Of a stretch of 64,000 nucleotides of DNA, positions 1 through 64,000 are shown piece by piece; position 1 is the stretch's first letter, and each line of letters opens with the position of its first letter. Position numbers and translations under genes: made by a program. The stretch comes from Lactobacillus gasseri ATCC 33323 = JCM 1131. Lineage in GTDB: Bacteria; Bacillota; Bacilli; Lactobacillales; Lactobacillaceae. The stretch covers positions 1,240,001 to 1,304,000 of the forward strand of contig NC_008530.1 of NCBI RefSeq assembly GCF_000014425.1, in the 5' to 3' direction. The notes beneath the pieces were generated by a model. That model worked only from the letters and a program-made list of their open reading frames with translations. It was not told the DNA's origin and did no database searches.

Positions 1-1963
<1,963 letters not shown>

Positions 1964-1964
<1 letters not shown>

Positions 1965-2464
1965 TAGTCATTCAGCCCCTTGATAAATTGATCTACCAAG
2001 TCCTTCTGATCTGCAGCAGATAAACTCTTACTAATTACTTTTTCAGCAATTGCGACAGAAATATCTGCTACTTGATCACGAGCCTCGTTTAAAGCATCTG
2101 TTTTTGCTTGCGCAGCATCTTTAGATGCTCTTTCTCTAATTGCGGCAGCTTCTTGATCAGCTTGACTAATAATACTACTCTTAGTCTTTTCCGCATTTCT
2201 CTTTGCAGTAGAAAGAATTTGTGTTGCCTCTTGTTTAGAGTCTTTCAAGGCTGCTTCACGTTGATTAGCAAGAAGAGCTGCCTTTTTACGGTCACTTTCT
2301 GCTTGATCAAGATCGCTGATCACCTTTTGACGACGCTTCTCCATCATCTTTGTTACTGGACCCCAAGCAAAGTGCTTAACCAAAAGGAGCAGAGCTGCAA
2401 AGATTAAAAGATAGTAAAGCGTATCTCCTAACTCTAATTTTAAGGCTGCAAACATAAATTGCAT
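1964..2464 (-). CDS. atpF: F0F1 ATP synthase subunit b
   Basis: Peripheral-stalk subunit that anchors F1 to the membrane. The 166-residue protein has one membrane segment at about residues 14-32 (DTLYYLLIFAALLLLVKHF). A long charged, Ala/Lys/Glu-rich helix follows and is expected to form the b2 coiled coil, and the end (ISKSLSAADQKDLVDQFIKGL) is the delta-binding region. It lies between atpE and atpH and overlaps atpH by one base. Confidence 0.97.
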
Positions 2465-2513
2465 GTCTCAACCCTTCTTTCTCGTAATTACGATCTTATC
2501 TCTAAAACGCAAA

Positions 2514-3462
<949 letters not shown>

Positions 3463-3507
3463 TTCGTGACCTCCCTTCTTGTGCTGAATACCTCAAACAC
3501 ACTAAAA

Positions 3508-3536
3508 ATGATAACACCCAAAAATTTCAATTTCAA
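3508..3536 (-). promoter_or_regulatory. Promoter of the atp operon
   Basis: On the minus strand, TTGAAA (3536-3531), a spacer of exactly 17 bases, and TATCAT (3513-3508) match the vegetative sigma consensus. They sit between the upp stop and the atpB start, so the atp genes need not depend on transcription from upp. Confidence 0.65.
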
Positions 3537-3553
3537 AAGATTTTTGAGTAAAA

Positions 3554-4183
3554 TTACTTAGTTCCGAACAATCTATCTCCTGCATCCCCTAGACCTGGGT
3601 AGATGTAACCGTTATCCATTAATTTTTCATCTTCTTCTGCTGCATAGATATCAACATCAGGATTTGCTTCTTGAACAGCCTTTACACCTTCAGGAGCTGC
3701 AACTAAAACAGCTAAGCGAATGTTTTTAGCACCACGCTTCTTTAATGCTCCAATAGCCATGTTTGCTGATCCACCGGTAGCAAGCATTGGATCAACAATA
3801 ATACATTCACGTTCTTCAATATCTGGTGGCATCTTGAAGAAATATTCATGTGGCTTTAAAGTCTCTTCATCACGATACATGCCAATATGTCCGACTTTAG
3901 CAGATGGGATCATTTGAAGAACACCATCGACCATTCCAAGACCAGCACGCAGAATTGGCACAATAACCAATTTTTTACCTGCTAATTCTTTTTGAGTTGA
4001 CTTTCCAATTGGAGTTTCAATCTCAACATTCTTCAATGGCAAATCACGTGTCATTTCATACACCATGAGTCCACCAATTTCACCAACAATTTGACGAAAT
4101 TCGTTCGTACCTGTATCTTTCTTACGGATGATTGTCAACTTATGTTGGATCAACGGGTGATTCAAAACGGTAAACTTACCCAT
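3554..4183 (-). CDS. upp: Uracil phosphoribosyltransferase
   Basis: Salvages uracil: uracil + PRPP gives UMP + PPi. The 209 residues match the family length. The PRPP-binding segment [13 protein letters not shown] lies near residue 130, and the C-terminal uracil-binding region [17 protein letters not shown] is present. ATG at 4183 follows TAGGAGG. Placement directly before the atp operon is common in lactobacilli and other Firmicutes. Confidence 0.97.
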
Positions 4184-4261
4184 AATGGCCTCCTATTTTA
4201 AAAATAATACTTCGTTCATTATTTTAACAAATTATTAGATAAATGTTTCTTAAATCGTACG

Positions 4262-4291
4262 AAAAAAGGCATGTTTTTCTACATGCCTTTT
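4262..4291 (-). terminator. Intrinsic terminator after tsaC
   Basis: Ten-base-pair stem (AAAGGCATGT / ACATGCCTTT) with a six-base loop, followed on the minus strand by a T run. It lies just after the tsaC stop and separates the tdk-prfA-prmC-tsaC group from upp. Confidence 0.8.
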
Positions 4292-4294
4292 ATT

Positions 4295-5287
4295 TTAATG
4301 AAAATGATGTCCAGCAGCTGCTTTGTTTAAACGATTCATATAAGCAGGACTAATTGTTCCATGATCAAAACCTTGCACATAAATGCGCTTAATATTATTT
4401 TCACTATCAAAATACCTAAGAGCACCGAATAGGTTGTGTGCTGCCTTATCAATCGTTGTACCTAAGCTATATTTATTAGAGCTATTAATTTTATCAAGTA
4501 CTTCATCTAAAGCGGCCACTCCAGTTTCCTTGTCCCATTTAATCTTTGAAAAATCTTCTTCTTTATCAACGATGAAGACTGGAGCACTAGGAGCATAATG
4601 ACGATATTTCATACCTGGAGCCTTTGGTACACCCTTAGTTTGAGTCGTACCCTTATTCATCAATACTTCTTCTCCAAGCACTTTTGAAATTTCTTCAGGA
4701 GTAATTTCTCCAGGACGAAGAACAGTAGGCGTTTCTACTGATAAATCAACAATTGTTGACTCTAACCCAATTTCTGTTGGTCCATTATCAATAATTCCAG
4801 CAATCTTTCCCTTTAGGTCATGATAAACATGGCCAGCTGTGGTTGGGCTTGGCTTAGTTGAAGTATTAGCAGACGGACCTACAATTGGCTTACCTAGCTC
4901 GCTAATCAAGTCATGAGTCAGTTCATCATCTGGACAACGGAAAGCAGCAGTTGGGAGTCCCCCTGTTACAGCATCAGGTAAAGTACCTTCTTTAACGAAA
5001 AGAATAATTGTTAATGGACCAGGCCAAAAATGCTTAATTAATTTTTTTGCTCGCTCTGGTACTTCATTAACATAATTTTCCATCATTTTTTCATCAGAAA
5101 CAGTGACAATCAATGGATTATCACTTGGACGTCCTTTAGCTGCATATACTCCTTTAACAGCTTTTTCATTAGTTGCTAAAGCACCAAGACCGTACACAGT
5201 TTCAGTTGGAAAGGCTACCAATTCACCTTTCTTCAAGAGTTCAACTGCTTCAGGAATTTGTTTTTTACTGAAAATCTTAGTTTCCAT
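4295..5287 (-). CDS. tsaC: L-threonylcarbamoyladenylate synthase (Sua5/YwlC type)
   Basis: Makes threonylcarbamoyl-AMP from threonine, bicarbonate and ATP, the first step of tRNA t6A37 synthesis. The N-terminal YrdC domain shows PTETVYGLG and KGRPSDNPL. The roughly 330-residue length, with a C-terminal domain after about residue 205, marks the long Sua5/YwlC form. The start chosen is ATG 5287, which overlaps the prmC stop as TAATG. A GTG at 5299 would add four residues. TsaE, a later partner in t6A synthesis, is encoded at 47933. Confidence 0.93.
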   Translation of the reverse strand: METKIFSKKQIPEAVELLKKGELVAFPTETVYGLGALATNEKAVKGVYAAKGRPSDNPLIVTVSDEKMMENYVNEVPERAKKLIKHFWPGPLTIILFVKEGTLPDAVTGGLPTAAFRCPDDELTHDLISELGKPIVGPSANTSTKPSPTTAGHVYHDLKGKIAGIIDNGPTEIGLESTIVDLSVETPTVLRPGEITPEEISKVLGEEVLMNKGTTQTKGVPKAPGMKYRHYAPSAPVFIVDKEEDFSKIKWDKETGVAALDEVLDKINSSNKYSLGTTIDKAAHNLFGALRYFDSENNIKRIYVQGFDHGTISPAYMNRLNKAAAGHHFH

Positions 5288-6129
5288 TATTTCTTCCACC
5301 TTCCATGAACCATTCTTGGCTTACCTGCTAAGTCATTTTTAAACTCAATTTCAAAATCTGGTAATTCCGCTTCAAATAAGTCCTTTAATTGATCTTTTTC
5401 GCTAAAGCCAAATTCCAGGAAAAATTGCCCATGAGAATACAAATGCGAACGAATTTGCTTAGCAAATTTCCGATAAAAATCCAAACCATCTTCTCCACCA
5501 TATAATGCAGTATCTGGTTCATTTTTTATTACATTTGCATCCATCAAATCTTTTTCGCTAGTTTTGATATAAGGTGGGTTAGAAATAATGGTATCAAACT
5601 TTTCTAAACCTACTAAAACATTAGCTTTACGCGTTCTAACATCTAAATCATATTTTAAAAAGTTCTCTTCGCTTTCACGTAAAGCAGCATCAGTAATATC
5701 GCTAGCATATAGAATTAAATTTTCAATTTTTCGATCTTGAGCCTGCTTCACTAAAGCAACCATAATTGCTCCAGAGCCAGTACCTAAATCAAGAATTTTT
5801 TCACCAGATTTAATATTTTCAAGAGCCCACTTAACAAGTTCTTCAGTTTCAAATCTAGGTATTAAAACACCGCGATTAACCAAAATTTTATAACCGTAAA
5901 ACCAAGCATATCCCAAAATATATTGTGGAGATATCCCTCTACATAATTTCTTCATATCTTTTAATGCTTGTTTTTCTTGAGCTAGACTTAATTCATCATC
6001 TATATGTAGTAGAAATTCTGAAGGCGTATAGCCTAATCTTTCGCCCAGTACATAGTCAATATCATCTGAACGAATTTCAGGACTATCTTTTAACACAGCT
6101 TCCTTGATCTGCTTTAAACTTTTAGGCAT
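5287..6129 (-). CDS. prmC: Release factor glutamine methyltransferase
   Basis: Methylates the GGQ glutamine of release factors RF1/RF2 using SAM. It has an N-terminal helical domain, the SAM motif [15 protein letters not shown] and the catalytic NPPY in [11 protein letters not shown]. At 280 residues it is normal length. Its ATG lies inside the last codons of prfA (8-base overlap), so it is made together with its substrate. Confidence 0.96.
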
Positions 6130-7210
6130 TTTCTTCAGCCATCTTTTCTAGTTGTTGGGTTTGGTAGTAAAGAACTAAGGCATTAATAATCTCATCTAGT
6201 TCGCCGTTCATTACTCGATCAAGCTTGTTCAAAGTTAAGCCAATTCGGTGATCAGTTACACGATTTTGAGGATAATTATATGTTCTAATTCTTTCTGAAC
6301 GGTCCCCAGTACCGACTGCATCTTTTCTTTTAGCATCGTACTTATCACGATTTTGACTTTCGTAATAATCATAAACACGCGATTTTAAAATTTGCATTGC
6401 TTTTTCACGGTTTTGTTGTTGACTACGTTGATCTTGCATAGCAACCACAATTCCAGTTGGAAGGTGAGTCATACGAACAGCACTAGAAGTTTTGTTAATG
6501 TGCTGACCACCGGCACCAGATGAACGATAAACATCCACACGAATATCTTTAGGGTCTAAATCAATATCTACTTGTTCATATTCTGGCATAACTGCAACTG
6601 TCGCAGTTGAAGTGTGAACACGACCTTGAGATTCAGTTACAGGTACACGTTGAACACGGTGAGCACCATTTTCATACTTTAATTTTGAGTAAACTTTATC
6701 GCCGGTAATCATAACGGCAACACGCTTATAGCCCCCTACTTCAGTTGGCTCTGAGTCAATTAAAGATACTTTCCAGCCTTGAGTCTCAGCATATTTTTCA
6801 TACATTCTGAGTAAATCACCAGCAAATAAGGATGCTTCATCCCCACCAGCAGCTCCTCTAATTTCCATAATGATATCTTTATCATCATTGGGATCCTTAG
6901 GAAGCATCAAAATTTTAATTTCATCTTCTAATTTAGCAACTTCTTTTTCTAATTCAGAATTTTCTTCCTTAGCCATTTCAACCAAATCATCATCAGACTC
7001 ACTTGAAATGATTTCTTTATTATCATCAATTTCCTTTATATCAGACTTGTACTTTCGATACTTTTGTACTACTTCACGCATATCAGCTTCTTCTTTAGAA
7101 ATCTCCATATAGCGCTTAGTATCATTAATAACTTCCGGATCGGCCATCATTTCTTGAAGTTCTTCATAATGGGCAACTAATCCTTCCAACTGAGCCATTA
7201 CTTTATCCAT
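6122..7210 (-). CDS. prfA: Peptide chain release factor 1
   Basis: Recognises UAA and UAG and releases the finished peptide. The 362-residue protein has an N-terminal coiled-coil domain, the codon-reading tripeptide in PVTESQGR (the PxT motif of RF1) and the catalytic GGQ in [11 protein letters not shown]. It precedes prmC, which modifies that glutamine. ATG at 7210 has the AAGGA of its ribosome site a few bases upstream. Confidence 0.97.
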
Positions 7211-7231
7211 TTTTATTATCCTTCCTTACTT

Positions 7232-7831
7232 TTATCTTTGTTTATCGGGATGAAAATAGTGAAAACGACACACGGGATAATAAGACTCATCTCCGCCAAT
7301 TTGAACTTGTTCACCCTCATAAACAGGTTTTCCAGAATTAATTCGCAAATTCATTGTAGCCTTATGACCGCAGTAGTGACAAATGGTCTTCATTTCTTCT
7401 ATTTTATCAGCAAAAATCAATAAGTTTTCACTACCTTCGAATAAATGATTCTGAAAATCATTCTTTAGGCCAAATGCCATCACAGGAATCTTTAATTCGT
7501 CAACAATCCTTGCACATTCTAAAACATGATGTTTCTTTAAAAACTGTGCCTCGTCAATTAAAACACAAGCCACAGTCCCATTACCAGACTCAACATCATT
7601 CTTATTCATTTCTGAAACGTAGTTAAACAAATTCAAATCTTCACTAATCGGCTCAGCCTTACGGTGAAGGCCAATTCTAGAAGCAACTGTCCCCACACCA
7701 CTCCTATCATCTACACTACTCGTCATTAAGGCAATTTTTCGACCTTGTGCCTCATAATTATGGGCAACCTTTAGTATTTCAATTGACTTACCACTACTCA
7801 TTGCACCATAGCGAAAAAACAATTGCGCCAC
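7232..7831 (-). CDS. tdk: Thymidine kinase
   Basis: Phosphorylates thymidine to dTMP in the salvage pathway. The P-loop GAMSSGKS is at residues 9-16, the LIDEAQF motif is near residue 92, and paired cysteines (CHYCGHK and the later YPVCRFH) form the structural zinc site of type II kinases. It is 199 residues, starts with GTG behind GGAGG, and comes first in the tdk-prfA-prmC-tsaC group. Confidence 0.96.
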
Positions 7832-7949
7832 TGCAAAATTCCTCCATTATTAAGTTTATGTACTTTCACTAGTATTATCCTAATTAGTATAAAGTAAATT
7901 TAAAAATCTTGCAGGTAAAAATAAAAAGGTCGTTTTCATTTTACTGATA

Positions 7950-7958
7950 TGCTATAGT
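7950..7958 (+). promoter_or_regulatory. Extended -10 element before murT
   Basis: The sequence ATGCTATAGT contains TGnTATAGT, an extended -10 box, 32 bases before the murT start. No good -35 box is visible at the usual distance, which is normal for extended -10 promoters. Confidence 0.4.
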
Positions 7959-7989
7959 AAAATTTAGTTTTAAAGTGAGGGATAAGAAT

Positions 7990-9342
7990 ATGAATTTAAA
8001 ATCAGGCATCGCTAAGGTAGCCGGTAAATCTTCTTACTGGTTTCTTCATAATGTATTAAAGGGCGGGACGAGTTTTCCTGGAAAATTTGCCATGAAAATT
8101 GATCCTGAAGTATTAAATTCATTAGCAAAAGGCTATGAAACAATCATTGTTACTGGAACTAACGGTAAAACAATGACAACTGCTTTAATTGTAGAAGCAT
8201 TAAAGAAAAAATATGGTGATATTTTAACTAATCCATCTGGCTCGAATATGCAACAAGGAATTGTAACAGCATTTCTAGCTCATAAAAATAAGAAAGCCAA
8301 AAAGAAAATTGCTGTACTAGAAGTTGACGAAGCAAACGTCAAAATGGTAACTAAATTACTTCATCCTAGCGTATTCGTTTTAACAAATATTTTTCGTGAT
8401 CAAATGGATCGTTATGGTGAAATTTATACTACTTACCAAAAAATTGTTGACGGAATTAAATTAGCCCCAAATGCTACAATTATTGCTAATGGGGACGCAA
8501 GTATTTTCTCCTCAGTTGAGCTTCCAAATAAAAAAGTATTTTATGGCTTTAAGCTACCAGATGATAAAGCTGAAAATGATTTTAAAGCTCCAGTAAATAC
8601 TGATGGTGTATTATGTCCAAAATGTGACCATATCTTACATTATCATGAACGAGTTTATGCAAATTTAGGAGATTTCTTCTGCCCTAATTGCGGTTATCAT
8701 AGACCTGAATTAACTTACAGCGTAGATCAAATTATTGATCAAACTCCAAATAGCTTAAAATTCAAAATGGGTGAAAAAGAATACAGTATTGGTATTGGGG
8801 GCACATATAATATCTACAATGCTTTAGCAGCTTATTCTGTTGCACGTGAATTTGGTTTAAGCGAGGAAGAAGTTGCACAAAGTTTTGCTGAAAATAAGCG
8901 AATTTTTGGTCGTCAAGAATTAATCAATTATGCAGGCAAAGAAATCGATTTAATTTTAGTCAAAAATCCTGTTGGTCTTGATGAAGTCCTTCATATGCTC
9001 AACACTGAGAAAGATAGCTACTCTCTAGTTACTCTTTTAAATGCAAATCATGCAGATGGAATTGATACTTCTTGGATTTGGGACGCAGACTATGAAGGCC
9101 TCAACAAAGATAAAATTAAAAAAGTATTAGTTGGTGGAAGACGTTGGCATGACATGGGCTTTAGATTAGAAGTTTCTGGATTTGATCCAGGCCTAATGAC
9201 TACAGTTACTAATAATGATGCTTTATTAGACGAAATTTCAAAATTACCAACTAAAAAAGTATATATCCTTGCTACCTACACTGCTATGCTTTCACTTCGT
9301 AAAACTATGGGTGAAAAGAAGATTATTAAAGCAGGTATGTAA
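7990..9342 (+). CDS. murT: Lipid II isoglutaminyl synthase, Mur-ligase subunit MurT
   Basis: ATP-dependent ligase half of the MurT-GatD complex that amidates D-glutamate at position 2 of lipid II. The 450 residues show the Mur-ligase P-loop VTGTNGKTMTTAL near residue 55, the insertion zinc ribbon (CPKC...CPNC, about residues 210-235) and the C-terminal DUF1727 domain with DTSWIWDADYE. The ATG at 7990 is preferred over GTG 7975 because GAGGG lies eight bases upstream of it. The expected partner gatD is not adjacent: the next gene is on the other strand. Confidence 0.9.
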   Translation: MNLKSGIAKVAGKSSYWFLHNVLKGGTSFPGKFAMKIDPEVLNSLAKGYETIIVTGTNGKTMTTALIVEALKKKYGDILTNPSGSNMQQGIVTAFLAHKNKKAKKKIAVLEVDEANVKMVTKLLHPSVFVLTNIFRDQMDRYGEIYTTYQKIVDGIKLAPNATIIANGDASIFSSVELPNKKVFYGFKLPDDKAENDFKAPVNTDGVLCPKCDHILHYHERVYANLGDFFCPNCGYHRPELTYSVDQIIDQTPNSLKFKMGEKEYSIGIGGTYNIYNALAAYSVAREFGLSEEEVAQSFAENKRIFGRQELINYAGKEIDLILVKNPVGLDEVLHMLNTEKDSYSLVTLLNANHADGIDTSWIWDADYEGLNKDKIKKVLVGGRRWHDMGFRLEVSGFDPGLMTTVTNNDALLDEISKLPTKKVYILATYTAMLSLRKTMGEKKIIKAGM

Positions 9343-9345
9343 CAT

Positions 9346-9381
9346 AAAAGACCACTGTCGCTTATGACAGTGGCCTTTTTT
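9346..9381. terminator. Two-way terminator between murT and the serine hydrolase
   Basis: Stem CCACTGTC / GACAGTGG extended by A/T pairs, with a T run on the plus strand and a matching A run on the other side. It can end both the murT transcript and the convergent 9380 gene. Confidence 0.8.
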
Positions 9382-10399
9382 AGCCTTTATAAATATTTTC
9401 TTTTAGAAAAGTATCAACTATTTTTTCTCTCATCGCTAGAAAGACATGATTATGTCCACTAGGATGAATTCGATTAGTTAAAACAACCATCGCAGTTTGA
9501 TTAAGGCGATCAATTAAGATAAAAGTACCAGTAAAACCTGTGTGATAAATAAGTGGATGCTGATCAACTGGATCAAAGCGTAAATCCCATCCCCAAGAAC
9601 GAGGATGTACGTTTTTAGGTGTTTCAATTTGAAATAAGTTAGCTAATGTATCCTGCTTTAAAGGTAGAATATCATGACGTAGTCCTAAATAAGCCTGCGT
9701 CATTTTTATTAGATCTTCTAAGTTTGAAAATAAGCCAGCTGACCCACAATCCTTACCCAGTACACGTGCTTTAGGATCATGTACAATTCCTTGCAGTAAC
9801 TCACCTTGTTCAGTATAAGCAGTAGGCACACAATCAGATGCTTTTGGATGAAACGTTGTTTCCTTCAACTTAGCTGGTAAAATAATCTCCTGCATAATTA
9901 CATCTTGGACAGGTAAACCATATATTTTTTCAAGTACCAATCCCAATAAAATAAAATTGGTATCTGCATACCGCATTTTTGTTTCAAATTCATCAGTAAC
10001 TGGTAAGCCGATAATTGCTTTTAGTAAATCAGGAGCTGCTAGTTCATCTCGATTAGGAATCCAACCACGAATTCCACTAGTATGCGTCAATAAATGACTA
10101 AGGCGAATACGATCATCTTTAAATTCAGGAATAAACTCTTGAAGTGGCTCAGTAAAATTAAGTTTACCCTCTTCTTTTAATTTTAAAAAAACATTAGTAG
10201 TCCCTAACACCTTAGTTAAACTTGCTAAATCATAAAGTGCAAATGGACTAAGTTGTTCAATCTCAGGCATCAAACTAGCAAAACCTACTGTTGATGTAAA
10301 CACCTGTTTTTTCTTAATAAATGCGTAGTTTACCCCTGGTACAATGCGTTCACTAACCATACTTTCAATTAAATGCTGAGTTTTAAAAAATTCTATCAT
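9380..10399 (-). CDS. Beta-lactamase-family serine hydrolase
   Basis: Penicillin-recognising serine hydrolase of the class C beta-lactamase/PBP4*/EstB type. The active-site pattern ASLTKVLGT (SxxK), the YADTNF motif (YxN) and YHTGFTGT (HTG in place of KTG) are all present. It is 339 residues from ATG 10399, which follows AGGTGG. An upstream extension would run into tRNA genes. There is no signal peptide, so it is probably cytoplasmic. The substrate is unknown. It lies downstream of tRNA-Glu and tRNA-Gln and may share their transcript. Confidence 0.85.
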   Translation of the reverse strand: MIEFFKTQHLIESMVSERIVPGVNYAFIKKKQVFTSTVGFASLMPEIEQLSPFALYDLASLTKVLGTTNVFLKLKEEGKLNFTEPLQEFIPEFKDDRIRLSHLLTHTSGIRGWIPNRDELAAPDLLKAIIGLPVTDEFETKMRYADTNFILLGLVLEKIYGLPVQDVIMQEIILPAKLKETTFHPKASDCVPTAYTEQGELLQGIVHDPKARVLGKDCGSAGLFSNLEDLIKMTQAYLGLRHDILPLKQDTLANLFQIETPKNVHPRSWGWDLRFDPVDQHPLIYHTGFTGTFILIDRLNQTAMVVLTNRIHPSGHNHVFLAMREKIVDTFLKENIYKG

Positions 10400-10455
10400 C
10401 CTACCACCTGGATTATAAAATAAAACCGCCAGATCAACGATCTGACGGTAACATA

Positions 10456-10528
10456 TTGAGATATTCGGGCTCGAACCGAAACATCCAGGAACCAGAATCC
10501 TGTGCCTTACCAATTTGGCTATATCTCA
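10456..10528 (-). tRNA. tRNA-Gln (anticodon CUG)
   Basis: Cloverleaf folded by eye: acceptor TGAGATA / TATCTCA, anticodon stem CAGGA / TCCTG around loop TTCTGGT (anticodon CTG), and T arm TTCGG-TTCGAGC-CCGAA. The U1-A72 end pair and the ATATAGCCAAATTGG start are typical of bacterial tRNA-Gln. CCA is not encoded. It lies seven bases after tRNA-Glu. Confidence 0.9.
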
Positions 10529-10534
10529 GTATTA

Positions 10535-10606
10535 TCACCCGTACGAGAATTGAACTCGTAACTCCACCTTGAGAGGGTGGCGTCTTAACCATTTGACCAA
10601 CGGGCA
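10535..10606 (-). tRNA. tRNA-Glu (anticodon CUC)
   Basis: Cloverleaf by eye: acceptor TGCCCGT / ACGGGTG (two wobble pairs), D arm with GGTCAAATGGTTAAGAC, and anticodon stem CCACC / GGTGG around loop CTCTCAA (anticodon CTC). The body matches Firmicute tRNA-Glu. CCA is not encoded. It is first in a two-tRNA transcript with tRNA-Gln. Confidence 0.9.
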
Positions 10607-10621
10607 AATTCAACATATGTA

Positions 10622-10650
10622 AATATAATTGAATATCGTAATTCTGTCAA
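10622..10650 (-). promoter_or_regulatory. Promoter of the tRNA-Glu/tRNA-Gln unit
   Basis: Minus-strand TTGACA (10650-10645), 17-base spacer, TATATT (10627-10622). This is a near-consensus promoter ending 15 bases before the mature tRNA-Glu 5' end. Confidence 0.75.
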
Positions 10651-10687
10651 GTTTCGTAATCATTTTTCTTAAAAAGTGTTTTAAATG

Positions 10688-10730
10688 AAAAAAGCTGCAT
10701 CACGTCTTACTCACCATGATGCAGCTTTTC
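10688..10730 (-). terminator. Terminator after the coiled-coil gene
   Basis: A 12-13 bp stem (AAAAGCTGCATCA / TGATGCAGCTTTT) lies 25 bases past the 10755 gene's stop codon. A/T tracts on both sides mean it could act in either direction. Confidence 0.8.
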
Positions 10731-10754
10731 AATTATATCACTTATTATTCTACT

Positions 10755-11195
10755 TTATGACATAGTTTTACTACTTTTCTCAATCTCTTTAATTCGATTA
10801 ATGTCCATTTTCAGTAGATTTTGTTTTAGTTCTAGCCACTGTTTACTTAAATTTCTACTTTTTTTCCTTGCTTCTGTTTCTGAATAAGTAACTAATTTCT
10901 CTAAGTTAGAAAAGTTCTGAATTAACTGATGCGCTTGATTTTGAGCCAATTTAAAATCAATTTTTACATCTTTTGCATCTTCACTAACTTGCAAAATTGC
11001 ACGAACCTGTGGTTGACAAAAATCTTGTAAAACACTGGCAATTTCTTGCAATTTTTCAACACCACTTCTATCAAAATGCAATAAATCCTTCTGTTCATCC
11101 TTTTCCACTAGATCAATTGCAGCTTCATTTCTAAAATAAAGCTCCTGAGCAAAATCGTGAATATCTTTTTCTATCGCTAAGAAATTCTTGTTCAT
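10755..11195 (-). CDS. Hypothetical coiled-coil protein
   Basis: I do not recognise this family. The 146-residue soluble protein is charged and predicted almost wholly helical, with Leu/Ile heptad-like spacing. It has no signal peptide, membrane segment or metal motif. It starts six bases after the stop of the broken MFS gene, so it was probably co-transcribed with that gene. A terminator follows. Reading-frame integrity and codon use like its neighbours support a real gene. Confidence 0.7.
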   Translation of the reverse strand: MNKNFLAIEKDIHDFAQELYFRNEAAIDLVEKDEQKDLLHFDRSGVEKLQEIASVLQDFCQPQVRAILQVSEDAKDVKIDFKLAQNQAHQLIQNFSNLEKLVTYSETEARKKSRNLSKQWLELKQNLLKMDINRIKEIEKSSKTMS

Positions 11196-11201
11196 TCTTA
11201 A

Positions 11202-12595
11202 TTACACTTTCTTTTGCTTATTTTCTTTACTCAGCTTAAACATAATCCAATCACACAGCAAAATCAAAATTCCAAGGCTAAAAGTGAAATAAAATGCCGC
11301 CATACTTCCCTGAGCAGTTAAACTAGCGTAATTTGCAGAATGCTTATTCTGAAAAATAGCTATAATTGCTGCTAAAATTGCTGTACCCATTGAACCAGCC
11401 AATTGTTGCGCTGTTTGACAAACAGCAGTGGCATCTGATTTAAGGTCATTATCTACTATTTTTAAACTTTGAGCCATTGTATTACTGAATGACATTCGAT
11501 GTCCTAACATCAAAATTCCATAAAAGCAGATAATCATCCAGGTATTTAAGTTTAATCCCCAATTAGCCAATAAGAAGCTCCCTAATGCCATTAAAAATGC
11601 TCCACTATATAATGGCACTGTAGCACCTAAGCGATCATATAAGCGGCCAAAATATGGGTTTAAAAGTCCAGCAATAATACTTCCTGGGAGCAAAACCAAA
11701 CCACCAGTTAACGACGTTTGCTTGTTAACTATTTGAATATAATTGGGTAATACAAAACTTACACCAATATTGATAAATTGAAGTAAAAAGTATGCAAATG
11801 CCCCAAAAACAAAAGCTTTATCCTCAAAAACCTGCAAGTCAAGTAGTTTTCGAGTAGATTTTTTGGAAATTATCACAAATGAAATGAATAAAAGGACCGT
11901 TAAGATTAATAGTCCCCAAAGACGCCAATTTTGTAATCCTTTACTTAATTGATTTACGCCAATAACTAAGCTTACCAAGCTCAAACTTAAAAATATGTAA
12001 GCCAGCCAGTTAAATGACTTTTTTGAATGGGGTGATAACTTCCAATTACAATAATACCGGCAATAAAGACAAATAGAGCAAAGATTGCAGCAATAATGAA
12101 AATCCAACGCCAATTAAGATAATACGAAACACTGCCTCCAAATGCAGGACCTAAAGTCGGGGCCATCGCAATTACTAAACCAGCAATTCCCATGTAAAAT
12201 CCCCAGCGTTGTCTAGGCATTACTTCTACGATCAAATTAAACATCATCGGAGTACACAAACCTACTCCCAATGCCGAAATTAATCTTCCCAAAAGCAAAA
12301 TATAAAAACTTGATGCAAAAGCAGAGATCATACTTCCAGCTATAAAGGCAACTGCAGCTGAAATGAACAATTGTCTTGCTGTAAATCGTTCATTTTGATA
12401 AGAAGAGCTAATCATAATAATCGCAATCATCAGCAAATAGCCAGTTGTAATCCATTGAATAGTGTCCAATGAAACTTGGAATTGCTTCATCATAGCAGGA
12501 AAAGTTACATTTAAACTAGTTTCAGTTAAAATTCCAACAAAAGACATGAATGCTGTTGCCAAAACTGCAAGTGTATTTTTAGTTTGTACTTTCAT
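11202..12595 (-). pseudogene. DHA2-family multidrug MFS transporter, frameshifted
   Basis: Two adjoining frames together encode one 14-helix drug:proton antiporter of the EmrB/QacA type. The first half (from ATG 12595, 202 codons) carries the N-terminal helices and the motif GRLISALGVGLCTPMMF. The second half resumes in another frame at KLSPHSKKSFNWLAY. Adding one base near 12040-12043 restores a 464-residue protein, the usual family length. The simplest explanation is loss of one A from an AAA run. As written the pump is not made, unless slippage occurs at this spot. Confidence 0.85.
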
Positions 12596-12606
12596 TTTTT
12601 CTCCAA

Positions 12607-12637
12607 TAAAAAAGAGTGGAGGCTCTCGACCTCTACC
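12607..12637 (-). terminator. Hairpin with T-run in the leader of the MFS gene
   Basis: A GAGG/CCTC core stem, extended by flanking pairs, is followed on the minus strand by six Ts, then the GGAG ribosome site and ATG of the MFS gene. It sits 75-100 bases after pgi, so it could end pgi transcripts. It also lies in the MFS 5' leader if that gene's promoter is at 12655-12690. Confidence 0.55.
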
Positions 12638-12645
12638 CTTTCTTT

Positions 12646-12682
12646 AACTATTAATTATAGTTAATTATAGTTATATTAATCC
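12646..12682 (-). promoter_or_regulatory. AT-rich repeat and probable promoter of the MFS gene
   Basis: The minus strand carries the direct repeat TATAATTAAC-TATAATTAA followed by TAGTTAA, giving two overlapping -10-like boxes and a small inverted repeat. A TTGATA lies about 19 bases upstream of the first TATAAT. A regulator site is possible, but no known operator consensus is recognised. Confidence 0.35.
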
Positions 12683-12710
12683 GCATACTATCAAAATATA
12701 CTAAGTAGAT

Positions 12711-14054
12711 TTATTTTAAACGTTTAGTCAAATCATCATGTAAGTCTTCATAACCAGGCTTGTTCAAAAGACCAAACATGTTTCTCTTGTAACTTTCAAC
12801 ACCTGGTTGGTTAAATGGGTTAATACCGTTCAAGTAACCTGAAATACCTACAGCTAATTCGAACCAGTAAATTAAGTAACCTAAAGTGTGAGCTGATTGA
12901 TTTTCAATATCAACAGTCATAACTGGTACTCCACCATCAGTATGAGCTAAAACTACACCTTCATATGCACGATCGTTTACGTAGTTCATCGTCTTACCTG
13001 ATAAGAAGTTTAATTGATCTAAGTTTTCTTTATCGTCTGGAATAGTAACATCATGTTCTGGACTTTCAACACGAATAACAGTTTCCATTAAATTACGACG
13101 ACCTTCTTGGATGTATTGACCAAGTGAGTGAAGATCAGTGGTGAAGTTAGCACTAGATGGGTAAATACCCTTTTGATCTTTACCTTCAGATTCACCCATT
13201 AATTGCTTCCACCATTCACCAAACATTCTTAATGATGGTTCATAGTTTTCAAGTAATTCAGTAGTATAGCCCTTACGATAAAGAATGTTACGAAGAGCAG
13301 CATATTGATATGGATTATCCTTTGATACATCTGGATCAGTGTATGCAGCACGTGCATCTGCAGCACCCTTCATCATTGCATCAATATCTCCACCAGCTAC
13401 AGCAATTGGGAGCAAACCAACAGCTGATAATACTGAGAAACGACCACCAATATCATCTGGAACTACGAATTCTTCGTAACCTTCTGCATCAGCTTCAGTC
13501 TTTAATGCACCCTTAGCGCGGTCAGTAGTTGCATAAATTCTCTTAGCAGCTTCTTCTTTACCATACTTCTTGATTAACTTATCCTTCAAGACACGGAAAG
13601 CAATTGAAGGTTCAGTAGTAGTACCAGACTTAGAAATAATATTAATTGAAAAGTCCTTATCTCCTAACCATTCAAGTAAGTCATAGAGGTATGAACCTGA
13701 AAGAGAGTTACCACAAAATACAACAGTTGGGTACTTTTCTTTTTCTCTACCATAAAAAGAACTGTTTAAAAATTCAATTGAAGCTTGGGCACCAAGGTAA
13801 GAACCACCGATACCAATACCAACTAAAACTTCAGAATCATTTTGAATCTTCTTAGCTGCTTTTTTAATACGGTCAAATTCGTCTTTATCGTAATTAATTG
13901 GTAAATCAATCCAACCACGGAAGTCACTACCTGCGCCAGTACCTTCGCGTAATTCTTGATCTGCAGCAGTTACCATTGCTTGCATTTCCTTTAATTCATT
14001 TTCATGAACAAACGGAGTTAATTTACTTGCATCAAAGTGAACAACTTTACTCAT
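12711..14054 (-). CDS. pgi: Glucose-6-phosphate isomerase
   Basis: Interconverts glucose-6-phosphate and fructose-6-phosphate. The 447-residue protein is the short Firmicute form. It has the sugar-phosphate site [11 protein letters not shown], the substrate loop [14 protein letters not shown] and the catalytic-glutamate region [22 protein letters not shown] at 14054 follows AAGGAAG. It stands alone rather than with the other glycolytic genes at 56229-61762. Confidence 0.97.
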
Positions 14055-14135
14055 TATTTAAACTTCCTTTTTTGTAACTTTTTCACGTACAAACCTTATT
14101 TTAGCAGTTACTTCTTCATAAAACTAGAGTTTTTG

Positions 14136-14738
14136 TTATAAGAATCGATAAATAATTCGATATATTATAAAACCAATTATCGTACCGCAAACATTGAAAA
14201 AGACATCGTCTATATCACTTACACCAGTTTCAAGAATAAATTGTAATCCCTCAATACAAACTGAAAGACAGCCACCGAAAAAAATCGTTAAAAGCATGCT
14301 TTTTTTCTGGATAATTTTTGGAAATAATAAACCGAATGGAATGAACCATAGAATATTTCCAAGTGAATTATAGAAGAAATCCAGCATACTCTGTCCCTGA
14401 GTTAACTTAAGCGTTTCTTTCATAAATACTAGATTAATATCACCTAAATTGCGATGGAAATTAAAAGTTAACTGCCATGGAAAATATGTGTCTCTAAATA
14501 CCGTAAGCATCAATAATAAAATGACATAAAAACTAAAAAGCCAAACGCATGCTTCTGATTTCAAAGTCCTTCGATGTCTTATAAATAAGAGCCAACATAA
14601 ACGAATAATTGCAAAGATAATAAAATAAAAAATTGTCTTATCTAAGCTATACAAAATTAACTTAATTAGGGCAAAATGATTAATATGTGCTGCATAATGA
14701 TGATAGATATATTCATATAAGGGTTGTAAAAAAAGCAT
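14136..14738 (-). CDS. VanZ-like membrane protein
   Basis: VanZ-family integral membrane protein of 200 residues with about five membrane segments. The family core is visible: an N-terminal helix, LFSFYVILLLMLTVF, NILWFIPFGLLFP, and the C-terminal acidic SDIDDVFFNVCGTIIGF. VanZ proteins are linked to low-level teicoplanin resistance, but most members have no assigned function. ATG 14738 follows CGGAG. It is divergent from the LTA synthase gene. A second VanZ-like gene is at 31908. Confidence 0.85.
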   Translation of the reverse strand: MLFLQPLYEYIYHHYAAHINHFALIKLILYSLDKTIFYFIIFAIIRLCWLLFIRHRRTLKSEACVWLFSFYVILLLMLTVFRDTYFPWQLTFNFHRNLGDINLVFMKETLKLTQGQSMLDFFYNSLGNILWFIPFGLLFPKIIQKKSMLLTIFFGGCLSVCIEGLQFILETGVSDIDDVFFNVCGTIIGFIIYRIIYRFL

Positions 14739-14813
14739 AACCTAACCGACTCCGTAATTTTGGCTTAATTATAACGTAAAGCTCTCCATGAAAGACATTT
14801 CTTTCCAAAATAT

Positions 14814-14855
14814 TAAAAAATCGCAAACCTTTAACAAAAGTTTGTCGTTTTTTAA
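14814..14855 (+). other. Hairpin with T-run in the leader of the LTA synthase gene
   Basis: The arms AAAAAATCGCAAAC and GTTTGTCGTTTTTT form a stem with a loop of about 11 bases and a T run on the plus strand. It resembles an intrinsic terminator, yet no plus-strand gene ends here. It sits 43 bases before the 14898 start, so it may be a leader attenuator or may terminate antisense reading. Confidence 0.4.
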
Positions 14856-14897
14856 AATTACCAGTAAAATATTCCTTATTAAAAGGAGTAGTGAAGC

Positions 14898-17090
14898 GTG
14901 AATAAAGTAAAACGTAATTTTTGGCAAACCAGAATTGGATTCTTAACAGTCCTTACACTTTGCTTTTGGGCAAAATATATGTATGCGGCTTATTTTGATT
15001 TTAAGCTTGGTTTAAGCGATCCATACCAGCATTTTATTGTCTGGTTAACCCCGCTTGGTACATGTATCATTATCCTTAGCTTAGGACTTTATTTTTCTAA
15101 ACCATTAATTTCATACATTGCCATGCTGGTTTTAGATACAATAAATACAATTTTGCTCTTTGCAAATGTAATTTATTATCGTCAATTCTCAGATTTTTTA
15201 ACCAGTAAAACCATCCAAAATACCGGTAAAGTATCACAGGGACTAGGTAAAAGTACTGTTGCCTTACTGCATCCTAGTGATATCCTTCTCTGGCTTGACC
15301 TAATAATAATTATTATCTTATTAATTATAAAAGTTATCAAAATTGATCCACGTAAGTATGGCTTTAAGCGACCATTTGCAGTTTCATCATTCGGAGTTTT
15401 TATGTTAACTTTGAACATGTTCTTAGCTGAAACTTCGCGTCCGCGTTTGTTAAGAAACACTTTTGATCGCTCTTATGTAGTTAAATATTTAGGAATTGAT
15501 ACTTATTCAGTATACGATCTTTTAAAAAGTGCGCAGTCAAATCAAGTTAAGAAAAACGCTAATGCCGAAGATATTAATCAGGTATTGGCTTTCACTAAAA
15601 AGCATTACGCTAATGCCAATCCAGAATATTTTGGAAAAGCTAAGGGTAAAAATGTCATTGTCTTACACCTCGAAAGTTTCCAGCAATTTTTAATTGGTTT
15701 AAAAATTAATGGTCAGGAAGTCACGCCATTCCTTAACTCGCTTTACCATAGTAAAGATACAGTCAGCTTTAGCAACTTCTATCATCAAGTAGGCTTAGGC
15801 AGAACTAGCGATGCTGAGAACATGCTTGAAACTGGAACATACGGTATTTCAGATGGTTCGCTTTTCTCTTCTTTAGGGTCTGAAAATACATTTCAAGGTG
15901 CTCCACAAATTCTTCGCCAAACTGGCTATACCTCAGCTGTTTTTCATGGCAATACTGGAACATTTTGGAATCGAAATGAAGTATACAAAAATCTCGGCTA
16001 TAACTACTTCTTTGATGCAAATTACTTTTCACAAAAGAAAAATGACAAAATTGGATATGGTCTAAAAGATAAATTATTATTTGGTGAAAGTATCAAGTAC
16101 CTTGAACAAATACAGCAGCCCTTTTACGTTAAATATCTAACCGTTACTAACCACATCCCATTCCAGTTAGACCAAGAAGATAAAGACAATAACTTTACTA
16201 CTACCGATACTTCAAATACAACAATCAACAACTACTTCGAGACAGCTCATTATCTTGATCAATCAATCAAAGAATTTTTTGATTATCTAAAAAAGAGTGG
16301 TCTTGACAAAAACACCATGGTCATTCTCTATGGTGACCATTATGGTGTGGGTAGCTCAGATGACGAATTATCTGCCTTAGCTCCTGTTCTAGGCAAAGAT
16401 TTCAACAAGTGGACATCCTATGACACAGCTGAACTTCAAAAAGTTCCATTCATGATACATATGGATGGAATCAAGGGTAAAGTAGATAATAAAATCAGTG
16501 GTGAAATTGATGTGCTTCCAACTCTACTGCATCTTTTAGGAATTTCAAATAAAAATTATATTCAATTTGGACAAGACTTATTTTCTAAACAATACCGTCA
16601 AGTCGTTGTCTTTAGAAATGGCACAATAATTACTCCTAAATACGTAATTATTGGTGGTAAAGGAACTAAAGGGACAGTTTACAACCAACAAACTGGAGAA
16701 AAAATTACCAAATTTAATAAAAAGCAAAAAGATGAAATCAATAAATTAACTAGCTATGGGCGTACTTCACTCCACTATTCAGATTTATTGAACAATCATA
16801 ATCTTTTGCGCTTCTACACTCCTGCTGGCTTTATTCCGACAAATCCAACTGAGTTCGACTATAAAGTCAATTATCAAAAAATGCTGACATTACGAAAACA
16901 ACTTGGTAACAAATCTACCTCTCTCTATTCTCAACATAAGGGTTCAACTACCGACCTTTATGACACAGATGCCTCTGAAATTGATAAAGATGAAATCAAC
17001 AAGGTTCCTGAAAACATTCAGTCTGCAACAAGTGATAAAAGTAAAAGCCATCAGGACAATGCTCCTAAAAAAGATAATCTAGAAAAATAA
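14898..17090 (+). CDS. LTA synthase family protein (membrane sulfatase-fold phosphoglycerol transferase)
   Basis: Polymerises or transfers glycerol phosphate onto a lipid anchor in the LtaS family; the active domain lies outside the cell. Five hydrophobic segments occupy about residues 10-180. The sulfatase-like domain follows, with the nucleophile at Thr303 (GRTSDAE), the metal-site segment VILYGDHYG and the domain's later His region. The 730 residues exceed the usual 620-690 because of a Lys/Asp/Ser-rich tail after about residue 640. The start is GTG behind AAAGGAG. It is probably monocistronic. Whether it is the main LTA polymerase or a second paralog cannot be told here. Confidence 0.88.
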   Translation: MNKVKRNFWQTRIGFLTVLTLCFWAKYMYAAYFDFKLGLSDPYQHFIVWLTPLGTCIIILSLGLYFSKPLISYIAMLVLDTINTILLFANVIYYRQFSDFLTSKTIQNTGKVSQGLGKSTVALLHPSDILLWLDLIIIIILLIIKVIKIDPRKYGFKRPFAVSSFGVFMLTLNMFLAETSRPRLLRNTFDRSYVVKYLGIDTYSVYDLLKSAQSNQVKKNANAEDINQVLAFTKKHYANANPEYFGKAKGKNVIVLHLESFQQFLIGLKINGQEVTPFLNSLYHSKDTVSFSNFYHQVGLGRTSDAENMLETGTYGISDGSLFSSLGSENTFQGAPQILRQTGYTSAVFHGNTGTFWNRNEVYKNLGYNYFFDANYFSQKKNDKIGYGLKDKLLFGESIKYLEQIQQPFYVKYLTVTNHIPFQLDQEDKDNNFTTTDTSNTTINNYFETAHYLDQSIKEFFDYLKKSGLDKNTMVILYGDHYGVGSSDDELSALAPVLGKDFNKWTSYDTAELQKVPFMIHMDGIKGKVDNKISGEIDVLPTLLHLLGISNKNYIQFGQDLFSKQYRQVVVFRNGTIITPKYVIIGGKGTKGTVYNQQTGEKITKFNKKQKDEINKLTSYGRTSLHYSDLLNNHNLLRFYTPAGFIPTNPTEFDYKVNYQKMLTLRKQLGNKSTSLYSQHKGSTTDLYDTDASEIDKDEINKVPENIQSATSDKSKSHQDNAPKKDNLEK

Positions 17091-17121
17091 GCAAAAAAGT
17101 ATCGAAAAAACTTAAGAATCG

Positions 17122-17166
17122 AAAAATCCTACTAAATCAGTGTCAAGATTTAGTAGGATTTTGTTT
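17122..17166. terminator. Two-way terminator between the LTA synthase and histidine kinase genes
   Basis: Sixteen-base stem AAAATCCTACTAAATC / GATTTAGTAGGATTTT with an eight-base loop. T-rich sequence on both strands fits termination of the two convergent genes. Confidence 0.85.
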
Positions 17167-17214
17167 TAAGTTAAATTCTAAAATTTGCTAAAAATATACT
17201 TTTTCACAGATTTT

Positions 17215-18666
17215 TTAATCTTTAATAAATTCTTTATAGCCCTTATCATACAAAGTTACCGTAAATTTTGCTCCCTTGCCGGGTTCTGAATCAACATCGA
17301 TCTTACCGCCATGTTGCTTAATAAGCGACAAAACAATAGAGAGTCCTAATCCTGATTCTCCAGACCCAATTTTAGCCCTGGAAGGATCAGCCTTATAAAA
17401 TCGCTCAAAAATATACTTCATCTGCTTTTGACTCATGCCAATTCCAGTATCTGCGATCTCGAACTGGGCTCCATGCTTAATTCTCCAAGCGGAAATTTTA
17501 ATTTTTCCGTTTTCAGTAAATTGCAAAGCATTTTGAACTAAATTTACCATTATTTGCGTAAATCTATCTTTATCTGCATAAACTTCAACTTCAGATGGAC
17601 AATCAAGAATCAATTTGTCATTTTTTTGAATGGCTTTTTGCTTCATCTGAGTTAACAAATTCGTTAAGACCTCGGTAGCATTGAATCGAGATTGAATTAG
17701 ACTAATTTTATTATTTCTAATTTTTTCGTAGTCTAAGTTTTCATTTACTAACCTAATTAATCGTTTAGTTTCACTATGCATCAAAGCAATTGATTTTGGC
17801 TTTGCCTCTTCAGGAATAGCATCATATTCAAAACCCTCTAGTAGCCCATTAATCGTAGTTAAAGGCGTTCTCATTTCATGGGCAGCGTCAGCCATAAATT
17901 GCTCTCGTCGCTTCTCTTGTGCCTTGATTTCGTCATTTGACTCTTTTAATGCGTTGACCATAATATTAAAATTACGTGCCAAGTCATCAATTTCGTCAGT
18001 ATCTTTGTGTTTCAAATGTACATTAAAGTCACCTTGAGCGACCTTTTTAGTAGCACTTGATAAAAGTTTGATTTTTCTAGAAATATAATATGACAAAATA
18101 AAGCTAATTAGGCCACCAATTACTAGAGAACTAAGCAATGCTGTAATCAGATTATGTTTTTCACGTACAATCATCTGTTCAACATTCTGGACGCGCGAAC
18201 CAATCCAAATAACTCCAACCAATTTTCCATTGCTACGCCAAGGAACAATTACACTGGTATAAGGATCCTTATTAGAAAAAGACGTCACACGTCCATCTTC
18301 ATGGTCATTTCTAATTCGAATAGTTTTTCCATTCTTCAATTGTTTAAATAATTTCTGTGGCAAAGCCCAGTTCATTGTAGTTTCAGGATAAACTTGCCTA
18401 TTTTTATTATTAAAAATGCGAAGATTTACATCTTCGCCTTCCATTACTACCTGTAAATTCTTTAAAAATTTTGCATCTAATTCATGTCTAGGATTATCTT
18501 TAGCTAAAGCTAATTTTCCAATTGACGTTCCATATCCTTCTAAACGTGAATAACTTTGAGAATATGCCTGAATAGTTGCAAAGTGAATTGTGGATGAGCC
18601 GATAATTACAATACTGGTAATAATTACTAGTAAAAAACCCAACATTTCTTGGTAGAATAGTTTCAA
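17215..18666 (-). CDS. Sensor histidine kinase
   Basis: Membrane histidine kinase paired with the regulator just upstream. In 483 residues it has a membrane segment at about 5-28, an extracellular sensor domain (about 29-165, PAS/Cache-like), a second membrane segment (about 172-193), a HAMP linker, and a HisKA domain with the phospho-acceptor in DAAHEMRTPLTT. The ATPase domain shows NLVQNALQF, DTGIGM and GESGLGLSIV. TTG start behind GAGGTATAG. It resembles PhoR/WalK-type kinases, but the signal is not readable from sequence. Confidence 0.92.
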   Translation of the reverse strand: MKLFYQEMLGFLLVIITSIVIIGSSTIHFATIQAYSQSYSRLEGYGTSIGKLALAKDNPRHELDAKFLKNLQVVMEGEDVNLRIFNNKNRQVYPETTMNWALPQKLFKQLKNGKTIRIRNDHEDGRVTSFSNKDPYTSVIVPWRSNGKLVGVIWIGSRVQNVEQMIVREKHNLITALLSSLVIGGLISFILSYYISRKIKLLSSATKKVAQGDFNVHLKHKDTDEIDDLARNFNIMVNALKESNDEIKAQEKRREQFMADAAHEMRTPLTTINGLLEGFEYDAIPEEAKPKSIALMHSETKRLIRLVNENLDYEKIRNNKISLIQSRFNATEVLTNLLTQMKQKAIQKNDKLILDCPSEVEVYADKDRFTQIMVNLVQNALQFTENGKIKISAWRIKHGAQFEIADTGIGMSQKQMKYIFERFYKADPSRAKIGSGESGLGLSIVLSLIKQHGGKIDVDSEPGKGAKFTVTLYDKGYKEFIKD

Positions 18667-18669
18667 TTT

Positions 18670-19380
18670 CTATACCTCAGAATCGTCAAACTTATAACCC
18701 ACGCCCCAAACTGTTTGCACCACTTGAGGACCAGCTTTTTCTAGTTTTTGCCGTAATTTTTTGATATGAGCATCAACAGTTCTTTCTTCGCCAAAGAATT
18801 CATATCCCCAAACTAATTCTAAAAGCTTATCTCTTGAAAAAACTTGTTTTGGTTTTTGAGCCATCGTGTAAAGTAAGTCAAATTCCTTTGGAGTTAAGCC
18901 TTCAACAATATTATCATCAAAGCGCACTTCTCTTCGATCTTTTGAAATCTTTAGATGCTTAGTAATTACATCATACTTTACGCCATTAGAAGCATGCATA
19001 TCTTTTTCTATACGACTTCTTCGATATAAAGCTTTAATGCGGGCAATTAGTGCTAATGGACTGAATGGTTTAGTAACATATTCATCTGCACCAATGCCCA
19101 AACCCAAAATTTGATCAGTTTCTGAGTCACGTGCAGTTAACATAATGATTGGTATTGAAAGAGAAATAGCCCTTATTTCTTTAGCTACTTCCATTCCATC
19201 CTTTCTAGGTAAGTTAAGATCTAACGTTACAATGTCATAAGAATCTGGATGCGCTTTAAACATCTCAACAGCTTCTATACCATCCTTAGCTATATCTACT
19301 TCCCATTGTTCTTTACTGAAGAACATCTTCATCATTTCTGCAACAGAATTGTCATCTTCAACCATTAATATCTTTAGCAT
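18670..19380 (-). CDS. OmpR-family response regulator
   Basis: DNA-binding partner of the adjacent kinase. The receiver domain has the acidic pocket VEDD, the phosphorylated aspartate in IVTLDLNLPRKDG (about residue 53) and the switch lysine in VTKPFSP. A winged-helix domain follows, with LTPKEFDLLYTMAQ and the end VQTVWGVGYKF. It is 236 residues. Its ATG overlaps the stop of the SdpI-like gene (TAATG), and the kinase follows three bases after it. The targets are unknown. Confidence 0.94.
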   Translation of the reverse strand: MLKILMVEDDNSVAEMMKMFFSKEQWEVDIAKDGIEAVEMFKAHPDSYDIVTLDLNLPRKDGMEVAKEIRAISLSIPIIMLTARDSETDQILGLGIGADEYVTKPFSPLALIARIKALYRRSRIEKDMHASNGVKYDVITKHLKISKDRREVRFDDNIVEGLTPKEFDLLYTMAQKPKQVFSRDKLLELVWGYEFFGEERTVDAHIKKLRQKLEKAGPQVVQTVWGVGYKFDDSEV

Positions 19381-19772
19381 TATTTATCCTTAAATCCTTT
19401 TACTCTAGTATGTTTAATTTTATCTGGTTCAATATAATCATGTGGTAATTCATGCCGGGCACGTAAGAAAGCCTGCAATTTTTTCTCAGTTAAGATTATC
19501 GGAGCCAAAATAAACAAATAAAAAGTAAGCAACCAGATCAAGAAATAGCGATCCCAGTGTAAGAAATGAATTCCTAATCCCAATAGAAATTGAACTAAGC
19601 CAAAAATCATGAAATAATTTCGTGCAACTTTTTGCGCATACTTGTAACTTGTTTCATTAACTGAAGCCAAATACGACATATATCCATAAACTTGATTCGG
19701 ATTAGGTGAAGGAGCGATCAGCCAAATGACTCCGATTACAAACATTATTACCCCGCAACCAATATATATCAT
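19380..19772 (-). CDS. SdpI-like small membrane protein
   Basis: A 130-residue membrane protein with three to four hydrophobic segments. The loop YGYMSYLASVNETSYKYAQ resembles the SdpI/DUF3784 family, some of whose members give immunity to toxic peptides. The ATG at 19772 with GGAG eight bases upstream is preferred over GTG 19790. It is coupled to the response-regulator gene (1-base overlap), which suggests it may modulate or be controlled by that two-component system. The link to SdpI is tentative. Confidence 0.65.
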   Translation of the reverse strand: MIYIGCGVIMFVIGVIWLIAPSPNPNQVYGYMSYLASVNETSYKYAQKVARNYFMIFGLVQFLLGLGIHFLHWDRYFLIWLLTFYLFILAPIILTEKKLQAFLRARHELPHDYIEPDKIKHTRVKGFKDK

Positions 19773-19796
19773 TTGACCAACTCCATTCACTTAAAT

Positions 19797-20762
19797 TTAT
19801 TCTTTACCAGGAGCTGAAATTACTAAACGTAAGTCACCGCTAAAACTAAAGTTCTTCATCTCATTAGGAATAATAAAATTAGTACCCAATTTGATATTAT
19901 ATTCTTTACCGTCAGCAATAAACTTACCTTTACCTTTAATTACAGATACTAAAAGATAAGGATGATCATTTAGACTCCAATCAAAACTCCCATCAACATC
20001 GATCTGCCATAAATAAAAATGCGGTGACATTGGTGGTTGAGCTAAAGTAGTAATCTTTGCATCTCCCAATGTTTCAGATGTAATTTTCAGCTTCGGATCT
20101 TTATGTGGTACTTGAATAGTATCAAGAGATTGTTTAATATGCAACTCTCTCTTTTTACCAGTTTTCTTATCTACTCGGTCCCAATCATACAATCTATAGG
20201 TTACATCACTTGATTGTTGTGTTTCAATAACCATAATTCCTTTAGTTAATGCGTGAACCGTTCCAGAAGGTACATATAAAAAGTCTCCTTCTTTCACTGG
20301 TACATAACGTAAAAGCTTCGACCACTTTCCATTTTTGATCCAATCTTCTAGTTCTTCTTTACTAGTTGCATTGTGCCCATAGACAAGTTTAGCACCAGGT
20401 TCGGCATGAAGCACATACCAACTTTCAGTTTTTCCAGAATCATTTTCATGAATTCTAGCGTATTCGTCATCTGGGTGTACTTGAACAGACAAATTATCAT
20501 TTGCATCTAAGAATTTAACTAATAGTGGAAATTCCTTAGCCTTGGGATTACCAAATAATTCTGGATGCTCTAAATATACTTCTCTTAACGTCTTTCCTTT
20601 TAATGGACCGGCATTAACTGTCGAAGCGTCATCTTTGTATCCAGATATTACCCAAGCTTCTCCAACTTTTCCATCTGGAATATCATATCCTAAAACTGTA
20701 TTTAACTTACGTCCACCCCAAATTTTGGGTCTGAAATATGGTGTTAAAAATAATGGTTCCAT
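19797..20762 (-). CDS. manA: Mannose-6-phosphate isomerase, class I
   Basis: Interconverts mannose-6-phosphate and fructose-6-phosphate. The zinc-site residues are visible in SVQVHPDDEYA and in VPSGTVHAL, together with the N-terminal RPKIWGGRKL signature. The length of 321 residues is that of the short Bacillus-type enzyme. ATG 20762 follows GAGGTGAT. A perfect cre box and promoter lie upstream, so carbon catabolite control is likely. It is the first gene before the SdpI-like and two-component genes, with six bases to the next start region. Confidence 0.95.
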   Translation of the reverse strand: MEPLFLTPYFRPKIWGGRKLNTVLGYDIPDGKVGEAWVISGYKDDASTVNAGPLKGKTLREVYLEHPELFGNPKAKEFPLLVKFLDANDNLSVQVHPDDEYARIHENDSGKTESWYVLHAEPGAKLVYGHNATSKEELEDWIKNGKWSKLLRYVPVKEGDFLYVPSGTVHALTKGIMVIETQQSSDVTYRLYDWDRVDKKTGKKRELHIKQSLDTIQVPHKDPKLKITSETLGDAKITTLAQPPMSPHFYLWQIDVDGSFDWSLNDHPYLLVSVIKGKGKFIADGKEYNIKLGTNFIIPNEMKNFSFSGDLRLVISAPGKE

Positions 20763-20807
20763 AAAAAAATCACCTCAATAAAAGTATATATCTTTTTTAG
20801 ATGATTT

Positions 20808-20821
20808 TGAAATCGATTTCA
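20808..20821. promoter_or_regulatory. Catabolite-responsive element (cre) before manA
   Basis: The 14-base palindrome TGAAATCGATTTCA fits the CcpA consensus TGWAANCGNTNWCA at every position. It overlaps the probable -35 region (TTCAAA, 17 bases from TATACT) of the manA promoter, so CcpA binding would be expected to repress manA. Confidence 0.7.
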
Positions 20822-20822
20822 G

Positions 20823-21489
20823 CTATTTTTTTGAATATTTTTTTATTCCACTAATTAAACGTTTAATTCCATCCTCTACCATAGAAATTGGTGAAGCTAG
20901 ATTAAGCCGTAAAAATTTATTACCATTACCGCGATAAATACTACCAGGTGAAACAATTAGACCAGTTTCTTTTCTAATATAATCAGCTAATTCTTGACTA
21001 TTTGACGAAACTTTACTTACATCAAGCCACAACAAGTAAGTTGCTGGGCCTGATACAATTTTTACATCTTCCAGATTATTAGTTATTTCTTTTTCAGCAT
21101 AATTAAAATTACGATTAATTATCACTAACAATTCATGTAACCAGCTAAAGCCTTCAGTATATGCAGCAATTGTTGCTGGAATAGCTAAAAGATTTGGCTC
21201 AGCCAATTCATCGCTGTTAAGACCTCGATTGACGATATAACGTAAATTTTCATCTGGAATAATTACGGTTGCAGCATGAAGAGCAGCTACGTTAAAAGTC
21301 TTACTTGGAGAAACTAAACTAATTATATTATCCCTCAAAGCTTCAGAAACTGAAAATGCAGGGGTGTATTTAACGTTATCTCTGACCAAGTCTCCATGAA
21401 TTTCATCTGATAGAAGAATTACGTGATATTTTTGACATAAAGATGCAATTCTCTCTACTTCCGTAGGTGTCCAAACTATCTTTACCAAA
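20823..21489 (-). pseudogene. MalY/PatB-type aminotransferase, C-terminal remnant
   Basis: Fold-type I PLP enzyme of the cystathionine beta-lyase/MalY family, reduced to about its last 220 residues. The remnant begins at KIVWTPTEVERIASLC, the segment that follows the family's NPHNP(x)G motif. It keeps SDEIHGD and the PLP lysine in SPSKTFNVAALH. The N-terminal half is gone: upstream sequence belongs to the DUF3737 gene in another frame. A start at 21572 would add only out-of-frame DUF3737 codons. No functional enzyme is expected. Confidence 0.85.
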
Positions 21490-21882
21490 ATAATCACCAT
21501 TAATTTCAGCATTTTTAATTTTGACGTCCTCACAAGTCCACATTGTTTCTTCTGCATTAGAAAAGAAAACATGATCTAATGAAATATGCTTACACCGTCT
21601 AAATAACTTAGGAGCTTGTAAATCTGAATTTTTAATTGAAATATTATTAGTATACCAAATACCGCTTCGCGACATTGTTTCAAAGGTACTGTCAGCAACT
21701 TTAATATTATTCGAATACCATAAAGGATATTTATATTTAAAAATAGTAGATTTTATTTCTAAACTTTGCGTTTCTTTTAATGGTGATTCTCCTTCACCAA
21801 AAGTAATATTCTCTAAAATTGTATCCGAAAGGCCATATAGCGGTCTTTCTCCTTCAAAATACTTTTCTTTAATTATTTGCAT
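21477..21882 (-). pseudogene. DUF3737 beta-helix protein, N-terminal remnant
   Basis: The start (MQIIKEKYFEGERPLYGL) and the repeating N-x-x-F/L strands match DUF3737, a right-handed beta-helix family of about 280 residues and unknown function. Only about the first 135 residues remain. After NGDYFGKD the homology stops and the frame runs on into aminotransferase DNA until 21403. Its own ATG at 21882 and AGAGGAAA ribosome site are intact. Confidence 0.8.
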
Positions 21883-22083
21883 AGATTTCCTCTTTTATTA
21901 ACTCTTTCAATATTTAGTCTAAATTATGAAAAATAAATGTCTAATATTTGCTAACTATAACGAAATATATTTTTATGCTATAGATTAGTTTTGCACCAAG
22001 ATTACTTTTCAAATTTATTATAGAAAAAATAAAATTTTGAGAAAATTTACAGTTTTTCATACTAGAATAAATTAAATTTATAG

Positions 22084-22120
22084 CAAAAAAAAGGATGAGT
22101 TTCAAAGCTCATCCTTTTTA
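22084..22120 (-). terminator. Terminator of the inulosucrase gene
   Basis: Twelve-base stem AAAAAGGATGAG / CTCATCCTTTTT with an eight-base loop and a T run on the minus strand, just past the original stop codon at 22127. Confidence 0.85.
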
Positions 22121-22126
22121 ATCAAT

Positions 22127-24493
22127 TTAGTTATTACGTTTACGCTTAGAAACACCAGCTAAGCCGATAACGCCAAGCATTGAACTTACAGCACCTACTA
22201 TAGCTGCAACAATACCATTTTTAGCTCCAGCTTTTGGAAGTTCTGATTGAGTTGTCTTCTTAACTGAAGTTGTTGGAACTTCTGAAGTTGGTTTAGTTGG
22301 ATTATGCGGAGTATCAGGAGTATTTGGTGTTGTTGGTGTATTAGGTTTCTCTGGAGTAGTTGGAACATTTGGAATTGGAGTTACAGGTTGATGTGGCTTC
22401 AAGTTATATCCACCGATTAAGTCCCAATCAACTGGTTTGCCCCATTCACCAGGAAGAGCAGCACTATTTGGTGCATCTTTTTTAAGAACACCCATCATAT
22501 CATCGTTTTCGCTAGTGTCATCCCAAATCCAGTCACCTTAGTTAGTCATTTTAGCTAAAACAGTAGTAGTATTATCTGGATTAATTTGTAACAAGAAACT
22601 TGGTGCCCAAGTTGCGTGCATACCCTTTCCAGCAACTTCACCACGGTTAGTGATATAAGAAGTAATCAATAATTGATCATCTCTTCCTTCTACTGGAACT
22701 GCATAGTATGAGTAAGTTGCAGTACGCCAGTTTGCTGGAACAGAAGCAGTTAAAACTACTCCAGATTCATTTAATGGAACGTATCCATGAGTTAGGTTAT
22801 CAGAAACGTAACCAATCATTGCAACGTTATCACCAACTGCTTTATTAGCAGCCATCCATGCATCGTCGTTACTTCCACGGTTTAATCTAGTAGCAGCAAA
22901 TAAGTAATACTTGTTGCCCAAACGAACTACATCAGGACGTTCAATTTCATCACTTACCATTGGAGAACTAATAAATGGTGTGTAGACCTTCTCAACACCA
23001 GGGTTCTTAGTATCATTGTTTAACTTAATAATACCGATTGCAGCATTAGACCATTTTGCTCTATCTTTAATATCAGAGTTAGACAAGATTTGGAAGAAAT
23101 CACCTAAATTATCTTTGTTAGTGCCACCGTAATTTAACCATTGATAAATTTGGTCAGCACCTTGATAATTCTCTGTACCAGTACTTGCTTCAAAGACAAG
23201 GTAACGATTACCATCTTTATCATCAATTACGTGTGCATCACGCATTGCAATATTATCTGCACCCTTGTTGGTCTTCTTCCATTGATTGTAAGTTTGGTAA
23301 TGGTAGCCATCACCCTCAAAAACGATGTGGTCATTATCGACGTGTGCAATAGAAATCTTGTCTTGATCCTTTTCAAGATTTAAGTAGACAGTTGCACTTG
23401 CAATCTTTTGGTGGTTAGTGTTGTTATCACTTGTATCAACCTTAGTATAGTAAAGTTGGATTGAACCATCTTTATTTAAAGTTGCTGAGCCAGACCATTG
23501 TTGAATAACTGGAGTACCTAAGCCAAAAATAGGACCAGCATTCTTCCAATTATTAAAGTTATTGTCACCGTACTTGTTGTAAAGAAGATAAATATGATTG
23601 TCATTAGTATTTGGAACTCCCATCATTCCAACTACTAATTGATAACCATTCCAGTTAGAAACATAACCAGTTTTTGCGTCTTGAACTGGCCATGAATCCC
23701 AAATTTCTAAGTCTTCTACTTTTCCTGTTTGGGCATCCATAGTTTTTGCTGCAGGCATGTTCTTAATTTTACTTGCATTAAAGAAAGGAATAGCGTAACG
23801 AGCATCTTGTTCAATTAAAGTTTTAGCAATTTTCTTAAAGTCACTGTAAGTTAATTGAGTACCGCTCTTTGCTTCTTTAGAAAAGTTAATCTTATTTAAT
23901 TCATTAATTTGATCATTGGTTAATTTACTGGTATCTACATCAGATTCTTTAACAATATCTTTAATTTGACCCTTTAATTCAGCTTTGTTATCGTTTGATG
24001 CTGTTTTTGTTGAAGTTTCGTTAGCTTTTTCTTCAGTATTTGTCTTAAATGAAGTAGCTGCTTTTTCATCTTGTTTTACTGCATCGTTCTTTTTAACATC
24101 AGCAGAAGAATTAACAGGTGTCTTCTCAGTACCATCTACTGTTTCTTTAGTAGTTGTTGTAGAGGTGGTAGCAGCTTTAACATTATTTACTGGTGAAGTA
24201 TTAACAGCATCTGCTTTAACTTCTTTAGTTGCTGCTGAAGTCACAGTAGTAGCTTTTTCTGCTTTAGTATCAACACTCTTTTCTGAGCTTGAATTTACTT
24301 GATTATTATTTTTATTATTTGCTGAAGTAGTAGTACTTACTGCTACAGTTTTGTTTTCATTAACGTTGTCTGCATTAGTAGTAGCAGCATTTACAGTGGA
24401 AGCACTTAATACAATTGCTGCTGTAGACAAGGTTCCCATTAATAAAGATTTTCCGCTTAAAGACATCTTCTTATGATTTTTATTTTCCAACAT
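22127..24493 (-). pseudogene. GH68 inulosucrase (fructosyltransferase), interrupted by an in-frame stop
   Basis: Secreted enzyme that builds inulin-type fructan from sucrose. From ATG 24493 (GGAGGAG site) it has a long signal peptide, a Thr/Ser/Ala/Lys-rich variable region to about residue 165, then the GH68 domain. The catalytic residues are the nucleophile Asp266 (WDSWPVQD), the stabiliser Asp419 (MRDAHVI) and the acid/base Glu518 (EIERPDVV). TAA at 22538-22540 ends the frame at 651 residues (VLAKMTN). The same frame continues through the rest of the domain, a Pro/Thr-rich wall linker and the sorting signal LPKAG with hydrophobic and basic tail. The intact gene would encode 788 residues. 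The truncated product would be released, if it folds. Confidence 0.88.
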
Positions 24494-24509
24494 CTTTTCT
24501 CCTCCTACA

Positions 24510-24525
24510 TGCTAAGCGTTTAACA
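24510..24525. promoter_or_regulatory. LacI-type or cre-like operator in the inulosucrase leader
   Basis: TGTTAAACGCTTAGCA (minus strand) is an imperfect palindrome centred on CG, the layout of CcpA and other LacI-family sites. It lies 17-32 bases before the ATG, where binding would block transcription. It departs from the strict cre consensus by one spacing base. Confidence 0.4.
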
Positions 24526-24654
24526 TTTCATCTTACAGACTATCACCTTTTGTTATAAAAATAAATATTATTTTAAAAAAATTGTATAGATTTGGCAAAA
24601 TTTACTGTTTTTGTATTCAATTGCCACTTGTCAATCGTTTATCACATTAATACT

Positions 24655-24694
24655 AAAAAAGCCACACCAGATAATTACTCTAGTGTGGCTTTTC
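24655..24694 (-). terminator. Terminator of the tmRNA gene
   Basis: Stem AAAGCCACAC / GTGTGGCTTT flanked by A and T runs, 11 bases beyond the tmRNA 3' end on the minus strand. Confidence 0.85.
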
Positions 24695-24704
24695 CAACTA
24701 TTTA

Positions 24705-25067
24705 TGGAGATGAGGGGAATTGAACCCCTGTCCAAACGTATTCCGTCGTTAACCTCTACGATCATAGTTATATTACTTAAACTTCGCTTTGATAAAACGC
24801 CATATAACAGGGCTAAACTATCAAAACTAACCTAAGAATCTTATTTCTAACTATTAAGGTAAGTAGTTAAACGTAGCTCGTTAAATGGTAAGACCCGCAG
24901 ACAGACACGAGCAATCCGTCATTGGATCACGCAGCCTGACTAAGCAGCTACTGCGTAAGAATTTTCGTTATTTGCAGTTATAATTTAACTGTGACGTTTT
25001 AACGTAGACGTGACCTACGAATCGCAGTCAACGCGAATCTACGCCTGTCGAATCCCAAAACATCCCC
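24705..25067 (-). ncRNA. ssrA: Transfer-messenger RNA (tmRNA)
   Basis: Rescues stalled ribosomes together with SmpB (encoded at 52980). The ends pair as a tRNA-like acceptor: GGGGATG at 25067 with CATCTCC at 24712-24706, followed by an A discriminator. The T arm reads GGACAGGGGTTCAATTCCCC. The internal tag frame (minus strand, 24975-24940) encodes ANNENSYAVAA then TAG. CCA is not encoded. The length of 363 bases is normal. Confidence 0.95.
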
Positions 25068-25123
25068 AGATGTTTCAATGATATCACAGTCACTGTTAAA
25101 ATGCTATAACTTTGCTTTCACAG

Positions 25124-26323
25124 CTATTTATCTAATTTAGCTAAACGAACAACGTCACGTGCAATCATTAACTCTTCATTTGTTGGAACGATCATCGCAG
25201 TAATCTTTGATTTCGGTGTAGTGATAATTCCTTCCTTGTTAGCTTTATTAGCTTTTTCGTCATATTCAAGACCAAGCCAAGTAAGACCATCCATAATCTG
25301 TTTTCTTACACTTGCATCATGTTCACCGATTCCTGCAGTAAAGACTAAAACATCTAAGCCACCCATTTCAGTCATATAAGCCCCAATATAGCGAACAATT
25401 CGGTTAATAAAAATGTCTTTTGTAAGTTTAGCCTGTTTATCACCATTTTTAATTGCTTTTTCAATGTCTCTCATATCTGGGGAGATTCCTGAAAGACCGA
25501 GTAAACCAGATTTAGTGTTTAACATCTTAATAACTTCATTAAAGCTGGTAATGTTGCCTTTTTTCATAATAAATTGAAGCAAGGAAGGATCTACATCCCC
25601 ACTTCTAGTACTCATTGTAATTCCTGCAACCGGACTGAATCCCATTGAAGTATCAAAAGACTTTCCATCTTTAATAGCAGTAACTGATGCACCACTACCT
25701 AGATGACAAAGAACCATCTTCAAATCTTCAACTGGCTTCTTTAATAAGTCAGCTGTCCGACGTGATACATAGCGAGCAGAAGTACCATGTGCACCATATT
25801 TTCTAGCACGGAACTTTTCATAATACTTATATGGTACTGAATATAAGTATTGAACAGGATCTAATGATTGGTGAAAAGAAGTATCAAAAACAGCAACCTC
25901 AGGAACGTTAGGTAAAACTTTCATAAAAGCATAGATACCGTCGGCTTCAGCTGGGTTATGCAATGGTGCATAGTCACTCATATTATAAATCTTCCAAAGA
26001 TTATCATCTGTAATGACTGTACTATCAGTAAATTCTTCACCACCAGCAACAACACGATGTCCTACCCCAGCAATATCTGCTAAAGAATCGATCACATTGT
26101 ATTCTTTAAGCCAGCTAAGCAACTTTTGGACTGCTTCTTCTTGATTAGCAATATCACTTTGTTCATCATGTTGACTGCCATCTGCTAAAGTCATTGTGAA
26201 AACAGATCCTGGCAAACCAACACGGTCAGCCATACCAGATGCAATTACTTTTTCATTATCTAGAGAAAATAATTTGTATTTAAATGATGAACTACCTGAG
26301 TTTACTGCTAAAACTTTTTTCAT
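25124..26323 (-). CDS. ackA: Acetate kinase
   Basis: Acetyl phosphate + ADP gives acetate + ATP, the ATP-yielding end of the Pta-AckA branch; pta is at 48411. The N-terminal VNSGSSSFKYKLF signature, the second signature GVGHRVVAGGE and the catalytic-Arg region VSRRTADLL/MSTRSGDVDPS are present in 399 residues. ATG 26323 follows GAGAGGT. It lies 26 bases after ytxK, the usual comG-ytxK-ackA order of Gram-positive bacteria. Confidence 0.97.
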   Translation of the reverse strand: MKKVLAVNSGSSSFKYKLFSLDNEKVIASGMADRVGLPGSVFTMTLADGSQHDEQSDIANQEEAVQKLLSWLKEYNVIDSLADIAGVGHRVVAGGEEFTDSTVITDDNLWKIYNMSDYAPLHNPAEADGIYAFMKVLPNVPEVAVFDTSFHQSLDPVQYLYSVPYKYYEKFRARKYGAHGTSARYVSRRTADLLKKPVEDLKMVLCHLGSGASVTAIKDGKSFDTSMGFSPVAGITMSTRSGDVDPSLLQFIMKKGNITSFNEVIKMLNTKSGLLGLSGISPDMRDIEKAIKNGDKQAKLTKDIFINRIVRYIGAYMTEMGGLDVLVFTAGIGEHDASVRKQIMDGLTWLGLEYDEKANKANKEGIITTPKSKITAMIVPTNEELMIARDVVRLAKLDK

Positions 26324-26349
26324 TTTATATACCTCTCGTATTATATAAA

Positions 26350-27351
26350 TTAATCTTCACTCTTATGATACCAGTCATTTAGTTTCATATTAAATGCTAC
26401 TAAAGATTCTGGTTTCTTTAATGAATCTAATTTAGCCACCAGAACCTCACGCTTAACAGCATGTTCTCCATGATTTTGAAAAACTAAAATAGATTTTTGT
26501 TGAATCTGACTTGAAAACATATCATCGGGCAAATCGACAATTGCCTGAATATTAACTTTTTTAGCTAACCAAGTCATGAATTCAGTAGATCCTTTACCAG
26601 TAAACAGTAATCTAGGTACTACTAAAAATGCAAAACCATCACGTTTAAGGTTATTTACTATTTGTTCAATAAATAAAGTATGAGCAAAAGAATGTCCCTC
26701 TTTTGCGTGATTTTCGAAGCGCTCAGCATTATTATCCAATGGATAATAACCTACTGGCACATCACTTACCACTATATCCGCCTTTTCAATCATCCATGGA
26801 TCTAAAGCATCTTGACAGTATAAATCAATTTTTAAATCTTCAAGATGAGCACCAATATCTGCTAAATCCAATAATGCTTCTTCATTATCAATTCCAATTA
26901 ATTTGTAATTGTTTTGTGAATGATTTTCCTGAATCAACTGTCTAATAACCGAATAAAGTAAATTTCCAGTTCCAATTGCGGGGTCAACCACAGTTTTTTT
27001 ACCTTTAGAAACGATTCTTTGCCAAATTAAAGCAATTATTGTAGCAATCACTGAAGGTGTTGGCATCAAGTTATAGTCACTGGCATCTTGAGTAACTGCT
27101 TTTAAAGTTAATAGAGTAAATATTTGTACTTTTAGAGCACGTGGCAAATTATCATAATCTAATTGACGATACTCTTCAGTTAATTCAGCTACAGTTTCTT
27201 TATCTGGGGCACCCGATTCGACTTTGATCTTACCATTTTCTAGATTATCAAAGGTTTCCGTTAATGCCGATGAAAAAGAGACATTCAGAGCTTTTTGTAA
27301 ATGCTCAATAGCCTTCTGAAACTTTGGATATAATTCTTCTACTTTTTGCAT
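26350..27351 (-). CDS. Class I SAM-dependent methyltransferase, YtxK type
   Basis: N6-adenine-methylase-like fold protein, 333 residues. The SAM motif VVDPAIGTGNLLYSV is near residue 120. The (N/D)PP(Y/F)-equivalent reads VVSDVPVGYYP instead of NPPY. Homologs sit between the comG operon and ackA in many Firmicutes (B. subtilis ytxK). Its substrate is unknown, and no restriction partner is nearby. ATG 27351 follows AAGGAAG. Confidence 0.85.
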   Translation of the reverse strand: MQKVEELYPKFQKAIEHLQKALNVSFSSALTETFDNLENGKIKVESGAPDKETVAELTEEYRQLDYDNLPRALKVQIFTLLTLKAVTQDASDYNLMPTPSVIATIIALIWQRIVSKGKKTVVDPAIGTGNLLYSVIRQLIQENHSQNNYKLIGIDNEEALLDLADIGAHLEDLKIDLYCQDALDPWMIEKADIVVSDVPVGYYPLDNNAERFENHAKEGHSFAHTLFIEQIVNNLKRDGFAFLVVPRLLFTGKGSTEFMTWLAKKVNIQAIVDLPDDMFSSQIQQKSILVFQNHGEHAVKREVLVAKLDSLKKPESLVAFNMKLNDWYHKSED

Positions 27352-27420
27352 TTTTCTTCCTTCTTTAATATTCCTTCTAATATTTTATAGGTATCATCAA
27401 ATACTAGCAAGCAAACAATG

Positions 27421-27579
27421 TTACTTGGAAAAATAATTTATTAAAGAAAGATTACTTTCCATATTTTCAGTAAAACTATGTTGATACATCATTACGAAAG
27501 CAATACAAATATTAATAAGCAGTAAACTACTAATTAAGGCACTTCCCTTAAGTCTTTTTACTATTATCTTTTTTCTCAT
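27421..27579 (-). CDS. comGG: Probable minor pseudopilin ComGG (52 residues)
   Basis: A short frame directly after comGF. It starts at ATG 27579 inside the comGF coding end (32-base overlap) and encodes a basic N-terminus (MRKKIIVKRLKG), then a 20-residue hydrophobic segment (SALISSLLLINICIAFVMMY), then a short polar end. KG followed by the hydrophobic stretch resembles a prepilin cleavage site. Position +5 is Ser rather than Glu, as in GspK/ComGG-type tip pseudopilins. It is shorter than the 100 or more residues of B. subtilis ComGG. The assignment rests mainly on position. Confidence 0.6.
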   Translation of the reverse strand: MRKKIIVKRLKGSALISSLLLINICIAFVMMYQHSFTENMESNLSLINYFSK

Positions 27580-28066
27580 CCTTTATTTTATCTTCCTTCT
27601 TCTCTGGTAAATCTGTTTTGAAAAACATCTCACTTTGCCTACCATCTTTTTCAGTTACTAAAATAGTAAAAGAATCTTTTGCAGTAGAACATTTTATTCT
27701 TTTAACTTGAAAAAGCAGTGGCATGTGCCCTCCCTCATCTGTTCTCATTCTCAAAACATCATTTGAACTCATATCAATTACATATGTATCGTAAATTAAA
27801 TCACCATTCTTTTTCTTCTTATCCGATAACTTTCTAAGAACAATTTTAGTTGGATCTGAACCAGTTGTACTTACTTCAACATGTCCACTTTCTTTTAAGA
27901 AATTATTTATTTGTACATAACTATACGTAATCTCATTAACTCCGGTTTTTTGGCGATTAATTTTTCTAAGTGTACCTACAAGTCCAAATAATATTTGTGC
28001 ACATAAAATAGTAACTGCGATTGCAAACACAGCTTCTAATAAGGTAAAGCCCTTTATCTTTTTCAT
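27548..28066 (-). CDS. comGF: Competence pseudopilin ComGF
   Basis: Minor pseudopilin of the DNA-uptake pilus. The prepilin site KGFTLLEAVFAIAV is at residues 5-18, followed by the hydrophobic helix. The rest is a soluble domain ending in a Lys/Asp/Glu-rich tail. It is 172 residues with ATG 28066 after TAGGTAAG. It sits fifth in the comG operon, five bases after comGE. Confidence 0.85.
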   Translation of the reverse strand: MKKIKGFTLLEAVFAIAVTILCAQILFGLVGTLRKINRQKTGVNEITYSYVQINNFLKESGHVEVSTTGSDPTKIVLRKLSDKKKKNGDLIYDTYVIDMSSNDVLRMRTDEGGHMPLLFQVKRIKCSTAKDSFTILVTEKDGRQSEMFFKTDLPEKKEDKIKDEKKDNSKKT

Positions 28067-28071
28067 TATTC

Positions 28072-28290
28072 TTACCTACGATAGAGATGATCATGCACTA
28101 ATAACGTTTTTTTATCACTATGTCTAAAAATATATTCCGCATATGCCTTATCTACTCGTTTTTCAATTTGTTTCTCAGTCTGCCTATTTTGTTTAATTGT
28201 CATCCCTAAAAGCAATACTCCTAGACAAGCTATCGTAAAGCCTACACATGCTTCCCACAAAATGAAGCCCTTTATTTTTCTATTCTTCAA
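28072..28290 (-). CDS. comGE: Competence pseudopilin ComGE
   Basis: Short minor pseudopilin, 72 residues. The prepilin-like site KGFILWEACVGF keeps Gly at -1 and Glu at +5. The start is TTG 28290, overlapping the end of comGD by eleven bases, with GGTAGGATGG upstream; no ATG is available in frame. The identification uses operon order and the N-terminal motif. Confidence 0.75.
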   Translation of the reverse strand: MKNRKIKGFILWEACVGFTIACLGVLLLGMTIKQNRQTEKQIEKRVDKAYAEYIFRHSDKKTLLVHDHLYRR

Positions 28291-28696
28291 CCATCCTACC
28301 CCATGTCATCTGTATTTTTATCTTTTTCTCTTTACTTCCACTCTTAACAGTAATTGTTCTTGGCGATATCGTTCCGCGATTGCTAATGTATAAATTATTA
28401 AAATTATAAACTCTAACATGTCGATTCAAATATACTTTTGATACTTGATGTGGCTCCATTATCTGAATTGAAGAATTATTGTCAAAATATGATAAAAAAT
28501 ATGACTTCTTTTCTACTGTTGAACGGTGTAAATACTTATTTATAGTTGATCTAATTTGACGCGTAGTACTATCCAAAATTATTTGTTCCTTAATATTTTT
28601 CACGTAAAGCGTTGGCATTAACACAAGTAAACAAACTATTGCTAAAGTAACTATCGTTTCAACTAAAGTAAAAGCCTTTATTCTCTTAAAAATCAT
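28280..28696 (-). CDS. comGD: Competence pseudopilin ComGD
   Basis: Minor pseudopilin with the prepilin site KAFTLVETIVTLAI (Ala in place of Gly at -1, Glu at +5) and one membrane helix. It is 138 residues. Its ATG overlaps the comGC stop by four bases, which indicates coupled translation. Confidence 0.85.
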   Translation of the reverse strand: MIFKRIKAFTLVETIVTLAIVCLLVLMPTLYVKNIKEQIILDSTTRQIRSTINKYLHRSTVEKKSYFLSYFDNNSSIQIMEPHQVSKVYLNRHVRVYNFNNLYISNRGTISPRTITVKSGSKEKKIKIQMTWGRMVEE

Positions 28697-28989
28697 TTTT
28701 GTGGTAATTTTTCATATCTCTCTTTTTGTTTTTGAGAAATATATTCTTTCTTTACCAGCTCTTCTAATGAAGTACCATCTCCATTATCTGCAGCTAATTG
28801 TCTTTGAGTCTCAACCGTTGTTCTTAAGGCTTCATCTGTTTTACTAGTTGCTCTCTCTTTTTGCTTACTTAGTCCTGGAACAATTAGCAAAATCAACATC
28901 GCAATAATGGCAATTACAATTACCATTTCAACTAAGGTAAATCCTTTTACCCGTTTATTTTTCATAATAAATTGTTTTAACTTTTTCAT
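28693..28989 (-). CDS. comGC: Major competence pseudopilin ComGC
   Basis: Main subunit of the transformation pseudopilus. It is processed by the ComC peptidase at VKGFTLVEMVIVIAII, the best prepilin motif in the operon. The product is 98 residues from ATG 28989, which follows GAGGG. A longer reading from 29082 would overlap comGB heavily and lacks a ribosome site. The short polar C-terminus with EELVKKEYIS is typical. Confidence 0.92.
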   Translation of the reverse strand: MKKLKQFIMKNKRVKGFTLVEMVIVIAIIAMLILLIVPGLSKQKERATSKTDEALRTTVETQRQLAADNGDGTSLEELVKKEYISQKQKERYEKLPQK

Positions 28990-28997
28990 TTTTCCCT

Positions 28998-29978
28998 CTA
29001 CATTGTTTCCATTAAATGATACATTGGCATTAAAATTTTCAAATACATCCCCAGAATACAAATTCCAATAAAAATAAAGCATAGTGGCTGCAAATTAACG
29101 ATTAAACCATTTAATTTGAGATTTAGTTCATAAAAAAGTGTCTTGCTAAGTAATAGCGCTCTTTTCCCAATTTGCTCTCTTGTTGTTCCGGTTTCTAAAA
29201 GCATAACTAAGTTATTAGAAATAAAGGCTTCATTCTCAATAATTGTTTTAATCTCAGTTCCTTTTTCTAACTGATTCTTCACTTTTGTTCCTAAGACTTG
29301 CTGTAATGAGTTCTTTGGTTGCTGATCAGTAAGTTGGCAAATTTTTTGTAATGAAAAGCCGTTGATTAATAAAACAGCTAAGTCAGACACGATAAGATAG
29401 TGAACATATAAATTTAATGTTGGTCCAATTACAGGTATCCTAGTTAATTTCTTCAGTGCATAATAATCTTGCCTATTAAGTAGCCTGATTACCTTACTAA
29501 TAAAAAATGCACCTATAATAACTAACATCACAAGTCCACCCAGCATTACATTACTCGTCCAGTCATTATCTGACATTTCTGTCTTTAAAAAAGTTTGCAT
29601 ACAAATTAATAGCGTAACCATCATTCCAATTAAAAGTGCTGGATAAGCTAATTCTCCTCGCAGCTTCTTTAACTGCTTATTTTTCAAGCGAATAAGTTTA
29701 CTTAATTGGTCCAAACAAGACAATAAATTGCCATCAATAATTGCCATATTTATTTGTGCAGCTAAAGTACTAGAAAATCCTACTTCATGCAATACATCCC
29801 CAAGTTGCCTACCTTCTTCAACCTGTTTACTTATATAAACTAATTGATTAGAATCACCACTCCATATTTTAGGCAGCAATTTTAAACTAGCATTAAGCGA
29901 ATAACCGTTAATCAGTGCTTGTCTTAAATAATCAATAAAAATTAATTGAGCAGCGCTATTTAGCTTATCCTTCTTCAT
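28998..29978 (-). CDS. comGB: Competence pilus assembly platform protein ComGB
   Basis: Polytopic inner platform (GspF/PilC family) of the DNA-uptake apparatus. It has two GspF domains with membrane segments near residues 110-135, 150-165 and 300-320. The ATG at 29978 overlaps the comGA end by 14 bases. A GTG at 29999 with AGAGGA seven bases upstream is a real alternative and would give 333 residues instead of 326. Third-class starts further upstream are unlikely. Confidence 0.88.
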   Translation of the reverse strand: MKKDKLNSAAQLIFIDYLRQALINGYSLNASLKLLPKIWSGDSNQLVYISKQVEEGRQLGDVLHEVGFSSTLAAQINMAIIDGNLLSCLDQLSKLIRLKNKQLKKLRGELAYPALLIGMMVTLLICMQTFLKTEMSDNDWTSNVMLGGLVMLVIIGAFFISKVIRLLNRQDYYALKKLTRIPVIGPTLNLYVHYLIVSDLAVLLINGFSLQKICQLTDQQPKNSLQQVLGTKVKNQLEKGTEIKTIIENEAFISNNLVMLLETGTTREQIGKRALLLSKTLFYELNLKLNGLIVNLQPLCFIFIGICILGMYLKILMPMYHLMETM

Positions 29979-30942
29979 AAAGATGCTTCGTATCTTCACT
30001 AATCTTTCCTCTTTCAACCAACTGCTCTAAAGCACTTTGCCAGTTGCGCAAATCATGACGCTTATCATTAGACATAATAGCTTGATCAAGTATTTTTCCA
30101 TATCCAATATCCATTAAACAGGCAACTTTATTTCGATCTTTTATCGGTAACAATCTTTGATAAGAAGCAGCCGTCAAGCAATTGCACAATTCGTCTTTAG
30201 TGATTCCTAATCCTTCAAGCCGTGAAATTGTTTGTAAAGCTGTTTTTGCATGAATAGTTGCTAAAACCAAATGTCCACTTAGAGCTGCGTTAATACTGAT
30301 TTTGGCAGTTTCTTGGTCTCGAATTTCTCCAATAATTAAAATATCCGGTCTATGACGTAAAGCAGCCTTTAGTAAATCTGGGTAAGTAATTCCCGCAACA
30401 AGATTCACTTGTGTTTGTAAAAAACTTGGATTCCAAACCTCGACTGGATCTTCAATAGTCATTACAACCTTTTTTTCTCCAACTAATTGCGCTAACTCAT
30501 ACATGGTTGAGGTCTTTCCTGATCCTGTCGGACCGCTAGTCACTATCAGCCCACGTTGATTGGTGAGTCTTTTTAGCAAATCAAATTGTTCGGGGAGAAA
30601 ATAATTATTACTTTTCCCTTCATAAATTAATCGAACTACTAAAGACTCATCTCCTTCAAATTCCCCTACACTTGAGAAGCGTAAAAAGACCTTTTCACCC
30701 CGAAATTCAGTCTGATACGCCCCCACTTGTGGTCTACGACGCTCAGATATATCCATTTGCGCCTGAAACTTGAAATAATTAAGTAATTCCTTTCCTACTT
30801 TCTGGCTTAATTCTTTTATTTTACTCAAACCTAGGGCAGTTCGAATCTTTATTTCATATCCTCTAATAGCGGGAAAAATAAAGATATCACTAGCATGGCT
30901 TTCAATTGCTTTTTCTAAAATAGCTTCTGATACTTCGTTCAT
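29965..30942 (-). CDS. comGA: Competence pilus assembly ATPase ComGA
   Basis: Cytoplasmic secretion-type ATPase that powers assembly of the transformation pseudopilus (GspE/PilB family). Walker A GPTGSGKT is at residues 137-144, the Asp box MTIEDPVE follows, and Walker B is in ILIIGEIRDQETA. It is 325 residues from ATG 30942, which has a perfect AAGGAGG eight bases upstream. It is the first gene of comGA-GG. All key motifs are intact, so the operon looks functional. Confidence 0.93.
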   Translation of the reverse strand: MNEVSEAILEKAIESHASDIFIFPAIRGYEIKIRTALGLSKIKELSQKVGKELLNYFKFQAQMDISERRRPQVGAYQTEFRGEKVFLRFSSVGEFEGDESLVVRLIYEGKSNNYFLPEQFDLLKRLTNQRGLIVTSGPTGSGKTSTMYELAQLVGEKKVVMTIEDPVEVWNPSFLQTQVNLVAGITYPDLLKAALRHRPDILIIGEIRDQETAKISINAALSGHLVLATIHAKTALQTISRLEGLGITKDELCNCLTAASYQRLLPIKDRNKVACLMDIGYGKILDQAIMSNDKRHDLRNWQSALEQLVERGKISEDTKHLYEEG

Positions 30943-31046
30943 AATTAATCCCTCCTTTGCCATACACTTATTAGTACGCGAAAATAGGCCATATTTTTTT
31001 ATCATTTTAAAAATTAAGAAAAAAAAGACTGACACAAAGGTCAGCC

Positions 31047-31079
31047 ATAAAAAATAGACCTAACAAAATTAGGTCTACT
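31047..31079 (-). terminator. Terminator of yebC
   Basis: Nine-base stem TAGACCTAA / TTAGGTCTA with a run of Ts on the minus strand, 14 bases after the yebC stop. Confidence 0.85.
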
Positions 31080-31092
31080 TCTTGATAAATTA

Positions 31093-31824
31093 TTATTCAT
31101 CATCATCTGCAGCAGCAGTATAAACATTAGAAACATCATCGTTATCTTCTAATGCATCAATTAAATGAGTAAATTGCTCTTTTTTATCTGCTGGAACTGG
31201 AGTGGTGTTTTGCGGAATCATAGTTAATTCAGCGTTAGCTAACTTGTAGCCAGCTTTTTCTAAAGCATCACGTACAGCAGTAAATTGCTTAGGATCAGTG
31301 TAGATTTCGAATGCATCATCACTAGTTTCTAAATCATCCCCACCAGCATCCATAACATCAAGTAAAACTTGGTCTTCATCAGCATCAGTAGTGGAACGAT
31401 CAATTACGATGTAACCCTTACGGTCAAACATGTAAGCAACGGAACCAGTTGCACCGAGTGAACCACCATTACGAGTAAAGGCAACACGGACATCAGAAGC
31501 AGTACGGTTCTTGTTATCAGTTAAAGCTTCAACTAAAACTGCAACACCACCTGGTGCATAGCCTTCATAGGTAATTTCATCATAATGTTCATCTGAATTA
31601 CCTTCAGCCTTCTTAATAGCACGTTCAATGTTAGTCTTAGGCATGTTTGCTGCACGTGCTTTATCCATAACCATACGTAAAGTAGGATTTCCTGAAGGGT
31701 CAGGACCACCACTCTTTGCAGCCATATAAATTTCACGAGATAATTTTTGGAAAACTTTACCTCTCTTAGCGTCTTGCGCATTCTTGCGGCCTTGAATATT
31801 GTGCCATTTTGAATGTCCTGACAT
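31093..31824 (-). CDS. YebC/PmpR family DNA-binding or translation-factor protein
   Basis: Member of the YebC/TACO1 family. Bacterial members have been described as transcription regulators and, more recently, as factors easing translation through proline stretches. The diagnostic start [23 protein letters not shown] and the internal [14 protein letters not shown] are present in 243 residues. ATG 31824 follows AGAAGGA. It lies just upstream of the comG operon but is separated from it by its own terminator. Confidence 0.95.
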
Positions 31825-31907
31825 AAGAATCCTTCTTTCTTTTTATTTAATATAGTTAACCTTGTCAATCATAACGCACTCAAGGTTTAAATTCAATCTA
31901 TGATTAA

Positions 31908-32423
31908 TTAGGAATTGCTTTTTTCTTGATGGTGTCTAATCCAGTAAACAAAAATACAGAGTAAAATAGCTAAAAGCGCTCCAGCTGAATCAAGAGCAAC
32001 ATCGTGAAGACTTGGGGTTCTATCTCCTGTCAAATATTGATGAAATTCATCTAATCCAGCTAATCCAATAATTCCTAACCAGATAAACAAAGGTCCACAC
32101 CATTTTTTAAATAAACGATCTAATCCTAAACAAGCAAATAAACCAACTAAAAAATACGATGAAAAATGGGCAAATTTTCTCATGACAAATTGTGTCATTC
32201 CAGCTTCCCCATTGTCTAAAAATGCATTATGCCAGCGACCAGCATAATAAATATTCCATTTTCCAACTATTCTTTCAATAATCGGAAAATGTCGATGAAT
32301 AAATCCTGGTGACATCTCTTGTTCGTGATAAGTCATCGAACTGGAAATAAATAAACCTAAAAGCACTAAGAGCATCAAACAGACAAAGATCATTTCTCGC
32401 TTAGTTAATACTGTTTTTTTCAT
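31908..32423 (-). CDS. VanZ-like membrane protein
   Basis: VanZ-family membrane protein of 171 residues with about four membrane helices. The core FAHFSSYFLVGLFACLGL and the acidic signature LDEFHQYLTGDRTPSLHDVALDSAGALLAILL are clear. Its ATG overlaps the coaBC stop by four bases. Function is unknown beyond the family's link to glycopeptide tolerance. It is distinct in sequence from the VanZ-like gene at 14136. Confidence 0.88.
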   Translation of the reverse strand: MKKTVLTKREMIFVCLMLLVLLGLFISSSMTYHEQEMSPGFIHRHFPIIERIVGKWNIYYAGRWHNAFLDNGEAGMTQFVMRKFAHFSSYFLVGLFACLGLDRLFKKWCGPLFIWLGIIGLAGLDEFHQYLTGDRTPSLHDVALDSAGALLAILLCIFVYWIRHHQEKSNS

Positions 32424-33628
32424 TTTTCAACTTTCCTACTTTCAAGTTCTTCAGCAACCAAAACAATTATTTTTTTAGCAATTTCAACTTTAGTTGTTTC
32501 TGTAATATTTTCAGTTGTTTTATCTTGCCTTAAAACCATGACTTTATCTTCATCACTACCAAATACTCCATGACTGACATCATTTGCAACAATCATGTCA
32601 GCTTTTTTCTCTTGCAATTTTTTCGAAGCATTTTCTAATAAGTTATTTGTTTCAGCAGCAAAACCAACAACAACTTGATTCGCTTTTTTTATACTTCCCA
32701 TTTTTTTCAAAATATCAGGAGTTTCTTTCAAATAAATTTTTAACTCATCCCCCTGATCCTGCTTTTTGATTTTATGAGCAATATAATTTACCGGTTCATA
32801 ATCTGCTACAGCTGCTGCCATAATTAAAGCATCTGCACCTAAAAAAGCTGTCTTAACTGCTGAGAACATCTGTTCTGTAGTTTCTACCTTAATGTTTTTT
32901 AAACTAGGCGAATTAGGTAATGAGACAGCAATATGACCCGAAATTAAAATCACCTCGGCTCCAGCAACAAGAGCAGCTTTAGCTAAAGCTATTCCCATCT
33001 TACCACTTGAACGGTTACCTAAAAAACGAACCGGATCAAGCGGAGATATTGTTCCACCTGCAGTAATTACAATTTTTTTACCAGCTAATATTTGTTTAGC
33101 TTGAAAAGAATCATCTATCCAAGCCATAATGTTATCTGGCTCTGGCATCCTTCCCTTACCACTATATCCTTCAGCTAAGCGCCCAGTAGCAGGATCCATT
33201 ACCGCAATTCCATCTTGTTTTAATAAGGCTAGATTTCTTTGAAAGGCTGGATTACTCCACATATGACTATTCATAGCTGGAACTACATATTTAGGTGAAG
33301 CTGTTGCTAGGAAAGTTGTACTTGCCGCATCATCAGCAATACCATTTGCAATTTTAGCAATAAAATTAGCCGTTGCTGGAACTACAACAGCAATTTCTGT
33401 CCAATCGGCTAATTCAATGTGCTGAATCTGATCAGCTCTTTCTTTTTCCCAGAGATCAGTCAACACTGGATACTTAGTTAAAGCAGCTAATGTTTGCGTA
33501 CCGATTAAATGGACAGCTTCTTTTGTCATAACTACTCTTACTTCATGTCCCTCTTTTTGAAAATTTCGTACAACGTTAATTGCTTTATAGGCGGCAATAC
33601 TACCTGTAATATAAACTGTAGCTTTCAT
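32420..33628 (-). CDS. coaBC: Bifunctional phosphopantothenoylcysteine decarboxylase / phosphopantothenate-cysteine ligase
   Basis: Two steps of coenzyme A synthesis in one protein. The N-terminal flavin decarboxylase (CoaC) carries the ITGSIAAYKA start, a His in IQHIELADW and the PAMNSHMW motif. The CoaB half starts near residue 180 with ITAGGTISPLDPVRFLGNRSSGKMG. It is 402 residues from ATG 33628, which has AAGG upstream; ATG 33649 is possible. It is translationally coupled to the VanZ-like gene. Confidence 0.95.
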   Translation of the reverse strand: MKATVYITGSIAAYKAINVVRNFQKEGHEVRVVMTKEAVHLIGTQTLAALTKYPVLTDLWEKERADQIQHIELADWTEIAVVVPATANFIAKIANGIADDAASTTFLATASPKYVVPAMNSHMWSNPAFQRNLALLKQDGIAVMDPATGRLAEGYSGKGRMPEPDNIMAWIDDSFQAKQILAGKKIVITAGGTISPLDPVRFLGNRSSGKMGIALAKAALVAGAEVILISGHIAVSLPNSPSLKNIKVETTEQMFSAVKTAFLGADALIMAAAVADYEPVNYIAHKIKKQDQGDELKIYLKETPDILKKMGSIKKANQVVVGFAAETNNLLENASKKLQEKKADMIVANDVSHGVFGSDEDKVMVLRQDKTTENITETTKVEIAKKIIVLVAEELESRKVEK

Positions 33629-33792
33629 TTTTCTCAACCTTAATTTCATAATTTCTTTCTACTATAACACAAGCTAACTAAGACAAATTATTAAAAAATA
33701 AATTATCAAATTAAAAATCATTAACGGATTCTGATATGATTTATATTGAATAAAGATATCGATCACATACCTTGAAAGGATAAATATACAAA

Positions 33793-34686
33793 ATGAAAAA
33801 ATATTATCAAAAGATTTTTTCTCTTTTTATTGTAATGGGGGCTTTATTTCTAGTTCTTACTGGCTGCTCCAAAAAAGAAAATTCATCGTCTAACAAAATC
33901 TCGATTGTTACCAGCACCAATGTTTATGCTAATATTGCACAAAATGTTTTAGGTAAGTACGGCAAAGCAACAGCCATTATTACTAGTAGTTCCACCGATC
34001 CCCACGATTTTGAACCAACTACTGCAGATGCAAAAAAAGTTCAAGATGCCAAAATTGTTGTAGCTAATGGTTTAGGATATGATTCCTGGCTAGCAAAACT
34101 GGCTAAATCAAGTAATAAGTCTGCTGTTTTAGTTGGTGAAGACTTAATGAATTTGAAAAGCGGTGATAATCCTCATATCTGGTTTGACTTAAATATGCCA
34201 ACAAAATATGTCAACTATTTGGTAAAGCGCTTATCTAAAATTGATAAAAAACACGCAAACTATTATAAAGAGAATGGAATTAAATATTTAGCAAAAATCA
34301 AAAAAGTCAAAAAAATAGCTGATTCAATTGATGGTACAAAACAAAAACCAGTATATGTTAGTGAACCAGTATTCGACTATGCTTTGAAAGCCACCCACTT
34401 TAAGATCGGCGATAAAGATTTTGAAGAGGCAATCGAAAATGAAACTGATCCGAGTGCCAAAATTGTTCATCAAATGAATCAAACTATTAATAATCGTGGT
34501 ATCTCTTTCTTTGTTAAAAACTCCCAAGTAAGTAGTTCTACCGTTAACAATTTCGTTAAAAGAGCCAAATCAAAGAAGATTCCAATCTTGCAAGTTCGTG
34601 AAACTATTCCAAACAATACAACTTATTTGAAATGGATGACAGAAAATTATCAAAATTTAGCAAATATCGCTAAAAAGTTAAAATAA
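33793..34686 (+). CDS. Metal ABC transporter substrate-binding lipoprotein (ZnuA/AdcA-like)
   Basis: Cluster A-I solute-binding lipoprotein for zinc or manganese. The lipobox VLTGCSKK puts the lipid cysteine at about residue 26. Candidate metal ligands are His in TDPHDFEPT, His in NPHIWFDL, and later acidic residues. The 297 residues lack the His-rich loop of many zinc binders. No ABC ATPase or permease gene is adjacent. ATG follows GAAAGGA; a terminator closes the gene. Confidence 0.88.
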   Translation: MKKYYQKIFSLFIVMGALFLVLTGCSKKENSSSNKISIVTSTNVYANIAQNVLGKYGKATAIITSSSTDPHDFEPTTADAKKVQDAKIVVANGLGYDSWLAKLAKSSNKSAVLVGEDLMNLKSGDNPHIWFDLNMPTKYVNYLVKRLSKIDKKHANYYKENGIKYLAKIKKVKKIADSIDGTKQKPVYVSEPVFDYALKATHFKIGDKDFEEAIENETDPSAKIVHQMNQTINNRGISFFVKNSQVSSSTVNNFVKRAKSKKIPILQVRETIPNNTTYLKWMTENYQNLANIAKKLK

Positions 34687-34691
34687 TTACC

Positions 34692-34718
34692 AAAAAAGAG
34701 GCATGAGCCTCTTTTTTA
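34692..34718. terminator. Two-way terminator
   Basis: Stem AAAAAAGAGGC / GCCTCTTTTTT with a four-base loop between the convergent metal-binding lipoprotein and alpha/beta hydrolase genes. Confidence 0.85.
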
Positions 34719-35495
34719 TTACCCTAAAATATCCTTTAATTTGTTATTAAATTGCTTAGGAATTTCTGCCATAATTACGTGACCAGTTGGTGACATAATA
34801 AAACTATCTACTTGATCATTTTTTTCTTCAAGCAACTTTTCATATCCTTCACGATAATACGGACTCTCCTTAGCAATAAAAAAAGTAATCGGAATTGTTG
34901 CGTTTTCTATAACTTTTCGCCAATCTAAGGACATATGATTTTCTAACAAGTCCACATTATCTTTTCTATTAAAGGGGTTTTCTTCTTTTGCTTTCATAAG
35001 TTTGGCATAAACACCATCATCTAGTCCTGCGAAAGTTTCATGAACATGGGGTCTTTCCTGACATTTTTTATGATAATTTTCACTTGTATAGTCCATAAAG
35101 CCATACTTCCAATTCTTATCATTAAGCATCTTAGGTGATTGATCTACCACTAATGCACGCTTAACAACAGTTGGCCATCTTTTTATTAGACAGAAAATAA
35201 TCGAAGCGCCCATTGAATGTCCCATGAAAATAGCCTGTTTAATTTTCAGAAAAGAAATTAATTCTTCTAAATCTTGTGTTAAACGAACAATATTATGTCC
35301 TCTTTCTGTGCGTTGGCTCTTCCCCATATTTCGGTGGTCATAAGTAAGTACTTGATACCCTAAATTATTAAGAAATGGTACTTGAGCAGACCATATTTCT
35401 TGATATGCACCAAAACCATTTACTAGGACAATCGTCTTCCCTTTCCCAGTTAATTCATAATTAATTTTTACATTATCACTTGTTTCAAACAGCAT
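34719..35495 (-). CDS. Alpha/beta hydrolase
   Basis: Serine hydrolase of the alpha/beta fold, 258 residues, cytoplasmic. The oxyanion region is LVNGFGAYQEIW, the nucleophile elbow is GHSMGAS (about residue 93), the probable acid lies in the segment near residue 200, and the catalytic His is in SPTGHVIMAEIP. The substrate is unknown. ATG 35495 follows AAGGAG, two bases after the preceding gene's stop, so the two are co-transcribed. Confidence 0.88.
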   Translation of the reverse strand: MLFETSDNVKINYELTGKGKTIVLVNGFGAYQEIWSAQVPFLNNLGYQVLTYDHRNMGKSQRTERGHNIVRLTQDLEELISFLKIKQAIFMGHSMGASIIFCLIKRWPTVVKRALVVDQSPKMLNDKNWKYGFMDYTSENYHKKCQERPHVHETFAGLDDGVYAKLMKAKEENPFNRKDNVDLLENHMSLDWRKVIENATIPITFFIAKESPYYREGYEKLLEEKNDQVDSFIMSPTGHVIMAEIPKQFNNKLKDILG

Positions 35496-35497
35496 TT

Positions 35498-36205
35498 TTA
35501 CTCCTTATTCTGTTTAATTCTAATGAATAAACATCCAACTGCAGCAATAATCGCAATAATCAAAGCTTGACTTAATCCACTACTTAAGCTTACGTTGATC
35601 CCGTCATAAACGCTTTGCTGGAGCGAGCTTGTGGCAATTCCAGCCGCGTATGATAAAACACCATATGAACCAATTGCAGCAATCATAAGCGGTAAAATTG
35701 CAATCTTTTTACCAAATAAAACCATTACCATTGCCAAAATGTAGAGACCAATTAGTAGGAAATAAATCAAATGATAAATCTCAGCTGCTTGTTTTACATC
35801 CGCAGAATTCTGTCTTAATTGTTCATTTACTAATTGCAATATTAACTGATTAAAAACTTGTTCTTGTTGCGTATCATTATTTAGTTTTAGATCAGATGCA
35901 GCTAATTTACCATTGGCTAAATAATTAGTACTCAATTGATTTAGCCCTTGATATGATGTTTTTAATTCAATATTCTTGGGTAATTGTGATAAAAGCGTAT
36001 CTTCGATTCCCGATTCTTGCAAAAAACTGACTCCCATTTGCAAATCACTATTATTCGCTTGGTCAACTACCTTATTAATTGAGCTTTTCACAAGACCAGC
36101 AGTACTATCAACTTTCAATTCAACTGGACTTGTTAAAGTCAAACTTAGTGAGATAAAGATTAATCCAATTACAACTAATCTCCAAATCCATTTTATTAAT
36201 TTCAT
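35498..36205 (-). CDS. Hypothetical membrane protein
   Basis: I do not recognise the family. The 235 residues show one hydrophobic segment at about 7-24, a 120-residue probably extracellular Asn/Gln/Leu-rich domain, and three to four membrane helices from about residue 145 to the end with a short basic tail. ATG follows TAGGAG. It forms a two-gene unit with the alpha/beta hydrolase and is divergent from the DUF4097 gene. Confidence 0.75.
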   Translation of the reverse strand: MKLIKWIWRLVVIGLIFISLSLTLTSPVELKVDSTAGLVKSSINKVVDQANNSDLQMGVSFLQESGIEDTLLSQLPKNIELKTSYQGLNQLSTNYLANGKLAASDLKLNNDTQQEQVFNQLILQLVNEQLRQNSADVKQAAEIYHLIYFLLIGLYILAMVMVLFGKKIAILPLMIAAIGSYGVLSYAAGIATSSLQQSVYDGINVSLSSGLSQALIIAIIAAVGCLFIRIKQNKE

Positions 36206-36278
36206 TTTTTCTCCTAACGAAAATTTTAATAGTCTTTTATAATCGCTAAAATACTACATAAAGTTTTTTTTAGTGCTA

Positions 36279-36284
36279 TATAAT
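36279..36284 (+). promoter_or_regulatory. -10 box of the DUF4097 gene
   Basis: TATAAT with TGCTA directly upstream, 31 bases before the ATG at 36316. No strong -35 box is visible. Confidence 0.4.
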
Positions 36285-36315
36285 AAAAGTGTAACAAATA
36301 TTAAAGGAGTTCAGC

Positions 36316-37533
36316 ATGATTGATGAAAAACTAAAAGAATTTTTCAATAAATTTCCTCATATTAAGGAAAATAAGCCTTTACAAAATACTCTGAGCAAGA
36401 AAATCAACAACCTAATAAAAAAAGAAATCCAACATGGTGCAAGTCAAGTTGAAGCGGAACAGAAAGCACTTTTAAATTTAACAGATCTAGACACTCTATT
36501 ATCACAACTAAAAAATTTAGAAGAAACTGACTACAGTAAATATAATGATTTCTTTGCTAAAATCTTTGATTCAAAATTAGTTAATGAATTAAAACTTAAA
36601 TTAAATCAAATTGATGAAATTCACCTTAATTACCGCTTGGGTGATATTTTAGTATTACCCACTAATTCATCAAACTTAATTGTGCATGATTTTATGTCTA
36701 GAGATATTGAAAATCTTCATTCAACGGTCGAAAAAATTGGTAACGTCTTAAAAATTACTCAAGGTCCACGTAAGCTGGTAGGAATTTTCAAAAATAAAAC
36801 TTTATTATTTTTACCTAAAAATTTTACTGGCTTCCTAACAATCAGAAGTCAAAGTGGTGATATCTATATTAATAAAGTTCCAAATTATTGTATGCTGGAT
36901 GTTACTGCAGTTTCTGGCGATTTATTATTGGCTCATTCTAAACTTAAACGTGTTCAAGCAGACTTAAAGTCAGGCGACATTGCTGTTTCTAATACATCTG
37001 CAAATGTATTTCACATTAATGCTCATTCTGGAATTCTAACTAGCGATCATGTTTGTGCAAAAGAAGAGATTTCTTATCATACAAGTAGTGGAAATATAGA
37101 CTTAGAAAGTATTTCTACTAAAAACTTTTTTATCGATACTAAGAGTGGAAAAATTACTATTAATGACCTTAATAGCGAAAGAATGGATTTAGTTACTGAT
37201 ACAGGAAATATGAGCTTAAATAAGGTTAACGGTAGCGGTGATATTAAGTCTGGAATTGGGAAAATATCCTTATCAATTGCTGATAAATCTAATTTTAATT
37301 TTTCAATCACAAGTAAAGTTGGAAGTATCCGCGTAAATGTACCAAAGAAAGAATTATTTAAATTCAAAATCAATACTAAAAAAATCGGCCCTACTGATCT
37401 TCCACTTGACTCCATTATTTATGGTAATAATGAATATGATGAAATTGAAGGATATGTTGGTAATGAAAATTCAAGTAACTCACTAACGATCACAAGTGAA
37501 ATTGGAAAAGTATCAATTAAGAACGAAAATTAA
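36316..37533 (+). CDS. DUF4097 beta-solenoid protein with HAAS-like N-terminus
   Basis: Residues 1-75 are helical and resemble the HAAS domain (KINNLIKKEIQHGASQVEAE...). From about residue 150 there are eight or nine repeats of about 20 residues, each with an S-G-D/N/K-I/L turn (SGDIYINKV, SGDLLLAHS, SGDIAVSN, SGNIDLES, SGKITIND, TGNMSLNK), as in DUF4097 right-handed beta-helices. It is 405 residues with no signal peptide or membrane helix. The partner PadR-type regulator often found with HAAS proteins is absent. Envelope-stress roles are only suspected for the family. Confidence 0.8.
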   Translation: MIDEKLKEFFNKFPHIKENKPLQNTLSKKINNLIKKEIQHGASQVEAEQKALLNLTDLDTLLSQLKNLEETDYSKYNDFFAKIFDSKLVNELKLKLNQIDEIHLNYRLGDILVLPTNSSNLIVHDFMSRDIENLHSTVEKIGNVLKITQGPRKLVGIFKNKTLLFLPKNFTGFLTIRSQSGDIYINKVPNYCMLDVTAVSGDLLLAHSKLKRVQADLKSGDIAVSNTSANVFHINAHSGILTSDHVCAKEEISYHTSSGNIDLESISTKNFFIDTKSGKITINDLNSERMDLVTDTGNMSLNKVNGSGDIKSGIGKISLSIADKSNFNFSITSKVGSIRVNVPKKELFKFKINTKKIGPTDLPLDSIIYGNNEYDEIEGYVGNENSSNSLTITSEIGKVSIKNEN

Positions 37534-37546
37534 ACAACTTCAAGCG

Positions 37547-37584
37547 AAAATGCTAGCAAACCTAAAATTTGCTAGCATTTTTTC
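37547..37584. terminator. Two-way terminator
   Basis: Fourteen-base stem AAAATGCTAGCAAA / TTTGCTAGCATTTT closing the DUF4097 gene on plus and the crcB operon on minus. Confidence 0.85.
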
Positions 37585-37946
37585 TAAATTATTAAGCCTG
37601 CTTTATATCCTGCAAAAACTAAAATTAAGCCGCCACCATAGGATAATAAAGCATAAAGAAGGAATGTTTTGTAATTATGATCCTGCCAATGAGAAAGCAA
37701 CTCAACATTTAATGTGGAAAAGGTCGTATAACCTCCCAGTACCCCGGTTCCAACTAAAGCATAAACAAATGGCGAAAAATTGCGCGAAAAAACTAGCCCT
37801 AACAAAAATGCCCCAGTAAGATTTATTAATAAAGTAGCATAAGGAAAGTTGCTAGACCAATGTTTTTTACCATAATTAGTAATTCCGTACCTAAGAATTG
37901 CTCCCCAAATTGCTCCAAAACCAGCTGTTACAAGTGTCGTTATCAT
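37584..37946 (-). CDS. crcB: Fluoride efflux channel CrcB (Fluc), copy 2
   Basis: Small four-helix membrane protein that exports fluoride as a dual-topology dimer. The 120 residues show the N-terminal GAIWGAILRYGI, the central Asn in LINLTGAFLLG and the sodium-site/Phe-box region GVLGGYTTFSTLNVE. Its ATG overlaps the preceding crcB stop by four bases. Paired different crcB genes are thought to form heterodimers in several Firmicutes. The operon is preceded by a fluoride riboswitch. Confidence 0.95.
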   Translation of the reverse strand: MITTLVTAGFGAIWGAILRYGITNYGKKHWSSNFPYATLLINLTGAFLLGLVFSRNFSPFVYALVGTGVLGGYTTFSTLNVELLSHWQDHNYKTFLLYALLSYGGGLILVFAGYKAGLII

Positions 37947-38332
37947 GCTCTTATTGCCAACTTTCTACCCAATATTTTTCCTGTAATCATTCCTAAATAA
38001 GCAAATAAAAATCCAATAAAGATTGAACTAAAGAAATATATCAGCGCCTGATTATTCATTCCGCTTTCTAATTGCTTGAATGTATCCAAATGGAAACTAG
38101 AAAAGGTTGTAAATGCTCCTACAAAACCTGTACTTAATCCTGTAACTAGCCAATCTCGTCCTTCCCTAAATTCAATAAAGAAATATGTTAGAAAGGCTAA
38201 TAAAAAGCAACCAATAATATTAGCTACAAAAGTTCCAGCCTGTGACCAAATCACATTTAAATAAGCACGTAATGCTCCTCCACAAAATGCAAATAAACCA
38301 ACACTGATATAATTTTTCAACTTTTTATTCAT
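37943..38332 (-). CDS. crcB: Fluoride efflux channel CrcB (Fluc), copy 1
   Basis: Companion of the 37584 gene, 129 residues with four membrane helices. The family marks are GGALRAYLNV, the conserved Asn in VANIIGCFLLAF and GFVGAFTTFSSFHLD. Its ATG lies inside the last codons of the HAD gene (8-base overlap), so all three genes are coupled. The two CrcB proteins differ enough in sequence to be opposite-topology subunits. Confidence 0.95.
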   Translation of the reverse strand: MNKKLKNYISVGLFAFCGGALRAYLNVIWSQAGTFVANIIGCFLLAFLTYFFIEFREGRDWLVTGLSTGFVGAFTTFSSFHLDTFKQLESGMNNQALIYFFSSIFIGFLFAYLGMITGKILGRKLAIRA

Positions 38333-39140
38333 TAAAAATCAACCTTCTTATTGCATACGCAATTCCATCTTCATTATTTGTTCGAGTAACATAATTAGCT
38401 CGCTTCTTTATCTCTAATACCGCGTTTCCCATAGCTACTTTATAAAAATCTGGAACGTCAAACATGGAAATATCATTCTTTTGATCACCAAAAATCATTA
38501 TTTCATCTTGTCTAAGATTAAGTTTCTGCGCCAATTCTTTTAAAGCGTTTCCTTTTGAAGCTTGCTTAGAATTAATTTCGATTAATGTTTTATCAGAGGT
38601 AGAAACGTTATATTTTTCAATAACTTCTTTGGGCAGGTGCCGATAAACTCTTTCCATTTCTGATGGAGCACCTGAAAACATGGCTTTTGTAAATTTTAAA
38701 TCTTTAGCTATATCTTTAAATCCACAAACCTCAATCGACATTCTAGTCAGCCAGCTTTCACGCGATAAATAATAATTAATAAAGTGATCTAATGTAATAA
38801 ATTTATCACTCACTTCAATATGAAAGTTAGCCTTCAATTGTTGAGCTATTTTTTCAAAAAAAAGGAAATCTTGATAACTTAATAATTCTTCAACTACTGC
38901 ATTTCCTTGTGCATTCAAAACTAGAGCACCATTAAAAGCCACAACATATTGATTAGGATCTTGCAGATCTAACTGATCTAAATACTCTTTAATTCCTGGA
39001 AATGGTCGCCCCGAACAAGGAACAATTTTAATTCCTAATCGAGATGCTTTTTGTAAAGCTTCCCTTGTTTTAACACTTATTTCTTGTTTATCATTCAATA
39101 AAGTTCCATCAAGGTCAACGGCAATTAATTTTGTCTTCAT
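38325..39140 (-). CDS. Cof-type HAD-superfamily phosphatase in a fluoride operon
   Basis: HAD hydrolase with a type IIB cap. Motif I is VDLDGTLLND (residues 8-17), motif II is PCSGRPF, the Lys of motif III is in the SKGNALKELA region and motif IV is MIFGDQKNDISMF. It is 271 residues from ATG 39140 (AGGAGA site). It opens the riboswitch-controlled operon with two crcB genes. Fluoride inhibits many Mg-dependent phosphoryl-transfer enzymes, so a role in fluoride tolerance is possible but inferred. A related phosphatase is at 50232. Confidence 0.9.
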   Translation of the reverse strand: MKTKLIAVDLDGTLLNDKQEISVKTREALQKASRLGIKIVPCSGRPFPGIKEYLDQLDLQDPNQYVVAFNGALVLNAQGNAVVEELLSYQDFLFFEKIAQQLKANFHIEVSDKFITLDHFINYYLSRESWLTRMSIEVCGFKDIAKDLKFTKAMFSGAPSEMERVYRHLPKEVIEKYNVSTSDKTLIEINSKQASKGNALKELAQKLNLRQDEIMIFGDQKNDISMFDVPDFYKVAMGNAVLEIKKRANYVTRTNNEDGIAYAIRRLIFNE

Positions 39141-39183
39141 CAATTTTCTCCTATGTAATCGTTCACTTTCCTTTCTATTATAC

Positions 39184-39277
39184 AAAAAAAGACGACACTA
39201 CTCCCTTATTACACATAAGAAAGTAGGCGTCGTCAGATCTTAATCGGTTAAATTGGTGAACGCCATCACCTATTATA
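39184..39277 (-). promoter_or_regulatory. Fluoride riboswitch (crcB RNA motif) with terminator
   Basis: The minus strand reads GGTGATGGCGTTCACC (39270-39255): a five-pair stem with loop TGGCGT, the conserved first hairpin of the fluoride aptamer. CTGACGACGCCTAC (39236-39223) follows, whose ACGCC pairs with the loop GGCGT as the pseudoknot. The same segment forms the 5' arm of a terminator (GACGAC..CTACT with AGTAG..GTCGTC) ending in seven Ts at 39190-39184. Ligand binding should therefore let transcription into the HAD-crcB-crcB genes. It begins 17-24 bases after the glmM stop. Confidence 0.9.
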
Positions 39278-39293
39278 ATTTAATAAAGACAGT

Positions 39294-40649
39294 TTACTTT
39301 GAACCCATCTCTTCTTCAACGACTTTAGCAACTTCTTCACAATACTTATCAGCTAATTCTTGTGTTGGTGCTTCAGTCATAACACGAAGTAAGCTTTGAG
39401 TTCCAGATGGACGAACAAAAATCCGTCCTTCATCGCTCAACTCTTCCTCTACCTTTTTAATAGCTTCGGTAATTCGCTTATGTTCTTTCCAGTCTTTCTT
39501 ATCTTTGACAGGAACATTGATTAAGCGTTGTGGATATTCTTTAAAGTCGCTTAATAATTCACTTAATGACTTACCAGTATCCTTCATTACGTATAATAAA
39601 TGCAATCCGGTAAGCATTCCATCACCAGTATTATGATAGTCACTGATAATAACGTGACCAGATTGTTCACCGCCTAGATTATAACCATTAGCTCTCATTT
39701 CTTCTGAAACATAACGGTCACCAACTTGAGTTCTGACATTCTTAAGGCCGCGTCTTTCTAAAGCCTTAGTAAAGCCTAAGTTACTCATTACGGTTGTAAC
39801 AATCGTATCTTTCTTTAAACGGCCATGATCGGCAAGATAGGAACCAATTACATACATAATATGGTCGCCATCAACTTCATTACCGTTTTCATCAACAGCG
39901 ATACAACGGTCAGCATCCCCATCGAATGCTAAGCCCAGTTGAGCACCTTGCTTTACAACTTCTTCTTGTAACTTTTTAGTATGAGTTGCACCTACATGAT
40001 CATTAATATTTAAGCCATTGGGATGAGTTGCGATTGTAGTAAAATCAACGCCCATATCAGCAAATAATCTTGAAATCAAAGCACTAGCTGCACCATTTGC
40101 ACCATCTACAACAACTTTAATTCCACCTAATTCTTCAGGTAAAGTATTTTCAATAAATTGCAAGTACTTTGAAGCACCTTCGTGGTAATTAGTTACAGTA
40201 CCTAAGCCTTCAGCTGAAGGACGTGGAAGCTTATCTTCTGGTGCATCAATTAATTTTTCAATTTCTTCTTCTTTAGCATCAGATAGTTTCAAACCATCAC
40301 TACCAAAGAACTTAATTCCATTATCTTCAACTGGATTATGAGATGCTGAAATTTGAACCCCAGCATCTGCACCTTGAGCACGAACTAAGTAAGAAAGGCC
40401 CGGTGTTGTAATCACACCAACTTCTAAAACTTCAATTCCGACGGAAAGTAAACCAGAAATCAATGCATACTCTAACATTTGTCCAGAAATACGAGTATCG
40501 CGTGAAACTAATACTTTCGCTCTTTCTCCATCTTTTTTATCTTTTGTAAGAACATATCCTCCATCACGACCTAATTTAAAAGCCATTTCTGGAGTTAAGC
40601 CAGCATTAGCAACCCCCCGTACACCATCTGTTCCAAAATATTTAAGCAT
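39294..40649 (-). CDS. glmM: Phosphoglucosamine mutase
   Basis: Converts glucosamine-6-phosphate to glucosamine-1-phosphate for UDP-GlcNAc synthesis. The phospho-serine loop [12 protein letters not shown] is near residue 100, the metal loop [11 protein letters not shown] near 240, the sugar loop GGEQSGHVI near 325 and the phosphate-binding [12 protein letters not shown] near the end. It is 451 residues. It is the third gene of the conserved cdaA-cdaR-glmM operon. GlmM is known to bind and inhibit CdaA in several Firmicutes. Confidence 0.97.
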
Positions 40650-40671
40650 AATTTAACAACCTTTCCTTGTT

Positions 40672-41640
40672 TTATTCTTTTTTAGCAGTAGTATCAGTTA
40701 CCTTAATATGAACTGGTATTACTGATGGTGAAGCCTTAACTACGCCCTTCGGCAATTTAATTGTTACATCTTTTGTAACATCTCGATTGATACCACTTAA
40801 ATCAACTTTTAAGGGAAGAGATGTTATCTTCTTTAGCGTATTCTCATCACCATATATCTCAACTGTCTCTACTTTTGCGGTTAATGAATAAACATGAGTT
40901 GATGATTCATTTTTGGACGTCACGTTTATTTTAACCTTCTTTTTCGACAAGTTAATTGGGATAGTAATGTGCGCTGTTGCTGGATCAATAGCAACATTGA
41001 GTTGATGTCCCTCTTTATCAAGTGCTACCAGCATTTCTTCACGCTCAAATGTGCTGTCTATTCCCTTTGGTAAATTTGCGTGAGCTACAACACGATCAAC
41101 TTGGTTAACTTCGCTCTTAGCGCCAGTAATGTTCACAACTTCTGGATCACTCTTTGCTGTGCCAAGATTATACCCATGAGATACAGCACTCTTATTATAC
41201 TCTATTTGCACAGGAAGGGTACGAGATTTTCTCTTTTGAATGTTTACACGTACTTTACTTGGACTCACACTATAAGTTAATTGAGTACTTAAACCATTTA
41301 CCTTAATTGGCACCGTATGTTCTCCAGTTTTTAAATGGCTTAAATCAATATAAACACGGAAATTTTGAGTATTAATAGTAGAAGTAACCAGCGCATTTGA
41401 TCCTTCTAAAGTAAGATTTATTTTTTCAGGATAACCAGTTACATAATATTTATCCGTATTAACAGAAACTTGTAGAGGAGCTTTAATTACTTGCGTCTTA
41501 GTTGCAGTTTTCAAAGTTTCTTCTCGACGTCCTTGAGTTACAAATCCCTGTTGATTAGACGAAACATAAATAGCCAGTAAAATTGCCAATATCAATGCAA
41601 CAATGCGATAGAACCAAGGTTTATCAAAAAACTTTTTCAT
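40672..41640 (-). CDS. cdaR: CdaA regulatory protein CdaR (YbbR domains)
   Basis: Membrane-anchored, extracytoplasmic regulator of the diadenylate cyclase. One N-terminal membrane helix (about 10-26) is followed by three to four YbbR beta-domains with the recurring V-x-I/V-P-I/V-K/N pattern (HTVPIKVNG, TIPINLSKK, VIPVHIKV). It is 322 residues. Its ATG overlaps the cdaA stop by four bases. Confidence 0.95.
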   Translation of the reverse strand: MKKFFDKPWFYRIVALILAILLAIYVSSNQQGFVTQGRREETLKTATKTQVIKAPLQVSVNTDKYYVTGYPEKINLTLEGSNALVTSTINTQNFRVYIDLSHLKTGEHTVPIKVNGLSTQLTYSVSPSKVRVNIQKRKSRTLPVQIEYNKSAVSHGYNLGTAKSDPEVVNITGAKSEVNQVDRVVAHANLPKGIDSTFEREEMLVALDKEGHQLNVAIDPATAHITIPINLSKKKVKINVTSKNESSTHVYSLTAKVETVEIYGDENTLKKITSLPLKVDLSGINRDVTKDVTIKLPKGVVKASPSVIPVHIKVTDTTAKKE

Positions 41641-42485
41641 TTTTTATTTGACCCCCAATTCCAAACATGGTTTACAATTCGTTGATACCATTTCGGCTTT
41701 TCTTCTTCTTCCTTTGGAACTAGTTGAGCATTTAAGTACTTCAAATACTCTTCTCTAGTCAAATCAAGCATAAACTGGCTATTACGAGTAATTGTTACCC
41801 CACCAGTTTCTTCAGATACAACAATTGTAATCGCATCAGTAACTTCTGAAATACCTACCGCAGCCCGGTGACGAGTTCCAAGTTTTTTAGGAATCATACT
41901 ATTATCTGAAAGTGGTAAATACGCAGCAGCAACTGCAATCCGATTATTTCTAATAATTACTGCACCATCATGCAATGGAGTGTTAGGAATAAAGATGTTG
42001 ATTAATAACTCGCCAGTAATATCTGCATCAATTGGAATACCTGTTTCAATATAATCCTCTAAACCAGTATTTTGCTGAATTGTAATTAAAGCACCGATTC
42101 TTCTTTTGGACATATATTGAATCGCCTTATCTAGTTCTCCAATCATTTTTTCAGCGGCCTGTTTTTCAGTCATAGTTGTGCCACCAAAAATTGGCGATCT
42201 TCCTAAATGTTCAAGTCCACGTCTAATTTCTGGTTGAAAAATAACGATTATTCCAATTACAGACCATGAAAGAATTTGATCAACGAAATACGTTAGTGTA
42301 TGTAAGTGCAATAAACCGGCTATAATTCTAACTATGATAATTAGTGATATTCCTTTAACTAATTGAACAGCCTTGGTTCCTCTTACCAACATAATTAAGC
42401 GATAAATAATATACCAAACAATCAGAATATCAATAATATTCATTAAATTTTGCCAAGTAAATATTTGCTCGATGTTAAATTTCAC
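41637..42485 (-). CDS. cdaA: Diadenylate cyclase CdaA
   Basis: Makes cyclic di-AMP from two ATP. Three membrane helices in the first 95 residues precede the DAC domain, with the active-site motifs PLHDGAVIIR and GTRHRAAVGISE. It is 282 residues. The start is GTG 42485 behind GGAGGG. It lies 42 bases after potD; a TATAAT in that gap (minus strand) may give it its own promoter. c-di-AMP controls osmolyte and potassium uptake and cell-wall balance. Confidence 0.96.
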   Translation of the reverse strand: MKFNIEQIFTWQNLMNIIDILIVWYIIYRLIMLVRGTKAVQLVKGISLIIIVRIIAGLLHLHTLTYFVDQILSWSVIGIIVIFQPEIRRGLEHLGRSPIFGGTTMTEKQAAEKMIGELDKAIQYMSKRRIGALITIQQNTGLEDYIETGIPIDADITGELLINIFIPNTPLHDGAVIIRNNRIAVAAAYLPLSDNSMIPKKLGTRHRAAVGISEVTDAITIVVSEETGGVTITRNSQFMLDLTREEYLKYLNAQLVPKEEEEKPKWYQRIVNHVWNWGSNKK

Positions 42486-42527
42486 TACCCATCCCTCCTA
42501 AACCTTAATTATACCTAAACTACTGTC

Positions 42528-43601
42528 TTATCGACCATACATTTTAAATTCAAGAAATAGATCATTATATTCCTGAATTTTCTTAGGACCTAAATCCTGA
42601 TAGACTTGTAAATTTTTCATTGCTTGTTTACTTGGATAAAATTGCTTATCGTTTTTTATCTCTTTAGGTAATAATTTTTGAGCTTTGATATTTGGCGTTG
42701 CATAACCAATATACTCCGCATTTTGAGCAGCATTTTTTGGATCAAGCATGAAATTAATAAAAGCATATGCTCCTGCTTTATTTTTGACAGTGCGAGGAAT
42801 AACAAAATTATCAAACCACAAGTTTGAACCTTCTGGTGGAACCACATAATGTAAATGCTTATTATCACTTAACATTGTCCGCGCTTCGCCAGACCATGTT
42901 ACACCAACTGCTGCCTCATTCTGAATCATATACATTTTTAGCTCATCAGAAATAATCGCTTTTACATTGGGACCTAATCCATCTAATTTAGTTTTAGCTA
43001 ATTTAAGATCTAATGAATTAGTAGTATTTAACGACTTTCCCATCGATGCTAATGAAAGTCCCATAATATCTCTAGCAGAATCAACTAATAAAATATTATG
43101 ACGATACTTTTTTGACCAAAGATCGTTCCAGTGCTTTATTTGTCCCGGTTTTACAAACTTATCATTATATACAATTCCTAAAGTTCCCCAAAAATACGGG
43201 ACTGAATAAGTATTCTTAGGATCAAATGAGTGATGCAAAAATTCACTCCCAATATTTTTATAATTTGGAATTTTTTTGGTATCAATTTTCTCAAGTAACT
43301 TAGCCTTTCGCATTTTCGAAATCATGTAATCCGAAGGAACACAAATATCGTAAGCGGTGCCTCCTTGCTTTATCTTCGTATACATAGCTTCATTAGAATC
43401 AAAAGTTTCATAAATTACATGATAGCCAGTTTGCTTTTCGAATTTTTTTATCAATTTAGGATCAATATAATCACCCCAATTATAAATAATTAAATTCTTA
43501 TTATTGGCGCTAACACCGCTATTATCTAACTGCTTAGCCCAAGCCTCTAATCCCAAGCAAACTGCTAGAATAGCAAAAATTCCAATCAATAACTTTTTCA
43601 T
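42528..43601 (-). CDS. potD: Spermidine/putrescine ABC transporter substrate-binding protein
   Basis: Extracellular polyamine-binding protein. The N-terminal hydrophobic segment (residues 2-22) acts as signal or anchor; its LAVC is not a clean lipobox. The family start NLIIYNWGDYIDPKLIKKFEKQTG and the ligand-region YDICVPSDYMISKM and VGVTWSGEA are present in 357 residues. Its ATG overlaps the potC stop by four bases, making it the last gene of potABCD. Confidence 0.94.
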   Translation of the reverse strand: MKKLLIGIFAILAVCLGLEAWAKQLDNSGVSANNKNLIIYNWGDYIDPKLIKKFEKQTGYHVIYETFDSNEAMYTKIKQGGTAYDICVPSDYMISKMRKAKLLEKIDTKKIPNYKNIGSEFLHHSFDPKNTYSVPYFWGTLGIVYNDKFVKPGQIKHWNDLWSKKYRHNILLVDSARDIMGLSLASMGKSLNTTNSLDLKLAKTKLDGLGPNVKAIISDELKMYMIQNEAAVGVTWSGEARTMLSDNKHLHYVVPPEGSNLWFDNFVIPRTVKNKAGAYAFINFMLDPKNAAQNAEYIGYATPNIKAQKLLPKEIKNDKQFYPSKQAMKNLQVYQDLGPKKIQEYNDLFLEFKMYGR

Positions 43602-44395
43602 TGTGCACGCCCCTTACCGATATGGGATTTATGATTAGTAATTACATAATAAATTAATACCAAAACCATTACGAAGATAAACATTAAGGTACTTAAAGCA
43701 TTAATTTCTAAATTAATACCCTGCCGTGCGCGTGAATATATTTCTACAGATAACGTTGAAAAGCCATTTCCAGTCACAAAAAAAGTAACTGCAAAATCAT
43801 CTAATGAATAAGTCAAAGCCATAAAAAAGCCAGCGAGAATTCCTGGTGTAATAGCTGGAATCATTACTTTACTATAAACTTGCCAAGTAGAAGCACCTAA
43901 ATCTCTAGCAGCATCGACCAAAGAGTAATCAAACTCCTTTAAACGCGGCAAAACCATTAAGACAACAATCGGAATCGAAAATGCAATATGACTTAATAAT
44001 ACTGAACCAAAGCCCAAACCAATTCCTAAAAAAGTAAAAAAGATTAAAAAGCTGGCACCAATAATTACATCTGGTGAAACCATCAAAACGTTATTTAACG
44101 CTAATAATGTTTTTTGGCCTTTTTTATTTTTAGTCTGACTAATTGCAATTGCTCCAAAAGTTCCAATTACTGTCGCAATCAAACTAGATAAGAGAGCTAA
44201 TAAGATTGTTTCTAAAAAAATTGCTAGTAGTCGATTATCGTTAAATAAGTCTTGATAATGACTCAAAGTAAATTTTTCAAAATGATCCATATTATGACCA
44301 CTCGAAAAAGAATAATATATTAAATAAAAAATAGGTAAATACATCAAAACAAGGACAAAAGCAAAATAAATCCGAGACCATTTTATTTTTTTCAT
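43598..44395 (-). CDS. potC: Spermidine/putrescine ABC transporter permease PotC
   Basis: Second membrane subunit of the polyamine importer, 265 residues with six membrane helices. The EAA loop, which contacts PotA, reads DAARDLGASTWQVYSKVMIPAITPG. It overlaps potB by four bases and potD by four bases. Confidence 0.95.
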   Translation of the reverse strand: MKKIKWSRIYFAFVLVLMYLPIFYLIYYSFSSGHNMDHFEKFTLSHYQDLFNDNRLLAIFLETILLALLSSLIATVIGTFGAIAISQTKNKKGQKTLLALNNVLMVSPDVIIGASFLIFFTFLGIGLGFGSVLLSHIAFSIPIVVLMVLPRLKEFDYSLVDAARDLGASTWQVYSKVMIPAITPGILAGFFMALTYSLDDFAVTFFVTGNGFSTLSVEIYSRARQGINLEINALSTLMFIFVMVLVLIYYVITNHKSHIGKGRAQ

Positions 44396-45204
44396 AGCTT
44401 GATCTCCTTTTTACGACGATGATCAGACGAAGTAAATAGCATAACAATTACCATCAATACTATTAATACAACTCCAATTGTCGATCCCATTGACCAATTC
44501 ATCGTAGTCATAAAATATTCTTCAATTGCAGTACCAAGCGTAATTACTCTGTTTCCGCCAATCAATCTTGTCAACATGAATAAAGAAAGTGAAGGAATAA
44601 ATACTGCTTGAATTCCCGACTCAACTCCAGATATAGAAAGTGGCCATAAAACCTTAATAAACGTTTGCCACTTACTTGCTCCTAAATCATAAGCAGCTTG
44701 AATTACAGCCGGATTAATATCACAAATTGCATTATAAATTGGCAAAATCATAAATGGAATTTCAATATAAGCTGCTACAAAAATAAAAGCAAAATCAGTA
44801 AATAAAATATTCGCTGGAGCGATGCCAAAAAGCCTTAAAAAGTTATTTAGTAATCCATGTTTGCCGAAGATTCCAATAAATGCATACGCTTTTAAAAGTA
44901 AATTAATCCAAGTAGGTAGAATAATCAAAAGCAGCCAAAATTGCTGATTTTTCATTTGACTTAAAATATATGCAATTGGGTAGGAAATCAACAACGTAAT
45001 TAAGGTAATTAAAAACGCATACCAAAAAGAATTTAGCGTCATTCTCAAAAAAGTTCCATTGACAAAAAACTGCTGGAAATTTTTCAAGGTAAATCCATCA
45101 TCACCTTTAAAGGCATTAATAGTAATTAAAATAATCGGAGCAATCACAAATAAACTAAGCCAAAGTACATAGGGTACAAGAAAAAATAGCCTGCTCTTTT
45201 TCAT
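44392..45204 (-). CDS. potB: Spermidine/putrescine ABC transporter permease PotB
   Basis: First membrane subunit of the polyamine importer, 270 residues with six membrane helices. The EAA loop QAAYDLGASKWQTFIKVLWPLSISG contacts the ATPase. Its start is three bases past the potA stop, and its end overlaps potC by four bases. Confidence 0.95.
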   Translation of the reverse strand: MKKSRLFFLVPYVLWLSLFVIAPIILITINAFKGDDGFTLKNFQQFFVNGTFLRMTLNSFWYAFLITLITLLISYPIAYILSQMKNQQFWLLLIILPTWINLLLKAYAFIGIFGKHGLLNNFLRLFGIAPANILFTDFAFIFVAAYIEIPFMILPIYNAICDINPAVIQAAYDLGASKWQTFIKVLWPLSISGVESGIQAVFIPSLSLFMLTRLIGGNRVITLGTAIEEYFMTTMNWSMGSTIGVVLIVLMVIVMLFTSSDHRRKKEIKL

Positions 45205-45207
45205 ATC

Positions 45208-46311
45208 TTACTCGTCTCCTTCATATGCCTCTAAGCGTTTATCAAATTCTGCTTCGCTTTCACCAAAACGCATCACATGAATATCTTCAGGATCAAAATA
45301 TACCCCTACTTCTTTTCCAATATTAGTTGGATTAGTTGAGTGAATCAGCCATTCATTTTCATCACTATCAATGGCTTTAATTTCAAAATGATCACCCAAA
45401 AAGAGCTGACTTTCAACCATAACTCTTAATTTTCCATGCTCAATATCAGTAATATCTAGATCTTCTGGTCTTAAAACAACTTCTACTTTTTCTCCTGGTT
45501 TAATTCCAGCGTCAGCACATTCAAAACGATGATTACCAAATTCTACTTCATAATCTTTAATCATTCTTCCACTCAGAATATTTGAATCACCTATAAAGCG
45601 AGCTACGAAATCATTAACTGGCTCATCGTAAATATCAACTGGACTTCCGCTTTGTTGGATTTTTCCTTCATTTAAAACAAAAATCTCATCACTCATAGCT
45701 AAAGCTTCTTCTTGATCATGAGTAACAAAAATAAATGTAATCCCCAGTTTCTTTTGAATTTCACGTAATTCAAATTGCATGTCTTTTCTTAAACGCTTAT
45801 CTAAAGCCGATAAAGACTCGTCTAAAAGTAGAACTTTTGGCTGATTAACAATTGCTCTTGCAATTGCAACACGTTGTTGCTGCCCACCACTTAATTCAGA
45901 AATTTCACGATTTGCAAAGCCATCTAACTGAACCATATGAAGAGCTTCTTTAACAGCTAACTTTATTTCTTGCTTATCCTTTTTCTTAATTTGCAAACCA
46001 AAAGCAACATTTTCAAAAACATTCATATGCGGAAATAAGGCATAATTCTGGAAAACCGTATTAATTTTTCTCTTGGCTGCATCCAAGTTAGTAATATCTT
46101 TTCCAGCAAAAAATACCTGACCACTTGTTGGTTCACTAAATCCAGCAATTATTCTTAAAATAGTGGTCTTGCCTGATCCTGATGGTCCTAGCAATGAATA
46201 GAATTTTCCTGATTCAATCGTCAAATTAATATCTTTTAGAGCCACAAAACCATCATCATACTCTTTACGTACATGCGTTAATTTAATAATATCGCTCAAT
46301 TTTTTCACCAT
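45208..46311 (-). CDS. potA: Spermidine/putrescine ABC transporter ATP-binding protein
   Basis: ATPase of the polyamine importer. Walker A is GPSGSGKT, Q-loop [12 protein letters not shown], signature [14 protein letters not shown], Walker [14 protein letters not shown] and switch His in THDQEEA. A C-terminal TOBE domain follows from about residue 245 ([11 protein letters not shown]). ATG 46311 has only a weak ribosome site. TTG 46299 ([14 protein letters not shown]) behind GGTGAAAAAA is an alternative. A strong terminator-like hairpin ends six bases before the ATG. Confidence 0.95.
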
Positions 46312-46316
46312 CTCAT

Positions 46317-46348
46317 CAAAAAAGCTACAAGCCGTTACTTGTAGCTTT
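46317..46348 (-). terminator. Terminator-like hairpin between murB and potA
   Basis: Eleven-base stem AAAGCTACAAG / CTTGTAGCTTT with a six-base loop, then seven Ts on the minus strand. It lies 11 bases after the murB stop and directly before potA, leaving no room for a promoter between the T run and the potA start. Confidence 0.85.
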
Positions 46349-46358
46349 GTCGTAGTAT

Positions 46359-47264
46359 CTAATCTTTTTCTTTTCCTATAATTCTTACTTCAGTCTGCAA
46401 ATCAACATCAAAATCTTTTTTGATCGTCTTTTGAATTAAATGAATTAAATCTAAATAATCAGTAGCTGTAGCACCACCAACATTAACAATAAAGCCAGCA
46501 TGCTTCTTTGAATCTTCCGCTCCACCAATTCTTTTTCCTTGAAGACCAGCTTTAATTATCATTGGGCCTACAAAATGACCTGTTGGACGTTTAAAGACAC
46601 TTCCACAAGAAGGATATTCAAGTGGTTGCTTTGCTCTACGTAAGCCATTGAAGTATTCCATTTTAGCCTTAATTGCCCACTTATCTCCTGGTTCAAGACC
46701 AAAAGTAGCACTAATTACAATATCTCCAGTTTCCTGAACTAGTGAATGACGATAGCCAAATTCCATTTCATCGTGAGTATAAGTTTTAAATTTGCCTTCA
46801 CGAGTTAAGACTCGAACAGATTTAATGACAAATTCCGTCTCGCCGCCATAAGCACCAGCATTCATGAAGACGGCTCCGCCGACGCTGCCCGGGATTCCTG
46901 CTGCAAACTCTAAGCCACTTAAACTAGCTTCACAGGCTGCTTCAGACGTATCGATAATTCTCGCTCCAGCATCCGCAGTAACTGTTGCTTCTTCTTGATT
47001 TGCAACAATTTTATCCATCTTAGTAAGAATTAAAACTAGACCTGAAATTCCTCCATCTCTAATAATTAAGTTAGAAGCATTTCCAATAACAGTCAAAGGT
47101 AGGTTATTAGTTTTAACTGTTTCCACTAAGATTTTTAATTCATCTAAATTTTTAGGAAAAGCAAGATATTGCGCAGGTCCACCGGTCTTAGTAAACGTAA
47201 AGCGGCTCAATGGAATATTTTCTTGAATATCAATTCCCTGTTTTTTTAAGTCCATCAGTTGCAT
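46359..47264 (-). CDS. murB: UDP-N-acetylmuramate dehydrogenase
   Basis: Reduces UDP-GlcNAc-enolpyruvate to UDP-MurNAc using FAD and NADPH. The FAD-binding region is [17 protein letters not shown], the substrate loop is GYRHSLVQ, the catalytic Ser is in [10 protein letters not shown] and the end carries the usual LQTEVRIIG with the catalytic Glu. About 301 residues (type IIb). ATG 47264 is preferred over TTG 47270. In several lactic acid bacteria murB lies next to potABCD, as here. Confidence 0.95.
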
Positions 47265-47382
47265 TTTCAATCTCTCTTTTCCTTAAATAATCGTCCCTTT
47301 AATCATACCGCAATAAATAGCTAGTTTTCTACCTTAAGTGTTATACTAAAAAGAAAAATAATAATTTATTTAGAGGATAAAA

Positions 47383-47916
47383 ATGAACTTTACTGCAATG
47401 GATTTTGAAACGGCAAACAGTCATCCTGAAAGTGCATGTTCTCTTGCCTTAGTTATGGTTAGAAACAATGAAATTGTCGACCGTTTTTATACAGTTATTA
47501 ATCCGCAAATGCCTTTTGATGGTCGAAATATCAGAATTCATGGTATTACTGCCGAAGACGTTAAAAATGCACCAACAATGGCTGAGGTTTGGCCTAAAAT
47601 TAAAAAATTATATCAGCCGGGAATGTTAGTAGCCGCTCATAATGCACGTTTTGACTGCCGAGTGATGGAAAAGTCACTTGCTCGCTATAATATTCCAGCC
47701 CCTCACTACTTTGCAATTGATACTTTAGCAACTAGCAAAGCATTTGAACCCAATCTTCCTAATCACAAATTAGACACAGTTTCGGAAGCTTTAGATATCA
47801 ACTTATGGCATCACCATAACGCTTTAAGTGACAGTGAAGCTTGCGCAGGAATTTTAATTGAAGAAAATAAACGTGTTGGGGATGATCCAATCAAAAAAAT
47901 GGTTAAGCAAATTTAA
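47383..47916 (+). CDS. DnaQ-like 3'-5' exonuclease (DEDDh)
   Basis: Exonuclease of the DnaQ/PolC epsilon fold, 177 residues. Exo I FTAMDFETANSHPES, Exo II AAHNARFDCRVME and Exo III HHNALSDSEACAGIL supply the D-E-D-H-D catalytic set. It is a stand-alone protein with no polymerase domain. Such enzymes act in proofreading or repair, but the target is not known. ATG follows AGAGGATAAAA. Confidence 0.88.
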   Translation: MNFTAMDFETANSHPESACSLALVMVRNNEIVDRFYTVINPQMPFDGRNIRIHGITAEDVKNAPTMAEVWPKIKKLYQPGMLVAAHNARFDCRVMEKSLARYNIPAPHYFAIDTLATSKAFEPNLPNHKLDTVSEALDINLWHHHNALSDSEACAGILIEENKRVGDDPIKKMVKQI

Positions 47917-47932
47917 GCTTAACCATTTTTTA
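47894..47932. terminator. Two-way terminator overlapping the exonuclease stop
   Basis: Stem AAAATGGTTAAGC / GCTTAACCATTTT. The 5' arm is the last coding segment of the exonuclease gene; T runs exist on both strands, and tsaE converges from the right. Confidence 0.8.
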
Positions 47933-48409
47933 TTATTCAAAAGATTTTTTTATATCTGATAACCAGACTTGGTTTCTCTCACCAACAGTTTTAAATTCAA
48001 CTATTCGTTTGGTTGAATCCCACGAATCATCAACACGCTTAATCGTTAATTCAAGATAATCATTTGGCAGATCATCAATAATAAATTGTGGCCATTCAAT
48101 TACCACTAATCCATCTTCTGCTAGATATCCAGGCATATCAATACTTGATAAATCACCATCTTCTAGTCGATACATATCCATATGAAAAAGTGGCATTTTA
48201 CCTTCACGATACTCTCTAACAATTGTAAATGTTGGACTTTTTACAGGACGTCTAATACCTAATGACCGAGCAATTCCTTTAGTCAAAGTGGTCTTTCCAG
48301 CACCTAAATCGCCAGATAAGAGGAGCAGATCATGCCCCTGGCTATTTTTTCCAATTGCCTGGCCTAATTTTTGCATTTGTTCATCAGAATTTATTTCTAA
48401 TGATTCCAT
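47933..48409 (-). CDS. tsaE: tRNA t6A synthesis ATPase TsaE
   Basis: P-loop ATPase that works with TsaB and TsaD to transfer threonylcarbamoyl to A37 of tRNAs. Walker A LLSGDLGAGKTTLTKG, the switch region VKSPTFTIVREY, and the strand-helix region with HMDMYRLED and VVIEWPQ are all present in 158 residues. It begins one base after the pta stop region (coupled). TsaC, which makes the substrate, is at 4295. Confidence 0.95.
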   Translation of the reverse strand: MESLEINSDEQMQKLGQAIGKNSQGHDLLLLSGDLGAGKTTLTKGIARSLGIRRPVKSPTFTIVREYREGKMPLFHMDMYRLEDGDLSSIDMPGYLAEDGLVVIEWPQFIIDDLPNDYLELTIKRVDDSWDSTKRIVEFKTVGERNQVWLSDIKKSFE

Positions 48410-48410
48410 T

Positions 48411-49388
48411 TTACTTCTCCATATTTGCTTGAGCAGCAGTTAAAATAGCTAACAAGTATACATCTTCTGTTTTACATCCACGTGATAAGTCATTAATTGG
48501 AGCAGCTAATCCCTGCAATACAGGTCCAATTGCACTAAAGCCACCTAAACGCTCAGCAACTTTATATGAAATATTACCCGATTGAAGTTCTGGAAAAATG
48601 AAAACATTAGCATGTCCAGCAACTGCAGAACCTGGAGCTTTTGCTTCTCCTACTCGTGGAACAACAGCAGCATCAAACTGTAATTCACCATCGCAAACTA
48701 AATCTGGATACTTTTGATGTACTAAATCTGTTGCATCTTGAACTTTAGTTACCATCGGTCCCTTCGCTGATCCCTTAGTTGAAAAACTAAGCATTGCAAT
48801 TTTAGGATCAAGCCCAACCATTTCAGCTGTTTTACTGGATTGGTAAGCAATTTCAGCTAATGTCTCACTATCAGGATCAATATTAATTGCACAATCCGCA
48901 AATATATATTTTTCGTCTTTGCGTTCCATAATCATAGCGCCAGAAACACGGCTCATTCCTTTTTTAGTTTTAATAATCTGCAAAGCTGGGCGAACCGTAT
49001 TAGCTGTTGAATGAGTAGCACCGGAAACCATTCCGTCAGCCTTTCCTTCATACACTAACATTGTGCCAAAATATGAAACATCTTGTAGAATTTCCTTTGC
49101 TTCTGCCAAAGTATTCTTTCCTTTTCTTAATTCAACAAAATCTTGGCACATTTTTTCAAAATCTGAATAGACAGCTGGATTAATTATCTCAATTGAACCT
49201 AGATCAACATTTAATTTCTCAGCAGATTTTATTACTTCATCAGGTTTTCCTAACAAAAGTGGTTCAACAATTCCCTCTTCTGCGAGACGAACAGCAGCTT
49301 TAATTATTCGCTCATCATTTCCTTCAGGAAAAACAATCACTTTTTTTGATTCTTCTGCTTTTTTCTTAAGTGAGTCAAATACTTTCAT
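48411..49388 (-). CDS. pta: Phosphate acetyltransferase
   Basis: Acetyl-CoA + phosphate gives acetyl phosphate + CoA. The 325-residue single-domain form has the family core FPEGNDERIIKAAVRLAEEG, GMVSGATHSTANTVRPAL, MLSFSTKGSAKG and FPELQSGNISYKVAERLGG. It partners AckA (25124). It is transcribed with tsaE and probably ung upstream. Confidence 0.97.
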   Translation of the reverse strand: MKVFDSLKKKAEESKKVIVFPEGNDERIIKAAVRLAEEGIVEPLLLGKPDEVIKSAEKLNVDLGSIEIINPAVYSDFEKMCQDFVELRKGKNTLAEAKEILQDVSYFGTMLVYEGKADGMVSGATHSTANTVRPALQIIKTKKGMSRVSGAMIMERKDEKYIFADCAINIDPDSETLAEIAYQSSKTAEMVGLDPKIAMLSFSTKGSAKGPMVTKVQDATDLVHQKYPDLVCDGELQFDAAVVPRVGEAKAPGSAVAGHANVFIFPELQSGNISYKVAERLGGFSAIGPVLQGLAAPINDLSRGCKTEDVYLLAILTAAQANMEK

Positions 49389-49459
49389 AACAAATTAAGC
49401 CTTTCTTTTTATCTCTAGCTAATATTTTACAATTTCAATGCTTTTTCTCAAAACAAAAA

Positions 49460-50155
49460 CTATGCCATATCTGATTGACTTACTTCCTGTGGCAATTGCC
49501 AATCAATTGGACTCTCACCAAATTTAGTCAAGGCATCATTACATCTAGAAAACGGACGAGAGCCAAAGAAACCACGGTCTGCTGAAAAAGGACTAGGGTG
49601 TGCAGACTTGATAATTACGTTCTTTTCTTCATCAATTAAAGGAATTTTATTTTGGGCAAATCTTCCCCACAAAATAAATACAACTTTTCCGCGATCACTA
49701 AGAGCTTTAATAGCTGCATCAGTGACTATTTCCCAGCCTTTTCCCTGATGACCATTAGCATTTCCATAAGGCACTGTTAATACTGCATTAAGCAATAAAA
49801 CTCCTTGATCCGCCCACTTTTTCAAATAGCCATGATTTACTGGGATGGCACCAACATCATCATATAATTCTTTATAGATATTTTTTAACGATGGTGGCAA
49901 AGCAACCCCAGGATTAACGCTGAAACTCATCCCTGTGGCTTGGCCAGGGTTATGGTAAGGATCTTGACCTAAGATCACAACCTTCGTATCTGCAAAAGAA
50001 GTTAACTTAAAAGCAGTAAAAATGTGATACATATCTGGAAAAATCTGCTTTGTTCGATATTCACTTTTTAGAAAATCATGTAATTTTTGATACTGTTCAC
50101 TCTCAAAAGCGGGTGCCAAAATTTCATCCCAATCATTTCCAATTAATTTTTTCAT
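49460..50155 (-). CDS. ung: Uracil-DNA glycosylase
   Basis: Removes uracil from DNA. The water-activating motif [20 protein letters not shown], the Asn region [11 protein letters not shown] and the DNA-intercalation loop [19 protein letters not shown] are intact. It is 231 residues from ATG 50155 behind AGAGGATAG; a longer frame overlaps the divergent HAD gene. It is the first gene before pta-tsaE. Confidence 0.96.
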
Positions 50156-50231
50156 ATTTATTCTATCCTCTTGTATCTCTAAGAAATCCAAGTTCATGAT
50201 ATCATATAGATAAAAGATCGGAGGACTTAAA

Positions 50232-51092
50232 ATGATTAAACTTATTGCAAGCGATATGGATGGCACACTATTAAATAAACAAATGCAGATTTCTTCTGAA
50301 AATATTTCTGCTATTAAAGAAGCACAAGCTAAAGGAATCGAATTTTTAGTAGCAACTGGACGAGCACCTTCTGAATCTCAAGGAATACTGGCTAAAGCTG
50401 GACTTCACACTGGCTTCATTAACTTAAATGGCGCAATGGTTTTTAATACAGAAGGTAAACTAATTGTAAACGAGCCAATTCCTAAAGAAGAGAGTTTCAA
50501 GATTAATAAGTTACTTAAAGATTCTGGCTTCTACTTTGAAATAGTAGGAGCAGATCATGTTTATTCTGATTCTCGTTTGCGAAGGATCGCTAATTTTTCT
50601 GATCTTTTAGTTGATCTTAATAAAAAACTGACTTTTAAAAAAGCAGTTTCTTTTGCTGCTGGCTCCGACGAAATAATGAAAATCAAATACGTCCCTGATT
50701 TTAAAGACCTGCTTAAAAAGCCATCATTTGAAGCAATGAAATTTGTTGCTTTTCATCCAGATGGACCCAAAGTTTTTAATCATATTCGCCAAGAAATTAA
50801 AAAAATCGGCGATTTAATTGTTACTGCAAGCTCTTCAACTAATATTGAAATAAATAATATTAAGGCTCAAAAAGGAATTGCCTTAATGGATTACGCAAAA
50901 CTGCAGGGCTATCAGCCTGATGAAGTGATGGCTATTGGTGACAATCTTAATGATGAATCAATGATTCGAATGGCTGGTATTGGTGTTGCAATGGAAAACG
51001 CCGCACCTGAGATCAAAGAAATCGCTAATTTTATCACTAAAACTAATAATGAAAATGGCGTTGCGTATGCAATTCGTCATTTCTGTAAATAA
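50232..51092 (+). CDS. Cof-type HAD-superfamily phosphatase
   Basis: HAD hydrolase with type IIB cap, 286 residues. Motif [11 protein letters not shown], motif [10 protein letters not shown], Lys region [10 protein letters not shown] and motif [15 protein letters not shown] are present. It resembles the fluoride-operon HAD at 38325 (shared TNNE(D/N)G(I/V)AYAIR end), so the two are paralogs. The substrate, probably a sugar phosphate or nucleotide, is unknown. ATG follows CGGAGGA. It is divergent from ung. Confidence 0.9.
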
Positions 51093-51122
51093 ACATAATT
51101 TTCCCTAAAGGCAGATGAAATT

Positions 51123-51638
51123 ATGCGTTATACTGTCCAACTTACTCAAGGCCAAACTTGTGGTCAAATCCCAGTTAAAAATCAACAGGGCGAGATTGTC
51201 TATATTTTAAAAGGAAATCTTAATGAGTTTAATCAACCAATCATTCTCACTGATATTAATCATATTGAGATTGGTCGGCTTTATTTAGACTCTAATCTTC
51301 TTCTAACTAGTTATAGTGTTGACGTAGTCAACCACTCCCTAGTCAAAGTTAAAAAAATAAATAGTCGATTTGCAAATTTATTCTATATTACTAGATTAAA
51401 CTATTGGATAAAAGGAAGTTTAAAACAAGGTAGATATAGTTTTTATTCAGGCATTAAAAAAGTGGCTAGCGTCTGTTCGCTAGTCACTGATGCTGGACTT
51501 ACTTGGAGTTGTGATATTTCACGTCCCGAAGATGTCCCATTTATTATTTTAATTAGCCTGCTCTTTACACAATGGCATACTAAGCCTTTATTCTTACCAA
51601 CTTTTAATTTTCAAAATCGAGTTAACGCTCTCTCTTAG
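51123..51638 (+). CDS. Hypothetical protein, LURP-one/YxjI-like
   Basis: The 171-residue protein is rich in beta strands. The pattern GEIVYILKGNL...IGRLYLD and GRYSFYSGIKKVASV loosely resembles the LURP-one-related/YxjI (tubby-like) fold, but I would not assign it firmly. It follows the HAD gene by 30 bases and is probably co-transcribed. Its last codons overlap the end of the convergent TetR-like gene by four bases. Confidence 0.6.
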   Translation: MRYTVQLTQGQTCGQIPVKNQQGEIVYILKGNLNEFNQPIILTDINHIEIGRLYLDSNLLLTSYSVDVVNHSLVKVKKINSRFANLFYITRLNYWIKGSLKQGRYSFYSGIKKVASVCSLVTDAGLTWSCDISRPEDVPFIILISLLFTQWHTKPLFLPTFNFQNRVNALS

Positions 51639-52204
51639 TCGGAATTTAAATAGTAGTGTGAGAAATTAAAGACTTGAAATTTATGAGAACAAATTTGTTT
51701 TTGAAAATCTATCAATTCAATAATAATTGCTAATTCTTCCAGTAAGAAGCTATAGCTTTTATTACATCCGTGGCTAATCCAAAAACAAATTCGATCATAT
51801 AATAAGTTGGTCAATTGTTTAAGTATGAGTTCTGAAAAACTTCCTCTTTTATAAACATAAGATCGAATATACTTAAAGAAATGTTCTTTCATCTTTTCAC
51901 ACATACAATCTTGTTCACTTAAATGATAAGCATTATAAAAATACTGTTTGTTTTTCTGAATGTATTCACATAAAACATTAAGAAGTTGATTTAGACTTTC
52001 TTTTTTGTTTTTGCGTAACTCTTTTCTTAATTCAAACAAAATACAGGCTTCGATACAGTTATTTATCTTTCCATATCGCAAGTAAAAAGTTTTTCGACTA
52101 ATTTTTGCTTTACTACAAAGTTTCGAAATATTTACTTTCTTTACATTTGGTTCAGATAACATACTATGTAAAGTTATTTGAACTCTTTCCAATTCTGCCA
52201 ACAT
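51635..52204 (-). CDS. TetR-like transcriptional regulator
   Basis: DNA-binding protein with an N-terminal TetR-type HTH (VKKVNISKLCSKAKISRKTFYLRYGKIN, about residues 20-48) and a helical ligand/dimer domain with several Cys residues. It is 189 residues. No effector gene lies beside it in the usual divergent position, so its targets are unclear. ATG 52204 has AAAGGAAA about 15 bases upstream. Confidence 0.75.
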   Translation of the reverse strand: MLAELERVQITLHSMLSEPNVKKVNISKLCSKAKISRKTFYLRYGKINNCIEACILFELRKELRKNKKESLNQLLNVLCEYIQKNKQYFYNAYHLSEQDCMCEKMKEHFFKYIRSYVYKRGSFSELILKQLTNLLYDRICFWISHGCNKSYSFLLEELAIIIELIDFQKQICSHKFQVFNFSHYYLNSD

Positions 52205-52349
52205 CTCATTTTTATTTCCTTTCTAGAAAAAGGATCACGCTACCTTTCTATGAATGACAGTTTTATTACTTTATCAGGTTTTATCAATCTAGACAATAGT
52301 AATAATGTAAATAGTGTTATTTTTAAATATTTCTTTAAATTTAATAATC

Positions 52350-52395
52350 AAAAAAGAGAATTAATCTACTTCACCTATGATTAATTCTCTTTTTG
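52350..52395 (-). terminator. Terminator of the GNAT gene
   Basis: Sixteen-base stem AAAAGAGAATTAATC / GATTAATTCTCTTTT with a 12-base loop and T runs on both sides, immediately after the 52397 gene. Confidence 0.85.
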
Positions 52396-52396
52396 T

Positions 52397-52966
52397 TTAA
52401 TTAACTTTTTTAACCATGTGATTATACAGACGATCTCCAATAGTCATGGTCGAAGTCGTTTCAAAACCCATATAATCATACAAACGAGCTGCTCTAGGGT
52501 TATCTTGATCAACGTTCAAACTTATCTTTTTATATCCCTTCTGCTTAGCAACGCCCGGAGCAAATTTAATTAATCGCTGTCCGATCCCTTCTCCCCAATG
52601 TTTTGGAGAAACTGCAATAGCATCAAGATACCATTCATGCGGTAATGCTTCTTTATCTGAAAAGATGATCGCATCAAGAGGTAATCCAACTTTAGGATAG
52701 GAACTTTTTAATGAAATATCAATTAGCCCTTGATCATCATAACCATACATTACAATCAACCCAATTGGACGATCCATTTCATCTGTTTCTACCCACATTC
52801 GATTATGAGAATATCGATAATGAGGTGAATAGAAACCATGCTTCATCAAATCATAGAATTGACTTTCTGGGAGTGCTTTAATGGTATCCATATCCATTTC
52901 ATCAAAAATTTGTTTTAAAATTGGAAAAACTAACGGAAAATCAGTTAATTTTGCCTTTCTAATCAT
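52397..52966 (-). CDS. GNAT family N-acetyltransferase
   Basis: Acetyl-CoA-dependent acyltransferase of 189 residues. The acetyl-CoA loop is AVSPKHWGEGIGQRLIKFA (motif A, Q/R-x-x-G-x-G/A), followed by motif B LNVDQDNPRAARLYDYMGFE. The acceptor is unknown. It follows smpB by 13 bases and is probably in the secG-rnr-smpB transcript. ATG follows TAGGTAGG. Confidence 0.88.
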   Translation of the reverse strand: MIRKAKLTDFPLVFPILKQIFDEMDMDTIKALPESQFYDLMKHGFYSPHYRYSHNRMWVETDEMDRPIGLIVMYGYDDQGLIDISLKSSYPKVGLPLDAIIFSDKEALPHEWYLDAIAVSPKHWGEGIGQRLIKFAPGVAKQKGYKKISLNVDQDNPRAARLYDYMGFETTSTMTIGDRLYNHMVKKVN

Positions 52967-52979
52967 TTTACCTACCTAC

Positions 52980-53435
52980 TTAAATTCCATACTTACGATG
53001 AATTTCTCGATCTTGATCACGTTTTTTAATTGTTTGTCGCTTATCGTATTGCTTCTTTCCCTGACCAACACCTATTAGTACTTTAGCAAAACCATGTTTC
53101 AAATAAACTTTTAAAGGAATAATTGCCATCCCTTGTTGAGCCTGAATTCCAGCTAGGCGAGCAATTTCTCTTTTATGAAGCAACAAGCGCCGTGACCTCA
53201 AAGGATCGTGATTATAGCGATTACCTTCTTTATACTCACTAATGTGAACATTCTCTAAAAAAGCAGACCCGTTAATTATTTGAACATATCCATCACGTAA
53301 ATTAATTCTGCGAGCACGAATTGATTTAATCTCAGTACCAGTTAAAGCAATTCCTGCTTCAAGAGTTTCTTTAATAAAATAGTCATGATTTGCCTTTTTA
53401 TTCTGAGCAATCAAATTATCTGCTTTTTGTTTCAT
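52980..53435 (-). CDS. smpB: SsrA-binding protein SmpB
   Basis: Delivers alanyl-tmRNA to stalled ribosomes. The OB-fold core shows [32 protein letters not shown] and the tmRNA-binding [13 protein letters not shown]. The basic C-terminal tail ([20 protein letters not shown]) enters the mRNA channel. It is 151 residues. It follows rnr by 14 bases; tmRNA itself is at 24705. Confidence 0.97.
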
Positions 53436-53449
53436 CGTTTTCTTCCTAG

Positions 53450-55789
53450 TTATTTTTTATTAGCTTTAACAGTTGTATTCTTACGATGGCGAATTTTAAA
53501 ACTATGACCATTATTTACATGGAAAGAGTTATTATTCTTACCATTATTGTTTCTACGTCCCTTATTAAAACTGCGCTTACCACGACTATAACCTTTTTGC
53601 GGACGTTTTGTGGCATTTGGATCATAAATTTCAAAGTCTAATTGATGTTGCTCAACATCTGCATTGATCAACTTAACTTTAATTGGCATTCCTATCTTAA
53701 ATTGCTTGTGCGAATTGCGACCTGTTAAAGTCAATGACTTTTCATCAAAGTTGTAATAATCATCATTTAAGTTAGAAATATGAATCAAACCTTCAACAGT
53801 ATTTGGCAATTGAATAAACATCCCAAAGCTAGTTACTGATGAAACAATAGCATCAAAAGTTTGACCAACTTTATCAGCCATAAATTCGGTCATCTTCAAA
53901 TCATTTACACCACGTTCAGTATCAATTGACTTTCTTTCTTGTGTTGAAGTTTGTTCAGCAACATCAGGAAGTTGTGACTTGAAATGCTTCTGCACATCCT
54001 TATCCATCTTCTTATCTGCATATTCATGAATCATTCGGTGGACCATTAAGTCAGAATAACGACGGATTGGAGAAGTAAAGTGAGTATAATATTTAGCTGC
54101 TAAACCGAAGTGACCAAGTGGTTCTGGAGAATAATGCGCTTGTTTCAAACTACGAAGCATCATCATTTGCACAACTGCTTCTTCAGGTGTACCTTCAGTC
54201 TTAGCTACAACTTTCTGTAAATCTTTTGGTTTTACATCATTTGGATCAGCTTTTACATTTAAACCAAACGCACTTACAAACTCAAAGAATGATTGCATCT
54301 TTTCTTGGTCTGGAGTTTCGTGAACACGATAAAGAAATGGAACATGCTTCTTGTAATAATCTTCAGCTACTGTTTCATTCGCCATTAACATAAATGATTC
54401 AATCATCTTTTCAGCAGTACCACGTTCATGAAGAACAATATCAATTGGCTTACCTTTATCATCAACAATAATCTTTGCTTCTGGTTCTTCGAAATCAATT
54501 GCTCCGCGTTGGTGACGCTGTTTATATAAAATATTGTGTAAATCAGCCATGTCGTGAAGCATTGGAGCAACGTCTTCATATTTTTGCTCTAGCTTTTCAT
54601 GATTATTTGGATCAAGAACTTTATTAACATTGTTATATGTTAAACGACCATGTGACTTCATAACTGATGGATATATTCTATATCCAACACGCTTACCTTC
54701 TGGTGTAATCTCCATATCACATGAAAGAACCAAACGTTCAACGCCTTCATTAAGCGAACAAATGCCGTTTGATAATCTGAATGGAAGCATTGGAATAACA
54801 CGATCAACTAAATATGTACTATTACCACGAGCAAAAGCTTCTTTATCTAACGGACTTCCTTCTTTTACATAATGAGACACATCTGCAATATGTACACCTA
54901 AGTGATAATTACCATTAGGAAGCTTCCAAACTACTACAGCATCATCAAAGTCTTTAGAATCGTCCCCATCAATTGTCACAGCAGGTTGATCAGTAATATC
55001 AACACGTTTTGCTTTTTCTTCTTCTGTTACATGATCTGGAATATTATTCGCTTGATCCATAGCATCTTCAGGCCAATCAGTTCGAATATCATTGTCAACT
55101 ACAATTGACATGATATCAACACCAGGATCATTCTTATTACCAATAGTTAAAAGAGCTACACCTTGCATTTCATCAGGTTGATCTTCGTCAGGGTACTTTG
55201 TAATAGAAATTTTTACCATATCACCCATTTGTGGTTTAACACCATTATCAGTGATATTAATCTTATACTTCTTTAATTTACGATTTTCACTAACTACATA
55301 ACCATAAAATCCACTTGATTTTACTACTTCATCAGCATATGGACGAAATTCGACAACTAAAGTTTCAACTCCTCGTTCGGTAATCTCCTCAATTTTACCC
55401 TCGGGTCCTCTACCATTCCATGGATTTGCACCTGCAATGATCTTTACCTTAACATGGTCTCCATCAATTGCAAACTTGGTATTATGTTTATCAATGAAGG
55501 CATCTTCCATGCTTTCATCATCAAACTTAACAAAACCAAACCCCTTATCATTAGCTTTAAATGTACCCTCAGCAACCGTATTTAATTGATTCAACTGATA
55601 TTTTCCTTGACCATCAGTTACAATCTTTTTACTATGCTCTAAAAAAGTTAAAGCTTTAACTAAATCTGGAAAATTCAATCTTTGATTACGGCTGAGATCA
55701 TTTTCAAGTTGATCTACATCATATTGCTCTTGAGGATTATGTCTGAAAGTTTCATAAACATCAGCTAAAACTCGTTCATTTTGTGTCAT
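53450..55789 (-). CDS. rnr: Ribonuclease R
   Basis: 3'-5' exoribonuclease that degrades structured RNA and, with trans-translation, faulty mRNAs. It has an N-terminal winged helix and cold-shock domains, then the RNB domain with metal-site motif [12 protein letters not shown] (about residue 275) and the [18 protein letters not shown] signature. An S1 domain follows ([18 protein letters not shown]), then a basic Lys/Arg/Asn-rich tail. It is 779 residues. secG-rnr-smpB is a conserved Gram-positive order. Confidence 0.97.
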
Positions 55790-55840
55790 TATCTAATTTG
55801 CCTCAATTTCTTTATAAGATAAGTTAAGCTAAAAGAAATT

Positions 55841-55873
55841 AAAAAGCCCTCCTATGACCGGAAGGCTTTTTTT
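55841..55873 (-). terminator. Hairpin after secG
   Basis: Stem AAAAGCC / GGCTTTT with extra inner pairs (TCC/GGA) and a T run on the minus strand. It lies between secG and rnr, so some transcripts may end before rnr. Confidence 0.7.
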
Positions 55874-56105
55874 ACTTGGATGAAAGTATTGCCAAGATCA
55901 AAGCAAGAGCGAAAAAGAGAACCAACAATACAGCGGTAATTCTTTCCATTAATGCTTCAAATCCACGCTTCTTTGTCTGGCCACTAAATACTGCACCGCC
56001 GGACAATGCGTTTAAGGCATCTTGTTGCTTTTGCGGCTGCATCAATGTAGCAATAATAATTAAAAAGCTAACAATGATGAGTAGCGTCATGACGATATTA
56101 TACAA
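55872..56105 (-). CDS. secG: Preprotein translocase subunit SecG
   Basis: Small accessory subunit of the SecYEG channel. Two membrane helices (about 3-20 and 55-74) flank the conserved LMQPQKQQDALNALSGGA loop with its GG. It is 77 residues, starting with TTG 56105 that has GGAGG seven bases upstream; the first in-frame ATG would cut into the first helix. Confidence 0.93.
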   Translation of the reverse strand: MYNIVMTLLIIVSFLIIIATLMQPQKQQDALNALSGGAVFSGQTKKRGFEALMERITAVLLVLFFALALILAILSSK

Positions 56106-56170
56106 AGCGCTGCCTCCATTACCTAAATTTCTTACTGTACTGATTTTACCATATTTAACTAACGAATGCT

Positions 56171-56214
56171 AAAAGAAAAAGGGAGCCACCTCAAGCGACA
56201 CCCATTTTTCTTTT
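56171..56214 (-). terminator. Terminator of the glycolytic operon after eno
   Basis: Arms AAAAGAAAAAGGG and CCCATTTTTCTTTT form a long AT-rich stem with a GGGTGTC/GGCTCCC inner part, starting 15 bases beyond the eno stop on the minus strand. Confidence 0.65.
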
Positions 56215-56228
56215 ACTTTAAGTATTAA

Positions 56229-57569
<1,341 letters not shown>

Positions 57570-58325
57570 TTAATCTTGGTAGTTTACTAATGCTAAGAAT
57601 GATTCTGGATCAAGTGAAGCACCACCAACTAAGCCACCATCAATGTCAGGCTTAGACATTAATTCTTTAACGTTAGCTGGTTTTACTGAACCACCGTATT
57701 GAATACGAACGTTTTCAGCAGTTTCTTCGTTGTACAAGTCTTTTACAGTTTCACGAATAGTCTTGCACATTTCTTCCGCTTGATCAGCAGAAGCAGTCTT
57801 ACCAGTACCAATAGCCCAAATTGGTTCATAAGCAATAACAAGCTTAGAAACTTGTTCTGCAGTTAAACCATCTAAAGCAGCTTTGATTTGAGCAACTACC
57901 CAATCTTCTTGCTTATTAGCTTCACGAGTTTCAAGAGATTCACCACAGCAAATAATTGGAGTTACGCCATTAGCAAATAAAGCTTTAGCCTTTTTGTTAA
58001 TGTCTTCATCAGTTTCGTGGAAGTAGCCACGACGTTCTGAGTGACCAATAATACAGTAGTCAATACCCATTTCGTTTAAAACTTTAGGTGAAGTTTCACC
58101 AGTAAATGCACCTTCAACTTCAAAGTATGCATTTTCTGCACCAGTATGTAAATCTGAGCCTTCGGCAGCCTTCTTTAAAACGTAAAGATCAACTGCAGGT
58201 GCAGCAATAACTGATTCAACTTTACTTGGATCTGGTAACTTGCCCTTAACTGCATTTACAAATTCAACAGTTTGTTCTGGGTTCATATGTAATTTCCAGT
58301 TACCAGCAATAATTGGTGTACGCAT
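57570..58325 (-). CDS. tpiA: Triosephosphate isomerase
   Basis: Interconverts dihydroxyacetone phosphate and glyceraldehyde-3-phosphate. It shows the start [10 protein letters not shown] with the catalytic Lys, IIGHSERR with the catalytic His, [14 protein letters not shown] with the catalytic Glu and flexible loop, and the phosphate site QYGGSVKP. It is 251 residues with AGGAGG upstream. Confidence 0.98.
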
Positions 58326-58344
58326 TTAAAAATTCCTCCTAATT

Positions 58345-59556
58345 TTACTTGTCAGAAACACAAGCGATTCCTGGTAATTCTTTACCTTCAAGGTAGTTAA
58401 GTGAAGCACCACCACCAGTAGAAATGTGGCTGATCTTAGGAGCAATTCCCAATTGCTTAGCAGCAGCAGTTGAGTCACCACCACCGATAATAGTAACGGC
58501 ATCTTTCAAATCAGCTAATGCGCGACCAACTTCCAAGGTACCTTCTGCGTAGTTTGGCATTTCGAATGCACCCATAGGTCCGTTCCATACGACGGTCTTA
58601 GCATCCTTTAAGATGTCTCTAAATTTCTCAACAGTCTTAGGACCAATGTCAAGACCCATTTCGTTATCAGGAATATCATCACCAACAACTTCGTGAGGTG
58701 CATCGTTTGAGAATTCAGTTGCTGCGACATTATCTACAGGCAATACAATCTTATCGCCAGCTTTTGCTAATAATTCTTTTGCAAGTTCAACTTTATCAGC
58801 TTCAAATAATGATTTACCAATCTTGTGGCCTTGTGCAGCTAAGAATGTGTAAGCCATACCACCACCAATTAAAATGTGATCTGACTTAGGAATTAAGTTT
58901 TCAATAACACCAATCTTGTCTGATACTTTTGCACCGCCAAGGATAGTTACAAATGGGTGAACTGGGTTTTCAACAGCATCACCTAAGAACTTGATTTCTT
59001 TTTCAAGTAAGAAACCAGCTGCTGCAGGTTTACCAGCCTTCTTCATAGCAGTTGCGATACCTACATTTGAAGCGTGACTTCTGTGAGCAGTACCAAATGC
59101 ATCGTTTACAAATACATCGCCAAGACTTGCCCAGTATTCGCCAAGTTTTGGATCGTTCTTAGATTCACGTTTACCAAAGTCATTGTCAATATCTTGGAAT
59201 CTAGTGTTTTCAAGAACAATAACGTCGCCATCTTTCATTTTATCGATGGTTTCTTCAACTTCTTTACCTTCATTTTCTGGTACAAAAGTTACAGGCTTCT
59301 TTAATAACTCACTTAAGCGTTCTGCTACTGGACGTAATGATAATTCCTTCTTGTCAGCATCTGACTTTACACGGCCTAAGTGACTGAGTAAGATTGCTTT
59401 ACCACCATGTTCAATAATGTACTTAATAGTTGGCAATGCAGCAACGATACGGTTGTCATCACCAATAACACCATTTTTAATTGGAACATTAAAGTCAACA
59501 CGAACTAAAACTTTTTTACCTTTAAGATCAAGGTCTGAAACGATTAATTTAGCCAT
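58345..59556 (-). CDS. pgk: Phosphoglycerate kinase
   Basis: 1,3-bisphosphoglycerate + ADP gives 3-phosphoglycerate + ATP. It shows [16 protein letters not shown], the substrate region LLSHLGRVK, the nucleotide site [19 protein letters not shown] and the C-terminal [13 protein letters not shown] and ISTGGGASL. It is 403 residues; ATG follows CGGAGG. It is separated from gap by a terminator-like hairpin. Confidence 0.98.
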
Positions 59557-59587
59557 TTAAATTAATTTACCTCCGATAGATTATTTG

Positions 59588-59620
59588 AAAAAAGGCGGAG
59601 GAAGTAATTCCCTCCGCCTT
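59588..59620 (-). terminator. Terminator-like hairpin between gap and pgk
   Basis: Nine-base GC-rich stem AGGCGGAGG / CCTCCGCCT with a nine-base loop and six Ts on the minus strand. No promoter fits between it and the pgk ribosome site, so it probably acts as a partial terminator that sets the gap-to-pgk ratio, or protects the gap mRNA 3' end. Confidence 0.8.
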
Positions 59621-59659
59621 CTCTCGTCTGCTTACTAAAATCAGTAATTAAATTAATGA

Positions 59660-60676
59660 TTAAAGAGTAGCAAATTTCAATAAAGTACGAACCATTTGGC
59701 AAGTGAATGAGTATTCGTTGTCGTACCAAGCAACAGTCTTAACTAATTGCTTGTCACCTGCAGTAGTTACCATGGTTTGAGTTGGGTCAAAGATTGAACC
59801 AGCAGTCATACCTAAAACGTCGCTAGAAACGATGTTGTGGTCGTTGTATGCAAATGAAGGACTTTCGTACTTCTTAACTGCTTCGTTAACTTCGTCAGCA
59901 GTTACATCCTTGCTTAAGATTGAAACCAATTCAGTTACAGAACCATCTGGAACTGGAACACGTTGTGCGTGACCATTCAACTTACCGTTCAATTCTGGAA
60001 CAACAAGACCAATAGCCTTAGCAGCACCAGTTGAGTGAGGAATAATGTTGATAGCTGCAGCACGAGCAGAACGTAAGTTACCACCACGTACAGGACCATC
60101 TAAAAGCATTTGAGTTGAAGTGTAAGCGTGGATAGTAGTCATAGTACCAACTTCAATGCCGAATTCCTTTTGTAAAGCATTAACCATTGGTGCTAATGAG
60201 TTAGTAGTACATGAACCAGCTGAAACAATCTTGTCGTCAGCAGTCAAAGTATCATCGTTTACGCCGTAAACAATGGTCTTCAAGTCTGAACCAGCAGGTG
60301 CAGAAATTAATACACGCTTTGCACCAGCCTTAAGGTGAGCTTCTGACTTAGCTTTGCTAGTGTAGAAACCAGTACATTCAAGAACGAAGTCAACACCATC
60401 GTTCTTAACCCAAGGAATGTTTTGTGCTTGTGGTTCAGCGTAAACACGGTACTTCTTACCGTCAACTACGATTGAGTCATCAGTTGCTGAAACTTCGTGG
60501 TTGAAAGTACCATGAGTTGAGTCGTACTTAAGTAAGTGAGCTAAAAGTGCTGGAGTAGTCAAGTCGTTGATTGCAACAACTTCAATATCTGAAGACTTTT
60601 CGCCTAAATCCATAATACGACGGAATGCTAAACGACCAATACGGCCGAAACCGTTAATACCAATTTTAACTGTCAT
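59660..60676 (-). CDS. gap: Glyceraldehyde-3-phosphate dehydrogenase
   Basis: Glycolytic NAD-dependent enzyme. The Rossmann start is [15 protein letters not shown], the active-site Cys is in [12 protein letters not shown], the catalytic His follows in [10 protein letters not shown] and the end is [18 protein letters not shown]. It is 338 residues with AAGGAGG upstream. It lies 54 bases after cggR. Confidence 0.98.
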
Positions 60677-60730
60677 ATCCTATATTCCTCCTTAGGAAAT
60701 ATGTAAGTAACAATTTATTTTAAACGGGAA

Positions 60731-61762
60731 TTACTTCCCCTTTAAAACCAAGTTTGAGGCTCCTTCATCCGTGATCAACCACGTCTGTTTTGGAGCATGA
60801 TGCATGTAAGCTACAATTGCCGCCGCCTTGCTGGCACCAGCAGCAATTGCAAATACATGAGGTATTTTATCTAAGTCCTCTAGTTGAAGACCAATACGAG
60901 GGATACGTTTAACAAGTCTACCTTGTCGGTCGAAGAAATACCCGAAACATTCAGCCACAGCTCCATCATTTCGGAGCTTAGAATTAGTCATAACATCAAG
61001 CCCACGTCTCTTTGACATGACATCTGCTCTACCAATTCCATGTATCACCATATCACTATTATAAATGTTTGAAATCGCATTCGCAATATCTGTGTCTTGA
61101 AGTAATAAAGTCAAGGCTTCAGATGATACATTTTCTGGAAGATATAGGCCTTTGTGCCTGCCTCCCGTTTCAGATGCCATCATCTGAGCTACAGTATTGC
61201 TTTGAATTTCAACACTTTCTCCAACTGCTCCCCTTCCAGGAACAAACAATAAATCGCGATAGCGACTTAATTTAGGAGAAAGATGACGAGCTACTCCAGC
61301 AACTGTAGTACCACCTAATACGGTAATAATACTTTTTCCTAGCGGTAAAAGAAGATCTAGAGCAGAATTAAGTTGTTCGCCCATCAAATCAACTACACGC
61401 TCTTGACGATCCATATCACCTGGAACAATAATTGCTCGATCAATACCCAATTTCTGTGCCAATTCAATTTCAGTTTGACTTGCATTGAATAAACGATCAA
61501 TTAATGGAGCGGCTTCTTTTAAAGTTCTCTTTCCTTTATCAGTTAATTCCATCCCATAGCTCTGAATATTGATCAGACCTAACTGTCGTAAATAATCAGT
61601 TTCAGTTCGCACATTGCGCTCGCTTAATCCTAATTTTTTAGCAACAACTCGTCGCCCAACTGGAGCTAACAGCGAAATCTGTTCAAGAACAAGAAAACGT
61701 TGCCGAATTATTTTTAAAACATCAGGAACTAAGCTTTGCAACAAGGTTAAATCCGAGTCCAT
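60731..61762 (-). CDS. cggR: Central glycolytic genes regulator (SorC family)
   Basis: Repressor of the gapA operon, released by fructose-1,6-bisphosphate. An N-terminal winged HTH (GRRVVAKKLGLSERNVRTETDYLRQLGL, about residues 35-63) precedes a sugar-binding SorC domain with VLGGTTVAGVA and FVPGRGAVGESV. It is 343 residues. ATG follows GAGGGAG. A consensus promoter and a direct-repeat operator are upstream, fitting autoregulation of cggR-gap-pgk-tpiA-eno. Confidence 0.95.
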   Translation of the reverse strand: MDSDLTLLQSLVPDVLKIIRQRFLVLEQISLLAPVGRRVVAKKLGLSERNVRTETDYLRQLGLINIQSYGMELTDKGKRTLKEAAPLIDRLFNASQTEIELAQKLGIDRAIIVPGDMDRQERVVDLMGEQLNSALDLLLPLGKSIITVLGGTTVAGVARHLSPKLSRYRDLLFVPGRGAVGESVEIQSNTVAQMMASETGGRHKGLYLPENVSSEALTLLLQDTDIANAISNIYNSDMVIHGIGRADVMSKRRGLDVMTNSKLRNDGAVAECFGYFFDRQGRLVKRIPRIGLQLEDLDKIPHVFAIAAGASKAAAIVAYMHHAPKQTWLITDEGASNLVLKGK

Positions 61763-61781
61763 TGCTCGCTCCCTCTATTGG

Positions 61782-61819
61782 GTCAAAATTGATACCGCTA
61801 CATGACGGTTGGCGACCCA
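61782..61819 (-). promoter_or_regulatory. Candidate CggR operator
   Basis: On the minus strand there are two direct half-sites: TGGGTC-N6-CGTC and, six bases later, CGGTAT-N6-TGAC. This echoes the B. subtilis CggR operator (CGGGAC-N6-TGTC repeated). It lies between the promoter and the cggR start, where a repressor would block elongation. Confidence 0.5.
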
Positions 61820-61890
61820 AAAAGCTTAAAAATATTAGAGAGACGCGAATTGATTAACTTCAGATTCACATTTCTCTCTCGACATTTTTT

Positions 61891-61919
61891 AGTATAGCAA
61901 TATCTTTTTTTAAATTCAA
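61891..61919 (-). promoter_or_regulatory. Promoter of the cggR glycolytic operon
   Basis: Minus-strand TTGAAT (61919-61914), 17-base spacer, TATACT (61896-61891). It leaves a leader of roughly 120 bases before cggR that holds the candidate operator. Confidence 0.75.
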
Positions 61920-61943
61920 GATATATCCTTCAGAATAATTAAT

Positions 61944-61971
61944 TTGTACTTTCTTCTTTTTTTGATATACT
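61944..61971 (+). promoter_or_regulatory. Promoter of tRNA-Arg
   Basis: TTGTAC, 16-base spacer, TATACT, ending 14 bases before the mature tRNA 5' end. It is divergent from the cggR promoter. Confidence 0.65.
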
Positions 61972-61985
61972 TATTTTAGTTTGTC

Positions 61986-62057
61986 GTGCCCTTAGTGTAA
62001 TGGATCGCACGTAAGATTCCGGTTCTTAAAATCTGAGTTCGACTCTCAGGGGGCGCA
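61986..62057 (+). tRNA. tRNA-Arg (anticodon CCG)
   Basis: Cloverleaf by eye: acceptor GTGCCCT / GGGGCGC with two wobble pairs, D arm in AGTGTAATGGATCGCA, anticodon stem TAAGA / TCTTA around loop TTCCGGT (anticodon CCG), and T arm CTGAG-TTCGACT-CTCAG. The body matches Firmicute tRNA-Arg(CCG). CCA is not encoded. Confidence 0.9.
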
Positions 62058-62063
62058 TAGTAC

Positions 62064-62095
62064 AAGACAGTCAGTCAATCTGGCTGTCTTTTTTG
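62064..62095 (+). terminator. Terminator of tRNA-Arg
   Basis: AAGACAG / CTGTCTT stem with inner CAG/CTG pairs, followed by TTTTTT, seven bases after the tRNA end. Confidence 0.85.
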
Positions 62096-62194
62096 TATTT
62101 TTTCACTTTATTTAGAAAAAATCTATCATCTGTAAGCATTTTCGTTATAATTAAATTTGGCGTTAATTATGTACATAGACAGAAAGGTTATTTT

Positions 62195-63643
62195 ATGATC
62201 GAAGAAGAAAAAAAGTCTAATGCCAAAAAAATGCTCTGGCCAACGCTAGCGATGATGGCATTTTCAACTGTTTGGGGCTTCGGTAACGTTGTTAACGGGT
62301 ATGTTTACTTCGACGGTACCAAAGTTGTATTCAGTTGGATATTAATGTTCCTACTATACTTTGTTCCCTATGCATTAATGGTTGGAGAACTAGGTGCAAC
62401 CTTTAAAAATGCTAATGGTGGTGTTTCCTCATGGGTTAATGCCACTATGGGTGCCAAGTGGGCTTATTATGCAGGTTGGACATATTGGGCCTGCCACGTA
62501 GTATATATTTCAAGTAAAGGTACTGGTGGTTTAAGAGCCATGGCGTGGGGAATCTTTGGCAACACTAAATGGTACGATGGTCTTCCAACTGCTTGGACTC
62601 AATTCGCTACTTTAGTAGTCTTCCTCTTTTTCTGCTGGGTTACTACTAAAGGTATTCCAGTACTTAAAAGTTTGGCTACTATCGCTGGATCATCAATGTT
62701 TATTATGTCAATTTTATTCATTATTATGATGTTTGCTGCACCAGCAATTAACCCACATGCAGGATATTATTCAATCAATTTTAATTGGAAGAGTTTAATG
62801 CCAACATTCAACCTTAAATATTTAACATCTCTTTCAATCTTAGTTTTTGCTGTTGGTGGATGTGAGAAAATATCTCCTTATGTAAACAAGGTTAAAAATC
62901 CAACCAAAAACTTTCCAAAAGCAATGATGGCTTTAGCAATTATGGTTATGGTTTCTGCAATTTTAGGAACTTTTGCTATGGCTTTAATGTTTGATCCTAA
63001 AGTTGTTAACAGTAATCTAAATGAATATATTTCAAACGGTGCATACATGGCCTTTCAACGTTTAGGAGAATATTACCATGTTGGTGGTTTGTTTATGTAT
63101 ATTTATTCATGGTGTAACGTTATTGGTCAATTCTCTACTTTAGTTATCAGTATTGATGCTCCTTTAAGAATGCTACTAGGTAGTAAAGAAGCCAAAAACT
63201 TCATTCCTAAGAAACTTCTTAAGATAAATAAACATGGTGCTTACATCAATGGTATCTGGATGGTTGTAATTCTTTCAGGGGGGTTAATTGCAGCACAAGC
63301 TTTATTGCCTGATGCACAAGCGGTTATGGCTCAATTAGTTAAATTAAATTCAACTACAATGCCAATGCGTTATTTATGGGTCTTCGCAGCATATATTGCA
63401 CTTAGAAAGCAACAAAAGAAGTTTGATACTTCTTACCAAATGACCAAGAATCAAGGACTGGCTTACACAGCTGGAATATGGTGTTTTATTGTTACAGCAG
63501 CATGTTGTATTTTAGGAATCTACTCACCAGATCCATTTACCCTATTCCTTAACATCATTACTCCAATTATCTTGATTGTTTTAGGCTTAATTTTGCCAGC
63601 AATCAAAAAAAGAGAAGATGGCACTAACCCATTAATGAAGTAA
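62195..63643 (+). CDS. APC-superfamily amino acid permease (glutamate:GABA antiporter-like, YjeM type)
   Basis: Membrane transporter with about 12 helices and 482 residues. The first helix carries FSTVWGFGNVVNGYVYFDG, with the APC substrate-binding Gly-rich break, and NATMGAKWAYYAGWTYW follows. Closest in style to the YjeM/GadC group; the actual amino acid is unknown. ATG 62195 has AGAAAGG seven bases upstream; a frame from 62093 overlaps the tRNA terminator. Probably monocistronic. Confidence 0.85.
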   Translation: MIEEEKKSNAKKMLWPTLAMMAFSTVWGFGNVVNGYVYFDGTKVVFSWILMFLLYFVPYALMVGELGATFKNANGGVSSWVNATMGAKWAYYAGWTYWACHVVYISSKGTGGLRAMAWGIFGNTKWYDGLPTAWTQFATLVVFLFFCWVTTKGIPVLKSLATIAGSSMFIMSILFIIMMFAAPAINPHAGYYSINFNWKSLMPTFNLKYLTSLSILVFAVGGCEKISPYVNKVKNPTKNFPKAMMALAIMVMVSAILGTFAMALMFDPKVVNSNLNEYISNGAYMAFQRLGEYYHVGGLFMYIYSWCNVIGQFSTLVISIDAPLRMLLGSKEAKNFIPKKLLKINKHGAYINGIWMVVILSGGLIAAQALLPDAQAVMAQLVKLNSTTMPMRYLWVFAAYIALRKQQKKFDTSYQMTKNQGLAYTAGIWCFIVTAACCILGIYSPDPFTLFLNIITPIILIVLGLILPAIKKREDGTNPLMK

Positions 63644-63647
63644 CTTC

Positions 63648-63683
63648 AAATGAGCGATATGATTGTCATATCGCTCATTTTTT
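63648..63683 (+). terminator. Terminator of the APC permease gene
   Basis: Perfect 15-base stem AAATGAGCGATATGA / TCATATCGCTCATTT with a three-base loop and a T run on the plus strand. Confidence 0.9.
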
Positions 63684-63707
63684 CTACATAAAATTAAGTT
63701 TGATTAG

Positions 63708-63736
63708 TTGACATGATTAAAAGTAAGTGATTTAAT
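63708..63736 (+). promoter_or_regulatory. Promoter of clpP
   Basis: TTGACA, 17-base spacer, TTTAAT. The -10 box abuts the CIRCE-like repeat, so repressor binding would cover it. Confidence 0.7.
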
Positions 63737-63762
63737 TAGCACTGTACTTATCAGAGTGCTAA
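63736..63762 (+). promoter_or_regulatory. CIRCE-like operator (HrcA site) before clpP
   Basis: TTAGCACTG-N9-GAGTGCTAA matches the CIRCE inverted repeat TTAGCACTC-N9-GAGTGCTAA at all but one base of the left arm. It lies between the -10 box and the ribosome site of clpP. No CtsR-type GGTCAAA repeat is visible here. Confidence 0.8.
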
Positions 63763-63784
63763 TTTTGTTTAGGAGGTAAAATTA

Positions 63785-64000
63785 ATGCTCGTACCTACAG
63801 TTATTGAACAAACTGCACGTGGTGAACGTGCTTACGACATTTACTCAAGATTATTAAAAGATAGAATCATTATGCTTAGCGGTGAGATTAACGACCAAAT
63901 GGCCAACTCAATCATCGCTCAACTTTTATTCTTAGATGCACAAGACAATACTAAAGATATTTCTCTATACATTAACTCTCCAGGTGGTGTTATTACCTCT
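63785..64000 (+). CDS. clpP: ATP-dependent Clp protease proteolytic subunit (partial)
   Basis: Serine protease core that degrades proteins fed by Clp ATPases. The first 72 codons are present: [29 protein letters not shown], the conserved [20 protein letters not shown] and the start of the helix. The catalytic Ser, His and Asp lie beyond the window. ATG follows AGGAGG. It is controlled by a CIRCE-like operator. Confidence 0.96.

Follow-up and report, generated by a model that had tools for sequence, protein, structure and literature searches.

In the fluoride riboswitch class, the mutual exclusion of a terminator and a pseudoknot is the published mechanism of switching (PMC11077080). HAD genes are often associated with these riboswitches, and a review has proposed that they counteract the inhibition of phosphoryl transfer (PMC11139923). 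On the side of export, rapid efflux through the twin Flucs of Lactobacillus acidophilus requires both of them together (PMC3755343). The locus described here lies in a stretch of 64,000 nucleotides of Lactobacillus gasseri ATCC 33323 (contig NC_008530.1, positions 1,240,001 to 1,304,000; hereafter the window), in which a sequence-only reading had placed a fluoride riboswitch between glmM and three genes, a HAD phosphatase gene followed by two crcB genes. No precedent for a glmM-HAD-crcB arrangement was found in the literature that was searched.

A covariance-model search of the window, the check that the sequence-only reading had itself proposed, returned a match to the Rfam fluoride riboswitch model RF01734 on the minus strand in the gap between glmM and the HAD gene (Table 1). 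The match spans the full model (positions 1-64) and scores 50.5 bits, where the cut-off is 34, with an E of 4.9e-11 for the window; a permissive rescan left the score unchanged. The hairpin and the loop-to-tail pseudoknot that had been drawn from the letters were both present, and both were paired in 22 of 22 sequences from the genus (100% of cells). One pair of the pseudoknot is A-U in 14 of these sequences and G-C in the other 8, one pair of P1 is either U-A or C-G, and a G-U pair occurs in the pseudoknot of one group of relatives. Sliding the partner strand, as a control on the same 22 sequences, resulted in much lower pairing. It should be noted that pair counts were used for P1 and the pseudoknot only, the short third helix, which was mis-registered, being left out. 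As far as its sequence goes, the switch is confirmed as an ordinary member of the known fluoride riboswitch class. Elsewhere in the window, an emrB-Lactobacillus RNA (RF02971) was detected at 12633-12707 on the minus strand with 68.8 bits.

Table 1. Features of the glmM-HAD-crcB locus, in window coordinates.
Feature	Position	Strand	Basis or remark
glmM	39294..40649	-	Stop codon ~24 nt ahead of P1; read-through transcripts probably come from here
Fluoride riboswitch aptamer (RF01734)	39217..39279	-	Covariance-model match
P1 hairpin GGTGA-TGGCGT-TCACC	39255..39270	-	Sequence, pair counts
Pseudoknot 5' strand GGCGT	39264-39260	-	Inside the P1 hairpin loop
Pseudoknot 3' strand ACGCC	39226..39230	-	Doubles as part of the terminator 5' arm
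Intrinsic terminator	39184..39234	-	Hairpin 39234-39191 and T7 39190-39184; expression platform, probably also the glmM terminator
Conserved TTTTTTGTATAAT, with TATAAT 39182-39177	39177..39189	-	Probable -10 of a HAD promoter; no recognisable -35
AGGAG ribosome-binding site of the HAD gene	39148..39152	-	Sequence
Cof-type HAD-IIB phosphatase, 271 aa	38325..39140	-	Profile matches; motifs DLDGT, SGR, GDQKND
crcB1, Fluc subunit, 129 aa	37943..38332	-	Profile match; GFVGAFTTFS
crcB2, Fluc subunit, 120 aa	37584..37946	-	Profile match, NCBIfam NF010816 above cut-off; GVLGGYTTFS
Inverted repeat ATGCTAGCAAA/TTTGCTAGCAT	37550..37578	-	Between the convergent crcB2 and DUF4097 genes; by eye, not scan-scored; probable operon end

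The terminator, like the aptamer, was found as it had been read from the letters: its hairpin takes in the 3' strand of the pseudoknot, making terminator and pseudoknot mutually exclusive, and runs into exactly seven Ts. Folding of the leader gives -33.6 kcal/mol (z -4.9), a stability that none of 200 shuffles reached; the terminator dominates this fold, which five relatives share. The leader would thus act as a transcriptional ON switch. Without fluoride, the nascent leader is predicted to rearrange, and pairing of GACGACGCC with GTGTCGTC farther downstream would form the terminator, break the pseudoknot, and stop RNA polymerase. Termination in the fluoride-free state would also supply the 3' end of the glmM message, a second role for the hairpin that the sequence-only reading had thought probable and that is supported here by inference. 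With Mg-fluoride bound, the pseudoknot would persist, the terminator would fail, and the polymerase would run on into HAD, crcB1, and crcB2. That the terminator fold is stronger than the secondary structure of the aptamer alone, and that one group of relatives carries the G-U pair noted above, could also be expected of a riboswitch that has decayed and by now serves only to terminate glmM transcripts. Such decay is highly improbable, as the conserved positions of the aptamer are kept at 50.5 bits and complementarity in the pseudoknot has been maintained through base changes in every sequence. The ON switch remains the preferred reading of the leader.

The coordinates of the three genes behind the switch agree with the coupling described earlier, with overlaps of 8 bases (HAD/crcB1) and 4 bases (crcB1/crcB2). 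The first gene product matches Pfam Hydrolase_3 (PF08282; E 3.8e-60, 204.2 bits against a cut-off of 20.9) and exceeds the cut-off of TIGR00099 (194.5 against 137 bits), and falls short of the equivalog for YidA-type sugar phosphatases, NF007806 (252.8 against 273 bits); its nearest solved structures are 3MPO and YidA 1RKQ. The two further products are indeed different CrcB proteins (Pfam CRCB, PF02537; E 7.8e-22 and 8.2e-25; 78 and 87.6 bits against 32.9), both with the G..G..TTFS signature. By analogy with the L. acidophilus pair, crcB1 and crcB2 likely encode the two subunits of a heteromeric channel, which would let fluoride out of the cell.

In 14 riboswitch loci of the genus in which crcB comes first, a sigma-A-like promoter is found upstream of the aptamer (mean 9.5 of 12 matches, against 7.7 in shuffles) and ends 16-20 nt before P1. 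By comparison, no promoter above chance was recognisable upstream of the aptamer in the ten loci with a HAD gene, the window included, where the best match averages 7.5 of 12 against 7.3 in shuffles. Only some tens of bases separate the glmM stop codon from the aptamer in these loci, and the spacer is poorly conserved. Since no upstream promoter is recognisable, the switch probably gates read-through from glmM, and the aptamer would then control transcripts that arrive from glmM and its upstream genes. Lack of a consensus match still leaves room for a weak or non-canonical promoter inside glmM.

Past the terminator, the leader carries a TATAAT that is kept in 10 of 10 riboswitch loci, as part of the invariant TTTTTGTATAATAG. 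An exact TATAAT also stands no more than 65 nt before the start codon of 46 of 57 first HAD genes that have no switch, and of 0 of 12 second HAD genes in tandem, where about 5% would be expected by shuffling; the 1.89-Mb genome has only two copies of the longer TTTTTTGTATAAT. Across the genus (L159-L218), a hairpin abuts TTTTTGTATAAT before the HAD gene. In most species it is terminator-like (z < -2 in 38 of 51); its sequence differs between groups, and some of these hairpins keep a G-U pair, as would be expected of a hairpin formed in RNA. The riboswitch terminator occupies the same slot as this older glmM/glmS terminator, directly upstream of the conserved TTTTTGTATAAT. The TTTTTGTATAAT element has the look of a promoter that was resident before the HAD gene and that escapes control by the switch. 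Promoter activity of the TATAAT is an uncertain hypothesis in view of its unclear -35: at a spacing of 16-18 nt, no -35 above chance was found (2.78 matches against 2.58 in shuffles), and part of the conservation could stem from the T-tract of the neighbouring terminator. If the promoter is real, the switch may add read-through from glmM to a basal, riboswitch-independent expression of HAD-crcB, rather than being its sole control. The earlier description of a switch "driving" the operon is qualified by the conserved -10-like element past its terminator. A CcpA (cre) site, AGTGAACGATTACA, was considered between the -10 element and the HAD gene and was rejected; such matches are about as common in the window as chance predicts (87 against 75.6 expected), and the candidate is not found at that place in other species. 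In eight of the ten riboswitch loci (L063-L074), about 11 extra bases, ATGCATTTTTT-like, separate the T-run from GTATAAT; these bases are missing from the window and L061.

A self-contained switch would instead be transcribed from its own non-consensus promoter in the 3' end of glmM, with the TATAAT block being only terminator-proximal sequence. For this, a candidate can be named: in the window and one close relative, TTGAAG-17-TAAACT (8 of 12 matches) lies 20 nt before P1 and would start transcription just before the aptamer. The other eight loci, however, do not retain it, and shuffles yield matches just as good. Moreover, species with no hairpin ahead of the TATAAT block still keep the block (L167, L185-L187, L189, L192, and L193), and it is absent before second HAD genes in tandem. 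We regard such a self-contained arrangement as somewhat unlikely, and continue with a switch that is fed by read-through from glmM.

The distribution of the HAD gene was followed in surveys with RF01734, in which matches were found in 69 of 301 Lactobacillaceae genomes, 27 of 75 genomes of the genus Lactobacillus, and 96 of 399 genomes of the class Bacilli. A total of 170 riboswitch loci were examined besides that of the window, some of those from the class with only ~1.5 kb of flank. CrcB (47 loci), enolase (39), and P-type ATPases (27) are frequent neighbours in the Lactobacillaceae set. A Cof-type HAD downstream of the switch was found only in the clade of the window, at ten loci including the window itself; two weak matches to the HAD profile (L148 and L154) start at the edge of the locus, on the upstream side of the switch. 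Genes for HAD proteins in fluoride riboswitch operons are not new to the literature (PMC11139923), and the Cof type is here confined to one clade.

Without regard to the switch, nearly all of the ~70 Lactobacillus species with glmM have a Cof HAD gene right after glmM(-glmS), and among them only one clade of ten species has a switch before it. In ten species without a switch, the Cof HAD adjoins the crcB pair or lies within ~0.6 kb of it (L159, L160, L162, L167, L168, L173, L174, L176, L182, and L185), and a cmscan of eleven regions before HAD-crcB in relatives lacking the riboswitch gave no Rfam match. The ten HAD proteins behind a riboswitch form one clade with a support of 100/100, and nearest to it stand four relatives with glmM and HAD and no switch, three of which also have the crcB pair. 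As these nearest relatives carry the HAD, and mostly the crcB pair, without a switch, the simplest reading is that the switch arrived at a locus in which both already stood. Two HAD paralogues occur at the glmM locus across the genus, and the window HAD fits the second tandem copy better. It is probably this second paralogue (HAD-B), such that the slot is shared and orthology to every HAD at a glmM locus is inexact. An ortholog of the common first copy lies at 1500302 in this genome and is ~73-83% identical to first copies at glmM loci. Riboswitch species have no glmS between glmM and HAD; in this genome, glmS lies at 701940, 0.58 Mb away.

These observations bear on what the HAD is doing in the operon. 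The sequence-only reading had suggested that it may counter damage by fluoride to phosphoryl-transfer metabolism, and in its fuller form this would make the HAD a selected part of the fluoride response, one that restores phosphate or removes sugar phosphates that accumulate under inhibition of enolase and further enzymes of phosphoryl transfer. The association and proposal in the review cited above are in keeping with such a role, as is a second riboswitch in the same genome that precedes an enolase gene. Moreover, the HAD is first in the operon and under the switch in all ten riboswitch species, a retention that selection for fluoride control of the HAD would equally produce. Nonetheless, 14 other loci of the genus have riboswitch-crcB-crcB at other places without a HAD, the HAD accompanies none of the other Bacilli loci sampled, and many species have it next to crcB or glmM with no switch present. 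Selection for a role in fluoride defence is on this evidence unlikely, and the suggestion of a countermeasure is not supported, given that a Cof HAD is found at the glmM locus genus-wide. The ancestry of the locus better explains its presence than a special role in fluoride toxicity. Because the gene stands there without a switch, and other riboswitch-crcB pairs lack it, the switch probably captured a HAD gene that was already resident and is not dedicated to fluoride defence.

The second fluoride riboswitch of this genome lies outside the window, at genome position 283109-283169 (+), with 40.1 bits (L002/L086). The frame of its enolase is broken after about codon 64 (283241-283432 and 283422-284525) and is intact in the relatives L088-L090, indicating either a pseudogene or a sequencing error. 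Two further enolase genes, in the window at 56283-57515 (-) and in the genome at 824709-825980, are 55% and 74% identical to the query enolase, for a total of three enolase loci in the genome, one of them in the window. In Lactobacillaceae, many fluoride riboswitches precede P-type ATPases (cluster c2, e.g., L127 and L137) that also match Pfam HAD profiles, which could inflate counts of "HAD" genes near these riboswitches. Others precede calcineurin-like phosphoesterases, DUF190 proteins, and MutS-domain proteins (L134, L139, L140, L150, L151, and L153).

Taken as a whole, we consider it reasonably probable that the locus holds an ON switch placed at the old glmM/glmS terminator just upstream of a resident HAD promoter that would still give basal expression independent of the switch, that it is fed by read-through, and that a sugar-phosphatase-like gene came under fluoride control by its position. 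A broader proposition is put forward tentatively: that a fluoride aptamer was added to an intergenic terminator already in place, that fluoride couples a presumably constitutive glmM operon to an export operon with its own basal promoter, and that a promoterless, read-through riboswitch made a housekeeping phosphatase fluoride-inducible by position. The read-through wiring, which we infer, would be a modest and testable novelty. Genes behind a riboswitch are routinely taken as the regulon of its ligand; here, synteny suggests the opposite for the phosphatase, namely that the phosphatase came first and the switch later. If confirmed, the locus would offer a clear natural example of a gene that belongs to a regulon by its position, and of a riboswitch that was built where a terminator already existed and that receives only read-through. 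The locus also warns against reading HAD counts in fluoride regulons, on their own, as evidence of function.

Relative to described systems, the locus shares P1, the loop-to-tail pseudoknot, and crcB targets with the crcB riboswitch of Bacillus cereus, and, as in the RF01734 class, its terminator shares a strand with the pseudoknot. It differs from switches of the B. cereus type in that no recognisable promoter directly precedes the aptamer, in its place at an intergenic terminator that follows glmM and may have a basal promoter downstream, and in having a Cof-type HAD as the first gene. The phosphatase resembles Cof-type HAD-IIB proteins (TIGR00099; YidA 1RKQ; 3MPO) in its full-length match and catalytic motifs but, unlike YidA-type sugar phosphatases, scores below the NF007806 cut-off and sits in a fluoride riboswitch operon. 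Lastly, crcB1 and crcB2 parallel the twin Flucs La1/La2 of L. acidophilus (PMC3755343) as a tandem homologous pair with a TTFS in each; unlike La1/La2, they are preceded by a HAD in the same operon.
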